NCBI RefSeq assembly: GCF_002240415.1
Contig: NZ_CP020028.1
Span: forward strand, 2,939,501 to 3,003,500
DNA length: 64,000 nucleotides
Direction of reading: 5' to 3'
Source of the DNA: Paenibacillus kribbensis
GTDB taxonomy: Bacteria; Bacillota; Bacilli; Paenibacillales; Paenibacillaceae
In this document: positions 1 to 64,000 of the stretch, one piece after another
Layout: every line of letters begins with the position of its first letter
Numbering within the stretch: the first letter of the stretch is position 1
The notes under the pieces: model-generated
What the model was told of the DNA's origin: nothing
What the model saw: only the letters and a program-made list of their open reading frames with translations
The model's database searches: none
Translations under genes and position numbers: made by a program

Positions 1-9514
<9,514 letters not shown>

Positions 9515-10171
9515 ACCAAACCCCTTTCCTCCCCACAAAGATGTGGCAAAACAAAAATGTTTTTACGATTCAGGTGTTAATGTACATATGTATGAAGACA
9601 ACAGCTGTAGAGATAGATGCTGCAAAAAGCAACAAAATCGATTGTCAAAAAACAGTAATCGACATGTAAAAGTGAATGGGTTATGGAGTTTCCATTCGTG
9701 GTGTGGTTGAGATCAAAAGTCAGATGTGTGAGTAGACTTGGAAGTGTAAAAACCTTGAGGTATGCTGGAATTTCAGGCTTGGAACCTAAAATTCAGCATC
9801 ATAGATGAATGTGATGAGAAATTGCTGAGGTCATACAGGATGTTTTTTGATAAGTAAGTATTAAATGAGAAATATTTTATTTATATAATAGATATGGACT
9901 CGAAAAATGTCAATATCTTTTTAAATTCCTTTAATAAGAAAAAAATGCGATATATAAATGTTTTTGTTTCAATATAAACATAAAAGTAAATTAAAGTATG
10001 TCGATATAATGTATACATATATTATACACACAAACAATGCCCTCTTTTGTCTAAAAATTAGGCATTGTTTGTAATTTTTAATGAATTTTTGTGAAAATTT
10101 CTGTGCAGTAAAGTGTAAGAAACGGATTTTGTGTTAAGAAAGGCGTACCGAGTCGTTCCCGCTGATCGGGT
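9515..10171. other. Upstream region of the lipopeptide operon, no gene
   Basis: About 650 AT-rich bases separate the transacylase gene from the acetyltransferase gene, both on the minus strand. I see no convincing ORF. It holds an imperfect dyad (9762-9776 with 9785-9799) and a perfect 12-bp inverted repeat listed separately. A minus-strand TTGACA occurs at 9643-9648 but has no good -10 partner, so I do not call a promoter. An unusually long leader or regulatory region would fit the multi-regulator control usual for iturin-type operons, but that is inference. Confidence 0.5.
10030..10072. repeat. Perfect 12-bp inverted repeat
   Basis: ACAAACAATGCC (10030-10041) is exactly complementary to GGCATTGTTTGT (10061-10072), with a 19-nt AT-rich loop. 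On the plus strand AATTTTTA follows, resembling a weak terminator, but no plus-strand gene lies upstream. It could be a terminator for readthrough from the acetyltransferase side, or an operator far upstream of the lipopeptide operon. Confidence 0.5.
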
Positions 10172-10720
10172 CTAATTTCGCTTAGCTGTCCCGGCTTCAT
10201 TTTTCTCACGAATGTAGGTATCAAATAATTCAGGATTCACCACTTTACGCAGTAAGTGCATCGTCCCATCCCCAGTTCCGTGATCAAAAGCATGGATACG
10301 TTCATATCCCCAACGCTCGTACATGGATAGCAAATATGGATGTTTCTCCGCTGTCGCCAGTGTCACCGCAGGGGCTACCACCTGATCACGAATAATCGCC
10401 TGCTCTACCCAGTTCAGCAGTTTTCTCCCGTATCCTTTACCCTGTGCAGTCGGGTCCACGGCGAACCACATCACAAATGGTAAATCGGTTATAAAATCAA
10501 GGGCTCTATTTTTCAGATGGCTAACCGTAGCCTGTATGGCACCATCAACTTCCAGCACATAGCAATCATTATTTTTAATGTTTTCCTGAATGAGAGCCAC
10601 GTCTGCCTGAGCGGCAGGCCACTGAAGCCCCAGCTGCCGAATCGTTTCGTATGCCTCGTACGTCACATACTGCAATCTTTCGGCGTCCTCCTGTTGTGCC
10701 AAACGATAGATTTCGCTCAT
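10172..10720 (-). CDS. GNAT family N-acetyltransferase
   Basis: 182 residues from ATG 10720, preceded by AAAGGCGGG; the frame runs 21 codons further upstream without a ribosome site. The central AQGKGYGRKLL stretch is the acetyl-CoA pyrophosphate-binding motif A (Q/RxxGxG) of GNAT enzymes, with the preceding beta strand (PFVMWFAVDP) and a C-terminal LLSMYERWGYE segment typical of motif B. It should transfer acetyl from acetyl-CoA to an amine. The substrate cannot be deduced. It is monocistronic. Confidence 0.88.
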   Translation of the reverse strand: MSEIYRLAQQEDAERLQYVTYEAYETIRQLGLQWPAAQADVALIQENIKNNDCYVLEVDGAIQATVSHLKNRALDFITDLPFVMWFAVDPTAQGKGYGRKLLNWVEQAIIRDQVVAPAVTLATAEKHPYLLSMYERWGYERIHAFDHGTGDGTMHLLRKVVNPELFDTYIREKNEAGTAKRN

Positions 10721-10902
10721 GTTAACCCGCCTTTCTATATTGTCATTTATAGTGTGCCCGTCACTTAACTTCATTAATCCCATCTACTTAATCAGATATG
10801 AAGAATAATATTACTGTAGCACGCTCACTATTGCAGTGACTAATTAATTTTTTCTATAGCTACATTTAAAATAACAATGTTAAATGTTGTAATATGCTCA
10901 TT

Positions 10903-10950
10903 AAAAAAGCCGAAAACGTTACGCCCGCTGTCCGGGGTAACGTTTTCGGC
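10903..10950 (-). terminator. Rho-independent terminator of the aldo-keto reductase gene
   Basis: Stem GCCGAAAACGTTAC (10909-10922) with GTAACGTTTTCGGC (10937-10950), a perfect 14-bp stem followed on the minus strand by six T residues (10903-10908). Confidence 0.92.
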
Positions 10951-10962
10951 ATAAATATTCCG

Positions 10963-11946
10963 CTATGGCAGCCGATAGAATGCGAACGGCTCGCCGCTGC
11001 GGAAGGAAAGGCTGGCTTGCTCCAGCTTGCCCAGCGTTGATGCATCCAGATGAACGGAGACACTGTGCAGATTATGCTGCACCTGCTCTACCTGGGTGGC
11101 TCCAACAATAACAGTAGAAACGGCGGGCCTGTTCATCAGCCAGGCCAATGACAGCGCCGTGGGCGAAGTGCCCAGCTCTTCAGCGATTCCTTTTACTTGC
11201 TTTCCGAGTTCAATTCGCTCGGGGCTAAGGAAGCGGCTGAAGTTAGGATCGGTTTCGGCTCTGGAGCCAACAGGTGCGGCACCACCTCCGGCATATTTGC
11301 CGGTGAGAATACCTCCGGCAAGCGGGAAATAGGGAATGATCCCGATCCCTTGATCGAGGCAGAGCGGGAGCAGCTCCATCTCCGGCGTACGATCGGCGAG
11401 GGAGTAGCTGCACTGAATCGAGACGTACTTGACCAGCTTCTGCGCTTCGCTGATCCCCAGCGCCTTCATCATTTCCCAGGCTGCGTAATTGGAAGCACCG
11501 ATATAACGCACTTTACCTGCGGAGACCATATCGTCAAGCGTGCGTAGCGTTTCCTCCAACGGAGTGTAGGGGTCGAATGTGTGAATCTGGTACAAATCGA
11601 CATAATCGGTCTTCAGACGGAGCAAGCTGCCCTCAAGCTCCTGCATCAGGTGATGGCGGGAAGATCCGCTCCCCCCTGGTCCTTCGTGCTTCGGAAGACC
11701 TGCTTTGGTGGCAAGAACGACAGATTGCCGTCTACCTTCCAACGCCAGCCCGATAATTCTTTCCGATTCCGAACCAGCATAAATATTGGCGGTATCCACA
11801 AAATTAATTCCCTGGTCGAGCGCAGCATGGATGATATTTATCGAAGTCTGCTGGTCCGCTCTTTTACCGAAGGAATTGGTGCCAAGGCCAAGCTCAGACA
11901 CCTGAAGCCCACTGTTTCCCAAACGATTATATTTCACCCTGTTCAT
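10963..11946 (-). CDS. Aldo/keto reductase
   Basis: 327 residues, ATG 11946 preceded by AGGAAGAGG. It has the (beta/alpha)8 AKR pattern: GLGTNSFG near the N-terminus, and the catalytic tetrad visible as Asp51 (NFVDTANIY), Tyr56, Lys81 (ATKAG) and His122 (YQIHTFDP). The C-terminal half carries the NADP-binding strand (STVIVGATQVEQVQHNL). It reduces aldehydes or ketones, or oxidises sugars, with NADP(H). It belongs with the YajO/IolS-like bacterial AKRs, and the physiological substrate is unknown. It stands alone, with its own terminator downstream. Confidence 0.92.
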   Translation of the reverse strand: MNRVKYNRLGNSGLQVSELGLGTNSFGKRADQQTSINIIHAALDQGINFVDTANIYAGSESERIIGLALEGRRQSVVLATKAGLPKHEGPGGSGSSRHHLMQELEGSLLRLKTDYVDLYQIHTFDPYTPLEETLRTLDDMVSAGKVRYIGASNYAAWEMMKALGISEAQKLVKYVSIQCSYSLADRTPEMELLPLCLDQGIGIIPYFPLAGGILTGKYAGGGAAPVGSRAETDPNFSRFLSPERIELGKQVKGIAEELGTSPTALSLAWLMNRPAVSTVIVGATQVEQVQHNLHSVSVHLDASTLGKLEQASLSFRSGEPFAFYRLP

Positions 11947-12009
11947 CAGTCCTCTTCCTGTGGATAGATGTATCTTGTATAAGTTTAAATAAAACTTGTA
12001 CAGGCTGTG

Positions 12010-12513
12010 TTATTCCGCAGGTGCTGTAAAGCTTCGTTTGGCAAACTCACTGTCCAGCATGTAAAAGGCGTTGCTGTCTTTCTCAATACGCTTGAGCTTT
12101 TGGATGACTCCGTCGAACAGAGCTTCCTCTTCAACCTGTTCATCGATAAACCATTTCAGGAAATGGATCGTGGCATGTTCACGTGCGTCCAGAGCCAAGT
12201 CGGCCAAATGGTAAAATTTCTGTGTGTTTTGCTGTTCATGCTTGTAGCCGTGTTCAAATAAATCCAGCATGGATTCGTAGCTATTTTTAGGCTCAGGTAA
12301 TGCTGCCAACGTAGCTCGCCCTCTGCGGTCATTAATATATTTGTACAGCTTCATCGCATGAAACCGTTCCTCCTCCGCCTGTACCAGAAAGAAGTTTGCG
12401 AATCCATCTAGACTTTCACTGGAGCAATAAGCGGCCATCGCCAGATACACATGAGCGGAGTAAAATTCAAAGTTCATTTGCTCGTTCAGAGCCTGTGCCA
12501 AATTGTCATTCAT
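12010..12513 (-). CDS. Ferritin (non-haem, FtnA type)
   Basis: 167 residues, ATG 12513, GAGGTGA upstream. Four-helix ferritin with a complete ferroxidase centre in the FtnA register: Glu16 (NFEF), Glu49 and His52 (EEERFH), Glu93 (KHEQQN), Gln126 and Glu129 (DEQVEE). It oxidises Fe(II) and stores it as a mineral core within a 24-mer in the cytoplasm. It is monocistronic. The terminator of the cellulase gene separates it from upstream transcription. Confidence 0.94.
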   Translation of the reverse strand: MNDNLAQALNEQMNFEFYSAHVYLAMAAYCSSESLDGFANFFLVQAEEERFHAMKLYKYINDRRGRATLAALPEPKNSYESMLDLFEHGYKHEQQNTQKFYHLADLALDAREHATIHFLKWFIDEQVEEEALFDGVIQKLKRIEKDSNAFYMLDSEFAKRSFTAPAE

Positions 12514-12620
12514 GTCTCAGGTCACCTCGGTTATTTATGTGATATGTAGCATACTTAGTGTAACACAAGAGCCTACGGGAATACACGATGTTGGAGAAAT
12601 GGCCCATAATCAGCCCAAAA

Positions 12621-12661
12621 TAAAAACCAGCAAGTCTCCGGAGGGTCGGAAACTTGCTGGT
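12621..12661 (-). terminator. Terminator after the GH48 gene
   Basis: ACCAGCAAGT (12626-12635) pairs with ACTTGCTGGT (12652-12661), followed on the minus strand by a T run (12622-12626). A short T stretch on the other side could make it bidirectional. Confidence 0.85.
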
Positions 12662-12723
12662 TCGTTTTTACAGCTCTGTGATGAAAAAAGTAGGCCACTC
12701 TTCACAGAACGATAATACCACTA

Positions 12724-15700
12724 TTAAGGCTGCAAGCCCCAAACGAGCTTGTCATTGACATACAAAGGAGCTTTCTCCCATTCCGTATAAGACGATTTGG
12801 TTGGATCATAGGAGAAATCGTCGCTTTCGTTATAATTGCTCCAATCTGTTTTGTTTACACGCGTTTGGATTTCTCCAGTATCCTGTCCTGGTGCCAGACT
12901 TCCCGCACCGGGGCCAAAGGAGACTTCCATGTAATAATCCGCACCGGCCACAGGCGTGTCCAGCTTCACAAACTGGGCCTTGACGTTGCCGTTGCCCATC
13001 TGTGCATAGTCACAATGGAATTCCTGTGCTTTATCGCCATCTATCGTGTAATAATACCGCAGCTTGACATTTTGCAAATCAACAGCTTCCTCGCCCTTGT
13101 TTACAATACGGAAGCTTGAACGAATGTGATTGTCGCCTGCATTGGTATCGCCCACACGGTACAGTGTAACCAGATCTCCTGTAGCTGGTACAGGTGCTGC
13201 AGTTGGTGTGACGCTAACTTCTTGAGAATCCTCACTGGTACCCAAGGAATTCGTTGCACTGGTTACATAATAATAAGCTGTATCATTCACTACATTTGTA
13301 TCCTTGTATGTTACATCCGTTACAGTTGCTACCGTCTCATAAGGTCCGCCGCTTGTAGTGGAACGTTTGAGTGTGTAGCTCTCTGCGCCAGTCGCTTTGC
13401 TCCAAGTCAGTGTAACTTCAGCATCGCCACCGGTTGCCTTCAGATTCTTCGGAGCCTTAGGAGCCGTTGGTTCAGCAGTTCCGCCGCCATTAATCAGTCG
13501 ATCATATTCAGCGTAAGCTGTTGCCATATCAACTTGGGACCAGAAGCGGTGATAAGTGAATTCAGGCGCGCCGTTTTCCCATTTCTTCGTTTCTTTATTA
13601 AATGAGTTTTCATATTTATCCTTGACGTAGGACCACATAGGGTCCTTCACAATGTTAGGACGGATATCTGCATAGCTGGAATACGTACCATTGCCGCCCT
13701 TGGAAGGATCGGAAGGTACTGCATCTTTGCCAGGAATGGTGTTGCCCTGTCCTGTTTTACCGCTCCAGCCGTTTGGAATGTAGTTTTCTTTGGTAAAGTA
13801 GCGGTAGTATTCATCACGTGTTTCCTTCGTCGCAATACCTACGCCGTCATTATAGTTCCATGCGGCATCCAGCAAGGACTTGGACAGACCCTTCGCTTCT
13901 TTGCCCAATTCAGTAAAGTCTCCATTTTCGGCCTTGGTTGCGGCAGCAAAGAAAGTGAGTGCCTTCACATAGCTACCCAATACCCCGACATCTTGTACCG
14001 GATTTTTGGTTACTACATGTAGACCACTGTTGCCTTTATATTTAGCAAAGCCGTTCCATTTATCCGGCTGTCCGCTCCATTCGAGGTTGCTCGGGAGCCA
14101 AAATTCGCCTTGGGCTTTTTTAGTGGCGACTTTTACATTTTTGCCGCTCAGAATACGTTTGCCTTGTGCATCCAGATAGTAGCCTTGCGCATCAGTCACA
14201 GGGCGTTCATTGACAAATGCATAGTCCTTGGACCATTTAACCCATTTTTCCGTAGCTTGTTTGGCCATCTTGAACTGCTCGGAAGAGGTGTCGCCTTTTT
14301 TCGCTAAAATGTAATACAGCTCCGCAACACGCTCCATAGGCCAAGTCTGCATGCCGAACCAGTTGTTGGACGGCGGATCATGATATACAGGAGCTGATAC
14401 ATAAGCCATGTTATAGAAAGTGCTTGTGCCAGCAGGATATGCTTTATAGGCACCATCCCAGCTGTTCGTCGCTCCGCCTGCAATTGCTCCCTCATCGGAT
14501 TGCAGCCAAGTGTAGAACTCCAGCTGGCGTTGCAGCGAGGTGCTCCAATCCTGTCCTGCAGTTGGTGATTTTGGAACCAAACCGCCATTCTTGTCGGATA
14601 ATGCGTATGCCGCCACCACGTTCTGGTAGCCTTGGTGCGCATGGCTTGCGCCGATCCGCCATGCCCAGTTGCCTTCTTGGCCGAGGCCGCCGCCCCATGA
14701 TGTATACCATGCCATCAGGTATTGGCTTGCATCTTTGCCGGAACCGGAAGTCGGGCTTCCGTTGGCAGCACTACCAATTTTTTGGAAGTACTTATCATAC
14801 ATTCCGTAGCGTAAGTAATCGCCCATTTTCTTTGCTTTATTTAAATATACTTCGTTGTCATATCCCAGCTCTTTAGCCCAATACATCGCCTGAACCGCAC
14901 GAGCATCCGCATCAGTGGCATTCGTATAACGCCATTGTGGAGCAGGATTCTTATCTTCCTTGGTGAAAAGACTCATGAAACCTTGGTTAGGCTTGCCGAA
15001 CTTCTGATTGTCTTGCGACGGATGCGGGATAGTCTCCCAAACCGATTCCTGTTCTCCGCGCTGGAACGTATTAATATAAGTAGCGGTATGCGACGGATTC
15101 AACAGATTGCCAAAACCATACCAGTTGTCCACGTCCAGCAGCCAGTGCATCAGATAAGTTTGATTGTTGCCATAAGTCGATTTCAGCTCTGAATCCAGCG
15201 GGTCTTTACCACCGGCATACTGACCGGTCAGACGGGCAGGATATGCGTCTGGCTGCGAATACTCCGCTGCATAGGTAGCAGGACTGTTTGGATTGTAGTT
15301 GCCCATCGTAGGCTGAGCTTCTTTACCAGGGATAATATATTTCTCCATGTTATCCCAAGCGGATTCCAGATTGCTCCAGTCTCCGGTGTAATGGCCATAC
15401 AGCACTTCGAGCCACATCCAGTAGCTGTACGCTTCCGAAGTCGTGAGGTGACCATAATCCGGGGCTTCACTAATCAGCGTTTCTACGGAATGATAAGGAA
15501 TCCCTTCCTTTGAAAAATAACCGCTAGCCGGATCCTTCAACTGCTTGTACATTTGAAGAAAACGTGTCGCCTCTGATGAGACTGCCGAAGCTGTGACCGA
15601 TTTTACGGCCGATGCCCCGGCAGGGCTAGCTTGAGCTAAGCCCATAGTTAGCGGAAGCACCAAAACGGCCGACATGACCATTGTGAAAGACTTCCTAAAT

Positions 15701-15732
15701 GCCGATTTCTTGCGTATCACTGCTACATCCAT
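12724..15732 (-). CDS. GH48 reducing-end cellobiohydrolase with FN3 and CBM3
   Basis: About 1000 residues. A basic N-terminus and hydrophobic segment ending LAQASPAG form a secretion signal. Residues about 50-760 are a GH48 catalytic domain; the TTSEAYSY segment holds the glutamate that serves as acid catalyst in CelF/CelS. A fibronectin III domain (about 795-885) and a C-terminal CBM3 (about 890-1005) follow. GH48 enzymes act processively from cellulose reducing ends, releasing cellobiose. The start is uncertain: the ribosome site GGAGAGG abuts ATG 15732, so TTG 15741 or GTG 15720 are alternatives. The usual GH9 partner is not adjacent. A 12-bp palindrome (15761-15772) lies just upstream and might be an operator. 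Confidence 0.94.
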   Translation of the reverse strand: MDVAVIRKKSAFRKSFTMVMSAVLVLPLTMGLAQASPAGASAVKSVTASAVSSEATRFLQMYKQLKDPASGYFSKEGIPYHSVETLISEAPDYGHLTTSEAYSYWMWLEVLYGHYTGDWSNLESAWDNMEKYIIPGKEAQPTMGNYNPNSPATYAAEYSQPDAYPARLTGQYAGGKDPLDSELKSTYGNNQTYLMHWLLDVDNWYGFGNLLNPSHTATYINTFQRGEQESVWETIPHPSQDNQKFGKPNQGFMSLFTKEDKNPAPQWRYTNATDADARAVQAMYWAKELGYDNEVYLNKAKKMGDYLRYGMYDKYFQKIGSAANGSPTSGSGKDASQYLMAWYTSWGGGLGQEGNWAWRIGASHAHQGYQNVVAAYALSDKNGGLVPKSPTAGQDWSTSLQRQLEFYTWLQSDEGAIAGGATNSWDGAYKAYPAGTSTFYNMAYVSAPVYHDPPSNNWFGMQTWPMERVAELYYILAKKGDTSSEQFKMAKQATEKWVKWSKDYAFVNERPVTDAQGYYLDAQGKRILSGKNVKVATKKAQGEFWLPSNLEWSGQPDKWNGFAKYKGNSGLHVVTKNPVQDVGVLGSYVKALTFFAAATKAENGDFTELGKEAKGLSKSLLDAAWNYNDGVGIATKETRDEYYRYFTKENYIPNGWSGKTGQGNTIPGKDAVPSDPSKGGNGTYSSYADIRPNIVKDPMWSYVKDKYENSFNKETKKWENGAPEFTYHRFWSQVDMATAYAEYDRLINGGGTAEPTAPKAPKNLKATGGDAEVTLTWSKATGAESYTLKRSTTSGGPYETVATVTDVTYKDTNVVNDTAYYYVTSATNSLGTSEDSQEVSVTPTAAPVPATGDLVTLYRVGDTNAGDNHIRSSFRIVNKGEEAVDLQNVKLRYYYTIDGDKAQEFHCDYAQMGNGNVKAQFVKLDTPVAGADYYMEVSFGPGAGSLAPGQDTGEIQTRVNKTDWSNYNESDDFSYDPTKSSYTEWEKAPLYVNDKLVWGLQP

Positions 15733-16005
15733 CCTCTCCAAAAATAGGTCTTGACATTACACAAAGCTTTGTTTCAAAAAAACGACAGCACAAAAAAACA
15801 GCATATCACCACACTTTCTCATATAAAAAAAGTAGAGGACACGCTGCCGATCATTCAAATGCTTCTCATTGGCCCTATGGAAAAAATATACCACAAACGC
15901 CATCAAATGAGAGTTGAAAAAATTAATATCTTTTAGTTAATATCTATGGAAATTGACGAATTCACACGAAATATGTAGTATTTCACAGAAGGGAGGAAAT
16001 TAAAT

Positions 16006-16374
16006 TTGCAAACATTGCTGATTGTTGGCTGTATCATGATTTTTTTAGCAGTAGCTCTCGGAGCTTTCGGGGCTCATGCTTTGAAAAAGAGACTTTCCGC
16101 AGACATGATGAGCATATTCCAGACGGGCATTCAATACCACATTGCACACGGGCTGGGTTTGCTTCTGCTTGGAGCGATTGCAGGGAATCTTGTTCATTCT
16201 TCCCTGGTCCTAGCCGCAGGCTGGGTTATGTTCGCGGGAATCCTTTTGTTCTCGGGCAGCCTGTATGCGCTTAGTTTGTCCGGTATCAAAAAGCTTGGAG
16301 CGATCACCCCATTTGGCGGGCTGGCTTTTTTGGCAAGCTGGGTGCTTGTCATCGTGGCGATTGTGCAAGGCTAA
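16006..16374 (+). CDS. DUF423 family membrane protein (YwdK-like)
   Basis: 122 residues, TTG start at 16006 with GGGAGGAAAT at 9 nt. Four hydrophobic segments with the conserved N-terminal ALGAFGAHALK stretch and a central FQTGIQYHIAHGLGLL, both diagnostic of DUF423. Family members are small integral membrane proteins of unknown function, widespread in bacteria. It is monocistronic, transcribed towards the convergent sugar isomerase gene. Confidence 0.92.
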   Translation: MQTLLIVGCIMIFLAVALGAFGAHALKKRLSADMMSIFQTGIQYHIAHGLGLLLLGAIAGNLVHSSLVLAAGWVMFAGILLFSGSLYALSLSGIKKLGAITPFGGLAFLASWVLVIVAIVQG

Positions 16375-16387
16375 GCCCTGCCCAACA

Positions 16388-16425
16388 CAAGAGACTTGGA
16401 AAAGTAGACGCTTCCAAGTCTCTTG
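16388..16425. terminator. Strong hairpin between convergent genes
   Basis: CAAGAGACTTGGAA (16388-16401) and TTCCAAGTCTCTTG (16412-16425) form a perfect 14-bp stem with a 10-nt loop. There is no clear T run on either side, so a bidirectional terminator is an inference from position. Confidence 0.65.
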
Positions 16426-16453
16426 AACTGTTCTCGTAATATGAAGGAGAGGA

Positions 16454-17308
16454 TTACTTCGCCTGTACTTCCTGCGCTTTTTGAGCCGTTAACCGATGGC
16501 CTTCGATATAGCGTTTGGATTCGGCCATTTGATGCTCCTGCGCTGCTTCCATAATGATGTGAACCCCCGGCTTATACTGCTCCAGCAGTTCCATGTAGAG
16601 GCCATAGTTCATGTCGCCAAATCCCGGCGGTACCGTCTCGATCTCACCTGATGATGATAACTGACGGTCTTTGGCATGCGCTGCGATAATACGAGGCCCC
16701 AGCAATCGGAAGGCTTCGCGAATAACCTCATCCTGCTGTGCCAGATTTTCCGTTCTCAGCAGATTCCCCGGATCAATGACCACACCAATCTGGGATGAAG
16801 GTACTTCCTCCAGCAAGGTTGCCAGCTCTGCAGCTGTTCCGACCAAATGATCGTTAGCGGCTTCCAATCCTACGAATACGCCCCATTTTTCCGCTTCATC
16901 CGCCAGTTCACGCACAACCTCTTTGACAACTCTCCAGTCCTGTTCCGTATACGCGCTCCCATCCTCATTGCGTCCGACTTCAGCTGCAACGATGGGTGCT
17001 CCGAGCAGACTCGCGTATCGGATCAGCTCTTTGAAGCGCTCTACATTTTCACGCAACAATTCCTCATCCTGTACAAAAAAATGCAAATAGCACCCGAGCA
17101 CCGATATGGATACACCATGCTTGCGAAACTCCTCTGCGATAGACAATGCCAAGCCTGGGCTGAACTTGCCCGGCTTATTAAAATCCACATCACTGATCGC
17201 TCTCCACGGAGCCAGCTGAACATGGGTAAAGCCCGCTGCTCCTACCTTCGCAGCCAGCTCACGATATGGCAGCTTGCCAAATAAATGTGCCAATACACCT
17301 ACAGTCAC
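16454..17308 (-). CDS. Sugar phosphate isomerase/epimerase family protein
   Basis: About 284 residues. GTG 17308 is chosen because AGAGGTGA lies 5 nt upstream; the frame could begin at GTG 17317. The chain alternates strands and helices as a xylose-isomerase-like TIM barrel, with candidate metal-site residues in PIVAAEVGRN, VGLEAAND, GVVIDPGN, IIAAHAKD and IIMEAAQE. Such enzymes isomerise or epimerise sugars or inositol derivatives; the substrate is not deducible. It follows the thioesterase gene by only 18 nt, so the two form an operon whose logic is unclear. Confidence 0.82.
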   Translation of the reverse strand: MTVGVLAHLFGKLPYRELAAKVGAAGFTHVQLAPWRAISDVDFNKPGKFSPGLALSIAEEFRKHGVSISVLGCYLHFFVQDEELLRENVERFKELIRYASLLGAPIVAAEVGRNEDGSAYTEQDWRVVKEVVRELADEAEKWGVFVGLEAANDHLVGTAAELATLLEEVPSSQIGVVIDPGNLLRTENLAQQDEVIREAFRLLGPRIIAAHAKDRQLSSSGEIETVPPGFGDMNYGLYMELLEQYKPGVHIIMEAAQEHQMAESKRYIEGHRLTAQKAQEVQAK

Positions 17309-17326
17309 AATAATCACCTCTTCTTT

Positions 17327-18061
17327 TTAATGTTGTATTCTGTTTGCCACTGCGCTGCGTTCCAAATTCTCATTGATGATATGTGTAATTCGCTCCATTT
17401 CATCATGAATAAAAAAGTGCCCTCCGTCGAAGGTGAACATACGAAATTCCTGATCCGTATGCTGCACCCACGCCTCTACCTCCTGCAAGGCTATCGTGTT
17501 ATCAGCCAGTCCTGTCAAAGCGGTAATTGGACAGTGTAAAGGCTCGGGCTTGGCCGTGTATTTATACGTCTCGACGGCTTTGAAATCCGCTCTCAGCACC
17601 GGCATGAAATAGTCGTATAATTCTTGATTGTCAAAAATTGCCTCGGAAAGCTGGCCATACCGCTGCAAATGTGTCCTGAACTGATCTGCAGGCAGATCAT
17701 GTGTCCATGGGAGATTTCTTGGGACATGCGGTGCTCGTCCACCGGAAACAAACAGATGAGCAGGCTCGCCGTATCCGCCAGCCACCAGCTTGTAGTACAG
17801 CTCGAATGCAATCATCGTCCCCATGCTATGACCGTATATGGCATAAGGATCACCGGGAGCTATCTCTTGCCCGATCTTATGCAGTAGATCATCGCTCATC
17901 TCCTCGATACTATCCTTTAGCGGTTCTCCGGAACGAATCCCTCTGCCCGCCAGTTCCAGTGGAACAAGCTTAATCTGTGGAAGCAACAGCTTTTTCCATT
18001 TAAAGCTGATGGACGCCGATCCACCTGCATATGGAATGAAAAACAATGTAATAGGTGCCAT
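17327..18061 (-). CDS. Type II (editing) thioesterase, GrsT/SrfAD-like
   Basis: 244 residues from ATG 18061 with GGGAGGTTGCAAA upstream. Alpha/beta hydrolase of the NRPS/PKS proofreading thioesterase family: FFIPYAGGSA near the N-terminus, nucleophile Ser79 in YGHSMG, the LADNTIALQEV region carrying the acidic residue, and the C-terminal catalytic His in FDGGHFFIH. It removes misprimed acyl groups from carrier-protein pantetheine arms. No synthetase gene adjoins it; the nearest is the lipopeptide operon about 8 kb away, in the same direction but separated by unrelated genes. It may serve that or another cluster. Confidence 0.92.
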   Translation of the reverse strand: MAPITLFFIPYAGGSASISFKWKKLLLPQIKLVPLELAGRGIRSGEPLKDSIEEMSDDLLHKIGQEIAPGDPYAIYGHSMGTMIAFELYYKLVAGGYGEPAHLFVSGGRAPHVPRNLPWTHDLPADQFRTHLQRYGQLSEAIFDNQELYDYFMPVLRADFKAVETYKYTAKPEPLHCPITALTGLADNTIALQEVEAWVQHTDQEFRMFTFDGGHFFIHDEMERITHIINENLERSAVANRIQH

Positions 18062-18281
18062 TTTGCAACCTCCCGCCTTGCTGAATCCTAACTTTTTCAT
18101 TTTAGCATAAAAAGGGATATTTACCCATTTCAAATATTTTGCAAGTTAAAGAAAAATGGTCAGGGAAATCAAGTACCTTCTGTTTTAGGAAGGAAATGTC
18201 TTTCTCAGGGAAGAACAGCTTTATGTTTGAATATAATCAAGTGTTAGGTCTTATTTTTCAATTCGAGAGGAGTTCTGCGCC

Positions 18282-20729
18282 ATGAAGTACGGTTTCTTTG
18301 ATGATTCCAATCAGGAATATGTCATCCACACCCCTCAAACCCCCTATCCCTGGATTAATTATTTAGGCAATGAACGATTTTTTGGACTGATCTCCAATAC
18401 CGGCGGCGGCTATGTATTTTATCGGGATGCTCGCTTGCGTCGCTTGACAAGGTATCGGTACAATAATATCCCTGTCGATAACGGCGGGCGCTATTTTTAT
18501 ATTTATGATGACGGAGATTATTGGACTCCGGGATGGATGCCGGTCAAACGAAAGCTGGATCAGTATGAATGTCGCCATGGACTTGGTTATACCTCCATTA
18601 TGGGGGAACGAAACGGTGTTCGAGCTACCCAGCTGGCTTTTGTGCCGCTATCTTTTGATGGTGAAGTACATCAAGTCAAGCTTCGGAACACCTCACCACA
18701 GGCTAAAAGGATCAAGCTCTTCTCTTTTGTGGAATTTTGCCTGTGGAACGCCTATGACGATATGACCAACTTTCAGCGCAATTTAAGCACAGGCGAGGTC
18801 GAAGTACAAGACTCCGTCATTTATCATAAAACGGAATACCGTGAACGCCGCAATCACTATGCTTTTTTCTCTGCAAATTGTCCGCTGGCGGGCTTCGATA
18901 CAGACCGTGAAGCTTTTCTGGGACTCTATAACGGTCTGGATCAGCCTCAGACGGTCATTGCAGGGCAGGCTTCCAACTCTATTGCCAGCGGCTGGTCTCC
19001 CATAGGATCGCACTGTATTGAGGTCATGCTGGAGCCGGGCGAGGAAACAAGCTGTAACTTCGTACTCGGTTATGTGGAAAATCCGGAGGATGAAAAATGG
19101 GAGTCCCCCGGCGTCATTAACAAAAAACAGGCTCATGCCATGATTGCACAATTTGCGAATGAATCCGATGTAGAACGAGCCTTGAGCGAGCTGCGAGCCT
19201 ATTGGAATAACCTCCTGTCCAAGTACACTGTTCAAACTCACGATGATAAATTGAACCGAATGGTGAACATATGGAACCCGTATCAATGCATGGTCACGTT
19301 CAATATGTCACGCTCCGCTTCGTATTTCGAATCCGGTATCGGACGTGGCATGGGCTTCCGGGATTCGAATCAGGATTTGCTCGGCTTCGTTCACCAAATA
19401 CCAGAGCGTGCACGAGAACGGATTATCGACATCGCCTCTACTCAATTTGAAAACGGCGGAGCTTATCACCAGTATCAGCCTCTAACCAAAAAAGGAAATC
19501 ACGAGATTGGCGGTGGCTTTAACGACGATCCGCTATGGCTTATTGTCGGTACCGCAGCGTACATCAAAGAAACGGGAGACTTCGGCATACTGGACGAACA
19601 TGTACCTTTTGATGGGGATTTAGACCACACGGCTACGCTGTTTGAGCATTTGAAGCGTTCATTTTACCATGTTGTAGAAAACCTCGGCCCGCATGGCCTT
19701 CCCCTGATTGGGCGGGCTGACTGGAACGATTGTCTGAATCTTAACTGTTTTTCAAATACGCCGGATGAACCCTATCAGACCACACAAAATTTGGAAGGCC
19801 GCGTAGCCGAGTCGGTGTTCATCGCCGGACTATTTGTATATACAGGACCGGATTTTGTTGAACTTTGCAAGCGCAGAGGATTGGATAACGAAGCAGCAGC
19901 AGTTCAAGCATATGTGGATCTCATGCGGGCATCCACTTTGGAGCATGGTTTTGACGGAGAATGGTTCTTACGTGCTTACGACCACTACGGAGAGAAAATA
20001 GGCAGCAAGGAATGTGAGGAAGGCCAAATTTTTATTGAACCTCAGGGCTTTTGTGTTATGGCAGGAATCGGCGTGGAGGAAGGTCTGGCTCAAAGGGCTC
20101 TTGATTCCACACGTGATCGGCTGGAAACTCCATATGGCATTGTACTGCAAAATCCGCCTTATTCCCGCTACTATATCAATCTGGGCGAAATCTCGTCTTA
20201 CCCTCCAGGATACAAGGAAAATGCCGGAATTTTCTGTCACAACAATCCGTGGATTATGATGGCAGAGGCTGTAATCGGACGTGGGGATCGTGCTTTTGAG
20301 CTATACAGCAAAATTGCTCCATCCTATCTGGAGGACATCAGCGACATTCATCGTACGGAGCCATATGTATACGCACAAATGATTGCAGGCAAGGATGCCG
20401 TTCGTGAAGGCGAAGCCAAAAATTCCTGGTTGACGGGCACAGCTGCCTGGAACTTTATAGCCATTACCCAATCGATTCTCGGTATTCAGCCAGAATGGGA
20501 TGGCCTGCGCATTGACCCGTGCATTCCTAAAGCCTGGGATGAATATACAGTCACCCGCATCTTCCGCGGCGATACCTATGTGATTCAGATCATGAATCCC
20601 CAGCATGTGTCCAAGGGTGTAGCTGCGGTTACCGTGGACAATACTGCCCTCACTGACAATCTTCTGCCTGTTGCAGGGGATGGTTCTATCCATCAAGTAA
20701 AAGTGTTACTGGGGCAGACAAGTACTTAA
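18282..20729 (+). CDS. GH94 cellobiose phosphorylase
   Basis: 815 residues, ATG 18282 preceded by GAGAGGAG. The length and plan match cellobiose phosphorylase: N-terminal beta-sandwich (MKYGFFDD, with the YPWINYLG and YRYNN regions), helical linker and (alpha/alpha)6 barrel. ADWNDCLNL holds the catalytic acid Asp480. It splits cytoplasmic cellobiose with phosphate into glucose 1-phosphate and glucose, saving ATP. This fits the secreted cellobiose-releasing GH48 enzyme 2.5 kb away, though the two are not co-transcribed. N,N'-diacetylchitobiose phosphorylase is a less likely alternative. Confidence 0.9.
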
Positions 20730-20813
20730 CCCTTTAAAAAATTAGCTTCAACTTCATCACATAGTATCATATAATACGAGAATGGCTAAAGATACATTAA
20801 GTGTGGTGACATC

Positions 20814-21935
20814 ATGAACAAGACAAAACGGGATACTCAAACAATGGATTATATTACAAAACAAGGCCGCTGGGGACGCAAAATGCTATTGCTTTACTGG
20901 GTGATCATAGCAGTACATTTTATCGTCCAGCTTGGAAGCTATCTATTTCTCGACTATCCTGCTACACCTTATGAATTTTACGTTGGAACCCTTATTGTTC
21001 CCACGCTAATCATGTGCGGTTCCAACTTACTTGCAGAGCTGGCTCATCATAAATGCAACAGGTTTTCTTTCGTAATCCAGTTTGTGGCGAGTACGGTTAT
21101 ATGCTGGATGATTATTCGTTTAAACTATGATATCCGGATTATTACGGCATTGTGCTTGCTGCCTATTTTCTCATCCGTCTTGTTTTTCAATCGCCGCCTA
21201 ATATGGCTTTCCTTCATATTGCAAATAGTGGTATTTTTTCTATTGTTAGCTATCGATGGTTCTTTTCGTGCTTACTTATCGCCGTTTGACATCGTAGCCA
21301 CTCCGACATTTTTGATGATGTCCACCTTTCTTGCTCTCATCATTCAGGACAGCGGTCGTGATCTGCTAGTGGATTTGTATAAAACACAGCACGCCCAGCA
21401 GGAGTTAATGATCAGCAACGCGATTATAAGCAAAATGTCAATGACCGATGGACTGACCAAGCTATACAATCATTTATCGTTTCAAACTTTTTATGAGAAA
21501 GCACTCGAATACGCCAAACAAGGTGCTATCATCCACTTAGCGGTAGTAGATATTGATAATTTCAAGAAAATTAATGACACTTACGGACACCAGTTTGGAG
21601 ATAAAATTTTGGAGGGCATCTCGCAAATCATTACAGAACAGATTACAGCCAATGACATTCCAGCCCGATATGGCGGTGAGGAATTTGCTATTCTAATGTT
21701 CGAGCATACTTTTGAGGAAGCTTATCAGATTGTCGAGTGCATCCGGCGTGAAGTGGAGAAGATGACCTTTGGCGAGAAGATGCAAAGCGTTTCCGTGACT
21801 GTAAGCATTGGATTAAAAAGCTATTCGGAAGAAATGAACAAAGATACATTCTTCCAGGGAGCCGATGACTATCTGTATCAAGCCAAGCGTACTGGAAAAA
21901 ATAAGATTGTTGCTGAGCTTAACCATATCGCTTGA
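20814..21935 (+). CDS. Membrane diguanylate cyclase (GGDEF)
   Basis: 373 residues. Six hydrophobic segments occupy about 25-190, followed by a linker helix and a GGDEF domain with the signature GGEEF (287-291) and the metal-binding region VVDIDNFKKIND. The RxxD inhibitory site normally five residues before the signature is absent (the local sequence is TANDIPARY), so product feedback inhibition is unlikely. It should make cyclic di-GMP from GTP in response to a membrane signal. The ribosome site (GTGGTGA) is weak. It has its own terminator. Confidence 0.92.
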   Translation: MNKTKRDTQTMDYITKQGRWGRKMLLLYWVIIAVHFIVQLGSYLFLDYPATPYEFYVGTLIVPTLIMCGSNLLAELAHHKCNRFSFVIQFVASTVICWMIIRLNYDIRIITALCLLPIFSSVLFFNRRLIWLSFILQIVVFFLLLAIDGSFRAYLSPFDIVATPTFLMMSTFLALIIQDSGRDLLVDLYKTQHAQQELMISNAIISKMSMTDGLTKLYNHLSFQTFYEKALEYAKQGAIIHLAVVDIDNFKKINDTYGHQFGDKILEGISQIITEQITANDIPARYGGEEFAILMFEHTFEEAYQIVECIRREVEKMTFGEKMQSVSVTVSIGLKSYSEEMNKDTFFQGADDYLYQAKRTGKNKIVAELNHIA

Positions 21936-21961
21936 TGTAAAAAAACACTTCATTTGATGAG

Positions 21962-21989
21962 ACTCCGGCATGAGCTTGCCGGAGTTTTT
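21962..21989 (+). terminator. Terminator of the diguanylate cyclase gene
   Basis: ACTCCGGCA (21962-21970) pairs with TGCCGGAGT (21977-21985) around a 6-nt loop, followed by a T run. Confidence 0.92.
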
Positions 21990-22108
21990 ATGTAGAGTTT
22001 AAAAATTTAAGGAATTGACAATCTTATTAGTTGAAACTAAAATAGTTACGCATATATATATTGGTAATTTACTTACAAAAAATTAGTTTAAAGGAGATGT
22101 TTTTCATC

Positions 22109-22627
22109 ATGTCAACACTCGTAATTGTTGTTCACCCTAATCTTGCGGAGTCTCGCATTAACAAAAGATGGGTACAAGAGCTCAAGCAGCAATCCGGCGT
22201 GACGATTCACAACTTGTATGAAGTATACCCGGATGAGCAAATTAACGTCGCTCAGGAGCAGGAACTGCTAGAGCAGCATGACCGTATCGTTCTGCAATTC
22301 CCTTTGTACTGGTACAGCACTCCTTCCCTGCTGAAAAAATGGCAGGATAAGGTTTTAACTTACGGTTGGGCTTTTGGAAGTGAAGGCGACAAGCTGCAGG
22401 GCAAAGAGCTGTTGATCGCCTTGTCTGCTGCCAGCGTTGAGGAAAATTATCAACATAACGGACGGAATAGATATACGATTGAAGAGTTGTTGAGACCTCT
22501 GGAAGCTACAGGCCATATGGTTGGCACCAAGCTGCTGCCTTATTTCGTACAATATGATGCCGCGGGACTGACTGATGAGCAGCTGGAGCAATCTGCACAA
22601 AAATACGCACAAACGGTTATTTCTTAA
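22109..22627 (+). CDS. NAD(P)H-dependent oxidoreductase, flavodoxin-like fold (YwrO/KefF type)
   Basis: 172 residues from ATG 22109. The ribosome site AAAGGAG lies 12 nt upstream; an ATG 12 nt earlier is too close to it. VIVVHPNLAESRINKRW is the FMN phosphate-binding start, and FPLYWYSTPSLLKKWQD is the characteristic active-site stretch of NQO/KefF/MdaB reductases. It probably reduces quinones or electrophiles by two electrons using FMN. No regulator is adjacent. Confidence 0.9.
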   Translation: MSTLVIVVHPNLAESRINKRWVQELKQQSGVTIHNLYEVYPDEQINVAQEQELLEQHDRIVLQFPLYWYSTPSLLKKWQDKVLTYGWAFGSEGDKLQGKELLIALSAASVEENYQHNGRNRYTIEELLRPLEATGHMVGTKLLPYFVQYDAAGLTDEQLEQSAQKYAQTVIS

Positions 22628-22637
22628 TTTTTACGCT

Positions 22638-22706
22638 AAAATCCCCTTGGCAGGCAGCTGTCATATTCTGCTTCATAGCAGATGGCAGCTCCAGCCAAGG
22701 GGATTT
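22638..22706. terminator. Long bidirectional terminator hairpin
   Basis: AATCCCCTTGGC (about 22640-22651) pairs with GCCAAGGGGATT (22694-22705), and an imperfect inner stem continues around 22653-22690. It lies between the convergent oxidoreductase and aminotransferase genes. Confidence 0.8.
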
Positions 22707-22737
22707 ACTAATCGCTTTACAATAATTCACAAAAATA

Positions 22738-24000
22738 TTATAAAGTGACTAAGCTATTGGACACCTGAGCCATACTTTCTTTAATAATGTTGCAGCCTTT
22801 TCGCAAATTTTCCAAATTTATGGTTAACGCAGGCATAATCTTAATGACTGTATCGTTACGTCCAGCCCGTTCAATGATAAGGCCTTTTTCAAAGCAGAGA
22901 GCAGCTACCTCCTTGGCGAACGCTTCTCCCAGATGAGACGCATCAATTCCCCAGATCAGACCCAAACCGCGAATTGCAATGAGAGGGTCGATGGTTTGAA
23001 TATGCTCACGCAAAAATTGCTGGACAAATGCCTCTTTTTCCTTCACCTCTGCTTCCAGCCCTACAGTATCCCTGAACTCCAGCGCTGCCTTGGCAGCGAC
23101 AAAGGCGAGCTGATTTCCGCGGAAGGTTCCATTGTGCTCACCAGGACTCCATATATCCAATTCCGGCTTGAGCAGCAAAAGTGACATCGGCAGTCCGTAT
23201 CCGCTGATCGATTTAGACAATATAACCATATCAGGAACGATCCCCGCCCGTTCAAACGAGAAAAACGAGCCAACTCGGCCGCAGCCGACCTGTATATCGT
23301 CAACAATCAGCAAAATATCATGGTCATCGCACAACTGCCGCAAATCACGCATCCATTCGATATCTGCGATGTTAATACCGCCCTCGGCCTGTACCGTTTC
23401 CAGAATGATGGCAGCTGGCTTTTCTACCCCAGAATGGGTATCCGTCAAAAGCTGCTCCATATATAAAATGGTATCCATTCCATTAAACGTACTGTTAAAA
23501 GGAATAAAGGTGACGTTATTCAGGGATATACCGGCGCTTTCTCGCATAGAGTTGTTGCTGGTAACAGACAGACTGCCTAACGACATGCCATGGAATGCGC
23601 CCATAAAAGCAAAAATTCCATTTCTTTTTTTGACCTTGCGTGCAAGCTTCAGTGCTGCCTCCACCGCATTGGTTCCCGTTGGTCCGCAAAATTGCAGCTT
23701 ATAATTCAAGCCCTTAGGCTGGAGAATACGCTCGGAAAAGGACTCTATAAACTCTTGCTTGGCCGTCGTGTACATATCCAGACCGTGCATGATCCGATCG
23801 GAGGTTAAATAATCCAAAATCCGATTTTTCATAAAATCGTTGTTATGCCCGTAGTTCAAGGCCCCTGCCCCGGCAAAAAAGTCGATATATCCCTCTCCTG
23901 CCTCTGTGTACAGCACATCGTTTTTGGCTTTGTTGAAAACAACCGGAAAGCTTCTGCAATAGGATCTTACATTGGACTCCAGCGCTTCGAATGTGTTCAT
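22738..24000 (-). CDS. ectB: Diaminobutyrate--2-oxoglutarate aminotransferase
   Basis: 420 residues from ATG 24000 (GGGAGGACG upstream); the frame extends 43 codons further without a ribosome site. A class III PLP aminotransferase closely resembling EctB: FCGPTGTNAVEAALKLAR, AFHGMSLGSLSVT, LIVDDIQVGCGRVG (Asp234) and the Schiff-base Lys263 in ILSKSISGYG. It makes L-2,4-diaminobutyrate from aspartate semialdehyde and glutamate. ectA and ectC are absent on both sides, so ectoine synthesis is not implied. In P. polymyxa a solitary ectB feeds diaminobutyrate into polymyxin-type lipopeptides, and that is the likely role here. Confidence 0.92.
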   Translation of the reverse strand: MNTFEALESNVRSYCRSFPVVFNKAKNDVLYTEAGEGYIDFFAGAGALNYGHNNDFMKNRILDYLTSDRIMHGLDMYTTAKQEFIESFSERILQPKGLNYKLQFCGPTGTNAVEAALKLARKVKKRNGIFAFMGAFHGMSLGSLSVTSNNSMRESAGISLNNVTFIPFNSTFNGMDTILYMEQLLTDTHSGVEKPAAIILETVQAEGGINIADIEWMRDLRQLCDDHDILLIVDDIQVGCGRVGSFFSFERAGIVPDMVILSKSISGYGLPMSLLLLKPELDIWSPGEHNGTFRGNQLAFVAAKAALEFRDTVGLEAEVKEKEAFVQQFLREHIQTIDPLIAIRGLGLIWGIDASHLGEAFAKEVAALCFEKGLIIERAGRNDTVIKIMPALTINLENLRKGCNIIKESMAQVSNSLVTL

Positions 24001-24553
24001 TGATTTCTCGTCCTCCCGCTGACCTGATTTGGAAAAATACAAGCATGGAAAGCAAAAAAATGTAAATATGTAATCTAAAATGAGGCGACAATCTGAATCA
24101 CAATGGGGCTGCCACACCAAAGAATGCATGAGTACGATCGCGAAAATGAATAGAGTACGAAAAAAATGATATATAGATTAGCATGCCTGAAAGTAGTTTA
24201 CATTCAGAAGATATGGGGTGGGGTTTTCTAAGGGGCCAATCAGTGGATGTCACTCCTATGTAATAAAATACCATGATTTTTTTTGAAGTCAATGCATGTT
24301 TTTGGTGTGATTTGTTATTTTTTTGTAATGGAATGACAAAGTCCTGCTGTTTATTGTTATAACAGTTCGAAAATTGTCGTATTATGGTTTTAAACCTCAA
24401 AAATAGTGCATTTCCATATCAAATAGATATAAATCCGGGTTTCTTGATCATAGATTTGCCGCAATCTACCTGATCTTTTGACAGACTGACCAAAGGAGTT
24501 TACTCTATCAGAAAGAACGTGCCAAATTTAAAAATAGATAAGGAAACATCAAT
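24001..24553. other. Divergent intergenic region, ectB / response regulator
   Basis: About 550 AT-rich bases between divergent genes. No credible ORF or RNA is seen. It must hold the ectB promoter on the minus strand; I cannot assign one confidently. A plus-strand promoter candidate near the right end is listed separately. Confidence 0.4.
24478..24506 (+). promoter_or_regulatory. SigmaA-type promoter candidate for the response regulator
   Basis: TTGACA (24478-24483), 17-bp spacer, TACTCT (24501-24506), about 48 bases before the start codon. The -35 is perfect and the -10 matches 4 of 6. Confidence 0.5.
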
Positions 24554-25246
24554 ATGTCTAATGTTTTAATTATTGAAGATGATAATATGCTTGGCGACAC
24601 ACTTTCCTTGTATTTGACAGGTGAGGGTTATAACGTGACCAGAGTGGCACAAGCGACTAAGGGGATTACCCAACTTGATATCGTTCAGCCTGATATTATC
24701 GTGCTGGATCTGTTGCTTCCAGACCTGGACGGCATAAATCCCTGCCCACTGATACGCAAGCATACGGATGTGCCAATCATCGTGATTTCTTCAGAAAACA
24801 ACATCTCAGAGCGCATTCGTACACTTACGTTGGGAGCAGACGATTATATTTGCAAGCCTTTTAGTATGCAGGAGCTAAAGGCACGAATCGAGGCTCTTTT
24901 CCGACGTATTGAGATTACACGGTTACAGAGAAGAGGCTTTGCGCCTGAAGCCGAGTCTGAAACAGACATAGTTCTGGATCTGGCGCGAAGAATGATTACC
25001 GTTAATGGGCAGATTGTGGAGATGACATTTTCGGAATTTGAGCTTATGAAGCTTTTTTATTTGAACCGGGGAATTGTATTCAGCCGATATGCCTTGATTC
25101 AAGCCCTCCGTGGCACAGACTCCTTTATTAATGAGAGGGCTGTAGACGTACATATCAACCATTTGCGCAGAAAAATCGAAAAAGACCCTAAAAAGCCAAA
25201 ATTGATCAGGACTATCTGGGGAATTGGTTATAAATTTATGCAGTAG
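24554..25246 (+). CDS. OmpR/PhoB-family response regulator
   Basis: 230 residues, ATG 24554 with AAGGAAA upstream. N-terminal receiver with the acidic pocket (Asp9, Asp10), phospho-acceptor Asp52 (VLDLLLPD) and conserved Lys101 (CKPFSM). C-terminal winged-helix DNA-binding domain (about 130-230, ending VDVHINHLRRKIEKD and RTIWGIGYKF). No kinase is co-transcribed; the hybrid kinase gene converges on it with 5 bases between stop codons and is a possible but unproven partner. Confidence 0.93.
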   Translation: MSNVLIIEDDNMLGDTLSLYLTGEGYNVTRVAQATKGITQLDIVQPDIIVLDLLLPDLDGINPCPLIRKHTDVPIIVISSENNISERIRTLTLGADDYICKPFSMQELKARIEALFRRIEITRLQRRGFAPEAESETDIVLDLARRMITVNGQIVEMTFSEFELMKLFYLNRGIVFSRYALIQALRGTDSFINERAVDVHINHLRRKIEKDPKKPKLIRTIWGIGYKFMQ

Positions 25247-25251
25247 CACGA

Positions 25252-27606
25252 TCAGTTCCAGGGAACCGATGACTTGATTTCGTTAATCTCCTTCTGAACC
25301 AACCTCAATTGCTCTCGCCAGTCTGGATACAGCTCCCCCACTGAGGTTTCATGGCTACGCTTCAATCGCTTTTCCAGTTCGCTGGCCTTTGCCAGCAGCT
25401 CGGACGCGCACAGGTTCCCTGCTCCTCCCTTAAGCGAGTGGATTAACCGGATAGCGGCAGATAACTGCCCGTTGTCCATTTTCCTCATTATTCGTTTGTC
25501 GAAATGCTGATATTCCTGAATCCATTTGTAAAGAGCAAATTGAAAAATATATACCTTCCCATCCATACCAGCTATCGCCTGTTCCGCGTGAACCCCTTGT
25601 AATTCTTGCAGCCACGCTAAATGAATCCAGCTGTTTAACATTCTTACAGCATTCAGTTCATGGACAGGCTTGAGCAGCACAGCATTAATGCCTGAACGAA
25701 GGCAATCCTCCTGTTCATGCTGCCCGGCATCGGCTGTAAAGGCGATAATGGGCAGTCTGTTAAAAGCTTTCTTTCTGCGAATATGTCTGGCCGTCTCAAA
25801 GCCATCCATCTCCGGCATATGCAGATCAAGCATTACCATATCCCAAGGACGCAGCTCCAGTGAATCTAACAGCTCTCTTCCGTTTGCAACCATGGTTACT
25901 TCAAAGTCGCGCTCTGCCAGGAACTCGGTAATCACCACCTGATTAATCTCATTGTCCTCCGCTATGAGAATTTGATATTTCTGTGCTGTAGTCTCTCCTT
26001 CATAACGAGGACTCATCATCGTATGTGCAATAGCCTCCACTAGAGCGTTCCGAGCTACGGGCTTGGACAAAAAGACATCCACCCTGCTATCCTCGTCCCC
26101 AGTTTCTATCCCTTCCATCTCGAACACAGTTGTTAGTCCAATGACCCGAGTCATTTGTCTATCCAGCAATTGAAGCCATCTCCTTGCCTCCAGTTCTTTG
26201 AAACCATCCATATTCATGTCGATCATAACCCAATCAAATGGTTCACTCTTTTCAAAAGCCTCCACACATTCCTGAAAGGATGAGATGGTGCGCGTTTCTA
26301 GGCCTGTGCCTTGCAGTAATTCGTTCAGGCTATATCTCAACAGCTCGTGCTGCACAACAATCAAGGCTTTGCCGTTCATTTGGTTTTCTATCAGCGTGTC
26401 TTCCTGATGTAGTTCCCCGATATCCAGCTCGACATTAAAATAAAATCGACTATATTCTCCCAATCGGCTTTCCACCTCTATATTTCCACCCATCGCTTCA
26501 GCCAAATGCTTGCTAATGGCCAAACCCAGCCCCGATCCTCCATATCGGCGGGTGGTTGATGGTTTCGCTTGGATAAAAGGGATAAACAGCTTGTCCATAT
26601 ACTCCTCAGAAATACCTATACCTGTATCCTCCACCATAAAGGACAACGCTACCCGCCCGTTCTGCTGGCTTAGCATTTTTACCTGTAGCAATACATGCCC
26701 CTGATCCGTGAACTTGACGGCATTGGCCAGAAGGTTTAAAAGCACCTGCTCCATTCGGAATGGATCACCTTTAACCCTTTTGGGTAAATGGGGAGCCGTT
26801 ATAAAAACAACCTCTATTTTTTTGTGCTCCAGCAAAGTGCCTACTGTATCTGCAAGGTGCCGAAGCATTGTTTCCGGCTCAAATTCAATCCTTTCCAATT
26901 CCAGACTGTCTGCTTCCATTTTGGAGAAGTCCAGTACGTTATTGAGCATGGACGAAAGGGTCCGCGATGAGGCGAGGAGTTTGTGAAGGTAGTCTTTTTG
27001 AACGGCCGTCAGCTCTGTCTTGTTCAACAGCTTCGACAAACCCATGATTCCACTCAGCGGTGTGCGAATTTCGTGGCTCAGGTGAGCCATAAAAACGCTT
27101 TTGGCATGGTTAGCCTCGTCCATCTTCTTTCTTTTCTGCTCAGAGGCTTTATACTCCGTAATATCCATTGCATGTCCGATGACATGCTTGGTGGTCCCGT
27201 TCTCCCTGACCGGATGTAATGTAATTAAAGCCGAGTATTCCCACAACTCCAGCTCAAATACCGTCCGCTCACCGAACCATGCCTGTCTGTAATATTCGCT
27301 AAGCTGATCCATCGTTTCAGAGGATAGCTTAAAAATGTTCCCGAGCCGCTCTACATGCTCCCTTCGATTGTAGCTGACTTGCAGATCCAGACCCATCCGC
27401 TTCAGCAAGCCTCCTTCGAGCAGCCTATAATAAAATTCGTCGCCGTTTTTCTCCAGCTTGAAGGTAAAGCCGGGTTGAATCCGAAGTAGACTTAGAAGAT
27501 CTCGATTTTGATCCAGCAAACGTTGTATAATCGTTTGCCGGATAAGCTGAGAAATCAAAACAATTAATAATAGCATGATAGCATATAGCACCAAGTCGCG
27601 AACCAA
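25252..27606 (-). CDS. Hybrid sensor histidine kinase (HisKA-HATPase-REC-REC-HPt)
   Basis: 784 residues from TTG 27606 with an excellent AGGAGGGAG upstream. One N-terminal transmembrane helix (about 5-25) lacks an extracellular loop, so the sensor part is cytoplasmic. A PAS-like region (about 40-155) follows, then HisKA with His178 (LSHEIRTPLSG), the ATPase (NLLANAVKF, GIGISEEYMD, GGSGLGLAI), a first receiver with a divergent DMNMDG, a second receiver with MLDLHMPEMDG, and a C-terminal HPt (LIHSLKGGAGN). This is a full phosphorelay in one chain. The output regulator must be another protein. Confidence 0.94.
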   Translation of the reverse strand: MVRDLVLYAIMLLLIVLISQLIRQTIIQRLLDQNRDLLSLLRIQPGFTFKLEKNGDEFYYRLLEGGLLKRMGLDLQVSYNRREHVERLGNIFKLSSETMDQLSEYYRQAWFGERTVFELELWEYSALITLHPVRENGTTKHVIGHAMDITEYKASEQKRKKMDEANHAKSVFMAHLSHEIRTPLSGIMGLSKLLNKTELTAVQKDYLHKLLASSRTLSSMLNNVLDFSKMEADSLELERIEFEPETMLRHLADTVGTLLEHKKIEVVFITAPHLPKRVKGDPFRMEQVLLNLLANAVKFTDQGHVLLQVKMLSQQNGRVALSFMVEDTGIGISEEYMDKLFIPFIQAKPSTTRRYGGSGLGLAISKHLAEAMGGNIEVESRLGEYSRFYFNVELDIGELHQEDTLIENQMNGKALIVVQHELLRYSLNELLQGTGLETRTISSFQECVEAFEKSEPFDWVMIDMNMDGFKELEARRWLQLLDRQMTRVIGLTTVFEMEGIETGDEDSRVDVFLSKPVARNALVEAIAHTMMSPRYEGETTAQKYQILIAEDNEINQVVITEFLAERDFEVTMVANGRELLDSLELRPWDMVMLDLHMPEMDGFETARHIRRKKAFNRLPIIAFTADAGQHEQEDCLRSGINAVLLKPVHELNAVRMLNSWIHLAWLQELQGVHAEQAIAGMDGKVYIFQFALYKWIQEYQHFDKRIMRKMDNGQLSAAIRLIHSLKGGAGNLCASELLAKASELEKRLKRSHETSVGELYPDWREQLRLVQKEINEIKSSVPWN

Positions 27607-27656
27607 GTGTTCTCCCTCCTGTAATCTCCCCTACTTTGCAAGCTATATTGAACATA

Positions 27657-27710
27657 TAAAAAACTCAGGACAGATTCCTTATGCCATAAGGCTTAAAGAA
27701 CTGTCCCGAG
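27657..27710 (-). terminator. Terminator of the chemoreceptor gene
   Basis: CTCAGGACAG (about 27664-27673) pairs, with one mismatch, with CTGTCCCGAG (27701-27710). On the minus strand the stem is followed by six T residues. Confidence 0.75.
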
Positions 27711-27750
27711 CATTCATTGTACTATAGATTCCATACGGTTCAAGTCCGTT

Positions 27751-29751
27751 TTAATATTTGAAACGACTGATCATCGACTTCAACTCAGTAGCCATTGTGG
27801 ACAGCATCTGAGCAGAAGCCGATATTTCCTCCATGGAAGCCAGCTGCTCCTGCGAGGATGCGGCGACTTCCTCTGATGTAGCAGCATTACCGGTTGCAAT
27901 CGTCGCCAGTTCGTTGGCTGTCGCTGCAATCTCCTGCACACTGGCTGATATCTGTTGTGCAATCCCAGCGACTTCCTCCACCTGAGGTGTTGTCTCTCGA
28001 ATGCCCTCCATCGCGTGTCCCAGCTTGACAATCGTCTCCTTGGAAATCTGCAGCCCATCCTGTACCTCAGTCGTAACCTGGTTCATCGTCTGCACCGTCG
28101 CTTCCGTTTCACGCTGAATTTCGGTAATCAATGTGGCAATCTGTGTAGCAGATGCCTGCGATTGCTCTGCCAGCTTGCGCACCTCATCAGCAACGATCGC
28201 AAAGCCCTTGCCATGATCACCTGCTCTGGCCGCCTCAATGGCTGCATTCAGGGCCAGCAGATTCGTCTGATTGGATATATCACCGATAACCTTCGTAATT
28301 TCGCCGATTTCCTGAGAACGGGCCTGCAAGGTTTGAATCATCCGGTTAGATCGCTCTACCGACTGGTGAATGGAATCCATCTGTTCTCCCGTCTGCTCAA
28401 CGGACTTTCGTCCTTCCTCTGCTTGCAATGAGGATCGTCTGGCCAAATCCGCTACCGAAACTGAGCGTTCCGCGATTTGCGTAACCCCTTGCGCAATTTC
28501 ATCCAGCGACACCGAATTATTTTCCAGGCCTGTAGTCTGCTTTTCCGCTCCGCTGGCAATTTCCTGGACAGCCTGAGACACCTGCTCACTTGCAGCACTG
28601 GTTTGTTCTGCGCTTACCGTTAGCTCGTTCGAGGATCTGGCGACATGATCTGCACTATCCCCTACGTTCTGAATGACAGATCGCAAGTTATCCTGCATAT
28701 TTCTGAAAGCCAGTCCCAATTGTCCGATCTCATCCTCACTCTTCACTTGAATGTCCTGCGTCAGGTCACCCGCGCTCACATTCATCGCTTGTTCCTTCAA
28801 TTTTATAATAGGCTTGATAATCGAACGAATCAGGAAATAGACAATGATTATGCCTACCACAAGACACCCGACAATCGTAAGCAAAGTACTGATCAAAATC
28901 GGCTGTGCTGCTTCATCCACTTCAGATAAATACAGCGTGCCGCCTATCTTCCAGCCTGTCAGCTTGTTAGTCGCAAAATTCATATATTTGGGCTGACCTT
29001 CATACTGATACTCGTATTCACCCGCGTCGCTCTCATACATGCGTGCTTCAGCATCTGCAATTTTGGCGCCTGTTGCCTTCGTCGGATGAACAATGTAAGT
29101 ACGATTGCTGTCCAGCAATATGGCATAACCCTCATGGCCTACTTTAATATCGTTCAAAGTCTCTTTAATTCCGCTAATCTTCAGATCAATGCCAATAACA
29201 CCCAAACCATCTGGCGTGGCCTTGGACACCGTGACTGTCATTTGCTTGGAGGATGCAGAGAGATAGGGCGAGCTGATCACTGTTTTGGCTTGTTCCTTCA
29301 TGGCTTCCTCATACCAAGGTCTAACTCGAGGATCATAGTTATCGGGTAATTCCTTCTGCGGATAGGTAGTAAATTTACCTTCTTTTGAGCCATAATAAAT
29401 GGATTCTGTTTCAGGATGGAGTGTAATATATTGCTTGAGAAATTCCTCCAGCTCTGCTGCCTTTTCCTCCGTCTCTACTCGATTGCCTTTTAGCCTCTCA
29501 GCAAAATATTCTGCGTCGTATACCTTAGGTGAAACAGCACTGTCAATAACATAATTAGTGCGGATAATAGCCTGCTTGGCGCTATATTCAATCTGCTTTC
29601 GAATCTGCTGGCTGGCGCTCATAAACGACAACCCCCCAATAATCAAGGACGGTATGATCAAAAAAGCGATAAAAGCTGCCATCAGCTTCATTTTAAAGTT
29701 ATTGCTGAGCTTCCCTCCCATGAGCCATTTTCTAGAAAACTTCTTCATCAT
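27751..29751 (-). CDS. Methyl-accepting chemotaxis protein (dCache-HAMP-MCP)
   Basis: About 666 residues. ATG 29751 is preferred because GGAG sits 6 nt upstream; ATG 29763 is the longest start. Order: transmembrane helix (about 25-45), extracytoplasmic PDC/dCache sensor (about 50-280, with RPWYEEAMK and YILDS-like elements), second transmembrane helix (about 285-310), HAMP, and a long coiled-coil signalling domain with the conserved hairpin tip ([23 protein letters not shown]) and methylation helices. It controls swimming by modulating CheA. The ligand is unknown; PDC domains of this type often bind amino acids. Confidence 0.94.
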
Positions 29752-30145
29752 CAACATCTCCATTTCATTATTAAGAATGCTTGTTTATGGTGAACCACTT
29801 CGTGTTACCAGTGATGTTCACTCGACAAATCCATTTTTCGTTCTTTATCAACTCCCCCTAAAATGCTTGTACACAAAAAGTTATAAACATAGTAGCGAGT
29901 AGGTCTTTGTGCTTAATTTCGAATGCAGCAAGGCTCGTTGGAACCGTTTCCTTAATGTAATATACCTAAAAAATATTAAAAAAAATACGCTATAGATGTT
30001 AAGAAAATGTTAGTTTCAACTCACTATGCCTACCTCTTAACATGAAATAATCCCCTTGAAGGTGGCATACATAAGGTCATTTTTCATAAAATGCCATATG
30101 CTTGCTACCCCAAAGGGGATCAGGTTTGCTTTTATTTCATTCTAT
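29752..30145. other. Intergenic region upstream of the chemoreceptor
   Basis: Nearly 400 bases between two minus-strand genes. The right third holds the terminator hairpin of the YyaL gene (listed separately); the rest should contain the chemoreceptor promoter. No ORF with a ribosome site is seen. Confidence 0.4.
30050..30120 (-). terminator. Candidate terminator of the YyaL-type gene
   Basis: ATCCCCTT (30050-30057) with AAGGGGAT (30113-30120) closes a long stem that continues imperfectly inwards. No strong T run follows on the minus strand. Confidence 0.55.
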
Positions 30146-32212
30146 TCAATCCAGCAAAGCTTTAAGATCGTCAAGAGTCATTACAGGTGCCTGGCAGGCA
30201 AAATGCTCACACACATACACAGCCGGTTTACCGTCGACGAGCGTATAGTCACGGATATAAGGGACTATGTCTGCGATTGCAGACTGTCCTTCATCCTTCA
30301 AAATAGCAACTGTATTCGGCCTGAATCCAGCTTGAATCGCCCGAATGAATTGAAGCATCTGTGGGTCATCACGCTGTCCTACAATCACAATTTCCTTCGT
30401 CGTCCCAGTCGCGTACAACAACGAGCTTAGCAAGGCCGAATATCCTGGCGGATCATAAGAAACCATACCCCCAAAAGCCTTGAACTGCTTTGCTGCATAG
30501 TCCTCCAATCGGGCTTCACCCGTCAACCGTGCCAGCCGCACCAAATTATGGGCCGCGATGCTGTTGCCGGACGGGATCGCACCGTCGTAGATTTCCTTAG
30601 GCTTGGCAATGAGCTGCTCACTATCCTTCCCATAAAAGAACAAACCATGATGCTCCTCATCCCAAAACAGGTCAATCATATTCTGATTGAGCGTCAGCGC
30701 CCGTTGCAGATATTGTACATCAAAGGTCGCCTGATACAACTCAATCAAGCCCCACACATAAAAAGCATAATCATCCAGATATCCGGGATAAGCCGCATCG
30801 CCATCCCGATAACGCGCCAGCAGTCGCCCGTCCGCTCGTCTCAGGTGGCTCCAGAGGAACGACTCTGCCTTCTGTGCCCGTTCCGCATAGGTGACGTCCC
30901 CAAAAGCCTGTCCTGCCTTGGCCAATGCAGCGATCATCAACCCGTTCCACGAGGTCAAGATCTTGTCATCCTTGTGAGGATGAACCCGCTTTTCCCTGGC
31001 CGCAAACAGCTTGTCTCGCAGCTCACGTACCCGATCTTCCAACTCTTGTTTAGTGAGGTCATGCTTCAGCCCGTAGGCTTCCAGATTGATATCAATCAGA
31101 TTTGGAATGTTGTGGCCTTCAAAATTACCATAAGGCGTAATCCCATACAAGTCGTTGAAAAAGGAAGCATCCTCATCCCCCAGTACTGCCCTTACCTCAG
31201 AGTCGTCCCAGACGTAAAATCTCCCCTCTTCTCCTTCGGAATCCGCATCCTCTGCCGAATAGAAGGCCCCTCCTGCATCCGTCATCTCCCTTGCAATATA
31301 TGTAAAAATTTGTTCTGTAATCTGCCGATACAGCTCCTTGCCCGTCACTTGCCAAGCCTCCGTATAAGCAATGGCGAGCAGAGCATTGTCATACAGCATT
31401 TTTTCAAAATGCGGCACCAGCCACTTCTCATCCACTGAATACCGCGAAAACCCCATGCCCACATGGTCGTAAATTCCACCCCGATACATCGCATCCAGCG
31501 TTTTCTCTGCCATTTCCAGTGCCTGCTGATTTCCAGTGTGCTGTGCATATCGCAGCAAAAAGGACAAGATATGCGGAGAAGGAAATTTAGGTGCTTCTCC
31601 AAAGCCACCATATTCCTTGTCAAAGGTGTGGCTGTATTGGTGGAAGGCTTTATTCAAGCTCTGTTCATCCAGTTCACCGCGATACCCTGCAAGCATGTCC
31701 TGCCGCTCATGCTCTGTCAGCACTTGCTCACTTAATTCCATCAGCTCTTCAGGCTGTTCTTTCCAACGGGTTTCCACCTTGTCCAACAACTCCAACAGAC
31801 CGACACGGCCAAACTTTTGCTCCTTGGGCAAATACGTACCCGCAAAAAAAGGCTTCTGATCCGGCGTCATCAGAATCGTCAGCGGCCAGCCTCCATGTCC
31901 GGTCATCGTCTGGCAGATGGACATATAAATATGGTCCACATCCGGACGTTCTTCCCGATCCACCTTAATGGATACGAAGTCCCGGTTTAATATCTCCGCA
32001 ACCTCTTCGTCCTCGAACGACTCTCTTTCCATTACATGACACCAATGACAAGTGGAATAGCCGATGGAGAGGAAAATGGGCTTATTTTCCCGCTTGGCGA
32101 CTTCAAAAGCCTCATCTGACCAAGGAAACCAGTTCACTGGGTTATGAGCATGTTGGAGTAAATAAGGAGATTTCTCATGTACTAATCTATTGGATTTGCT
32201 ATTCGTTGTCAT
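30146..32212 (-). CDS. Thioredoxin-domain protein of the DUF255/YyaL family
   Basis: 688 residues, ATG 32212 with AGAGGTGA upstream. The N-terminal thioredoxin-like domain has CHWC (Cys55, Cys58) in [17 protein letters not shown], the family hallmark, plus [13 protein letters not shown]. The remainder is an (alpha/alpha)6-toroid resembling N-acylglucosamine epimerases ([30 protein letters not shown]). Homologues include B. subtilis YyaL and mammalian SPATA20; the biochemical role is not established. It is monocistronic and cytoplasmic (no signal peptide). Confidence 0.93.
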
Positions 32213-32331
32213 GGGACATCACCTCTTTTCGGTTGGATTTTGGGTAAAGATAATATTAGTTTACCCAAATTGGTTGGAGAAGTCGCAGGGGATGGAAATA
32301 ACTTCACAAGAAAAAAATAAAGTCATAATAA

Positions 32332-32364
32332 CATCCGCAACCCTCCTGACGGATGTTGCGGATG
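32332..32364 (-). terminator. Terminator of the GH43 operon
   Basis: CATCCGCAAC (32332-32341) pairs perfectly with GTTGCGGATG (32355-32364). On the minus strand a T-rich stretch follows. Confidence 0.82.
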
Positions 32365-32384
32365 CATTCTTTCCTGTTCTCTTA

Positions 32385-33938
32385 TTACTGCAAGTGTAAA
32401 TAATCAAAATCAACAAAACCACCAGTGGATTTAGTAGCATAATTGAACAAAGCAAAACGATATCCCATAAAGTGCGGTATGGTATATGACATCTGAAGCG
32501 TATTGCCTATAGTCGTCCAATTGGTACCGTCAAGACTGTAGTAGAAATATGCTTTATCTGTTTGATTTGTAAAATCACAGAGAACCTTAAAATATACTCT
32601 GTTCTGGGAAAACGGGACACTTGCCACTTCAGTCATGGCTCCCGAACCGGCATTCACCATAACAATCGATTTGGAAGTCCCGGACATCTTTACGCCTACG
32701 AACCCATATTTAGCTTGAAATGCTGCAAGACCGGAATAATCCCCGTCCTTCATACCGCTTGTTTCCATTGCAATGATTCCTGTACTTTTCGGTCCAAATG
32801 TCCTTTGCGTAAGCGTATTTCTGGCGTCTAGAATACTTGTGCTCACTTTTCCAGTAGTCATTCTCATAAATCCAGGACGCTGTGTAAGGGACCAGTTCGT
32901 ATTGTCAGGGTTATGGTTCCACTGCCACACCTTTGCAAGAGTCGCACTAGATGAAAACTCATCGGATGCATAGACTTTCTTAACCGGATAACCTCCAACA
33001 GGGACATTCATTGTAAGGGGAGCCTTGCCGTTAACGCCAAATACCGGCCAATTATTTGACCATGTAACCGGAACAAGATACGGCATACGTCCAATTGCTC
33101 CGCTGTCTTTGAACAGCATGGCATACCAGGAGCCAGAGGCAGTATCAACAATTCCTCCTTGTGCAATGCCTGAATCGCTCAATGCAACCCGACCTGTGTA
33201 GGGTCCGATCAAGCTGCTTGCACGGTAGGTTAGTTGGGTGCGGCTGCTTCCCGATGGCCAGCATATGAGGAATACATAGTACATTCCGTTGATCTTTTGG
33301 ATGTGAGCTCCTTCGGCCTTGACGATGAAGCTGGAACCGGCAATATTACTTGCATTGGGAATAATCACCTGATTAAGTCCCCCTGATTTGATTGCTTTTG
33401 CATCTGCAGTGAGCTCGATCATGCTGATATTATCACTGCCATAGACCAAGAATACACGTCCATTATCAAACAGCAACGAGGCGTCATGATAATAGCTGTT
33501 AAGCACAGATGATGTCCATGGTCCGGTTTCTATATTACTGGTTTGATAAATATATGTTTTGCCGGTAGAATTGGAGCCAAAAGACACATAATAGATACCG
33601 TTATAATATCTAAGACTGCTTGCCCACGAGCCCTTTCCATATTCGTTTTTCCCGTTGTTAAGATTTTGTGCATCATCGTTGGCATACGTATCGTAAACAT
33701 AATTTACGATTTCCCAATTTACGAGATCATAAGATTTCATGATCGGAACTCCGGGGTTCATGTGCATAGTCGTACTAGTCATATAAAATGCATTACCCAC
33801 CCTGATCACATCGTTGTCTGGAGTATCAGCATATATAAACGGATTGTTAAAAGTAGTAGCCGCAAATACAGAAGTGCTCGACATCATACTCATGAACAGT
33901 AGTAAAATCACCAAAAATATGCCTATTCTCTTATACAA
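32385..33938 (-). CDS. Secreted GH43 glycoside hydrolase with C-terminal beta-sandwich
   Basis: About 517 residues. TTG 33938 is preferred because GGGAGG lies 7 nt upstream. Signal peptide ending SVFAATT. The five-bladed GH43 propeller spans about 35-310, beginning NPFIYADTPDND (candidate base aspartate) with VKAEGAHIQK as the candidate acid region. The C-terminal domain (about 325-515) resembles the concanavalin-type module found in GH43 xylosidases (DEFSSSATLAKVWQWNHNPD). A beta-xylosidase or arabinofuranosidase activity is likely; which one cannot be said. Second gene of an operon with xynD, 43 bases apart. Confidence 0.9.
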   Translation of the reverse strand: MYKRIGIFLVILLLFMSMMSSTSVFAATTFNNPFIYADTPDNDVIRVGNAFYMTSTTMHMNPGVPIMKSYDLVNWEIVNYVYDTYANDDAQNLNNGKNEYGKGSWASSLRYYNGIYYVSFGSNSTGKTYIYQTSNIETGPWTSSVLNSYYHDASLLFDNGRVFLVYGSDNISMIELTADAKAIKSGGLNQVIIPNASNIAGSSFIVKAEGAHIQKINGMYYVFLICWPSGSSRTQLTYRASSLIGPYTGRVALSDSGIAQGGIVDTASGSWYAMLFKDSGAIGRMPYLVPVTWSNNWPVFGVNGKAPLTMNVPVGGYPVKKVYASDEFSSSATLAKVWQWNHNPDNTNWSLTQRPGFMRMTTGKVSTSILDARNTLTQRTFGPKSTGIIAMETSGMKDGDYSGLAAFQAKYGFVGVKMSGTSKSIVMVNAGSGAMTEVASVPFSQNRVYFKVLCDFTNQTDKAYFYYSLDGTNWTTIGNTLQMSYTIPHFMGYRFALFNYATKSTGGFVDFDYLHLQ

Positions 33939-33981
33939 GTGAACGCCTCCCAATCTTTCATAGGTTCTTCTTCATAAACCG

Positions 33982-35880
33982 TTAATTAATTTCTAAATAA
34001 TCCACGTATGCATCCCAAGTCCCGTTATCAGTAGTTACGATCAGTTTAACTTCTTGATTTCCGGTTGGATGGTTGATATTGGACAAGGTTTGGACCGTCG
34101 GCGTAGTTCCGGTAAAATAAAAGGAACCGACTGTGGTTCCTCCTATTTGCAAGTCAACTCTGGCGGTACCGGAGTTATTCGAAGCCCCCCGGACCGAAAT
34201 ACTATGGGTGGAGTTGGCAAAATACTGAGTGTACGCAGAGTAATCATTATTAGCATATAAAGCGACCCCGTTGAAAGGAGAACTGATCTTTCCAGCGTAA
34301 GTACCGCCAAGGGTCATATTCTCGGCTTCAACCCTGGTTGCTCCAGCAGTATTGGGTGTAAACTGCCAGTAATCAATATTAAATAAGTTTTTAGTCCCTG
34401 TTCCGGTAAACACTAAGAAAACCTTGTGAACACCGGTAGCATTGCTAACTGTGGTTTCTACTTCCTTCCAGGTTTGTGTTCCTCCAGTAGAACTGACATC
34501 AAGAGTTCCAACAAGAGCACCCGTTGCACTATCAAGACGTATTTCTATTTTGCCGCCTACATTTGATGCTACATTTGCTTTAAACGTCTTCGCTCCGCCA
34601 GAGCCAAAGTCAGCGTTTCCTACAGCAATCCAGTCTCCATTGTGTATATTGGTCACATCAAGATTATTTGTTGGACCGCCAGTTGCTTGACTTACCTCCG
34701 TTGTAATACCTGCATTCCATCCGATCGTTTCAGCCTCAGTCCTATTGTATGGATTAAGGTTGGCTAACTGAGATATGCCTGCCATATTTCCCTGAACCTC
34801 TTGTATTGTGCCGTCAGCATTATGCACAAGCTTATTGATATGCGGGGAACGATATCCTTTTCCAGCCCCCAATACAGCTTTGCTGACCGTTTGGGCATGG
34901 TACACGACATACCATTGGTTGTTAAAGTTAAACACAGCATGATGGTTATTTCCGCCAACTCCAAAAAAAGTAGATGGATTTTTCAGGAAATGCCCTTTAT
35001 AAGTAAAGGGCCCCATTGGACTGTTGCTCACCATGTAGCCGATTTCACCTGCCGGATAACTTGACGGGTGCGTTCCGGAAAAATTGATACAATAAGAATA
35101 ATAATATTTGCCGTTATACTTATGAATTCCGGAGTCTTCAAACATGTAAGGAGCATCAATGGTTACTGCACTTCCAACAATGCTAGTCATATCAGTGCCC
35201 AATTTTAGAACTCTGGCTGTTTTAGGATTTGCAATTGACGCTGGATCCGAGGTATTGGGTATACCTCCACCAACATACAGATATCCTGTTCCATCATCAT
35301 CCACCAATGCTGCCGGGTCAAAAAGCCATGTAACTCCGGACATTCCAGCTGTACTTTGTGTAACAAGAGCTTTTCCGAGTGGGTCTTTCCACGGTCCTAT
35401 CGGAGTGTCTGCAGTTAGCACACCAATACCTGAGGCACCATTTGCGAAATAAAGGAAGAATTTATCCTTACCGTTTATATTTTTATGTGCAACCGACGGA
35501 GCCCATGAGAGTGATGCCCATTTTGCAATGCCAGTTCCATTATTTGCATTATTGTATCCTGCGACCGGAATTGCACCGTGGTCTGTCCAGTTCACCATAT
35601 CAGCAGAAGATATGACGTTTATTTTATTAAGTGCACTAAAATCATTATCTTTAACCGTTCCGTCACTATTATAGACATACGCATCGCTTGACATATAGAT
35701 ATAAACCCTTCCATTGTAGACTAGCGCATAGGGATCGGCCCCCAATTTATGGTCTATCAGAGGATTTGAATTCCCTGGAAGTTTTGCAATTGCATTGTTA
35801 GCAGCATGAACAGACATCATTGGTAAACAGCTCAGCAATAATGTAACAGCTAATATAAACACCGAAAGCTTTTTAATCAT
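33982..35880 (-). CDS. xynD: Arabinoxylan arabinofuranohydrolase, GH43-CBM6-CBM36
   Basis: 632 residues, ATG 35880 with TGGAGGTAA upstream. Signal peptide ending SVHAANN. The GH43 propeller (about 35-370) has the base in GADPYALVY (Asp49), the pKa-modulating Asp in FDPAALVDDDG and the acid Glu in MFEDSGIHKY. A CBM6-like module follows (about 375-505). The last 120 residues match the calcium-dependent xylan-binding CBM36 first described from P. polymyxa Xyn43A. Length and plan agree with P. polymyxa XynD (AXH-m2,3), which removes arabinose side chains from arabinoxylan outside the cell. First gene of its operon; the cre site upstream implies CcpA repression by glucose. Confidence 0.94.
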   Translation of the reverse strand: MIKKLSVFILAVTLLLSCLPMMSVHAANNAIAKLPGNSNPLIDHKLGADPYALVYNGRVYIYMSSDAYVYNSDGTVKDNDFSALNKINVISSADMVNWTDHGAIPVAGYNNANNGTGIAKWASLSWAPSVAHKNINGKDKFFLYFANGASGIGVLTADTPIGPWKDPLGKALVTQSTAGMSGVTWLFDPAALVDDDGTGYLYVGGGIPNTSDPASIANPKTARVLKLGTDMTSIVGSAVTIDAPYMFEDSGIHKYNGKYYYSYCINFSGTHPSSYPAGEIGYMVSNSPMGPFTYKGHFLKNPSTFFGVGGNNHHAVFNFNNQWYVVYHAQTVSKAVLGAGKGYRSPHINKLVHNADGTIQEVQGNMAGISQLANLNPYNRTEAETIGWNAGITTEVSQATGGPTNNLDVTNIHNGDWIAVGNADFGSGGAKTFKANVASNVGGKIEIRLDSATGALVGTLDVSSTGGTQTWKEVETTVSNATGVHKVFLVFTGTGTKNLFNIDYWQFTPNTAGATRVEAENMTLGGTYAGKISSPFNGVALYANNDYSAYTQYFANSTHSISVRGASNNSGTARVDLQIGGTTVGSFYFTGTTPTVQTLSNINHPTGNQEVKLIVTTDNGTWDAYVDYLEIN

Positions 35881-35958
35881 AAACGTATTACCTCCATTTT
35901 TTATTTATCAGTCTATTTAAAGCTACATTTTCAGAAGACGCTATAGTCCACTGGAAAG

Positions 35959-35972
35959 CGAAAACGCTTTCA
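35959..35972 (-). promoter_or_regulatory. Catabolite-responsive element (cre) upstream of xynD
   Basis: Read on the minus strand the site is TGAAAGCGTTTTCG, 13 of 14 to the Bacillus cre form TGAAARCGTTTWCA. It lies about 80 bases before the xynD start codon, a normal place for CcpA repression. Confidence 0.78.
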
Positions 35973-36398
35973 ATATTTCGAAAATCCTTTGCATACCCAT
36001 AGCATAAAAGAATGATTCTGAGTCAACAAGAAGAAAAAAGCTTTTTTTGAGTTCATTTTGTGGTTTCCAGGATATCTTTAATACTATCAAGTCGGGGAAT
36101 AATCAGAGGAACAATTCTTTGTATAATTTTTTTCCTTCACCCTCTTCCTGCGTCATCTGCACAATTTTGTTGAGCTTTTCCCTGCCCGCTAGCTCCATTT
36201 AATCCAGTGGTACTTCCATGTGCTGCTAAAGCTAGCGCCTCAATTAAATGTGTTGTTTATATTTTTTTGCTTGATCTAAAACCTATTTAAAGCGACTATG
36301 CAAAAATCCACTCCTTTTAAGGTAAGGAATGGGCCTGTAAAATATTGATCTATCTGAAACTCTATTTCCCCCAACTAGTACCTCAATGCTTTTCAAAA

Positions 36399-36426
36399 CC
36401 AAAAAAAGCGGCCCTACATGGGCCAC
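36399..36426 (-). terminator. Terminator of the Rrf2 gene
   Basis: GCGGCCC (36408-36414) with GGGCCAC (36420-36426), one G-T pair, followed on the minus strand by seven or more T residues. Confidence 0.85.
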
Positions 36427-36493
36427 TTCTATAGTCCACTTGAAATATATAAAAGATTCTTTATATCTATAGTCAATCTGAAATAAATATGGC

Positions 36494-36898
36494 TCACAGA
36501 ACCAATTTTATTTCTTTAGCAAGTTCAGACAGCTTTTGGTTTCTAAGATGCTCATCCATTTTGCTCTCCGCTGAAACCATTACTTTTTGAATCAAGCATT
36601 CTGCTTCATGGTTCATAGAACAATCGAACAAAGAAGTTGTGCCTTCAATCGCATGAATGACATCTAGAAACGAAATATCCTCCCAGTTCCGCTTCAATCT
36701 ATAACCTCCATTGGCACCTGAAGTGGATTCAATCATTCCCGCCTTGACCAGCTTGGTCAGTATTTTAGACAAGTAAGTAGGTGAAACCCCTTGCCGATCC
36801 GCTAACTGTTGTACACCAACAGGCTTATTATTAGGAGTTAATACTACTAAAAAGAGCATGGTGTGAAGGGCATAGTTCGTCGCTTTAGAATACTTCAT
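36494..36898 (-). CDS. Rrf2 family transcriptional regulator
   Basis: 134 residues, ATG 36898 with GAGGTGA about 11 nt upstream. Winged-helix DNA-binding domain with the Rrf2 signature (KATNYALHTMLFL, then VSPTYLSKILTKLVKAGMIESTSGANGGYRL). The C-terminal half has only two cysteines (DCSMNHEAEC), so the three-Cys iron-sulfur site of IscR/NsrR is not complete. YwnA-like Rrf2 proteins sensing small molecules are the closer type. Its target is not evident; the next gene upstream is on the other strand 357 bases away. Confidence 0.9.
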   Translation of the reverse strand: MKYSKATNYALHTMLFLVVLTPNNKPVGVQQLADRQGVSPTYLSKILTKLVKAGMIESTSGANGGYRLKRNWEDISFLDVIHAIEGTTSLFDCSMNHEAECLIQKVMVSAESKMDEHLRNQKLSELAKEIKLVL

Positions 36899-37255
36899 GT
36901 TCGGTGGTTCACCTCAATTCAGGATTTAATCTATATATAATATCTTTTATAATGCAGTATCGTCAACTTTCGAATGCTCCGACAGACACAAGGAAAAGAC
37001 AAAGTCAATCCCTGAAATAAGCAAGGCACCTCCTATTGAACTGCTTAACATGTGTAGGGTAATTGTCATAGGCGAAGCATGCCATATGTTGAATTTTAGC
37101 AAGGGTTCGGACAGCTTTAATTGGCGCTTGATAAATAAAAATACAATACATATTCATATAAGTCCCAAAACCATAGTTGAGAATTTTGGGCTCACCAAAA
37201 AACAATATGGGCATATGCTAGTGTATTCTTACTAGAAAAAAAGGAGGAAAAATAA
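36899..37255. other. Divergent intergenic region
   Basis: 357 AT-rich bases between the Rrf2 gene and a small plus-strand gene. Short overlapping ORFs on both strands lack ribosome sites. No RNA or operator is recognised with confidence. Confidence 0.4.
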
Positions 37256-37504
37256 TTGGCATATAGTTATTATCCGCAATCGACTCATATGTGTAGCCAT
37301 TATCCGAAATCGTCTGATATGCACAATTTAAAACATGAAACATTAGCAGTAGTGGAGCCTTGGGTAAAAAATGGTTTGTGGGAAGCACAGACCATTTCTA
37401 CGGAGCATGCTTTAAGAGAGGCGGCAGCAGTTTCCTACCTCATAGGAAGAGGATATCAACCGCAACATGCTCATCAAATTGTGGAATCGTGGTGGCATCA
37501 TTAA
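37256..37504 (+). CDS. Small His/Tyr-rich hypothetical protein
   Basis: 82 residues, TTG 37256 with a strong AAGGAGG at 9 nt and its own terminator, so very probably expressed. The N-terminus carries repeated YYPQST.M / HYPKSSDMH elements rich in His, Tyr and Ser. The remainder is a predicted helical hairpin (VEPWVKNGLWEA, then ALREAAAVSYLIGRGYQPQHAHQIVESWW). I do not recognise a family. No signal peptide or membrane segment. The His/Tyr-rich head could bind metal or belong to a spore coat protein; both are guesses. Confidence 0.75.
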   Translation: MAYSYYPQSTHMCSHYPKSSDMHNLKHETLAVVEPWVKNGLWEAQTISTEHALREAAAVSYLIGRGYQPQHAHQIVESWWHH

Positions 37505-37560
37505 TAAAATAGGAATGTACAAATGGATCACCTATGCGGTCCATTTTAACTTTAAAATAA

Positions 37561-37601
37561 AAGCGATCATGCATACTAAGCATGGTCGCTTTGTTTTTTT
37601 C
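37561..37601 (+). terminator. Terminator of the small His/Tyr-rich gene
   Basis: AAAGCGATCATGC (37561-37573) pairs with GCATGGTCGCTTT (37581-37593, one G-T pair), followed by seven T residues. A perfect 15-bp tandem duplication (37597-37611 and 37612-37626) starts inside the T run. Confidence 0.92.
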
Positions 37602-37673
37602 GACAATCGCTTTTTCGACAATCGCTAAAAGATGTCCGTGTTTACTATGAATTTCTCCTTTCCAACTCTACAC

Positions 37674-38315
37674 TTACTTAAAGAAAGAATTGCAAGCAAT
37701 CAAAATAATGATAACTCCGCTTAAGACCGTGCTGAACTGACCTAATGTGAAGGAACCGATGCGAATCGCCGACATTTTTTGTCCCAGGATCATACCTAGC
37801 CAGACCGTGATATAACTGCCGATTGCCGCAGTCAGAGAGATCGCAAGTGGTGACATTCCCATCAGGCCTGCACCGATCCCATTCGTAACGGCATTAGCGG
37901 CAAGTGCAACCCCCAGCACCACTGCCTCAAGGTAACCTATAGAGCCTGATTTGTCTTTATCCACGGTTTCGGGGTTTTGCAGAATTCCTTCGAGTGATCC
38001 GCCCGACGCAGCCTCCTCTTCACCGTCCTGGCTGGATTCCTGCTTCTTACGCGGTACTGCCAGCAGAATGATGCGGGCACCGACAATGAACAGCAATAAC
38101 GCTCCAATCAGGACGGGTAATACGCCCGGAAGAATCTTCGCCAGCCACTGACCGGATATGATCCCTATCATGCTAAGAATAAAACAGATAACCGCAATGA
38201 TTAAATTTGATAAATAGTTAATACGAATACCCCGAATCCCATAAGATATTCCAACACCCAAATTATCCAGACTGGATGATATGGCAAAGCCAAAAATTAC
38301 AAGCCAAGCAGCCAT
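37674..38315 (-). CDS. ytaF: Sporulation membrane protein YtaF (MntP-like fold)
   Basis: 213 residues, ATG 38315 with AAGGAGTGA. Six hydrophobic segments in two triplets joined by an acidic cytoplasmic loop (about 95-125). Both halves carry the family motif with acidic or Asn residues in the membrane (SSSLDNLGVGISYG and LAANAVTNGIGAGL), as in MntP/DUF204 exporters. YtaF homologues are annotated as sporulation membrane proteins; cation transport is inferred from the fold. Divergent from the XRE/DUF1232 gene with 135 bases between. Confidence 0.88.
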   Translation of the reverse strand: MAAWLVIFGFAISSSLDNLGVGISYGIRGIRINYLSNLIIAVICFILSMIGIISGQWLAKILPGVLPVLIGALLLFIVGARIILLAVPRKKQESSQDGEEEAASGGSLEGILQNPETVDKDKSGSIGYLEAVVLGVALAANAVTNGIGAGLMGMSPLAISLTAAIGSYITVWLGMILGQKMSAIRIGSFTLGQFSTVLSGVIIILIACNSFFK

Positions 38316-38450
38316 GGGGTTCTCACTCCTTGTTGTCAGTTTACAGTCATACTATTGAGCATATTGCAAAAAGGTGCTCATCATTTCTAAAAATGTTGAG
38401 ATTCCCTCAACATTTGATTCAACACCAACACAAGGTGAGGTGAACTGCAA

Positions 38451-39122
38451 ATGTCTGATGAGAAGAGAAACGCCATACTGGGCGAAACACTGCTCTCCTT
38501 GCTGAAAGAACGTTCTTTGTCTATGCGAAAGCTAAGCGCCGCTACCGGCATTGATACGGCCACGATATCGCGGATCGTTAACGGGAAGCAAAGAGCCAAG
38601 CCTGAACATCTGGAAGCTTTTGCCCTTCATCTTGATGTTCCTTCCGCTCCACTCTTCCAAGCTGCTGGTTATGGTGCTCCCGCTTCCTCTATTCACCAGA
38701 ACCAGCCAAATGATATCTACTCCTCCATCAACAGCATTAAAGAAATTCTTCAAGCCTCCAACCTCATGGACCACCAGTTTACTGCCGAGCTGGTTCAGAA
38801 AGAACTGAGCAAATACGAGCCCTATGTCCTAACCGAAGAAGGAGCGCGGATTATCCACAATGATTTTCACGGTAAAGTAAAAAGCGTCAACGGGGCGGGA
38901 CCGTTCATTGAGGAGCTCAAGAGAATGTATCAGCTCTACAGTAGCGAAAACATCACCCCGGAGGAGCGCTCGATCCTCGGCAGCGGCTTGTTGTACTTCG
39001 TCTCCGCCACAGATATCATCCCCGATTATGTATTTCCATTAGGTTATCTGGATGATGCGATTGCCGTGCAAATCGTACTGGATCGCCTCGAAGATACGAG
39101 GAACAACAAGCCCCAACCGTGA
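38451..39122 (+). CDS. XRE-type regulator with C-terminal DUF1232 domain
   Basis: 223 residues, ATG 38451 preceded by AAGGTGAGGTGA. Residues about 8-70 are a lambda-repressor-like helix-turn-helix (LSMRKLSAATGIDTATISRIVNGKQRAKPEHLEAFA). Residues about 150-215 match the short YkvA-like DUF1232 domain (LYFVSATDIIPDYVFPLGYLDDAIAVQIVLDRL). The domain combination recurs in Firmicutes, with no established role. Divergent from ytaF. Confidence 0.88.
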   Translation: MSDEKRNAILGETLLSLLKERSLSMRKLSAATGIDTATISRIVNGKQRAKPEHLEAFALHLDVPSAPLFQAAGYGAPASSIHQNQPNDIYSSINSIKEILQASNLMDHQFTAELVQKELSKYEPYVLTEEGARIIHNDFHGKVKSVNGAGPFIEELKRMYQLYSSENITPEERSILGSGLLYFVSATDIIPDYVFPLGYLDDAIAVQIVLDRLEDTRNNKPQP

Positions 39123-39183
39123 CCAATGATTGTTGTAGTATGATTGACAGTGCAAGAACTTATGCATGGGTCGGCAAAAAGAG

Positions 39184-39225
39184 GCTGTCTCCCTTTGCAG
39201 AGTTTTTTCTGCAAAGGGAGACAGC
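39184..39225 (+). terminator. Terminator of the XRE/DUF1232 gene
   Basis: A 17-bp perfect stem, 39184-39200 (GCTGTCTCCCTTTGCAG) with 39209-39225, 8-nt loop; pyrimidine-rich sequence follows. The remaining gap to 39462 holds no recognisable gene. Confidence 0.85.
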
Positions 39226-39360
39226 TTCTACTTCTTTCTGTTCCTTTTTGTTCCACATAGGATTGAGAAAAATTATCTATACAGTCACTCAATGGAGAAG
39301 TCCATAATATTGTTTATATCTTTTGATCCAATCTTCTTTTGATGGACAATAAATATATAC

Positions 39361-39395
39361 GTAGAAAAGGAGGGGTATCAATCCTCCACTTCTAT
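39361..39395 (-). terminator. Weak hairpin after the immunity gene
   Basis: GTAGAAAAGGAGG (39361-39373) and CCTCCACTTCTAT (39383-39395) pair with mismatches. Its position suggests a minus-strand terminator. Confidence 0.4.
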
Positions 39396-39462
39396 GTAAC
39401 CTCCTGTCATCATCATAAATCAACGCTTAATAGTCCTGCTGCCTTCGGTACTTAGCAATATA

Positions 39463-40113
39463 CTACTCGATCAAGTCCTTTATTTTTTGGCATACTTCCT
39501 CGGCATCGCTTTTATTTTTAGAATTAAGCAGAAGACGATCCGAAAAATCTCCTATAAATTTTTTTACGATAGAATTAAACTCGTCAATAGGAATATATTC
39601 AGTTCCTGTCGGATTTATAAAAGTGACACCCTCCGATGAATATGTCGATTCATTATTCCATGCAATCTCTATGTCATCCTTAACCCTCCTGAAAAACACG
39701 TCCGGCAAGAATGATCCTGCCCTATTTGAGAACCATGAGTGTTTAAATTCCCATTCTTGCTTCGTATCGAACCATGCATCAAATTCATCGTCATCGTCTG
39801 ACTCAAACAGTAAACAATGATCCATAAGCTCAAGAGAGTTTTGCCCTGCAACAGGGAGAGGAAATGCTTCATCGGTTAAAATATGCTTAAGATTTTCACT
39901 TAACCATTCAACAATATATATTAGATTCCATTGAAAGGTTGTTACGCTGTTTTCTCTCTTATACTGACAAACATCTATTCCATGAACAAACAATTGAAAT
40001 TTTCCCCATGTTTCACCAATTAAACTACTTTCATTAAAAGGATTATTAACAAACTCATAATGGATAGCAAATATGTTTTGATCTCCAAATGTTCTCAAAG
40101 TAAAGCACCTCAC
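39463..40113 (-). CDS. Candidate immunity protein for the WXG toxin
   Basis: 216 residues from GTG 40113, which overlaps the toxin stop codon (GTGA). A TTG at 40098 with GAGGTG 7 nt upstream is an alternative start. It is acidic (DDDDEFDAWFD), soluble, with no signal or membrane segment. It begins with an LFVHG-type strand region of the kind seen in small alpha/beta immunity proteins (GETWGKFQLFVHGIDVCQY). Family not recognised with certainty. The role is inferred from translational coupling to a polymorphic toxin, the usual arrangement for toxin-immunity pairs. Confidence 0.8.
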   Translation of the reverse strand: MRCFTLRTFGDQNIFAIHYEFVNNPFNESSLIGETWGKFQLFVHGIDVCQYKRENSVTTFQWNLIYIVEWLSENLKHILTDEAFPLPVAGQNSLELMDHCLLFESDDDDEFDAWFDTKQEWEFKHSWFSNRAGSFLPDVFFRRVKDDIEIAWNNESTYSSEGVTFINPTGTEYIPIDEFNSIVKKFIGDFSDRLLLNSKNKSDAEEVCQKIKDLIE

Positions 40114-41279
40114 TTGTTCTTTAATAGCTTATTGTATTCTACTCTCGTAATCTTACCGTCTTTAAGCAACTGTCTCAATACATCCGCAGGAACCTCCTTA
40201 GCAGGATTCGTAACTTCATAAGGATGCCAGCCTGTTTCACCATCTGGCTGAAACTTAACAAGTTTACCTTCATAGATATTGTATAATTGTTTATTTTTTG
40301 ATGATGAATAAGCCGTATCTAACAAATTTTGTCCTGTTTTAGCATCTGGAATTGGGTTTGGACTCCCCCACCCACTTTGCGGGTCATGTTTAGGGCTAGG
40401 TTCATATGTTCTGGTTGTAGCTTCAGCTCCTTCAATATTCGTTGTGTTTTCTGTTTTCACATCTGAGGGTTTGGAAGGTTCAAGGGCTTTGCTATCTTTA
40501 TCCTTCATCATCTGGTACATATCTTTCGTCTGCTCGAAGCCTCCGCTGATACCCTTAAAGGCCAGACTGCTTCCCGCCGCCATCATGCCTGCCGAGACTA
40601 CACCTGCGGGTACGCCGACGATCGCGCCAATTCCAGTAAAGTCCAAAGCGAATGAACCTACTTCTCCTGCCCCGCCTACTACTGTCCCTAGAACACCTAG
40701 AACGGAAGAAAGGGTGTGTCCTGCGAGCCCCCCTAACACATTCGCAAACGGATGATTGGAGTCGTAATCCTTGTGAAGGATGCCAAGCGATAAATCCTCT
40801 GTAAAAGCTGCGGATGAACCCAACACAAACTCCTTTCCCACATCTACCGCATATTCAATTTCATTGCCTACTTTATGTGCCACGTCCACTGCACCATCTG
40901 TAACATCATCCACCAGTTCATTGAACTGATCTCCAACTTTTTTCCACCACTGTTCTCCGTTAGATTCCGTTTGGGCAGGTAAGCCGCTTCCTGGTATATC
41001 TAGTACCACCTGCTCCCCATCAACTTGAGCGAAGCTTTTTGAAATAAATATCAATTGCTGTGATACATTGTATAATCCTGCTAATGTCACACTCATAGAT
41101 TGTTGCGCTATCTGAAAATCATGGAAGAATTTCTCCTTGGTAGCGCCAGACCAGCCATCTTGGACAAATGTAATCTGCTTATTCAAAGAATTAAGCATAC
41201 GCTCCATCTCGTGCTTCCCTTGCAAAAAACGATCAGCTACTTCTATAAGCTTTTCAGGTGGGACCATGATTCTGCCCAT
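40110..41279 (-). CDS. WXG100-type secreted polymorphic toxin (type VII secretion substrate)
   Basis: About 389 residues. ATG 41279 is chosen by analogy with WXG100 proteins (MGRIMVPPEKL); GTG 41294 is an in-frame alternative. The N-terminal helical hairpin carries WSG at 43-45. A glycine/alanine-rich hydrophobic middle (about 180-250, GLAGHTLSSVLGVLGTVVGGAG) resembles the membrane-active linkers of such toxins. A Pro/Ser/Thr-rich spacer follows, then a C-terminal domain of about 85 residues with NIYEGKLVKFQPD, TGWHPYEV and a basic LLKDGKITRVEYNKLLKNK tail. That tail domain should be the toxic effector; its activity is unknown to me. No ESX secretion genes are in the window. Confidence 0.85.
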   Translation of the reverse strand: MGRIMVPPEKLIEVADRFLQGKHEMERMLNSLNKQITFVQDGWSGATKEKFFHDFQIAQQSMSVTLAGLYNVSQQLIFISKSFAQVDGEQVVLDIPGSGLPAQTESNGEQWWKKVGDQFNELVDDVTDGAVDVAHKVGNEIEYAVDVGKEFVLGSSAAFTEDLSLGILHKDYDSNHPFANVLGGLAGHTLSSVLGVLGTVVGGAGEVGSFALDFTGIGAIVGVPAGVVSAGMMAAGSSLAFKGISGGFEQTKDMYQMMKDKDSKALEPSKPSDVKTENTTNIEGAEATTRTYEPSPKHDPQSGWGSPNPIPDAKTGQNLLDTAYSSSKNKQLYNIYEGKLVKFQPDGETGWHPYEVTNPAKEVPADVLRQLLKDGKITRVEYNKLLKNK

Positions 41280-41524
41280 TTTATCCACGCTCACTTTAAA
41301 TAAGATGGAAATAATATTATCAGAAGGGGATATTTAGGGATATCCATCTATTATCCTAATATTTCCTTTTAAAATATATGACATATGAACTGTTATAAAT
41401 CGAAGATCACTATATCTAAAGTAACTTATATTTTTTAGAATCATGTTGATCATTCAACACTCCGTTGGAACTAATTCCGTCAATATATCAATCACACTCT
41501 AGTTGCAATAATCCTTTTTACCCA

Positions 41525-41566
41525 TAGCGAAATTATCGCTAAAAATGAATAACGATAATTTCACTC
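41525..41566. promoter_or_regulatory. Paired operators of the first XRE gene
   Basis: TAGCGAAATTATCGCTA (41525-41541) is a palindrome, followed by a degenerate copy (TAACGATAATTTCACTC, 41550-41566). A TATTCT -10-like hexamer and the GAGGTGAG ribosome site come next. The same arrangement precedes the second XRE gene, pointing to autorepression. Confidence 0.75.
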
Positions 41567-41594
41567 GGCTATTCTTGGCATAGAGGTGAGTAGG

Positions 41595-41831
41595 ATGTAT
41601 AGACGTATTCGAGATTTACGGGAAGATAAAGATTTGACCCAAACACAAATGGCTGAATATCTGAATTGCAGCCAGCGTATTTACAGCAACTATGAACGTG
41701 GAGATGTAGACATTCCAACGAAAATTTTAATCAAACTAGCTGATTTTCATCACACAAGTACAGACTATTTATTAAATAGAACTAATGAAAAAAAGGCGTA
41801 CCCGGTAGAACAGAATAACTCAAGTTTATGA
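41595..41831 (+). CDS. Small XRE-family regulator, copy 1
   Basis: 78 residues from ATG 41595; GAGGTG lies 6 nt upstream and the in-frame GTG 9 nt earlier overlaps that site. Almost the whole protein is a five-helix HTH_3 domain (IRDLREDKDLTQTQMAEYLNCSQRIYSNYERGDVDIP). It is nearly identical to the copy at 42335-42553 over 68 residues and differs mainly after TDYLLNRTN. The two copies flank a divergent DUF6809 gene. With the paired palindromes upstream it is probably a self-repressing phage- or island-type regulator. Confidence 0.9.
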   Translation: MYRRIRDLREDKDLTQTQMAEYLNCSQRIYSNYERGDVDIPTKILIKLADFHHTSTDYLLNRTNEKKAYPVEQNNSSL

Positions 41832-41920
41832 TTTTGCCTCCCTGTGCTCAATAAAAACAAAAAAGGTAACTCCGTATGACCAGAGCTACCTTTCAAGGGC
41901 TTTAATTAATATTGTATTCC

Positions 41921-42223
41921 TTAATTGTGAATCGTCTTTTCTGCAGAACGCCCTCCTTCTTTCCCGTCAAATACTTCAACCATCATTAATGCCCCCAACT
42001 TGTATCCGTCTATATAAGCCGAAGCGGATAATATGGAGATCAAATTATCATGTAAATCGGATAATTCTTCAATTAGTTTGTACTCGTGTTCTGGCATTTT
42101 TATTTTCAGGCTTTCCATAGTTTTGGATATTTTCTGCGATACCAGTTCCAATTCGGGATCTTTCGGTTTTACTCGTTCACTTGGGTTACAGTTTCCATAA
42201 TATAAATCCTCCAAGATACTCAC
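41921..42223 (-). CDS. DUF6809-like small protein
   Basis: 100 residues. GTG 42223 (protein start MSILEDLYYGN) is preferred because GGGGG lies about 6 nt upstream and family members begin this way; ATG 42241 is the longest frame. The SILEDLYYGNCNPSE head, the helical middle (LSDLHDNLISILSASAYIDGYKLGALMMVEVF) and the size fit DUF6809, a Firmicute family of unknown function often found in mobile regions. Its upstream region is shared with the second XRE gene, so the palindromic operators there may control both. Confidence 0.8.
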   Translation of the reverse strand: MSILEDLYYGNCNPSERVKPKDPELELVSQKISKTMESLKIKMPEHEYKLIEELSDLHDNLISILSASAYIDGYKLGALMMVEVFDGKEGGRSAEKTIHN

Positions 42224-42264
42224 CTTCTTCCCCCTCTTCATATGTATTACATTTCTAAATAATT

Positions 42265-42307
42265 TTAGCGAAATATTCGCTAAATATCAATAGCGAATAT
42301 TTCGCTA
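42265..42307. promoter_or_regulatory. Twin palindromic operators, DUF6809 / second XRE gene
   Basis: TTAGCGAAATATTCGCTAA (42265-42283) and TAGCGAATATTTCGCTA (42291-42307) are both near-perfect palindromes with an AGCGAAWWTTCGCT core. They are 26 bp apart start to start and sit between divergent genes. A TATTCT -10-like hexamer follows (42311-42316). Confidence 0.82.
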
Positions 42308-42334
42308 GGGTATTCTTGTTTTGAGGTGAGCAAG

Positions 42335-42553
42335 ATGTACCCACGAATTCGAAATTTACGCGAAGATAAGGATTTGACCCAAACTCATATGGCAGATTTT
42401 CTGAATTGTAGCCAGCGGATATATAGCAATTATGAACGTGGAGATGTAGATATTCCAACGACGATTTTAATTAAATTGGCCGACTTCCATCATACGAGCA
42501 CAGACTATTTACTAAATAGAACAAACCAAAAAAAGCCCTACCCCTCAGGATAG
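42335..42553 (+). CDS. Small XRE-family regulator, copy 2
   Basis: 72 residues from ATG 42335 (GAGGTGAG upstream). It is a near duplicate of the regulator at 41595-41831: differences are concentrated at a few surface positions (HMADF for QMAEY, TTIL for TKIL) and in the C-terminal tail, while the recognition helix CSQRIYSNYE is unchanged. Both copies should therefore read the same operators. Divergent from the DUF6809 gene across the twin palindromes. Confidence 0.9.
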   Translation: MYPRIRNLREDKDLTQTHMADFLNCSQRIYSNYERGDVDIPTTILIKLADFHHTSTDYLLNRTNQKKPYPSG

Positions 42554-42675
42554 AGTTCTAAAATCATTATGACATCTCACATATGAGCATTTTCCGCTAC
42601 AAAATGATCTGATCCTATTGTTCGGTCGGCATCTTCCGTTCAAGCAACAATTTCATCCTGATATCCAATGGGTAA

Positions 42676-42707
42676 GGGAACCTCCATAAATGAGGCTCCC
42701 TTTTTTT
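42676..42707 (+). terminator. Terminator after the second XRE gene
   Basis: GGGAACCTC (42676-42684) with GAGGCTCCC (42692-42700), one mismatch, followed by seven T residues. Confidence 0.85.
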
Positions 42708-42737
42708 AATGAAATAACATCAGATATTTAAAACATC

Positions 42738-43859
42738 TCACTTATTAAGCAATTTTTTTGTTATCCAATTGATAGCTGCATTATTGACATCTTCACCCTG
42801 GCCTCCGTGTGGAGCTTTAGAGTTAGACATAAAAATATTTTCGACTCCAGCATGGTTAAGAGTATCTCTAAGTCTCCAACTTTGTTGAATAGATACTAAA
42901 CTGTCACGTCCTCCATGTGCAATAAACATGGGTGGATCATCTGAAGATACATAATTTATAGGACTTGCCAATTCTGCCAACTTTACTTTTTCCCAATAAG
43001 GAGAATTGGTTTGTTGTTTATCCCGAATATCTCTCAGGACTGCCACACCTTGTCCTTCTTTATCAAATCCAAGAAGTTGGGCTTCAGCTGCTCGTGGAGA
43101 GTCATGTGTTTCGGCTGCCTCCTCAGGAGATTGCAGGGTTGGGTCCATCTCAGGTCCCATGGTAAACATATCTGTTGGACCGTAAAAATCAACTGCAGCC
43201 ATTACTTTGCTTGAATACTCAAGATTGCCCCCAACATCACCTTCAAGCTCTTTTATATCACCAGTAACAGCGAGTTCGGTAGCCAGATGTCCACCTGCAG
43301 AATTTCCTGCTACTGCAATTTTTTCTGGATCAATACCGTATTCCTTGGCATGTGCACGCAGATATCTGATACTGCCCTTAACATCATATATTGGAGCCGG
43401 GAAAATAGCTTCGCCACTTAGCCGATAATCTATAGAAACGAAAGTAATTTTATCCTCTAATACTTTTTTGAAAACCTGGTATGCTGAATCTGTAGCCACT
43501 TGATCTGTGGCTCTACCTGTCATTTGTGCTGATCGATTTGGTGGTGCGGCTGTTTCCTTTTTTGCATCTTTAGGAGCATCATCGCCCTGATAGTCCCCTA
43601 TAACCCATCCTCCTCCATGAACATACACCAAGACAGGAGTTGCTTCGGTTACACCCTCCGGCTTGAAGATGTTCATTTTTAGCTCTTTTTTCTTTCCATC
43701 GTCATTAGTTACGGTTGCATACACCACATCTTTATAGGTAGGAGCCATACGAATAACATCTGTAGGAGGACTTTCAGCTGCTGCGAAACTTTCCTTTTGT
43801 GTGGCAAAAGCCAATGTTGCTAAAAGTGCGAAGGATACCATTCTTAGTTTTTTATTCAT
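42738..43859 (-). CDS. Secreted alpha/beta hydrolase, carboxylesterase type
   Basis: 373 residues, ATG 43859 with AAGGAGAG. A signal peptide ends about ESFAAAES. Esterase/lipase plan of the HSL/BD-FAE type: oxyanion-hole VHGGGW, nucleophile GNSAGG, acid in HGGRDSLV and the C-terminal His in APHGGQGED. A charged insertion after HGGGW (about 95-130) is unusual. Likely an extracellular esterase; the substrate is unknown. It follows the MarR gene by 18 bases and should be under its control. Confidence 0.9.
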   Translation of the reverse strand: MNKKLRMVSFALLATLAFATQKESFAAAESPPTDVIRMAPTYKDVVYATVTNDDGKKKELKMNIFKPEGVTEATPVLVYVHGGGWVIGDYQGDDAPKDAKKETAAPPNRSAQMTGRATDQVATDSAYQVFKKVLEDKITFVSIDYRLSGEAIFPAPIYDVKGSIRYLRAHAKEYGIDPEKIAVAGNSAGGHLATELAVTGDIKELEGDVGGNLEYSSKVMAAVDFYGPTDMFTMGPEMDPTLQSPEEAAETHDSPRAAEAQLLGFDKEGQGVAVLRDIRDKQQTNSPYWEKVKLAELASPINYVSSDDPPMFIAHGGRDSLVSIQQSWRLRDTLNHAGVENIFMSNSKAPHGGQGEDVNNAAINWITKKLLNK

Positions 43860-43877
43860 ATTCTCTCTCCTTGATTC

Positions 43878-44330
43878 TCACTTTTTTTCATTCTCGCATT
43901 CTATCAGGTTATCTAAAGTTCTTATTAAGAAACTTTGATACAATGCTATTTCATCCTCGCTAAATCCCTTGTAAAAAATCTCTCCGACTTCATCAATAAT
44001 CTTCTTGTTCAATTTCACTAGATTTTCATTTCTATTCACTACTTTAACTATTGTTTTCCGTTTGTCTGTTTGACAAGGCATAAAACTGATATGTCCTGCT
44101 TTTTCCAACTTACTTAATATACTCGTTAAAGTTGACTTTTGAAGATTGGTAATCCTTGAGATTTCATGGATAGGTATTTCGTCTTTTGCCCAAAGATAAA
44201 ACAAAATCCTTGCTTGTGTTGCTGTTAAAGTATCAACCTCAGATTCCCTGTGTTTTCTTGAAACTATTCTAGCCAGCAATGCATCTACGGATGCTGATAA
44301 AAAAACAGATCTTCCTTTTATAATTCTCAT
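43878..44330 (-). CDS. MarR family transcriptional regulator
   Basis: 150 residues from ATG 44330 with GGAGGTG 5 nt upstream; the frame reads further back without a ribosome site. Winged helix with LTATQARILFYLWAKDEIPIHEISRITNLQKSTLTSILSKLEKAGHI and a basic wing (CQTDKRKTIVKV), flanked by dimerisation helices. First gene of a two-gene operon with the secreted hydrolase. A long inverted repeat just upstream is the probable autoregulatory operator. Confidence 0.92.
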   Translation of the reverse strand: MRIIKGRSVFLSASVDALLARIVSRKHRESEVDTLTATQARILFYLWAKDEIPIHEISRITNLQKSTLTSILSKLEKAGHISFMPCQTDKRKTIVKVVNRNENLVKLNKKIIDEVGEIFYKGFSEDEIALYQSFLIRTLDNLIECENEKK

Positions 44331-44354
44331 TTGCACCTCCATTTTTTCAAAAAA

Positions 44355-44394
44355 AGTACCATATCGTACTAAAATTATAGTTCGATATGGTACT
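44355..44394. promoter_or_regulatory. Operator-like inverted repeat upstream of marR-type gene
   Basis: AGTACCATATCG (44355-44366) and CGATATGGTACT (44383-44394) are perfect 12-bp inverted arms 16 bp apart, about 25-65 bases before the MarR start codon. Confidence 0.75.
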
Positions 44395-44479
44395 ATTTTC
44401 AACATGTTTTTTTGAATGCTTGCATTCATTATCTCTTGCGACCTGTAGATCACCCCAATTAATAGTAGTGTTTTCTAAT

Positions 44480-45304
44480 CTACATCTTTAAAATTTGAAC
44501 AGAGATCTTAATTAAATACTCTTCATAACCTCTAACTGAAAGATCATCTAACAAGACATCCTCATAAAAAAATCCCTGTAGTTCTATGCTCTTATCATTA
44601 GCATAATTTATTATTCGATCATAAGTGTCACATACACTCGAGTATCCCTCTGTATGGTACGCGATTAAATATGTTCCTTTTTTTCGCTTGAAATTCGAAT
44701 AATTTGATTTTTTACAAACTCTAGTAAAAAGATAATCATAATTGAATGCTTCATTTGCTAAAACTCTTTTTGTATCTCTCATCCAACCTACTGTGTGAGA
44801 GGCATCAATACTATAAATGTTCAAGTACTTTTCGTGTTTTATCATAGAATCGTAAATACTTTTATCATTTGTATAAGGATCAGCCTCTGTTATTACCAAA
44901 AACTCATCGTTATTTTCCTCAATAATAATATCAGTTGAAATAATCTCAGTTGCTGCTTGGGTAATTCGTTTCTTCTCTGATATTATACTTTTCATTTTTT
45001 GCAGTTGTTTAATTTTTGAATTCAGCATTGCCTCTTCATTTTCAAGTAGGACAATGAGCTCATGAGGTGACCTTTTATTTAAATATTCTTTTATCTCTTT
45101 TAATGGCATTTCTAATTCTTTAAGTATTGAAATCACTTTAAAAACATCAATTTGATTAATTGAATAATATTTATACCCATTTTCAGCTTTAAATTCAGGA
45201 GAAAGAATTCCAAGTCGATCATAGTGAAATAAAGTATCCTTGCTAATACCCATCACTTTTGCAAATTGTCCTGAAGTTAAATGAGTTTGAACATTATTCT
45301 CCAT
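44480..45304 (-). CDS. MerR family regulator with ligand-binding-like C-terminus
   Basis: 274 residues, ATG 45304 with AAGGAGGG. N-terminal MerR winged helix (LTSGQFAKVMGISKDTLFHYDRLGILSPEFKAENGYKYYSINQIDVF), a long dimerisation coiled coil (about 85-125), and a C-terminal domain of about 150 residues resembling the GyrI/BmrR drug-binding fold. The candidate ligand is therefore a small organic or drug-like molecule. Divergent from the NmrA-like gene, whose promoter has the MerR-type long spacer. Confidence 0.92.
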   Translation of the reverse strand: MENNVQTHLTSGQFAKVMGISKDTLFHYDRLGILSPEFKAENGYKYYSINQIDVFKVISILKELEMPLKEIKEYLNKRSPHELIVLLENEEAMLNSKIKQLQKMKSIISEKKRITQAATEIISTDIIIEENNDEFLVITEADPYTNDKSIYDSMIKHEKYLNIYSIDASHTVGWMRDTKRVLANEAFNYDYLFTRVCKKSNYSNFKRKKGTYLIAYHTEGYSSVCDTYDRIINYANDKSIELQGFFYEDVLLDDLSVRGYEEYLIKISVQILKM

Positions 45305-45315
45305 GAAATCCCTCC

Positions 45316-45346
45316 TTGACTATGGTGTTACACCACACTTTATTAT
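45316..45346 (+). promoter_or_regulatory. MerR-type promoter with 19-bp spacer
   Basis: TTGACT (45316-45321), a 19-bp spacer containing the dyad TGGTGTTACACCA, then TATTAT (45341-45346). Over-long spacers with a central dyad are the signature of promoters that MerR proteins activate by untwisting. It faces the NmrA-like gene, about 95 bases before its start. Confidence 0.75.
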
Positions 45347-45348
45347 AA

Positions 45349-45396
45349 CCAAGTAACCTTCAAATAGCAGTGGATATTACGAAGAAGGCTACTTGG
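45349..45396. repeat. 13-bp inverted repeat in the MerR intergenic region
   Basis: CCAAGTAACCTTC (45349-45361) and GAAGGCTACTTGG (45384-45396) pair at 12 of 13 positions, 22 bp apart. It is separate from the MerR dyad. It could be a second operator or an mRNA hairpin in the leader of the plus-strand gene. Confidence 0.55.
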
Positions 45397-45441
45397 CAAT
45401 TTAGTAATGCCTAAATCATTAATCTCGGGAGGATATAAGGA

Positions 45442-46263
45442 ATGAAAGTTCTAGTTACAGGAGCAACAGGAAGTGTAGGAAGTTATATTGTTGAACAACT
45501 CCTTGCAAAAGATATAGAAGTAAAGGCATTGTCAAGGAAGGAAGGCAACTTGCCTAAAGGGGCACAAGTAGTTCTAGGTGATCTTGATATTCCCGAAACT
45601 ATAAAAGCACATCTCCATACTATAGATAGCTTGTTTCTGATCACTCAGAGTGAACAATCGGACGAAAAATTTATAAAAAACAAAAGAATTATTCAGATGG
45701 CAAAAGAAGCTAATGTTGCAAGAATTGTAGCTCTGATAGATTTTGAAGGGAACCCAATTGAGGACGTTATTAAAAATAGCGGGATGGAATGGACTTTATT
45801 AAAGCCAGTGGAATTTATGAAAAATGCACTTTACAGTGGTTGGGCAGAATCAATCCAAAAAGAAGGAATTATTCGTACAGCTTTCCCCGATAGTTTAAGC
45901 GCTAGAATTCATGAAGCTGATATCGCTGATGTCGCAGTAAGGGCACTGACAGAAGAAGGGCATGATAAACGAACATATGATTTGACAGGATCAGAAGCAT
46001 TGTCTCCAAGAAGTATGGTTAAACAAATTTCTGCAGTTACAGATAAATACATTGATCTTGTTGAAATTACAGAAGAACAAGTAAAACAAGATTGGAAAAG
46101 CAAAGGCTATGACAATGAATTTATTGAATACTTTATTATAGGGATTGGGAAAAACCCTCCTAAAGGAGCCTATACAGTTCTACCGACAGTAGAACAAGTT
46201 ACAGGCAAGCCAGCCAGAACATTTACTCAATGGGTTAATGAAAACAAGCATTATTTTGTATAA
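45442..46263 (+). CDS. NmrA-like NAD(P)-binding oxidoreductase (atypical SDR)
   Basis: 273 residues, ATG 45442 with GGGAGGATA upstream. A Rossmann start MKVLVTGATGSVGSYI and a short chain without the YxxxK of classical SDRs place it with NmrA/QOR2-type proteins (NAD(P)H:quinone reductases or redox sensors). WTLLKPVEFMKNAL is typical of the group. Controlled, by inference, by the divergent MerR protein, so it may be part of a response to quinones or other electrophiles. Confidence 0.9.
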   Translation: MKVLVTGATGSVGSYIVEQLLAKDIEVKALSRKEGNLPKGAQVVLGDLDIPETIKAHLHTIDSLFLITQSEQSDEKFIKNKRIIQMAKEANVARIVALIDFEGNPIEDVIKNSGMEWTLLKPVEFMKNALYSGWAESIQKEGIIRTAFPDSLSARIHEADIADVAVRALTEEGHDKRTYDLTGSEALSPRSMVKQISAVTDKYIDLVEITEEQVKQDWKSKGYDNEFIEYFIIGIGKNPPKGAYTVLPTVEQVTGKPARTFTQWVNENKHYFV

Positions 46264-46310
46264 TGTTAAAGAGTAAAACGATACTACATTAGACTGACTC
46301 TAGTAATAGA

Positions 46311-46357
46311 AACAGCGGCAGCCATGGATGGGAAATTAAAGTACTACCGCTGTTTTA
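46311..46357 (+). terminator. Terminator of the NmrA-like gene
   Basis: AACAGCGGCAG (46311-46321) with CTACCGCTGTT (46344-46354), one mismatch, then TTATT. It abuts the stop codon of the convergent small gene. Confidence 0.78.
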
Positions 46358-46537
46358 TTCAGCTAATGTACACATTAACTGAACTCTTTCCAAATCTTCT
46401 TTTGCCAATTTAAAAATTTTATTTTCATCAAAAAGATGCTTTGAACCTACTAGAATTCTTGATCTACCCATCACAAATTCGACTACCGATTGTTCGTTCG
46501 TCCAATCTATTGCTCCCATATTCGAGAAATTATCCAT
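46355..46537 (-). CDS. Small hypothetical protein (60 aa)
   Basis: 60 residues from ATG 46537 with the strong site GGAGGAAGG 3-5 nt upstream, better than most real genes in the window. The sequence is amphipathic (DWTNEQSVVEFVMGRSRILVG, then IFKLAKEDLERVQ), with no membrane segment. Family not recognised. It is isolated between a convergent oxidoreductase gene and a VOC gene. The good ribosome site and lack of any overlapping gene are the reasons to keep it. Confidence 0.6.
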   Translation of the reverse strand: MDNFSNMGAIDWTNEQSVVEFVMGRSRILVGSKHLFDENKIFKLAKEDLERVQLMCTLAE

Positions 46538-46739
46538 AATCCTTCCTCCATCGGTGGAAGATCGGGAGCAAAATTGGACGTTGATAAGAGGGTGATAGTT
46601 AAAACTCTCTCTGGATGCCGCAGAGCTATCATTTGAGTCAGCATATTTCTATGTCAACACTTGGAAATTATCCTCAAGTTTATTGCTTAATTTATTTTCG
46701 ATCTATTTAATACTAATCTGCCCGTAAGTTGGGTTCAAT

Positions 46740-47156
<417 letters not shown>

Positions 47157-47230
47157 TTATACGATAATGAAACCGTGAGAGTTGGAATGAGTCTCTGAAT
47201 CTGACCGGGAATGCACTTTTGTTGTATCCA

Positions 47231-47923
47231 TCATTTCAATTTAGAAAGAAGAACTTCCAGTTCCCCCCTGTCCAAATGTCTCCATTGTCCCCGTTCCAGA
47301 TGATCCAAGGTAATATTCATAATTCGGACACGCTCCAGCTTTAGCACTCTGTATCCCAGAGCCTTGCACATTCTGCGAATTTGCAGATTCAACCCCTGCG
47401 TCAAAATAATTCGGAACTCGAACTCGCTTGTACGATCAACCTTGCACGGTTTGGTAATGACGTTCAATATTTCAACGCCGCGAGACATGGCCTGCGTAAA
47501 TTCATCTGTAACAGGCTTATCTACAGTCACCACATATTCCTTCTCATGACCATGCTCGGAACGCATCATTTGATTGACAATGCTTCCATCGTTCGTTAAT
47601 AAAATGAGCCCCTCTGACGCTTTATCCAGCCTGCCAATGGCGAAAATGCGTGAAGGATAATTGACATAACTAATAATATTGCCAGCCACCTCCTCCGCTG
47701 CCGTACATACAATGCCGACAGGCTTATTTAGCGCCAAGTATACGGGTTCACTACGGTTAATCGGAATAGCTTTCCCATCGATCAGCACGATATCCTGTGG
47801 CTCTACATGAGCCCCTGCTTCACAAACTGTGCCGTTAATCGTAATTCTCCCCGCAGCAATCAATCTGTTCGTTTCCCGACGGGAGCAGAATCCCGTTTCG
47901 CTTATGAACTTGTTAATTCGCAT
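47231..47923 (-). CDS. rluF: 23S rRNA pseudouridine synthase, RluF type
   Basis: 230 residues, ATG 47923 with AGGTGA. An S4 RNA-binding domain (about 1-50) is followed by an RsuA-like synthase domain with the catalytic Asp100 in IGRLDKASEGL. The C-terminal GLNLQIRRMCKALGYRVLKLERVRIMNI is the RluF-specific form of the RsuA/RluB/RluE/RluF motif. RluF isomerises U2604 (E. coli numbering) of 23S rRNA. A single-gene unit. Confidence 0.93.
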   Translation of the reverse strand: MRINKFISETGFCSRRETNRLIAAGRITINGTVCEAGAHVEPQDIVLIDGKAIPINRSEPVYLALNKPVGIVCTAAEEVAGNIISYVNYPSRIFAIGRLDKASEGLILLTNDGSIVNQMMRSEHGHEKEYVVTVDKPVTDEFTQAMSRGVEILNVITKPCKVDRTSEFEFRIILTQGLNLQIRRMCKALGYRVLKLERVRIMNITLDHLERGQWRHLDRGELEVLLSKLK

Positions 47924-47995
47924 GATTCACCTAATTTACGTCGTAATATGAGATATATGGATAAATAAGAAAGTACATTCTACACTGGTTTATTT

Positions 47996-48032
47996 AAAAA
48001 AACATCTGATTACGTATGCATAATCAGATGTT
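47996..48032 (-). terminator. Terminator of the small basic protein gene
   Basis: AACATCTGATTA (48001-48012) with TAATCAGATGTT (48021-48032), perfect 12-bp stem, minus-strand T run at 47996-48000. Confidence 0.9.
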
Positions 48033-48063
48033 CGCCTTGAAGACAATCCTATACTTGCTCGGC

Positions 48064-48261
48064 TCACTTACTTCTGCCGCGGCTCTTGTTCCCACTTGAT
48101 TTGGCGTCAACGCCACCTTTTGCAGCTCCTGCTGCCGTGCTTCCCGGTGCGCTTGTAGAAGCGCTTTTTCTTTTGACAGGCTTCGCTGTTTTATTCCAGC
48201 GTGTCCAGCCCTTACTGCCTGTACCTCTGCCGGTTCCGCCGCCCTTGCTTTTTCCACCCAT
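48064..48261 (-). CDS. Small basic Gly/Lys/Ser-rich protein (DUF3934-like)
   Basis: 65 residues from ATG 48261 with TGGAGTGA upstream; another frame across the same bases lacks a ribosome site. The head MGGKSKGGGTGRGTGSKGWTRW matches the short Bacillaceae DUF3934 proteins of unknown function; the rest is a low-complexity Lys/Ser/Ala/Gly tail of high charge. Probably binds nucleic acid or is disordered; this is inferred from composition only. It has its own terminator. Confidence 0.75.
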   Translation of the reverse strand: MGGKSKGGGTGRGTGSKGWTRWNKTAKPVKRKSASTSAPGSTAAGAAKGGVDAKSSGNKSRGRSK

Positions 48262-48483
48262 ATGATCACTCCAATAGTCGTCGTTCAGATGTAACTACGC
48301 TATCATACCATTACTTTAGGCATAATGCCTGTTTGTTTTGAAAATAGAAGCAATGAAACAAAAATCTTCTCACAAAATCGATTTAAATGTCCATACACAC
48401 ATGGTATTTTTGCTTGTGCACAGGTTAATAATGAGAGGTGAGAATTTATCTGTTAAGAAATCAGCCAAAAAGGAGTGAACCAG

Positions 48484-48912
48484 ATGTCTGTTGATGTTTA
48501 TCTTAACTTTAATGGAAACTGCCGTGAAGCAGCAGAGTTTTACGCAGAGGTTTTTGGGACTGAGAAGCCACAGATCATGACGTTTGGTGAAGCACCGCCC
48601 AACCCCGATTATCCTCTACCGGAAGAAGCGAAAAATTTGGTCATGCATACACGGCTCAACATTGATGGAAGTAATGTGATGTTTTCTGATGTTTTTCCCG
48701 GTATGTCTTTTGTTGCCGGAAATAACATCAGCCTCGCCTTCGTCAATAAGGATGAGGAGAAAATCAGATCGGTCTTTCATAAGTTAAAAGAAGGCGGGAC
48801 CGTAAAAATGGAGCTTCAAGAAACATTTTGGAGCAAATGCTACGGTAGCCTTAAGGATCAATTCGGAATCGAATGGCAATTAAGTTATGATAACGGAATA
48901 ACCGACAGTTAG
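48484..48912 (+). CDS. PhnB-like VOC protein
   Basis: 142 residues from ATG 48484 with AAAGGAGTG 6-8 nt upstream. The DUF1338/PhnB-type 3-demethylubiquinone-methyltransferase-like VOC fold is shown by YLNFNGNCREAAEFYAEVFG, VMHTRLNIDGSNVMFSDVFPG and the C-terminal WSKCYGSLKDQFGIEWQLSYD. Biochemical role unknown. Single gene, convergent with the LepA-like gene across a shared hairpin. Confidence 0.9.
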   Translation: MSVDVYLNFNGNCREAAEFYAEVFGTEKPQIMTFGEAPPNPDYPLPEEAKNLVMHTRLNIDGSNVMFSDVFPGMSFVAGNNISLAFVNKDEEKIRSVFHKLKEGGTVKMELQETFWSKCYGSLKDQFGIEWQLSYDNGITDS

Positions 48913-48934
48913 TCTTTTATATGGTTATACGACG

Positions 48935-48983
48935 AATAAGCCCTCGCAAGCTATTCTGATTGAATGCTTTGTGAGGGCTTATT
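48935..48983. terminator. Bidirectional terminator
   Basis: AATAAGCCCTCGCAAG (48935-48950) with CTTTGTGAGGGCTTATT (48967-48983), one or two wobbles. It lies between convergent genes and overlaps the site just beyond the LepA-like stop codon. Confidence 0.8.
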
Positions 48984-48984
48984 C

Positions 48985-50790
48985 TCAATCGTTTCCTATA
49001 TTGATATCCAAAATAGAATTAAATACTTCCTGCGGCAGTTGGATGTTCATATGTTCCATATTTCGTTTATTTATATTTTGTCTGTGCAGCAGTGCCTGCT
49101 TTTTTGAAATGCTTTTTTTATCGCCACTGACTGCCGCATTTTTACGCAATGGAGGAACATCTTCTCTGGCAATCACGATGCCTTCCACTACCACCTGCAC
49201 AGGCATAGGATAGAGTTTTCTTGGAATCGTATGCTTTAATTTCATTACCAGATCTGCAGCAACACGATAAGCATCTTCCCGGTGTAATATAAACGCCAAG
49301 GCGTCTATCTTAACATAATTCACGAGGATATCCATTTTAACCAGATCAGCTTCACGATAGTCCATAAATTGTACATCCATCGTGGCATAACCGTGCGATA
49401 GGGATTTTAATTGATTAAAAAAATGATACGCAATTTCTGAAGTTGGTATCTCATAGTGCAAGATGGTTTGGTTCACCTGATAATTCAAATCAATAAAAAT
49501 CCCTTTTCGACTTGTAGCCAGCTTCATGATATCGCCTACATGCTCTTCTGGCAAAGTGATCGTCACAACCCCATAAGGTTCCTTCACTGTTTTTATCTTA
49601 TCAAAGGTCGGATAATAGACCGGGTTATTTATCCGTAGCTCCTGACCGTCTTTGGTTAAAACTTGATAGGTGACATTGGGGGCAGTTATGAGTACAGTCA
49701 AACCATATTCTTTTTCCAAACGTTCTCGAATGATTTGTAAATGCAGCATTCCTAAAAAGCCACACCGAAAGCCCTTCCCTAACACCTCAGAGCGTTCTTC
49801 CTCATAGCAGAAGGATGAATCATTTAAAGCAAGTCTATGAATCGCATTTTGAAAGTCTTTATCATTGTCATCACTTGGAAACAAGCCTGCATATACCATT
49901 GATTTGGATTCCTTGTAGCCGGGTAACGGCTGTTGGCTTGGATCAGTTGTGGTTGTTAAGGTATCTCCAATCTTTACTTTTTGCACTTCCTTCAGTCCGG
50001 TAACTACATAACCAACTTCACCTGCCCGGAGAACATCAGTTGGCTGCATGTGGGGTAAAAACACCCCCAGTTCCGTTGCATTGAATTCTGCTTGCGTCAC
50101 CATAAAACGAAGGGTCTTATCCTTGCTTAGTGTTCCTTCGAACAAACGAAGATAAGCGATGACTCCTCTGAACGGATCATACTGCAAGTCGAAAACCAAT
50201 GCTTTTAAAGGACTGTCTGCTGTACCTGTAGGTGCCGGGATAACCGAGTGAATACGCTCCAGCACTTTATCAACGCCCTGACCGGTCTTTGCAGATATAT
50301 ATAGAATGTCTTCTTCATTAAACTGCATCACGTCGATCAACTGCTGGCAAGTTTGCTCTATATTAGCATTAAAGCTGTCGATTTTATTAACCACAGGTAT
50401 AATGACCAGTTCGTTTTCCATCGCTATGTTGTAATTGGCAATGGTTTGAGCCTGAACACCTTGCGTGGCATCTACTATCAATAGGACGCCTTCACATGCA
50501 GCCAAGCTTTTCGAAACTTCATACGAAAAATCAACATGTCCCGGCGTATCAATCAAATTATACTGATATTTATGTCCATTCTTTGCTTCATAAAAGGTAC
50601 GCACTGTACGCGATTTCACTGTAATTCCATGCTCTCGCTCAACATCCATGGAATCCAGCAGCTGTTCCTTCATATCTCTCTTCGAAACAGTTAGAGTCTT
50701 CTCTATAATCCGGTCCGCCAATGTCGATTTCCCATGATCAATATGCGCGATGATCGAAAAATTTCGTATATTTTTGGATTGAATTTTCAT
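48985..50790 (-). CDS. Divergent LepA / elongation factor 4 paralogue
   Basis: 601 residues, ATG 50790, ribosome site AGAGGAG 10 nt upstream. Full LepA architecture: GTPase (IIAHIDHGKSTLADR, DTPGHVDFSYEV, NKID), domains II, III, V and the LepA-specific C-terminal domain (YPMPVQVVVEGIVIAREDVPPLRKNAA). Many positions invariant in housekeeping LepA differ: switch I reads EREHGITVKSRTVRTF, and the usual [22 protein letters not shown] tail is replaced by a diverged SGDKKSISKKQALLHRQN. The gene is not in the hemN-hrcA-dnaK neighbourhood where Firmicutes keep lepA. It is preceded by a leader peptide and attenuator hairpins. I infer a specialised, inducible EF-4 acting on stressed or antibiotic-bound ribosomes. 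Confidence 0.88.
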   Translation of the reverse strand: MKIQSKNIRNFSIIAHIDHGKSTLADRIIEKTLTVSKRDMKEQLLDSMDVEREHGITVKSRTVRTFYEAKNGHKYQYNLIDTPGHVDFSYEVSKSLAACEGVLLIVDATQGVQAQTIANYNIAMENELVIIPVVNKIDSFNANIEQTCQQLIDVMQFNEEDILYISAKTGQGVDKVLERIHSVIPAPTGTADSPLKALVFDLQYDPFRGVIAYLRLFEGTLSKDKTLRFMVTQAEFNATELGVFLPHMQPTDVLRAGEVGYVVTGLKEVQKVKIGDTLTTTTDPSQQPLPGYKESKSMVYAGLFPSDDNDKDFQNAIHRLALNDSSFCYEEERSEVLGKGFRCGFLGMLHLQIIRERLEKEYGLTVLITAPNVTYQVLTKDGQELRINNPVYYPTFDKIKTVKEPYGVVTITLPEEHVGDIMKLATSRKGIFIDLNYQVNQTILHYEIPTSEIAYHFFNQLKSLSHGYATMDVQFMDYREADLVKMDILVNYVKIDALAFILHREDAYRVAADLVMKLKHTIPRKLYPMPVQVVVEGIVIAREDVPPLRKNAAVSGDKKSISKKQALLHRQNINKRNMEHMNIQLPQEVFNSILDINIGND

Positions 50791-50800
50791 TTTTATAAAA

Positions 50801-50863
50801 CTCCTCTAATTTGTATTATTCAAATAATTAGAGGATTGTTGCAATCCTCTAATAGGATGCAAC
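50801..50863 (-). promoter_or_regulatory. Translational attenuator hiding the lepA-like ribosome site
   Basis: On the minus strand four segments can pair alternately. R1 (50863-50854) lies inside the leader ORF; R2 (50852-50838) is complementary to R1 with one bulge; R3 (50838-50826) forms an 11-bp perfect stem with R2; R4 (50811-50803, AATTAGAGG) overlaps the ribosome site and pairs over 9 bp with R3. R1:R2 plus R3:R4 would mask the site. A ribosome paused over R1 would let R2 pair with R3 and free it. Confidence 0.8.
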
Positions 50864-50899
50864 ACCAATGGTTAATACGATTAAAGTAGGAAAATACAT
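50849..50899 (-). CDS. Leader peptide MYFPTLIVLTIGVASY
   Basis: 16 codons from ATG 50899 to TAG at 50849, with AGGGAGTG 6 nt upstream, a better ribosome site than that of the LepA-like gene. It ends 58 bases before the lepA-like start codon. Residues 6-9 (LIVL) occupy the same positions as the IFVI stalling motif of ErmCL, which pauses with codon 9 in the P site under macrolides. The 3' half of the ORF is segment R1 of the attenuator. The peptide itself probably has no function beyond being translated. Confidence 0.75.
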   Translation of the reverse strand: MYFPTLIVLTIGVASY

Positions 50900-50949
50900 T
50901 TGTTTCACTCCCTTATTTTCTGTAAAACAATATATTTATTTTATTTCAC

Positions 50950-50978
50950 ATTTTAGTATAGTCATAAATCTTTGTCTA
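50950..50978 (-). promoter_or_regulatory. Promoter of the leader / lepA-like transcript
   Basis: TAGACA (50978-50973), exactly 17 bp, TAAAAT (50955-50950): each hexamer matches 5 of 6. Transcription would start near 50943, leaving about 44 bases before the leader ATG. Confidence 0.75.
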
Positions 50979-51263
50979 TTAGCATGAATTCGAAGCGCAG
51001 TTATAAGCGATAATGCGCTTCGCAACCCCCGTTAAAATCAAGCCCGTTGGCGAAATATCTATCCCTCGTCTATACGCGAACAAAAAAATCAAAAATGCTG
51101 CGGTAAGACCACTTGCAAAAGCCAAATCCGGAAGAATAATAGGTGTTGCAATAAGAAGTGAAATTCTTTTTTTACCAACCATTAACAATTATTTATCTAG
51201 CCAACGATAATAGGATTAGAGGGGATTCTCCCTTCGATATCTCAAACTGGAGGAGATAAATAA
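50979..51263. other. Intergenic region left of the exported protein gene
   Basis: About 285 bases between divergent genes. A 69-codon minus-strand frame and a 65-codon plus-strand frame overlap here; neither has a ribosome site. The plus-strand gene at 51264 must be served from here, but no clear promoter is seen. Confidence 0.4.
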
Positions 51264-51695
51264 ATGTATAGAGTATGGACGAAAGCATCGGCTATTCTAT
51301 TATTAGTGGCATCCCTGTTATTCAACGGAACGTATGCGCTCGCCGCTTCGGCAGCATCAACGTATGTCGTTACGTTTCAGCAGGCAACCTTGGTATCCAA
51401 TGATCATGTAGGCAACGATTGGGCCATTGCTGCTCAGGTGGATGGCAAGTCCATTAGTGAAGGTAACAGCGTAAAGGTGAAGGTCAAGTCGGGTGGCAGC
51501 ATAAAGCTGTATGCGTATGCTGAGGAACAGGACAAGATCCCAGACGAAGGCGAAGCCAGCAAGAATGTAAAGGTCTCCACGATTTCCGCCAAAGGTTCTA
51601 CCGTTAAGTTAAGAGTCACGGTTACTGAAAACCGTGGACGTTATTCAGGTAATCAAGCTGTGTGGGAGTTTACGTACAAAATTAAGAAACAATAA
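51264..51695 (+). CDS. Small exported protein of unknown function
   Basis: 143 residues, ATG 51264 with TGGAGGAGAT upstream. A signal peptide (lysine, hydrophobic core, cleavage after about ALAASAAS) is followed by one compact all-beta domain of about 110 residues (TYVVTFQQATLVSNDHVGNDWAIAAQVDG, then SVKVKVKSGGSIKLYAYAEEQD and VWEFTYKIKK). The VGNDW motif recurs in small exported Firmicute proteins, as far as I recall; no function is known to me. Single gene with its own terminator. Confidence 0.85.
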   Translation: MYRVWTKASAILLLVASLLFNGTYALAASAASTYVVTFQQATLVSNDHVGNDWAIAAQVDGKSISEGNSVKVKVKSGGSIKLYAYAEEQDKIPDEGEASKNVKVSTISAKGSTVKLRVTVTENRGRYSGNQAVWEFTYKIKKQ

Positions 51696-51711
51696 TAGAG
51701 CATGTAAGAAT

Positions 51712-51750
51712 AGACCGTCACTCTGAGAGGAGCGTCGGTCTTCATTTTTT
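51712..51750 (+). terminator. Terminator of the exported protein gene
   Basis: AGACCG (51712-51717) with CGGTCT (51736-51741), weak inner pairing, then six T residues within 51745-51750. Confidence 0.75.
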
Positions 51751-51764
51751 AATGGAACTTTTGC

Positions 51765-52043
51765 TTAAGCGCGGTAACTCGGTAAATACCATTTGGGTAT
51801 ATAGGTTTGAAAGTAATCATACACCTCCAAAACCTGCTCAGCTTGCTGAACCATATCGTCCACTTCTTTTTTCCCAAACGGAATCGCCCAATGGATGGAT
51901 GACAGTTGGTTGCTTGTAATATACAAAGCCATAAATTTAAAAAATAAATCAGGTACGTCGTTGTTAAAGTACGCCCAGTAAAAAAGGTTGAAAAGACAAG
52001 GCTGTCTCCTCAACCCTGTTAGCAAGTGAGCTGCCATAATCAT
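51765..52043 (-). CDS. Hypothetical protein downstream of the oxidoreductase
   Basis: Up to 92 residues from ATG 52043, without a recognisable ribosome site. It begins 22 bases after the oxidoreductase stop on the same strand. The C-terminal half (IHWAIPFGKKEVDDMVQQAEQVLEVYDYFQTYIPKWY) looks like real, helical protein. The N-terminal part is doubtful and the gene may start later or be a remnant. Family not recognised. Confidence 0.4.
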   Translation of the reverse strand: MIMAAHLLTGLRRQPCLFNLFYWAYFNNDVPDLFFKFMALYITSNQLSSIHWAIPFGKKEVDDMVQQAEQVLEVYDYFQTYIPKWYLPSYRA

Positions 52044-52065
52044 ACTAAATACTTTATACCGTCAA

Positions 52066-54087
52066 TTAATAAGAAAACGAGAACTCATTTTTGAATGCGT
52101 CTACCCGTTGAATGGTTTTCAGAATATTGCGTCCTTCGCGGGTGCCGTCAATAATACGACGAGCTTGTTTGCTATCCCCGATGTTAACAACTTCCACTTG
52201 ATGTTCTTTACCATATTCGAGCAAGCTGTCCATCAGCGGACTATGCGGACGCATGCCCAAGCATACGAACCCAAGGTCAAATGGAATCTCAAACTCCTGT
52301 TCTCCATGCTTTACTTTAAAGCGGTCGCTGCACACTTCTGTCAAAGCCGTTTCTGTATGGACGTTCACTTTCCGCTCCTCTACCATTTTCATCATGGAAA
52401 TCCGCGTAATCATATCCAGGTCCTTGCCCAGTAATGGCATCATCTCAATGATCGAAACTTCTTCTGCTCCACGTTCTGCATAATATTCGACGACATCCAA
52501 CCCTACGGCTCCGCCACCGACTACAGCAATACGTTTACCTTCAAACTCCCGGAACTTCTCTAGATTGTGCAAAAGATCAAAGATGGAGAACACTTTGGTA
52601 CCTGGCTTGCCCAGTTGCTCATGCAGACCTGCAATGGGTGGAAGCAGCGGTGTGGCCCCCGTAGCATTGACAATAATATCAGGATTCAAAGCAGTAATCA
52701 TCGCCAGATCAGCCCGGGTCCCAGTGACGATGTTCAGATTAGTTAACTGCTTGGTGCGCTGGATCAAATAATCAGGGAAGTCATTGATACGTGTTTTGTC
52801 CGGCAGACGGGCAATATCACGAGCCAGACCACCCAGCTCCGCTTTTTCTTCAAAAAGGGTTACTTTGCAGCCCACTTCGGCCGCCGTACATGCCGCTTCC
52901 ATCCCCGCGGTACCCCCACCAATAACAACAACATTGATACCGTTCTTAACTCGTTGTTTGCGGTATTCAGCTTCTTTGAACAGATCAGGATTTACTGTAC
53001 AGCAAATCGGTTTACTTTTGGAAATACGGTGGTCGGCACAACCGATGTTACAGGAAATACATTTTCTAAGCAAATGCTCGTAGCCGTTCTGTACTTTAAC
53101 CACCCAGTTGGGCTCTGCGATCAGTCCTCTACCCATCGCCAGAAGATCAGCGTCGCCTCTTTCCAAAATTTCCTGGGCAGCCTGCGGGCTCCGAATATTA
53201 CCTGAGGTCATCGTGACCTTTCCGAACTTTTCTTTCACTGCTTTGGCCATATAAGAGCGCCAGCCATCCGGCAAATTCATTCCGTCAATCTGGAACTGGA
53301 TGGAATCATTCAGAGCGGCAGACACGTTCAAAATATCTACCTCATCATTCAGATACTCCAACAACTCCAGTGTGTCTTCCAATGTGTTGCCGCCTTCTGT
53401 AAACTCCTCCGCACTAAAGCGCAAGCATATAGGGAAAAATGGGCCAACCACCGAACGAATTTCATCAATGACTAATCTGGCAAAACGTGCCCGGTTTTCT
53501 GGACTGCCGCCAAATTCATCCGTACGCTTGTTATACATCGGGGACAGGAACTGGCTTAGCAGATAGGAATGTCCCGCATGAATTTCAACACAGTCAAACC
53601 CGGCTCGTTGCGCTCTTCCTGCTGCCTCACCGTATTTGCGTACAATGGCGTAAATTTCTTCTTTTTGCAAAGGTCTAGGAATCGCTCCTCCCTTTTTCGA
53701 TGGGATATTAGAGGAGGATACAGGCTGAGCTCCGTTCAACCGTCCTGCATAAGCGGAAGCACCTGCATGGTTAATTTGTACGGAAACACAAGCTCCATAA
53801 GAGTGTAATGCTTCAGTTAATCTAAACAGCCCGGGAATAAACTGATCATTATCCATACGCAGCTGAGTTGTTCCGTTCGTGCCCATTGGGAAATCCAGAC
53901 AAACATTTTCTACTGTGATCAGGCCGGTCCCCCCTTTGGCCCGTTGCACGTAATAATCAATATGATCCTGAACAAAGCTTCCATCCATGGCAGCAAAGTT
54001 CGTTCCCATGGGGGGCATTACAATCCGGTTTTTCAACGTCATACGCCGTATGGTCAGAGGTTCAAAGATAGCAGGATAGTGGTTCAT
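52066..54087 (-). CDS. NADH:flavin oxidoreductase, Old Yellow Enzyme / 2,4-dienoyl-CoA reductase type
   Basis: 673 residues from ATG 54087 with AAGGAGGAAG. The N-terminal FMN TIM barrel (about 5-350: IVMPPMGTNF, VQINHAGASA, EIHAGHSYLLSQFLSP, MGRGLIAEP) is followed by a 4Fe-4S cysteine cluster (CISCNIGC, then CCTVNP), then an FAD domain (VVVIGGGTAGMEAA) and an NAD(P) domain (IAVVGGGAVGLDVVEYY). This modular electron chain is that of FadH and the BaiCD/trimethylamine dehydrogenase group, reducing activated C=C bonds. Substrate unknown. It lies beyond the aguB terminator, so not in the agmatine operon. Confidence 0.92.
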   Translation of the reverse strand: MNHYPAIFEPLTIRRMTLKNRIVMPPMGTNFAAMDGSFVQDHIDYYVQRAKGGTGLITVENVCLDFPMGTNGTTQLRMDNDQFIPGLFRLTEALHSYGACVSVQINHAGASAYAGRLNGAQPVSSSNIPSKKGGAIPRPLQKEEIYAIVRKYGEAAGRAQRAGFDCVEIHAGHSYLLSQFLSPMYNKRTDEFGGSPENRARFARLVIDEIRSVVGPFFPICLRFSAEEFTEGGNTLEDTLELLEYLNDEVDILNVSAALNDSIQFQIDGMNLPDGWRSYMAKAVKEKFGKVTMTSGNIRSPQAAQEILERGDADLLAMGRGLIAEPNWVVKVQNGYEHLLRKCISCNIGCADHRISKSKPICCTVNPDLFKEAEYRKQRVKNGINVVVIGGGTAGMEAACTAAEVGCKVTLFEEKAELGGLARDIARLPDKTRINDFPDYLIQRTKQLTNLNIVTGTRADLAMITALNPDIIVNATGATPLLPPIAGLHEQLGKPGTKVFSIFDLLHNLEKFREFEGKRIAVVGGGAVGLDVVEYYAERGAEEVSIIEMMPLLGKDLDMITRISMMKMVEERKVNVHTETALTEVCSDRFKVKHGEQEFEIPFDLGFVCLGMRPHSPLMDSLLEYGKEHQVEVVNIGDSKQARRIIDGTREGRNILKTIQRVDAFKNEFSFSY

Positions 54088-54299
54088 TGTTCTTCCTCCT
54101 TGCAAGTTTGCAAATTTCATTTTCAGGGTTTCATTAAAGGATTCTTATATGTGATTTTTTTCACTTTAAAGAATATCGAGCTTTTGTTGAATACGATCCT
54201 TCCTTATGACTTGATTTTATATCATGCGATCCATAAATTCTAATGCTATTTTATGTACAAAACTATAGTTTTTATCTATAGATAATTGGAGCTAGACAC

Positions 54300-54334
54300 A
54301 AAAAAGGAACAAACCGATGAGGAATGTTCCTTTT
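54300..54334 (-). terminator. Terminator of the aguA-aguB operon
   Basis: AAAAGGAACA (54302-54311) with TGTTCCTTTT (54325-54334), followed on the minus strand by TTTTTT. Confidence 0.88.
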
Positions 54335-54385
54335 GTGCAGACAAAGATTATACTTCTATTCAATTTCTGTTCTATTTCTATTCCA

Positions 54386-55261
54386 CTACAATTTCAATTC
54401 ACCATCATAGGTAGCAATCATCTTGTACAGCTCTGGACGACGGTCGCGGAAAATCCCCCATTCAATCCGTCCTACTTCCAGCTCATCCAAATCAAATTCG
54501 GCAGTAAGCACTTCCTCATCAGTACGGCCAGCTTCTGCTATCTTGTTGCCTTGAGGCCCGGCAATAAAAGAGGAGCCGTAGAAGTTGATACTGGAATCCT
54601 CATCTGTTTCAGTTCCAATACGATTGGAGGCAATGACGGGAATCAAATTGGAAGCAGCATGACCCAGCATGCAAGTCTGCCAGTGATCCTTGGAGTCAAT
54701 GGAAGAATCCTGCGGTTCTGAACCAATAGCTGTCGGATAGAACAAAATTTCTGCGCCCATCAGCGCCATACAACGGGCCGCCTCAGGATACCATTGATCC
54801 CAGCACACACCGACTCCAATTTTGGCATAACGTGTATTCCAAACTTTAAAACCGGTATCGCCCGGATTAAAATAAAATTTTTCCTCATACCCTGGACCGT
54901 CCGGGATATGGCTTTTGCGGTATTTACCCAACACCTCACCATCAGCATCAATTACAGCCAGGCTGTTGTAGCGCGCGTAGTTTTTCTTCTCATAAAAACT
55001 GATGGGCAGCACCACCTGTAATTCCTTGGCGATCTTTTTGAAATGGTTAATCGCCTTGTTGTGCTCCAGTTCGGTTGCATATACATAATAATCAGACTTT
55101 TCCTTCTGGCAGAAGTACGGAGTCTCGAACAATTCCTGCAGCAAAATAATTTGCGCGCCTTGCGCCGCCGCTTCACGTACAAGCTTCTCTGCTCTGCTTA
55201 TATTTTCTTCGATATTAGTAGAGCAGCTCATTTGCGTTGCCGCCACTTTTACTTTTCTCAC
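54386..55261 (-). CDS. aguB: N-carbamoylputrescine amidase
   Basis: 291 residues, GTG 55261 with GAGGAGGA 5-7 nt upstream. Nitrilase-superfamily amidase with the catalytic triad Glu43 (LLQELFE), Lys116 (KYRKSHIPDG) and Cys153 (GVCWDQWYPEAAR); the PDGPGYEEKFYFNPGDTG stretch is typical of N-carbamoylputrescine amidase. It hydrolyses N-carbamoylputrescine to putrescine, CO2 and ammonia. Second gene of the operon, 28 bases after aguA, completing the arginine-decarboxylase route to putrescine. Confidence 0.95.
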   Translation of the reverse strand: MRKVKVAATQMSCSTNIEENISRAEKLVREAAAQGAQIILLQELFETPYFCQKEKSDYYVYATELEHNKAINHFKKIAKELQVVLPISFYEKKNYARYNSLAVIDADGEVLGKYRKSHIPDGPGYEEKFYFNPGDTGFKVWNTRYAKIGVGVCWDQWYPEAARCMALMGAEILFYPTAIGSEPQDSSIDSKDHWQTCMLGHAASNLIPVIASNRIGTETDEDSSINFYGSSFIAGPQGNKIAEAGRTDEEVLTAEFDLDELEVGRIEWGIFRDRRPELYKMIATYDGELKL

Positions 55262-55289
55262 TGTAGTCCTCCTCTTTGATGTTGTATCG

Positions 55290-56321
55290 TTAGCGCTTTA
55301 CAGCAGGCATCTGCTGAGTCGTGCAATGCACGTTGCCGCCTTCACGGATCACCGCCATACCATCTACAGTACGGATCGTACGATCTGGGAATACTTTGGT
55401 CAGCACCTGCTGGGCTGCAAGATCGCTCTCCGCGGCAGTGCCGCCAAACACCGGCAAAATAATACCGCCATTCACAAAGTAGAAGTTAATATAGCTCAGT
55501 GTCAATCGGCTGTCTTCATAATCCACACGCGGCGGCTGACCGATCCGAATCACTTCCAGCTTGCGACCTTTGGCATCCGTTGCTTGCTCCAGAATGCGCA
55601 GATTTTCCTGTGTAATTTCGTAATTTTCATCCTCAGGATCATCGCATACTTGCATAATAACCTTGCCGGGAGCAGCGAAGCAAGCAATATTGTCCACATG
55701 GCCGTCCGTTTCGTCACCACTCAGTCCACGCTTTAGCCAGATGATTTTCTCGGCACCTGTGTACTCGCGCACGTACCGTTCAATATCTTCTCTGCTTAGC
55801 TCCGGATTGCGGTTCGGATTTAACAGACATTCTTCCGTTGTTATCAGTGTGCCCTCGCCATCTACGTGCAATGAGCCGCCTTCCATCACAAGCGGTGCAT
55901 CAAAGCGCGGAACTCCAAGCTTGTCCAAAATTTGTGGCGCAACCTGATCATCCAGGTCCCAGGGAGCGTATTTGCCGCCCCAGGCGTTGAACTTCCAGTT
56001 CACACCAGCCAGCTGGCCATGCTCGTTCGTGAGAAAGGTGGGACCGTTATCACGCAGCCACGCATCGCTATGCTCAATTGGCAGCAGCTCCACCCTTTCC
56101 CCGAGTTCAAGCGCCCGAACGCTCTCCAGATCAGCCGGATTTACGACCACGGTAACCGGTTCAAACTCTGCCATAGCGCGTACAATTCCAGCGTAGCCCT
56201 TGCATACATCGGCATGCATATCCGGGTAAACCATGGAAGACTGTACCGGCCAGGAAATATACGTGCGTTCATGCGGCGCCCATTCAGGCGGCATCTTATA
56301 ATGTGAATCCTTAATTTGCAT
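55290..56321 (-). CDS. aguA: Agmatine deiminase
   Basis: 343 residues from ATG 56321; AAAGAGAG upstream is a modest ribosome site. Peptidylarginine-deiminase-like fold with the AguA hallmarks MPPEWAPHERTYISWP, SDAWLRDNGPTF, DETDGHVDN and the catalytic Cys333 in GGNVHCTTQQMP. It converts agmatine to N-carbamoylputrescine and ammonia. First gene of the aguA-aguB polyamine operon. The arginine decarboxylase that makes agmatine is elsewhere. Confidence 0.95.
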   Translation of the reverse strand: MQIKDSHYKMPPEWAPHERTYISWPVQSSMVYPDMHADVCKGYAGIVRAMAEFEPVTVVVNPADLESVRALELGERVELLPIEHSDAWLRDNGPTFLTNEHGQLAGVNWKFNAWGGKYAPWDLDDQVAPQILDKLGVPRFDAPLVMEGGSLHVDGEGTLITTEECLLNPNRNPELSREDIERYVREYTGAEKIIWLKRGLSGDETDGHVDNIACFAAPGKVIMQVCDDPEDENYEITQENLRILEQATDAKGRKLEVIRIGQPPRVDYEDSRLTLSYINFYFVNGGIILPVFGGTAAESDLAAQQVLTKVFPDRTIRTVDGMAVIREGGNVHCTTQQMPAVKR

Positions 56322-56447
56322 GGATTGAAGCTCTCTTTCTTTTTCATAATATGGAGCCTGAAGACTCCGCTCCTATCATACAATAATATGATCTTTGTCT
56401 CAATCAGAGCCTGAAAGTTTTGAATGTTTTACATCCATATGGAGTAG

Positions 56448-56999
56448 TTACTTCGAAAATGTGATGGCTTTTATCGTATTGCCATCAAAATCCTTGACTG
56501 TAAATTGTGTTCCCTCCAATAAAGCGTAAGATGGCGGATAATTTTCCTTCGGCAACGAGATGGAGCCCGGATTTAGTACAAATACCCCATTTTCCACGTC
56601 TGCCACCGGAATATGGGTATGCCCCTGAATGAATACATCCCCCGCTTCCAGTGGAGGTAAATTCCCGATACTGTAGCCATGTCCGTGGGTGACATAAATA
56701 CGCCGCCCTTCATCGTATAACAGAGCATAATCGCCCATCATGGGAAATTCAAGCAGCATTTGGTCCACTTCTGCATCGCAATTCCCGCGGACAGATACCG
56801 CAATATGCGGCTTGTACTGATTCAGCAAAGCAGCTACTTCTGCTGGATTATATCCCTCCGGCAGCTGATTGCGCGGTCCATGGTACATATAATCTCCGAG
56901 CAGGACTAGACGGTCGGCTTTCTCCTCCCTGAACTTTTCCAGCGCCAATTGCAACCAGTGCAGCGAGCCGTGAATATCTGATATACACATCAATTTCAT
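56448..56999 (-). CDS. Metallophosphoesterase, YfcE type phosphodiesterase
   Basis: 183 residues, ATG 56999 with AAAGGAAAG. Calcineurin-like phosphoesterase with SDIHGS (Asp8, His10), LLGDYMYHGPRN, VRGNCDAEVD, THGHGYS and GHTHIPV, together the full dinuclear metal site. The GPRNQLPEGYNP insertion is typical of YfcE, which hydrolyses small phosphodiesters with Mn2+ in vitro; the physiological role is unclear. Monocistronic. Confidence 0.93.
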   Translation of the reverse strand: MKLMCISDIHGSLHWLQLALEKFREEKADRLVLLGDYMYHGPRNQLPEGYNPAEVAALLNQYKPHIAVSVRGNCDAEVDQMLLEFPMMGDYALLYDEGRRIYVTHGHGYSIGNLPPLEAGDVFIQGHTHIPVADVENGVFVLNPGSISLPKENYPPSYALLEGTQFTVKDFDGNTIKAITFSK

Positions 57000-57106
57000 G
57001 ATTATTCTTTCCTTTCTGAATAGGCCATTGTTATTTAGAAGATATTCCTCTTACGTCCATTATTACATGATTCCCTGAACAAATCTGTGCAAAAATGCTA
57101 ATACCT

Positions 57107-57152
57107 AAAAAATAAGCGACCGCTTCCCCGTAAAAGAGCAGAAGCGGTCGCT
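57107..57152 (-). terminator. Terminator of the GH1 gene
   Basis: AGCGACCGCTT (57115-57125) with AAGCGGTCGCT (57142-57152), perfect 11-bp stem, T-rich sequence following on the minus strand. Confidence 0.9.
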
Positions 57153-57203
57153 ACGTAAAATCTTCATTGTTATTTAAAACAAAATCACTGGTTTATTTAT
57201 AAA

Positions 57204-58646
<1,443 letters not shown>

Positions 58647-58720
58647 TCATTAACAAGGATAGGAATTTATCTCCTCTATGCTAATGTGTTCTAAATTACT
58701 TCTAATTGAATCTTAAGTAT

Positions 58721-58740
58721 TGTAACGCGTTTCATGTCAA
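58721..58740 (-). promoter_or_regulatory. LacI-type operator overlapping the GH1 promoter
   Basis: TGTAACGCGTTTCA (58721-58734) fits the LacI-family half-site plan TGNAAN..NTTNCA but with central GC instead of the CG that CcpA needs. A perfect TTGACA on the minus strand (58740-58735) abuts it, so the palindrome fills the promoter spacer. Confidence 0.6.
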
Positions 58741-58928
58741 GTATTTTTTCAACTCCAGCGGTCAGTGATTATCGCGACACACATCCTGAGCTTATCATGC
58801 TATGATCTCCAAATAGCTATTCTTCAATTGGCGGAAAAAGCATTGTGCTATACTATTCGTATCGAGCTAATTTTTCAGTGTGTCATTTCTGGAGTACGCT
58901 TAAGCTGATTAGGGGAGGAAGAAGTAAG

Positions 58929-59408
58929 ATGAGTATCAGTAAAACAAACGCTATGCGCATATTGGACGGTCAGCACATAAACTACAATATTTTGAGTTAT
59001 GATCATCAGGATGGAAAAATAGACGGTATGAACGTAGCTGAAAAGATCGATAGAGCACCGGAAACGGTTTTTAAAACTTTGGTTGCACACAGCAAACAAA
59101 GTTTGTTTGTTTTTGTGATTCCTGTACATAAAGAGCTTGATCTTAAACAGGCTGCCAAATCCGCGGGAGAGAAAAAAATAGAAATGCTTCCAGTCAAAGA
59201 TCTGCAAAAGCATACAGGATATATTCGCGGCGGCTGCTCGCCGATTGGAATGAAAAAGCTCTACCCCACTTTTATCGACCAGCCTGCATTGGAGCTGGAA
59301 ACCATCGTTGTAAGCGCTGGAAAAATTGGAACCCAACTGGAGTTGAATCCACAGGATTTGGCTCAAATTATTCAGGCACAGTTTGCAGATTTGACCCATA
59401 CAGCATAA
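58929..59408 (+). CDS. ybaK: Cys-tRNA(Pro)/Cys-tRNA deacylase YbaK
   Basis: 159 residues from ATG 58929 with GGGGAGGAAG about 9 nt upstream; the frame extends further back without a site. YbaK/EbsC editing domain with the features KTLVAHSK, the conserved Lys/Gly pocket and GYIRGGCSPIGMKK. It hydrolyses cysteine mischarged on tRNA(Pro) in trans. Single gene, divergent from the GH1 gene. Confidence 0.93.
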   Translation: MSISKTNAMRILDGQHINYNILSYDHQDGKIDGMNVAEKIDRAPETVFKTLVAHSKQSLFVFVIPVHKELDLKQAAKSAGEKKIEMLPVKDLQKHTGYIRGGCSPIGMKKLYPTFIDQPALELETIVVSAGKIGTQLELNPQDLAQIIQAQFADLTHTA

Positions 59409-59485
59409 AACTCTCCACATGCTCATAAAATCTTTATGCGTATTTTTCTTATCCTTAGCTTCAACCTGGAGAGGAAGATCAAATC

Positions 59486-60673
59486 ATGCATAAAGACTGC
59501 TCGAAAAATGGTGGAGTTCCACAGCCCATTCGAAGTGATGGCACTGGGGGCATGGACAAGGGTCCTCGTGATGTGATGAGGGATTTGCAAAATCCCGATA
59601 TGCTAGTCCCGCCTGTAACGGATAATGGACTCATTCCAAACATGAGATTCTCTTTTTCAGACACCCATATGCAGCTTAATCATGGCGGGTGGTCAAGAGA
59701 AATAACGGTAAGGGAATTGCCCATCGCCAAGACCCTTGCCGGTGTAAATATGAGCTTGACGCCTGGTGGCGTACGTGAGCTTCACTGGCATCAGCAAGCG
59801 GAATGGTCCTATATGCTGCTGGGAAGTGCACGCATTACGGCTGTCGACCAGAATGGACGTAATTTTATTGCTGATGTCGGCCCAGGCGATCTCTGGTACT
59901 TTCCCCCCGGCATTCCGCACTCTATACAAGGTCTTGAGCATGGGTGCGAATTTTTGCTGGTCTTTGACGATGGCAGCTTCTCGGATTTAAACACTTTATC
60001 CATTTCTGATTGGTTCGCACATACCCCTAAAGATGTACTTTCTGCCAATTTTGGTGTTCCAGAAGCTGATTTTGCGTCGATTCCTCAAGACCAAGTATAC
60101 ATCTATCAAGATTGCGTTCCCGGTCCTCTTCAAAGTCAGGCGGTTCCCTCTCCATATGGTACGGTGCCTCAGTCCTTCAAGCATCAATTACTGGCTCAGC
60201 CTCCGATTAAAACGCCGGGTGGCAGCGTACGAATCGTCGACTCCTCCAATTTTCCGATATCCAAAACCATCGCCGCTGCTTTAGTTGAAATTGAACCCGG
60301 AGCCATGCGGGAAATGCACTGGCATCCCAATAATGACGAATGGCAATATTACCTTGCCGGGCAAGGACGGATGACTGTCTTCGGCGGTAATGGTGCAGCC
60401 CGTACGTTTGATTTCAGAGCCGGGGATGTTGGATATGTGCCTTTTGCTTACGGTCATTACATTCAAAATACAGGCTCCAGCACACTTTGGTTTCTAGAAA
60501 TGTTTAAAAGTGACCGTTTTGCAGATGTTTCGTTGAATCAATGGATGGCTCTCACCCCAACAGAACTAATTCAGAGCAATTTACATGTTGGCACCGATGT
60601 GACCTCCAAATTGCGAAAAGAAAAATGGCCTGTCGTCAAATATCCAGGGTATTCTTTTTACCCGAAAGAGTAA
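59486..60673 (+). CDS. Bicupin oxalate decarboxylase (OxdC/OxdD) with altered lid
   Basis: 395 residues, ATG 59486 with GGAGAGGAAG. Two cupins, each with a full Mn site: His100, His102, Glu106, His145 in the first ([18 protein letters not shown]) and [12 protein letters not shown] with YGHYIQ in the second. Colinear with B. subtilis OxdC at an offset of +5. The N-terminal lid, SENST (161-165) in OxdC, is here SDLNT (166-170): the catalytic lid glutamate is Asp167 and its neighbours are changed. It should cleave oxalate to formate and CO2, but lid changes of this kind shift OxdC towards oxidase activity. No signal peptide. Confidence 0.92.
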
Positions 60674-60801
60674 GCTCTGAATATCCTCACTCATTTCTCA
60701 CGGCTTTCTAATGTGAATTTAATGATCTCCGGATATAGTTACGCAAATGGCATTTTATAAAAACAAAATGCTGTAAAAATTCGGGGAGTGAGAAATGAAA
60801 G

Positions 60802-61557
60802 ATGCAAAAAATCGCACAAGTTACGGCCATTTTTTGGATTATGAAGATTTGCGCTACGACGCTGGGTGAAACCGCAGGTGACTTATTATCACAAACCCTT
60901 AATGTAGGCTATGCCATTAGTTCCATGATTCTGTTTAGTATATTTTTAGTTAGTCTTATTTTTCAACTTTTTTCCAATAAGTACCACCCATCTCTTTATT
61001 GGACTGTAATTCTTACAACGAGCACTGCTGGCACAACCATGTCGGACTACATGGATCGTAGCCTAGGATTGGGTTATGCAACGGGATCATTCATTTTAGT
61101 ATGTATCTTGTTAGCCATTTTTTCATTTTGGTATTTTAGTGAGCGATCATTGAACGTTAATAATATTACTACACGGAAAGTTGAAGTAATTTATTGGATT
61201 GCTATCTTGTTCTCAAATACTTTGGGTACTGCTTTAGGTGATTTTTTGGCGGATAGTTCCGGCCTTGGATTTGTAGGAGGAGCGGTTTTAATAGGGAGCT
61301 TGCTCGGTATTATTCTACTATTAACTTATTTTACAAATGTCTCACGAGTATTTCTCTTCTGGCTAGCATTTGTATTAACACGTCCTTTTGGAGCGACATT
61401 TGGAGACCTTCTTACCAAATCACACGCAAAGGGAGGTTTGGATTTAGGTACGATGGGATCTTCGCTGGTACTGGTTACAATTCTTATAGCTTTAATGATC
61501 TACACTACTCTAAATGCTTCTAAAATGAAACAATCACCGGAGTTAAACGCAAGTTAA
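60802..61557 (+). CDS. Four-repeat integral membrane protein (COG4705 type)
   Basis: 251 residues; ATG 60802 follows GGGGAGTG by about 14 nt. An earlier ATG (60795) in another frame opens a 24-codon ORF ending at 60869. Eight hydrophobic segments arranged as four repeats, each opening with a T/P-x-G-x-T-x-x-D motif (TLGETAGDLL, TAGTTMSDYM, TLGTALGDFL, PFGATFGDLL) followed by a Gly-rich stretch. The repeated Gly/Asp dyads look like a transport pathway. Homologues are annotated as membrane-anchored proteins of unknown function. 128 bases after the Mn-dependent oxalate decarboxylase gene. Confidence 0.85.
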   Translation: MQKIAQVTAIFWIMKICATTLGETAGDLLSQTLNVGYAISSMILFSIFLVSLIFQLFSNKYHPSLYWTVILTTSTAGTTMSDYMDRSLGLGYATGSFILVCILLAIFSFWYFSERSLNVNNITTRKVEVIYWIAILFSNTLGTALGDFLADSSGLGFVGGAVLIGSLLGIILLLTYFTNVSRVFLFWLAFVLTRPFGATFGDLLTKSHAKGGLDLGTMGSSLVLVTILIALMIYTTLNASKMKQSPELNAS

Positions 61558-61562
61558 TCATT

Positions 61563-61604
61563 AAGATATAGGTCCTCGACTTTAGCCGAGCCTATATCTT
61601 TTTT
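61563..61604 (+). terminator. Terminator of the four-repeat membrane protein gene
   Basis: AAGATATAGG (61563-61572) with CCTATATCTT (61591-61600), an inner CTCG/CGAG stem, then six T residues. Confidence 0.92.
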
Positions 61605-61809
61605 AGTATTACTACAATATTTTCACAATATTTATAGTAAATTATTGAAATTAATAAACAAAGGCCTTATAATTACAAAAAACAACCTCTTTTAACAATT
61701 ATAATCAGCTTGTCCAGCCAAATTTGTATTTAGGTTTCCCTTTCTCTCACATTCTTAAATCCATACTATGCTCGCGTTATTATTCTATTATTAGGGAGTG
61801 GCTGTAATT

Positions 61810-63531
61810 ATGTTTAAAAATGAGATTTTGACAAGCTCACTACAGGAGCGCAAACAGATCGTAATCGATGATGTAGCAGCATTGGGCTATCCTTACAATG
61901 AGTACGATCAGGGGCGAAAGGTCGGTGGTTATGCGGCTATGGCACAATTTTCCAAAGGAAATATCAGCACTGGACTTGCCTACGTCAACATTCATTTGGA
62001 TCGGAACAAAGACATGTTCTGGGGAATTAACGTAATGGAAGCTTATATGAAGTTTAAAAAGTATTACACACCTGAATTAAAGGATAAAGTAAAAGCAAAA
62101 ATGCTCAGTTTTAACATTTTGAATGCCGATGGAACGGCTCTGTCGGGAAATACAGAAAATCAACGGCTCATGTACGCAGCAGTCGGGGTCGTCGGAGCGG
62201 AAGAATGGCCAGATTATCCGGTGAATTATGCTACCATCGCCAGAAACTATCTGCTGTCCGAACTTCCCACAATTACAAAACAAGGATACTTTGAATACGA
62301 CTCTCCAACATATTTTATCCATCATGTAGGACCGCTATTGTTCATTACCGAACACTTGAAAGATGCGACATTGCGGAATATGGCCAAACTGACGTTGGAG
62401 TGGTATTTTGCCAGTATCGTAGGAGAGTGGCTGCATGGGTACTGGGTGACCAGTCAGGCCAGAACATATAATGCGCAGCAAGAGCCGGGATTTACACTTG
62501 ATGAAAGTGCAGTACTGCTGTGGATGTTGTTTGGTGACAGTCGTAAGCCGATATATCTCGGCAATGAAACCAATCTGAAATTTACCACGATCCCATTTGC
62601 GCTTGCGGGCTACGAGTTGCCAGACATTTTCAAGCGTATAGCAACAGCCCGTTCTACAACTTACACGCATAAGGAACGAATGTCCAGAAACAGTAACAGA
62701 CCGTGTAAGACAAGCTACATCACCCCGGATTATGCCGTATTCAGTCAAAAGGATAATCGCCTTGCACAAAACCAGCTTCATCGTTGGGGCATCAAATGGG
62801 TGGGAGATACATACAATGACGAACCAAATACGTTCTTCATGAAGCAACACTACAGTGAGCCGATAAACTTGAATCCGTCCAACTCGGAATATTGGATGGG
62901 CGGAACGAATATGGAGGAAGTGCTTCAGGACGGCGGTGCACTCATTGCAGTATACAATATCACAAATTCAAATACATGGATCGACGGCCCTGTTTCATAT
63001 AACGGAATTAAAGCAACGATCGAACAGGACCCCTTCAACAGGAACGGCTGGATATTCTTTCACACAGGTAAAATGCTGATGGCTGTCAGGACGGCACAAC
63101 CTTACGATTGGCCTTATGGCACGGAATCGTGGAAATATGGAGGTTATCAGAGAGCGTTACGGAGTGACGGGGCAAAAAATGCAGTCATCGTTGAAACAGC
63201 ACCTCTTAAGGACTATGCAGGAGGTACTTGCATTAGGGAGCTCGACTGCTTTGCTGAAGCTGTACTGACGAAAACCGTAGTGGATTTCAGCGGTGTTAAC
63301 ACTACCAATCCCCGGGTCTATTACAAAGGATTAACAGGTAAAGAGATGGAAATCGTATATGCCACCTCACGTAAAATTCAGGGTGTAGAAGTGAATTATG
63401 CGAATTGGCCTCTGCTGGATGATCCATGGATGCATCAGAATTATAATGGAGATAAACTCGATTTGGTTCATGATAGAGAGAGACGGACCTATGATTTCAA
63501 TAACTGGAAGGTAACATCAAGCATTATGTAA
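61810..63531 (+). CDS. Predicted polysaccharide lyase-like (alpha/alpha toroid) protein
   Basis: 573 residues from ATG 61810; GGGAG is 11 nt upstream, with in-frame GTG 61798 as an alternative. The N-terminal half is helical with repeated aromatic pairs (YWVTSQARTYN, FEYDSPTYFIHHVGPL), as in heparinase/alginate-lyase toroids. The C-terminal half (about 330-577) is beta-rich (WIFFHTGKMLMAVRTAQPYDW, DGAKNAVIVETAP). The tandem Tyr, His and Trp residues resemble lyase active sites, but I cannot assign a PL family. There is no signal peptide. No transporter or regulator adjoins it. Confidence 0.65.
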   Translation: MFKNEILTSSLQERKQIVIDDVAALGYPYNEYDQGRKVGGYAAMAQFSKGNISTGLAYVNIHLDRNKDMFWGINVMEAYMKFKKYYTPELKDKVKAKMLSFNILNADGTALSGNTENQRLMYAAVGVVGAEEWPDYPVNYATIARNYLLSELPTITKQGYFEYDSPTYFIHHVGPLLFITEHLKDATLRNMAKLTLEWYFASIVGEWLHGYWVTSQARTYNAQQEPGFTLDESAVLLWMLFGDSRKPIYLGNETNLKFTTIPFALAGYELPDIFKRIATARSTTYTHKERMSRNSNRPCKTSYITPDYAVFSQKDNRLAQNQLHRWGIKWVGDTYNDEPNTFFMKQHYSEPINLNPSNSEYWMGGTNMEEVLQDGGALIAVYNITNSNTWIDGPVSYNGIKATIEQDPFNRNGWIFFHTGKMLMAVRTAQPYDWPYGTESWKYGGYQRALRSDGAKNAVIVETAPLKDYAGGTCIRELDCFAEAVLTKTVVDFSGVNTTNPRVYYKGLTGKEMEIVYATSRKIQGVEVNYANWPLLDDPWMHQNYNGDKLDLVHDRERRTYDFNNWKVTSSIM

Positions 63532-63551
63532 GTGTCTGTCTCCAACTGACA

Positions 63552-63594
63552 AGGGCGTCGCAACCAGGCTATCAGGATCGGTTTGTGACGCCCT
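63552..63594 (+). terminator. Terminator of the lyase-like gene
   Basis: AGGGCGTCGCAAACC-type arm (63552 onward) pairs with the complementary arm ending GACGCCCT at 63594. Followed by ACAATTTTAG. Confidence 0.7.
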
Positions 63595-63613
63595 ACAATT
63601 TTAGTTGCAATAA

Positions 63614-63643
63614 CAAAAAAACACCGTATCGAAATACGATGTT
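63614..63643 (-). terminator. Terminator of the YebC-type gene
   Basis: Read on the minus strand, AACATCGTAT and ATACGGTGTT (63643-63634 and 63629-63620) form a 10-bp stem with one G-U pair closed by a TTCG tetraloop, then a T run. Confidence 0.9.
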
Positions 63644-63665
63644 TTTATGATCTGTCCAACAAAAA

Positions 63666-64000
63666 CTATTCCTCAGAATCTACGTTGTGGTAAACCTGTT
63701 GAACATCCTCCAGATCTTCTAATGCATCAATCAATTTATCAAATTGCACCTGTGCATCCTCTGGAAGTGAGATGTCATTTTGGGCAAGCATGGTGAGCTC
63801 GGCCACAGTAAACTCAGTCACTCCTGCCTGCTTGAAAGCTTCCTGTACAGCATGGAATTGGTCAGGCTCTGCATATACGATAATGGCTTCATCTTCTTCG
63901 ATGATGTCACGTACCTCTACATCTGCCTCCATCAGCAGCTCCAGCACTTCATCAGCAGTTTTGCCTACCAAACCAATAACTGCTGTTGAATCAAACATGT
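63666..64000 (-). CDS. YebC/PmpR family protein (C-terminal part, runs off right edge)
   Basis: The last 110 or so residues of a YebC/PmpR protein; the frame stays open to the window edge, and full-length members have about 240 residues. Recognised by [36 protein letters not shown] and the conserved end [14 protein letters not shown] region followed by [20 protein letters not shown]. Members bind DNA and the YebC/YeeI group has been linked to relief of ribosome stalling at proline stretches. The internal ATG at 63998 is not the true start. Confidence 0.9.

Follow-up and report, generated by a model that had tools for sequence, protein, structure and literature searches.

A probable translational attenuator in front of lepA2, a second EF-4 gene of Paenibacillus kribbensis

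In the window, by which we mean the whole stretch of 64,000 nucleotides of Paenibacillus kribbensis DNA analysed here, a gene for a divergent relative of the translation factor EF-4 (LepA) lies on the minus strand behind a short leader ORF, and four RNA arms (R1 to R4) extend from the end of the leader to the ribosome site of this gene. The divergent EF-4 subfamily to which the product belongs is named LepA2 in this report. The features of the locus, each with its evidence in brackets, are as follows.

48985..50790, minus strand: lepA2, an EF-4/LepA paralogue of 601 aa (TIGR01393, PF06421, tree)
50849..50899, minus strand: leader ORF MYFPTLIVLTIGVASY, 16 codons and TAG (sequence)
50864..50869, minus strand: codons Ile11-Gly12, the V/I-Gly common to the leaders (comparison of 21 leaders)
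50854..50864, minus strand: R1, ending 15 nt past the first nt of the Ile11 codon (helix-chain search)
50837..50853, minus strand: R2, pairing with R1 via 50848-50837 and with R3 via 50853-50842 (helix-chain search)
50826..50838, minus strand: R3, pairing with R2 via 50838-50827 and with R4 via 50835-50826 (helix-chain search)
50802..50811, minus strand: R4, over most of the ribosome-binding site (helix-chain search; closed in the MFE fold)
50801..50807, minus strand: Shine-Dalgarno (SD) AGAGGAG of lepA2, into which R4 runs (sequence)
50950..50978, minus strand: promoter-like site TAGACA-17-TAAAAT, 10/12 match (consensus scan only)

On the minus strand the leader begins with ATG at 50899-50897 and its TAG ends at 50849, a GGGAG ribosome site lies upstream of the ATG, and a gap of 58 bases separates the leader end from the lepA2 ATG (50790); the first-pass annotation, which had described a 16-codon leader with a ribosome site 58 bases before a lepA-like start, is thus confirmed from the sequence. 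Its four segments, said to pair as R1:R2 plus R3:R4 or as R2:R3 with R4 over the SD, were found again by the helix-chain search, namely R1:R2 as UGUUGCAUCCU:AGGAUUGCAACA with one 1-nt bulge, R2:R3 as AUUAGAGGAUUG:CAAUCCUCUAAU and R3:R4 as UCCUCUAAUU:AAUUAGAGGA, and the chain has a summed stacking of -53.9 kcal/mol that was matched by none of 500 dinucleotide shuffles (best shuffle -34.5). The R2:R3 stem, given earlier as a perfect stem of 11 bp, is present with a length of 12 bp. Moreover, the MFE fold of the leader RNA consists of R1:R2 and R3:R4 with the SD closed (-27.7, z -2.8, 3 of 200 shuffles equally low). The promoter-like site lies 50 bases upstream of the leader, in a scan over 501 bases that gave 5 such sites against 2.4 in shuffles. 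A scan of 50700-51200 for terminator-like sites gave none at R3:R4 and a single one at 51112-51100. The Rfam search had no match over the leader; a sub-threshold match to STnc550 at 51086-51167 on the minus strand (25.8 bits against a gathering threshold of 48) is probably due to chance. Downstream of lepA2, at 47231-47923 on the minus strand, lies a gene that by eye resembles RsuA/RluF-type pseudouridine synthases.

The lepA2 product scores 757 bits against TIGR01393 (cut-off 533.9) and 82.8 bits against PF06421, LepA_C (cut-off 29.7). A tetracycline ribosomal protection protein was considered and rejected, as the score for NCBIfam tet_protect is 158.5 with a cut-off of 775. A canonical LepA orthologue was also rejected: the protein falls in a separate tree group, it is without the YGGD tail, and the canonical copy is encoded elsewhere in the genome, so that the earlier view of this EF-4 as a paralogue is borne out by genome, tree and family search together. 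The LepA C-terminal family has three matches in the genome (5.78 Mb, one contig), which are canonical LepA and two paralogues; of the matches that the family search listed outside this genome, the closest is 49% identical. LepA2 is split from canonical LepA with support 100 in a tree that holds 12 canonical rows, all from Paenibacillaceae, and that came with a warning of long branches. In the C-terminal tail, YGGD is present in all 31 canonical LepA compared, which are from Paenibacillaceae, and in none of 109 LepA2, while PPLRK[N/S] is present in 94 of the 109 LepA2 and in none of the 31; the solved LepA sequence 2ywe also has YGGD in the alignment. According to the sections at hand of a review by De Laurentiis and Wieden (PMC4339808), the C-terminal domain of EF-4 reaches the peptidyl transferase centre, and its last 44 residues, attached through a conserved Gly-Gly linker, are important for the GTPase activity that depends on the ribosome. 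Taken with this position of the domain, the differences in tail motifs suggest that the region of EF-4 lying close to the catalytic centre has changed in LepA2. Both the GTPase motifs and the catalytic His have been retained, H85 being invariant in 39 aligned LepA2-type proteins.

The second EF-4 paralogue of this genome lies about 314 kb away and is 75% identical to the first. Its leader, MYFPTLIILTVGVASY, shows 4 synonymous codon changes and 2 V/I swaps against that of the window as judged by eye, and it too is followed by four arms, whose chain reaches -55.6 with 0 of 500 shuffles as good. When the two copies are compared, the last pair of R3:R4 is U-A in one and A-U in the other with the pairing kept, and one pair of R1:R2 changes from U-A to U-G. 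The sequence 3' of R4 in the second copy reads GTAATATAA, without a T run. A genome search confined the leader pattern to these two places, before both paralogues. A DNA search of 74 further genomes from the genus found the leader in one (G321, locus L117), where it reads MYFPTLIVLTIGVAS; at this locus the leader is intact and the lepA2 behind it has been reduced to remnants by deletions, which is a case of gene loss. Public databases hold LepA2 proteins from other Paenibacillus, one labelled P. peoriae and 96% identical, another from Paenibacillus sp. IHBB 3054.

Across the subfamily, 152 LepA2 loci with a usable start gave 107 distinct upstreams, after 7 loci without a usable start had been dropped and with 45 identical upstreams set aside. 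A TetR-type gene precedes LepA2 in 61 of these and a short leader in 21, including the window and the second copy, and in 25 neither was found. Conservation of leader and stems before homologous genes, a point raised by the first-pass annotation, therefore holds for the second copy and for the leader in 21 of the 107 distinct upstreams, and the other 86 are without such a leader. The TetR-type calls were made by sequence motif, with Pfam TetR_N (PF00440) above cut-off in the four cases out of four tested. In most lactic acid bacterial LepA2 loci (L036-L115, e.g. L036, L069, L074, L107) the TetR-type gene overlaps LepA2 or is separated from it by a few bases. Such a neighbour suggests a second, transcriptional way of inducing LepA2.

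Twenty of the 21 leaders, with 18 distinct peptides, fit the motif [IV]-x-[LTF]-[VI]-G, a conservation that is overstated to an unknown degree because the leaders were gathered by a search requiring Gly or Arg after V/I/F/L; in the exception, L100, Arg replaces Gly. Besides those of the window and the second copy, the leader peptides are the following.

Fructobacillus and near kin: MPIQLIGLPF, MPIQLVGISF, MTIQLVGFSF, MTIQLVGIAF, MAILLVGSQF, MTIILVG
Lactobacillus sp. Sy-1 and Nicoliella plasmid: MNVIMLVGLSF, MSQIMLVGLSF
Leuconostoc plasmid type: MNRILLVGLIVV
Further LepA2 leaders: MNKKILLVGTK, MINREILLVRIN, MDHIILLIGR, MSTEILFIGTPAL, MSTEILFIGTPAR, MIMLVGYVL, MIMLVGGVR

The motif was first spotted by eye in unselected upstreams, and with regexes written after the leaders had been seen, a fixed one finds a motif leader in 17 of the 107 upstreams against 0.41 expected from shuffles, the hits falling in 17/21 leader types, 0/61 TetR types and 0/25 others; in 29 canonical lepA upstreams there is no such leader. 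The leader codons vary, with four Gly codons and one AGA as well as four V/I codons in use, which means that the peptide is kept and not the bases. Of the 16 leader types from lactic acid bacteria that were placed in the tree, 15 fall into a single clade (support 98) far from the Paenibacillus pair, and hence the leader is either old or arose twice; in L219, the lactic acid bacterial row nearest to Paenibacillus by path, neither leader nor TetR-type gene was found. A degenerate leader pattern, by which several of the known LepA2 leaders are missed, had matches in 108 of 397 genomes with more than 100 places listed, and many of its matches look like starts of ordinary genes. Among 50 of these loci examined (30 + 20, with at least one place taken twice), the motif occurs in ORFs no longer than 30 codons at seven LepA2 loci and three other places. 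The motif also bears on the alignment with ErmCL made in the first-pass annotation, which had set leader residues 6-9 in register with IFVI (6-9): LIVL is indeed present, but the register does not hold, as the V/I codon of the motif ranges from codon 5 to codon 11 across the 21 leaders. For this reason the match of codons 6-9 to IFVI is best read, from these sequences, as a coincidence.

As for the stems, a chain with R4 on the SD at p<=0.02 is found in 13 of 21 leader types, some of these 13 being near copies and not independent, in 5 of 61 TetR types, in 0 of 24 others and in 2 of 29 canonical upstreams (200 shuffles each; L060, one of the others, with fewer than 110 bases upstream, was left out). 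The remaining 8 of 21 leader types are without a significant chain, and 6 of these are without any chain under the rules used. In nine R1:R2 arms three pairs are changed on both sides, in an imperfect alignment where shifting by one column gives almost as much pairing. The covariation analysis suggested earlier gave a weak and divided answer for these nine arms: the percentage paired was equalled in only 4 of 500 shuffles, and the number of covarying pairs in 178 of 500, the latter result being partly due to misalignment. The evidence for the stems is that of the per-sequence shuffles and of the paralogue pair, and not formal covariation.

The position of R1 relative to the motif can be described for 17 leaders, with R1 hand-picked from the helices and L086, L094, L100 and L113 left out for want of a clear R1. 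Counted from the first base of the V/I codon, its 3' end follows at 12-16 nt (mean 14.3, sd 1.5), a regularity which arises in part because R1 lies near the leader end and the tails are short (sd 2.6 from the last sense base), and its end lies 25-46 nt from the ATG (sd 5.5). This spacing implies that R1 is just covered when the V/I codon occupies the P site of a ribosome and the Gly codon its A site. In a stall model, where the RNA is masked up to the ribosome edge and SD access is taken from the partition function, the SD opens only for P-site codons 9-12 in the window and 8-12 in the second copy, while stalls at earlier codons or at the last ones leave it shut. A pause at codon 9, which had been predicted to reach into R1, does open the SD in the model (0.46 against 0.00 unstalled); it is not singular, since codons 10 and 11 open it as well and codon 12 does so in part (0.48, 0.49 and 0.23). 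A stall at the motif codon raises SD access in 18 of the 21 leaders, in 5 of them by at most 0.1, and lowers it in three (L042, L086 and L113). In its geometry a stop at codon 9 is in keeping with the model, but the register with ErmCL is not conserved, and Ile11-Gly12 is taken to be the likelier stop position.

The distribution of LepA2 is sporadic and mobile, as would be expected of a resistance factor of the HflXr or ARE kind. All 18 genomes with LepA2 that were checked encode canonical LepA as well. LepA2 was found in none of a further 294 genomes of Paenibacillaceae, no match among those listed exceeding 49% identity, and each of these genomes has one LepA-family match apart from one incomplete genome with two weaker ones; a draw of 397 other genomes from the class likewise gave no LepA2. 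Within the Fructobacillus family, 90 of 397 genomes have a match, including a divergent sister set of 13. In this set (13 tree rows, L223-L234 and L236) the C-terminal match is shorter, and the search for a leader or a TetR-type gene before its members gave nothing; one genome, G861, has both a sister-type LepA2 (L234) and a leader-type LepA2 (L235). A scan of collections kept 80 of 114 relatives, of which, by title, 78 are Lactobacillaceae, 1 is Streptococcus and 1 Bifidobacterium. Moreover, LepA2 at least 99% identical to one Leuconostoc copy is found on 14 Leuconostoc plasmid records, with the match in two pieces in 8 of the 14, and the three plasmids fetched from these are typed mobilizable and have the leader in every case. 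On the Leuconostoc kimchi plasmids (L127, L128 and L237; MOBT) LepA2 and its leader stand beside thioredoxin and HTH genes, and in L237 a heavy-metal P-type ATPase is also nearby. Among viral contigs 40 stretches matched a pattern and none encodes a relative, and in phage records there are 14 matches, all below 60% identity to Leuconostoc LepA2. The phage hits H61-H68 are LepA-like genes, among them ones in Microcystis phage and Acinetobacter phage records, and some may be host DNA. One candidate LepA2, in genome G339, turned out to be canonical LepA.

In ermC-type attenuators, such as that with the leader ErmCL, a short leader ORF is followed by four alternating arms of which the last covers the ribosome site, and a stall on the leader frees that site. 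This is the logic that the first-pass annotation had seen in the present leader, and the arm chain, the stall model and the MFE fold agree with it; from sequence and modelling, an erm-like switch is well supported. We consider it fairly probable that the leader is a translational attenuator which keeps the second EF-4, LepA2, off until ribosomes stall. With no stall, the ribosome would complete the leader peptide, R1:R2 and R3:R4 would form, and R4 would hide the lepA2 ribosome site. If a ribosome stopped with Gly12 in its A site and Ile11, which is Val in most relatives, in its P site, its leading edge would lie over R1; with R1 covered, R2:R3 would pair, R4 would be freed, and LepA2 could be made. 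The stall agent we infer to be a ribosome-targeting compound. LepA2, as an A-site GTPase with an altered C-terminal domain, would then enter the A site and clear or tolerate the jammed ribosome, a role suggested by analogy with HflXr and the ARE-ABCF factors. The TetR-type gene before most other LepA2 genes suggests another small-molecule switch, answering a chemical signal.

Within this attenuator reading, one candidate stall agent is a drug that acts with Gly in the A site. In 20 of the 21 leaders it is on taking exactly the first Gly codon into its A site that a ribosome would come to cover R1, a count inflated by the Gly/Arg-demanding search. The available text of PMC13410324 describes a pausing of ribosomes by bottromycin A2 that is confined to the entry of Gly into the A site, and bottromycin is a candidate inducer of this kind. 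Each leader might then serve as a codon-specific sensor for a drug by which the A site is blocked on entry of Gly, with LepA2 as a mobile inducible clearing factor. We hold this specific form to be doubtful: hydrophobic residues before Gly are also common to the leaders, whereas bottromycin is said to ignore the P- and E-site codons, and the shared hydrophobic stretch is thus somewhat against pure bottromycin sensing.

A stall could also come about with no drug at all, through a shortage of charged Leu, Ile or Val (or Gly) tRNA that would stop the ribosome in LIVLTIGV, and for such an amino-acid attenuator it can be said that the leaders are rich in branched-chain codons and that such codons are found among codons 9-12 (L, T, I, G), where a stall induces in the model. 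Classical starvation leaders, however, have long runs of the limiting codon, and the LepA2 leaders have few of them. At the second motif position Q, M, L and I all occur, whereas 20 of 21 leaders have retained Gly, although in a search-biased set, and this common Gly is somewhat against starvation sensing; the TetR-type genes before most other LepA2 genes suggest a chemical signal instead. Altogether we regard amino-acid shortage as an unlikely cause. Alternatively, the nascent I-x-L-V-G might itself slow the ribosome in some cell state, so that LepA2 would relieve its own leader. Such an arrest would suit the role in tRNA back-translocation proposed for EF-4 (PMC4339808, in the part at hand) and has a parallel in MsrD, which represses its own leader-controlled expression (PMC10314930, as excerpted). 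Yet the shortest leaders (MIMLVG...) have only 5 residues before Gly, which is little for an intrinsic arrest peptide, and a sporadic, plasmid-borne spread suits a resistance trait more than a housekeeping one, and we give self-sensing of this kind little credence. The same holds more strongly for transcription attenuation or simple translational coupling in place of SD masking, which we judge very improbable. Transcription is indeed the level at which many ARE-ABCF leaders work, their terminator hiding the SD as well (excerpts of PMC10201436 and PMC10314930), but here the scan gave no terminator-like site at R3:R4 and no T run follows R4 in the second copy, and coupling is opposed by the gap before the lepA2 ATG and by the SD modelled as closed after the last leader codons.

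The translational attenuator preferred here would join a regulatory device that is already known to a kind of target, an EF-4 subfamily, not yet described for it in the papers searched, with HflXr as the nearest precedent, and the LepA2 leaders look like an unrecognised ribosome-stress or antibiotic-response system. EF-4 is among the most conserved bacterial translation factors, with a role still open according to the available part of PMC4339808. If the leaders do sense Gly as described above, LepA2 would be the first EF-4 with a defined protective job. A compound that opens the leader would reveal the purpose of LepA2 and also what action on blocked ribosomes an EF-4 is capable of; LepA2 would be a further GTPase, after HflXr, among the stress or resistance factors controlled by leaders, and its leaders could serve directly as reporters for ribosome inhibitors of an unknown class. 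Literature searches limited to openly licensed papers found, in the text available from them, no EF-4/LepA under leader control, and the accessible text of a survey of translational GTPases (PMC4342817) has neither 'LepA2' nor 'LepA paralog'. A gene named lepA_2 in Lactiplantibacillus plantarum appears with its name and variant counts only in the portion at hand of PMC8953754; the L. plantarum locus L083, which lies in the LepA2 clade and may be this same gene, follows a TetR-type gene and is without a leader.

Among known systems, canonical EF-4/LepA has the domain order, GTPase motifs, catalytic His and LepA_C domain in common with LepA2, which in contrast is at most 49% identical to it among the matches listed, is without YGGD, is sporadic in its occurrence and appears to be switched. 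The ermC-type attenuator has the same logic of leader ORF, arms, last arm and stall as the lepA2 leader; the target is, however, an EF-4 paralogue and not a methyltransferase, and the leaders have V/I-Gly at a variable distance from Met and not IFVI at 6-9. Closest is HflXr with rli80 in Listeria, likewise a GTPase homologue acting on the ribosome under a leader-ORF attenuator, which, as far as the excerpts of PMC6310831 go, works by premature transcription termination with an RLR macrolide motif and for which resistance was demonstrated; the lepA2 switch, in contrast, looks translational and is without RLR. The ARE-ABCF genes with leaders, namely msrD (PMC10314930), vmlR (PMC9226507) and cplR (PMC10201436), are similar in that, by the available text of these papers, a stall on a uORF induces a factor for stalled ribosomes; they differ in encoding ATPases of another family under transcriptional or mixed attenuation, and their leaders MYLIFM, MIN and MRI, as given there, have no V/I-Gly unit.
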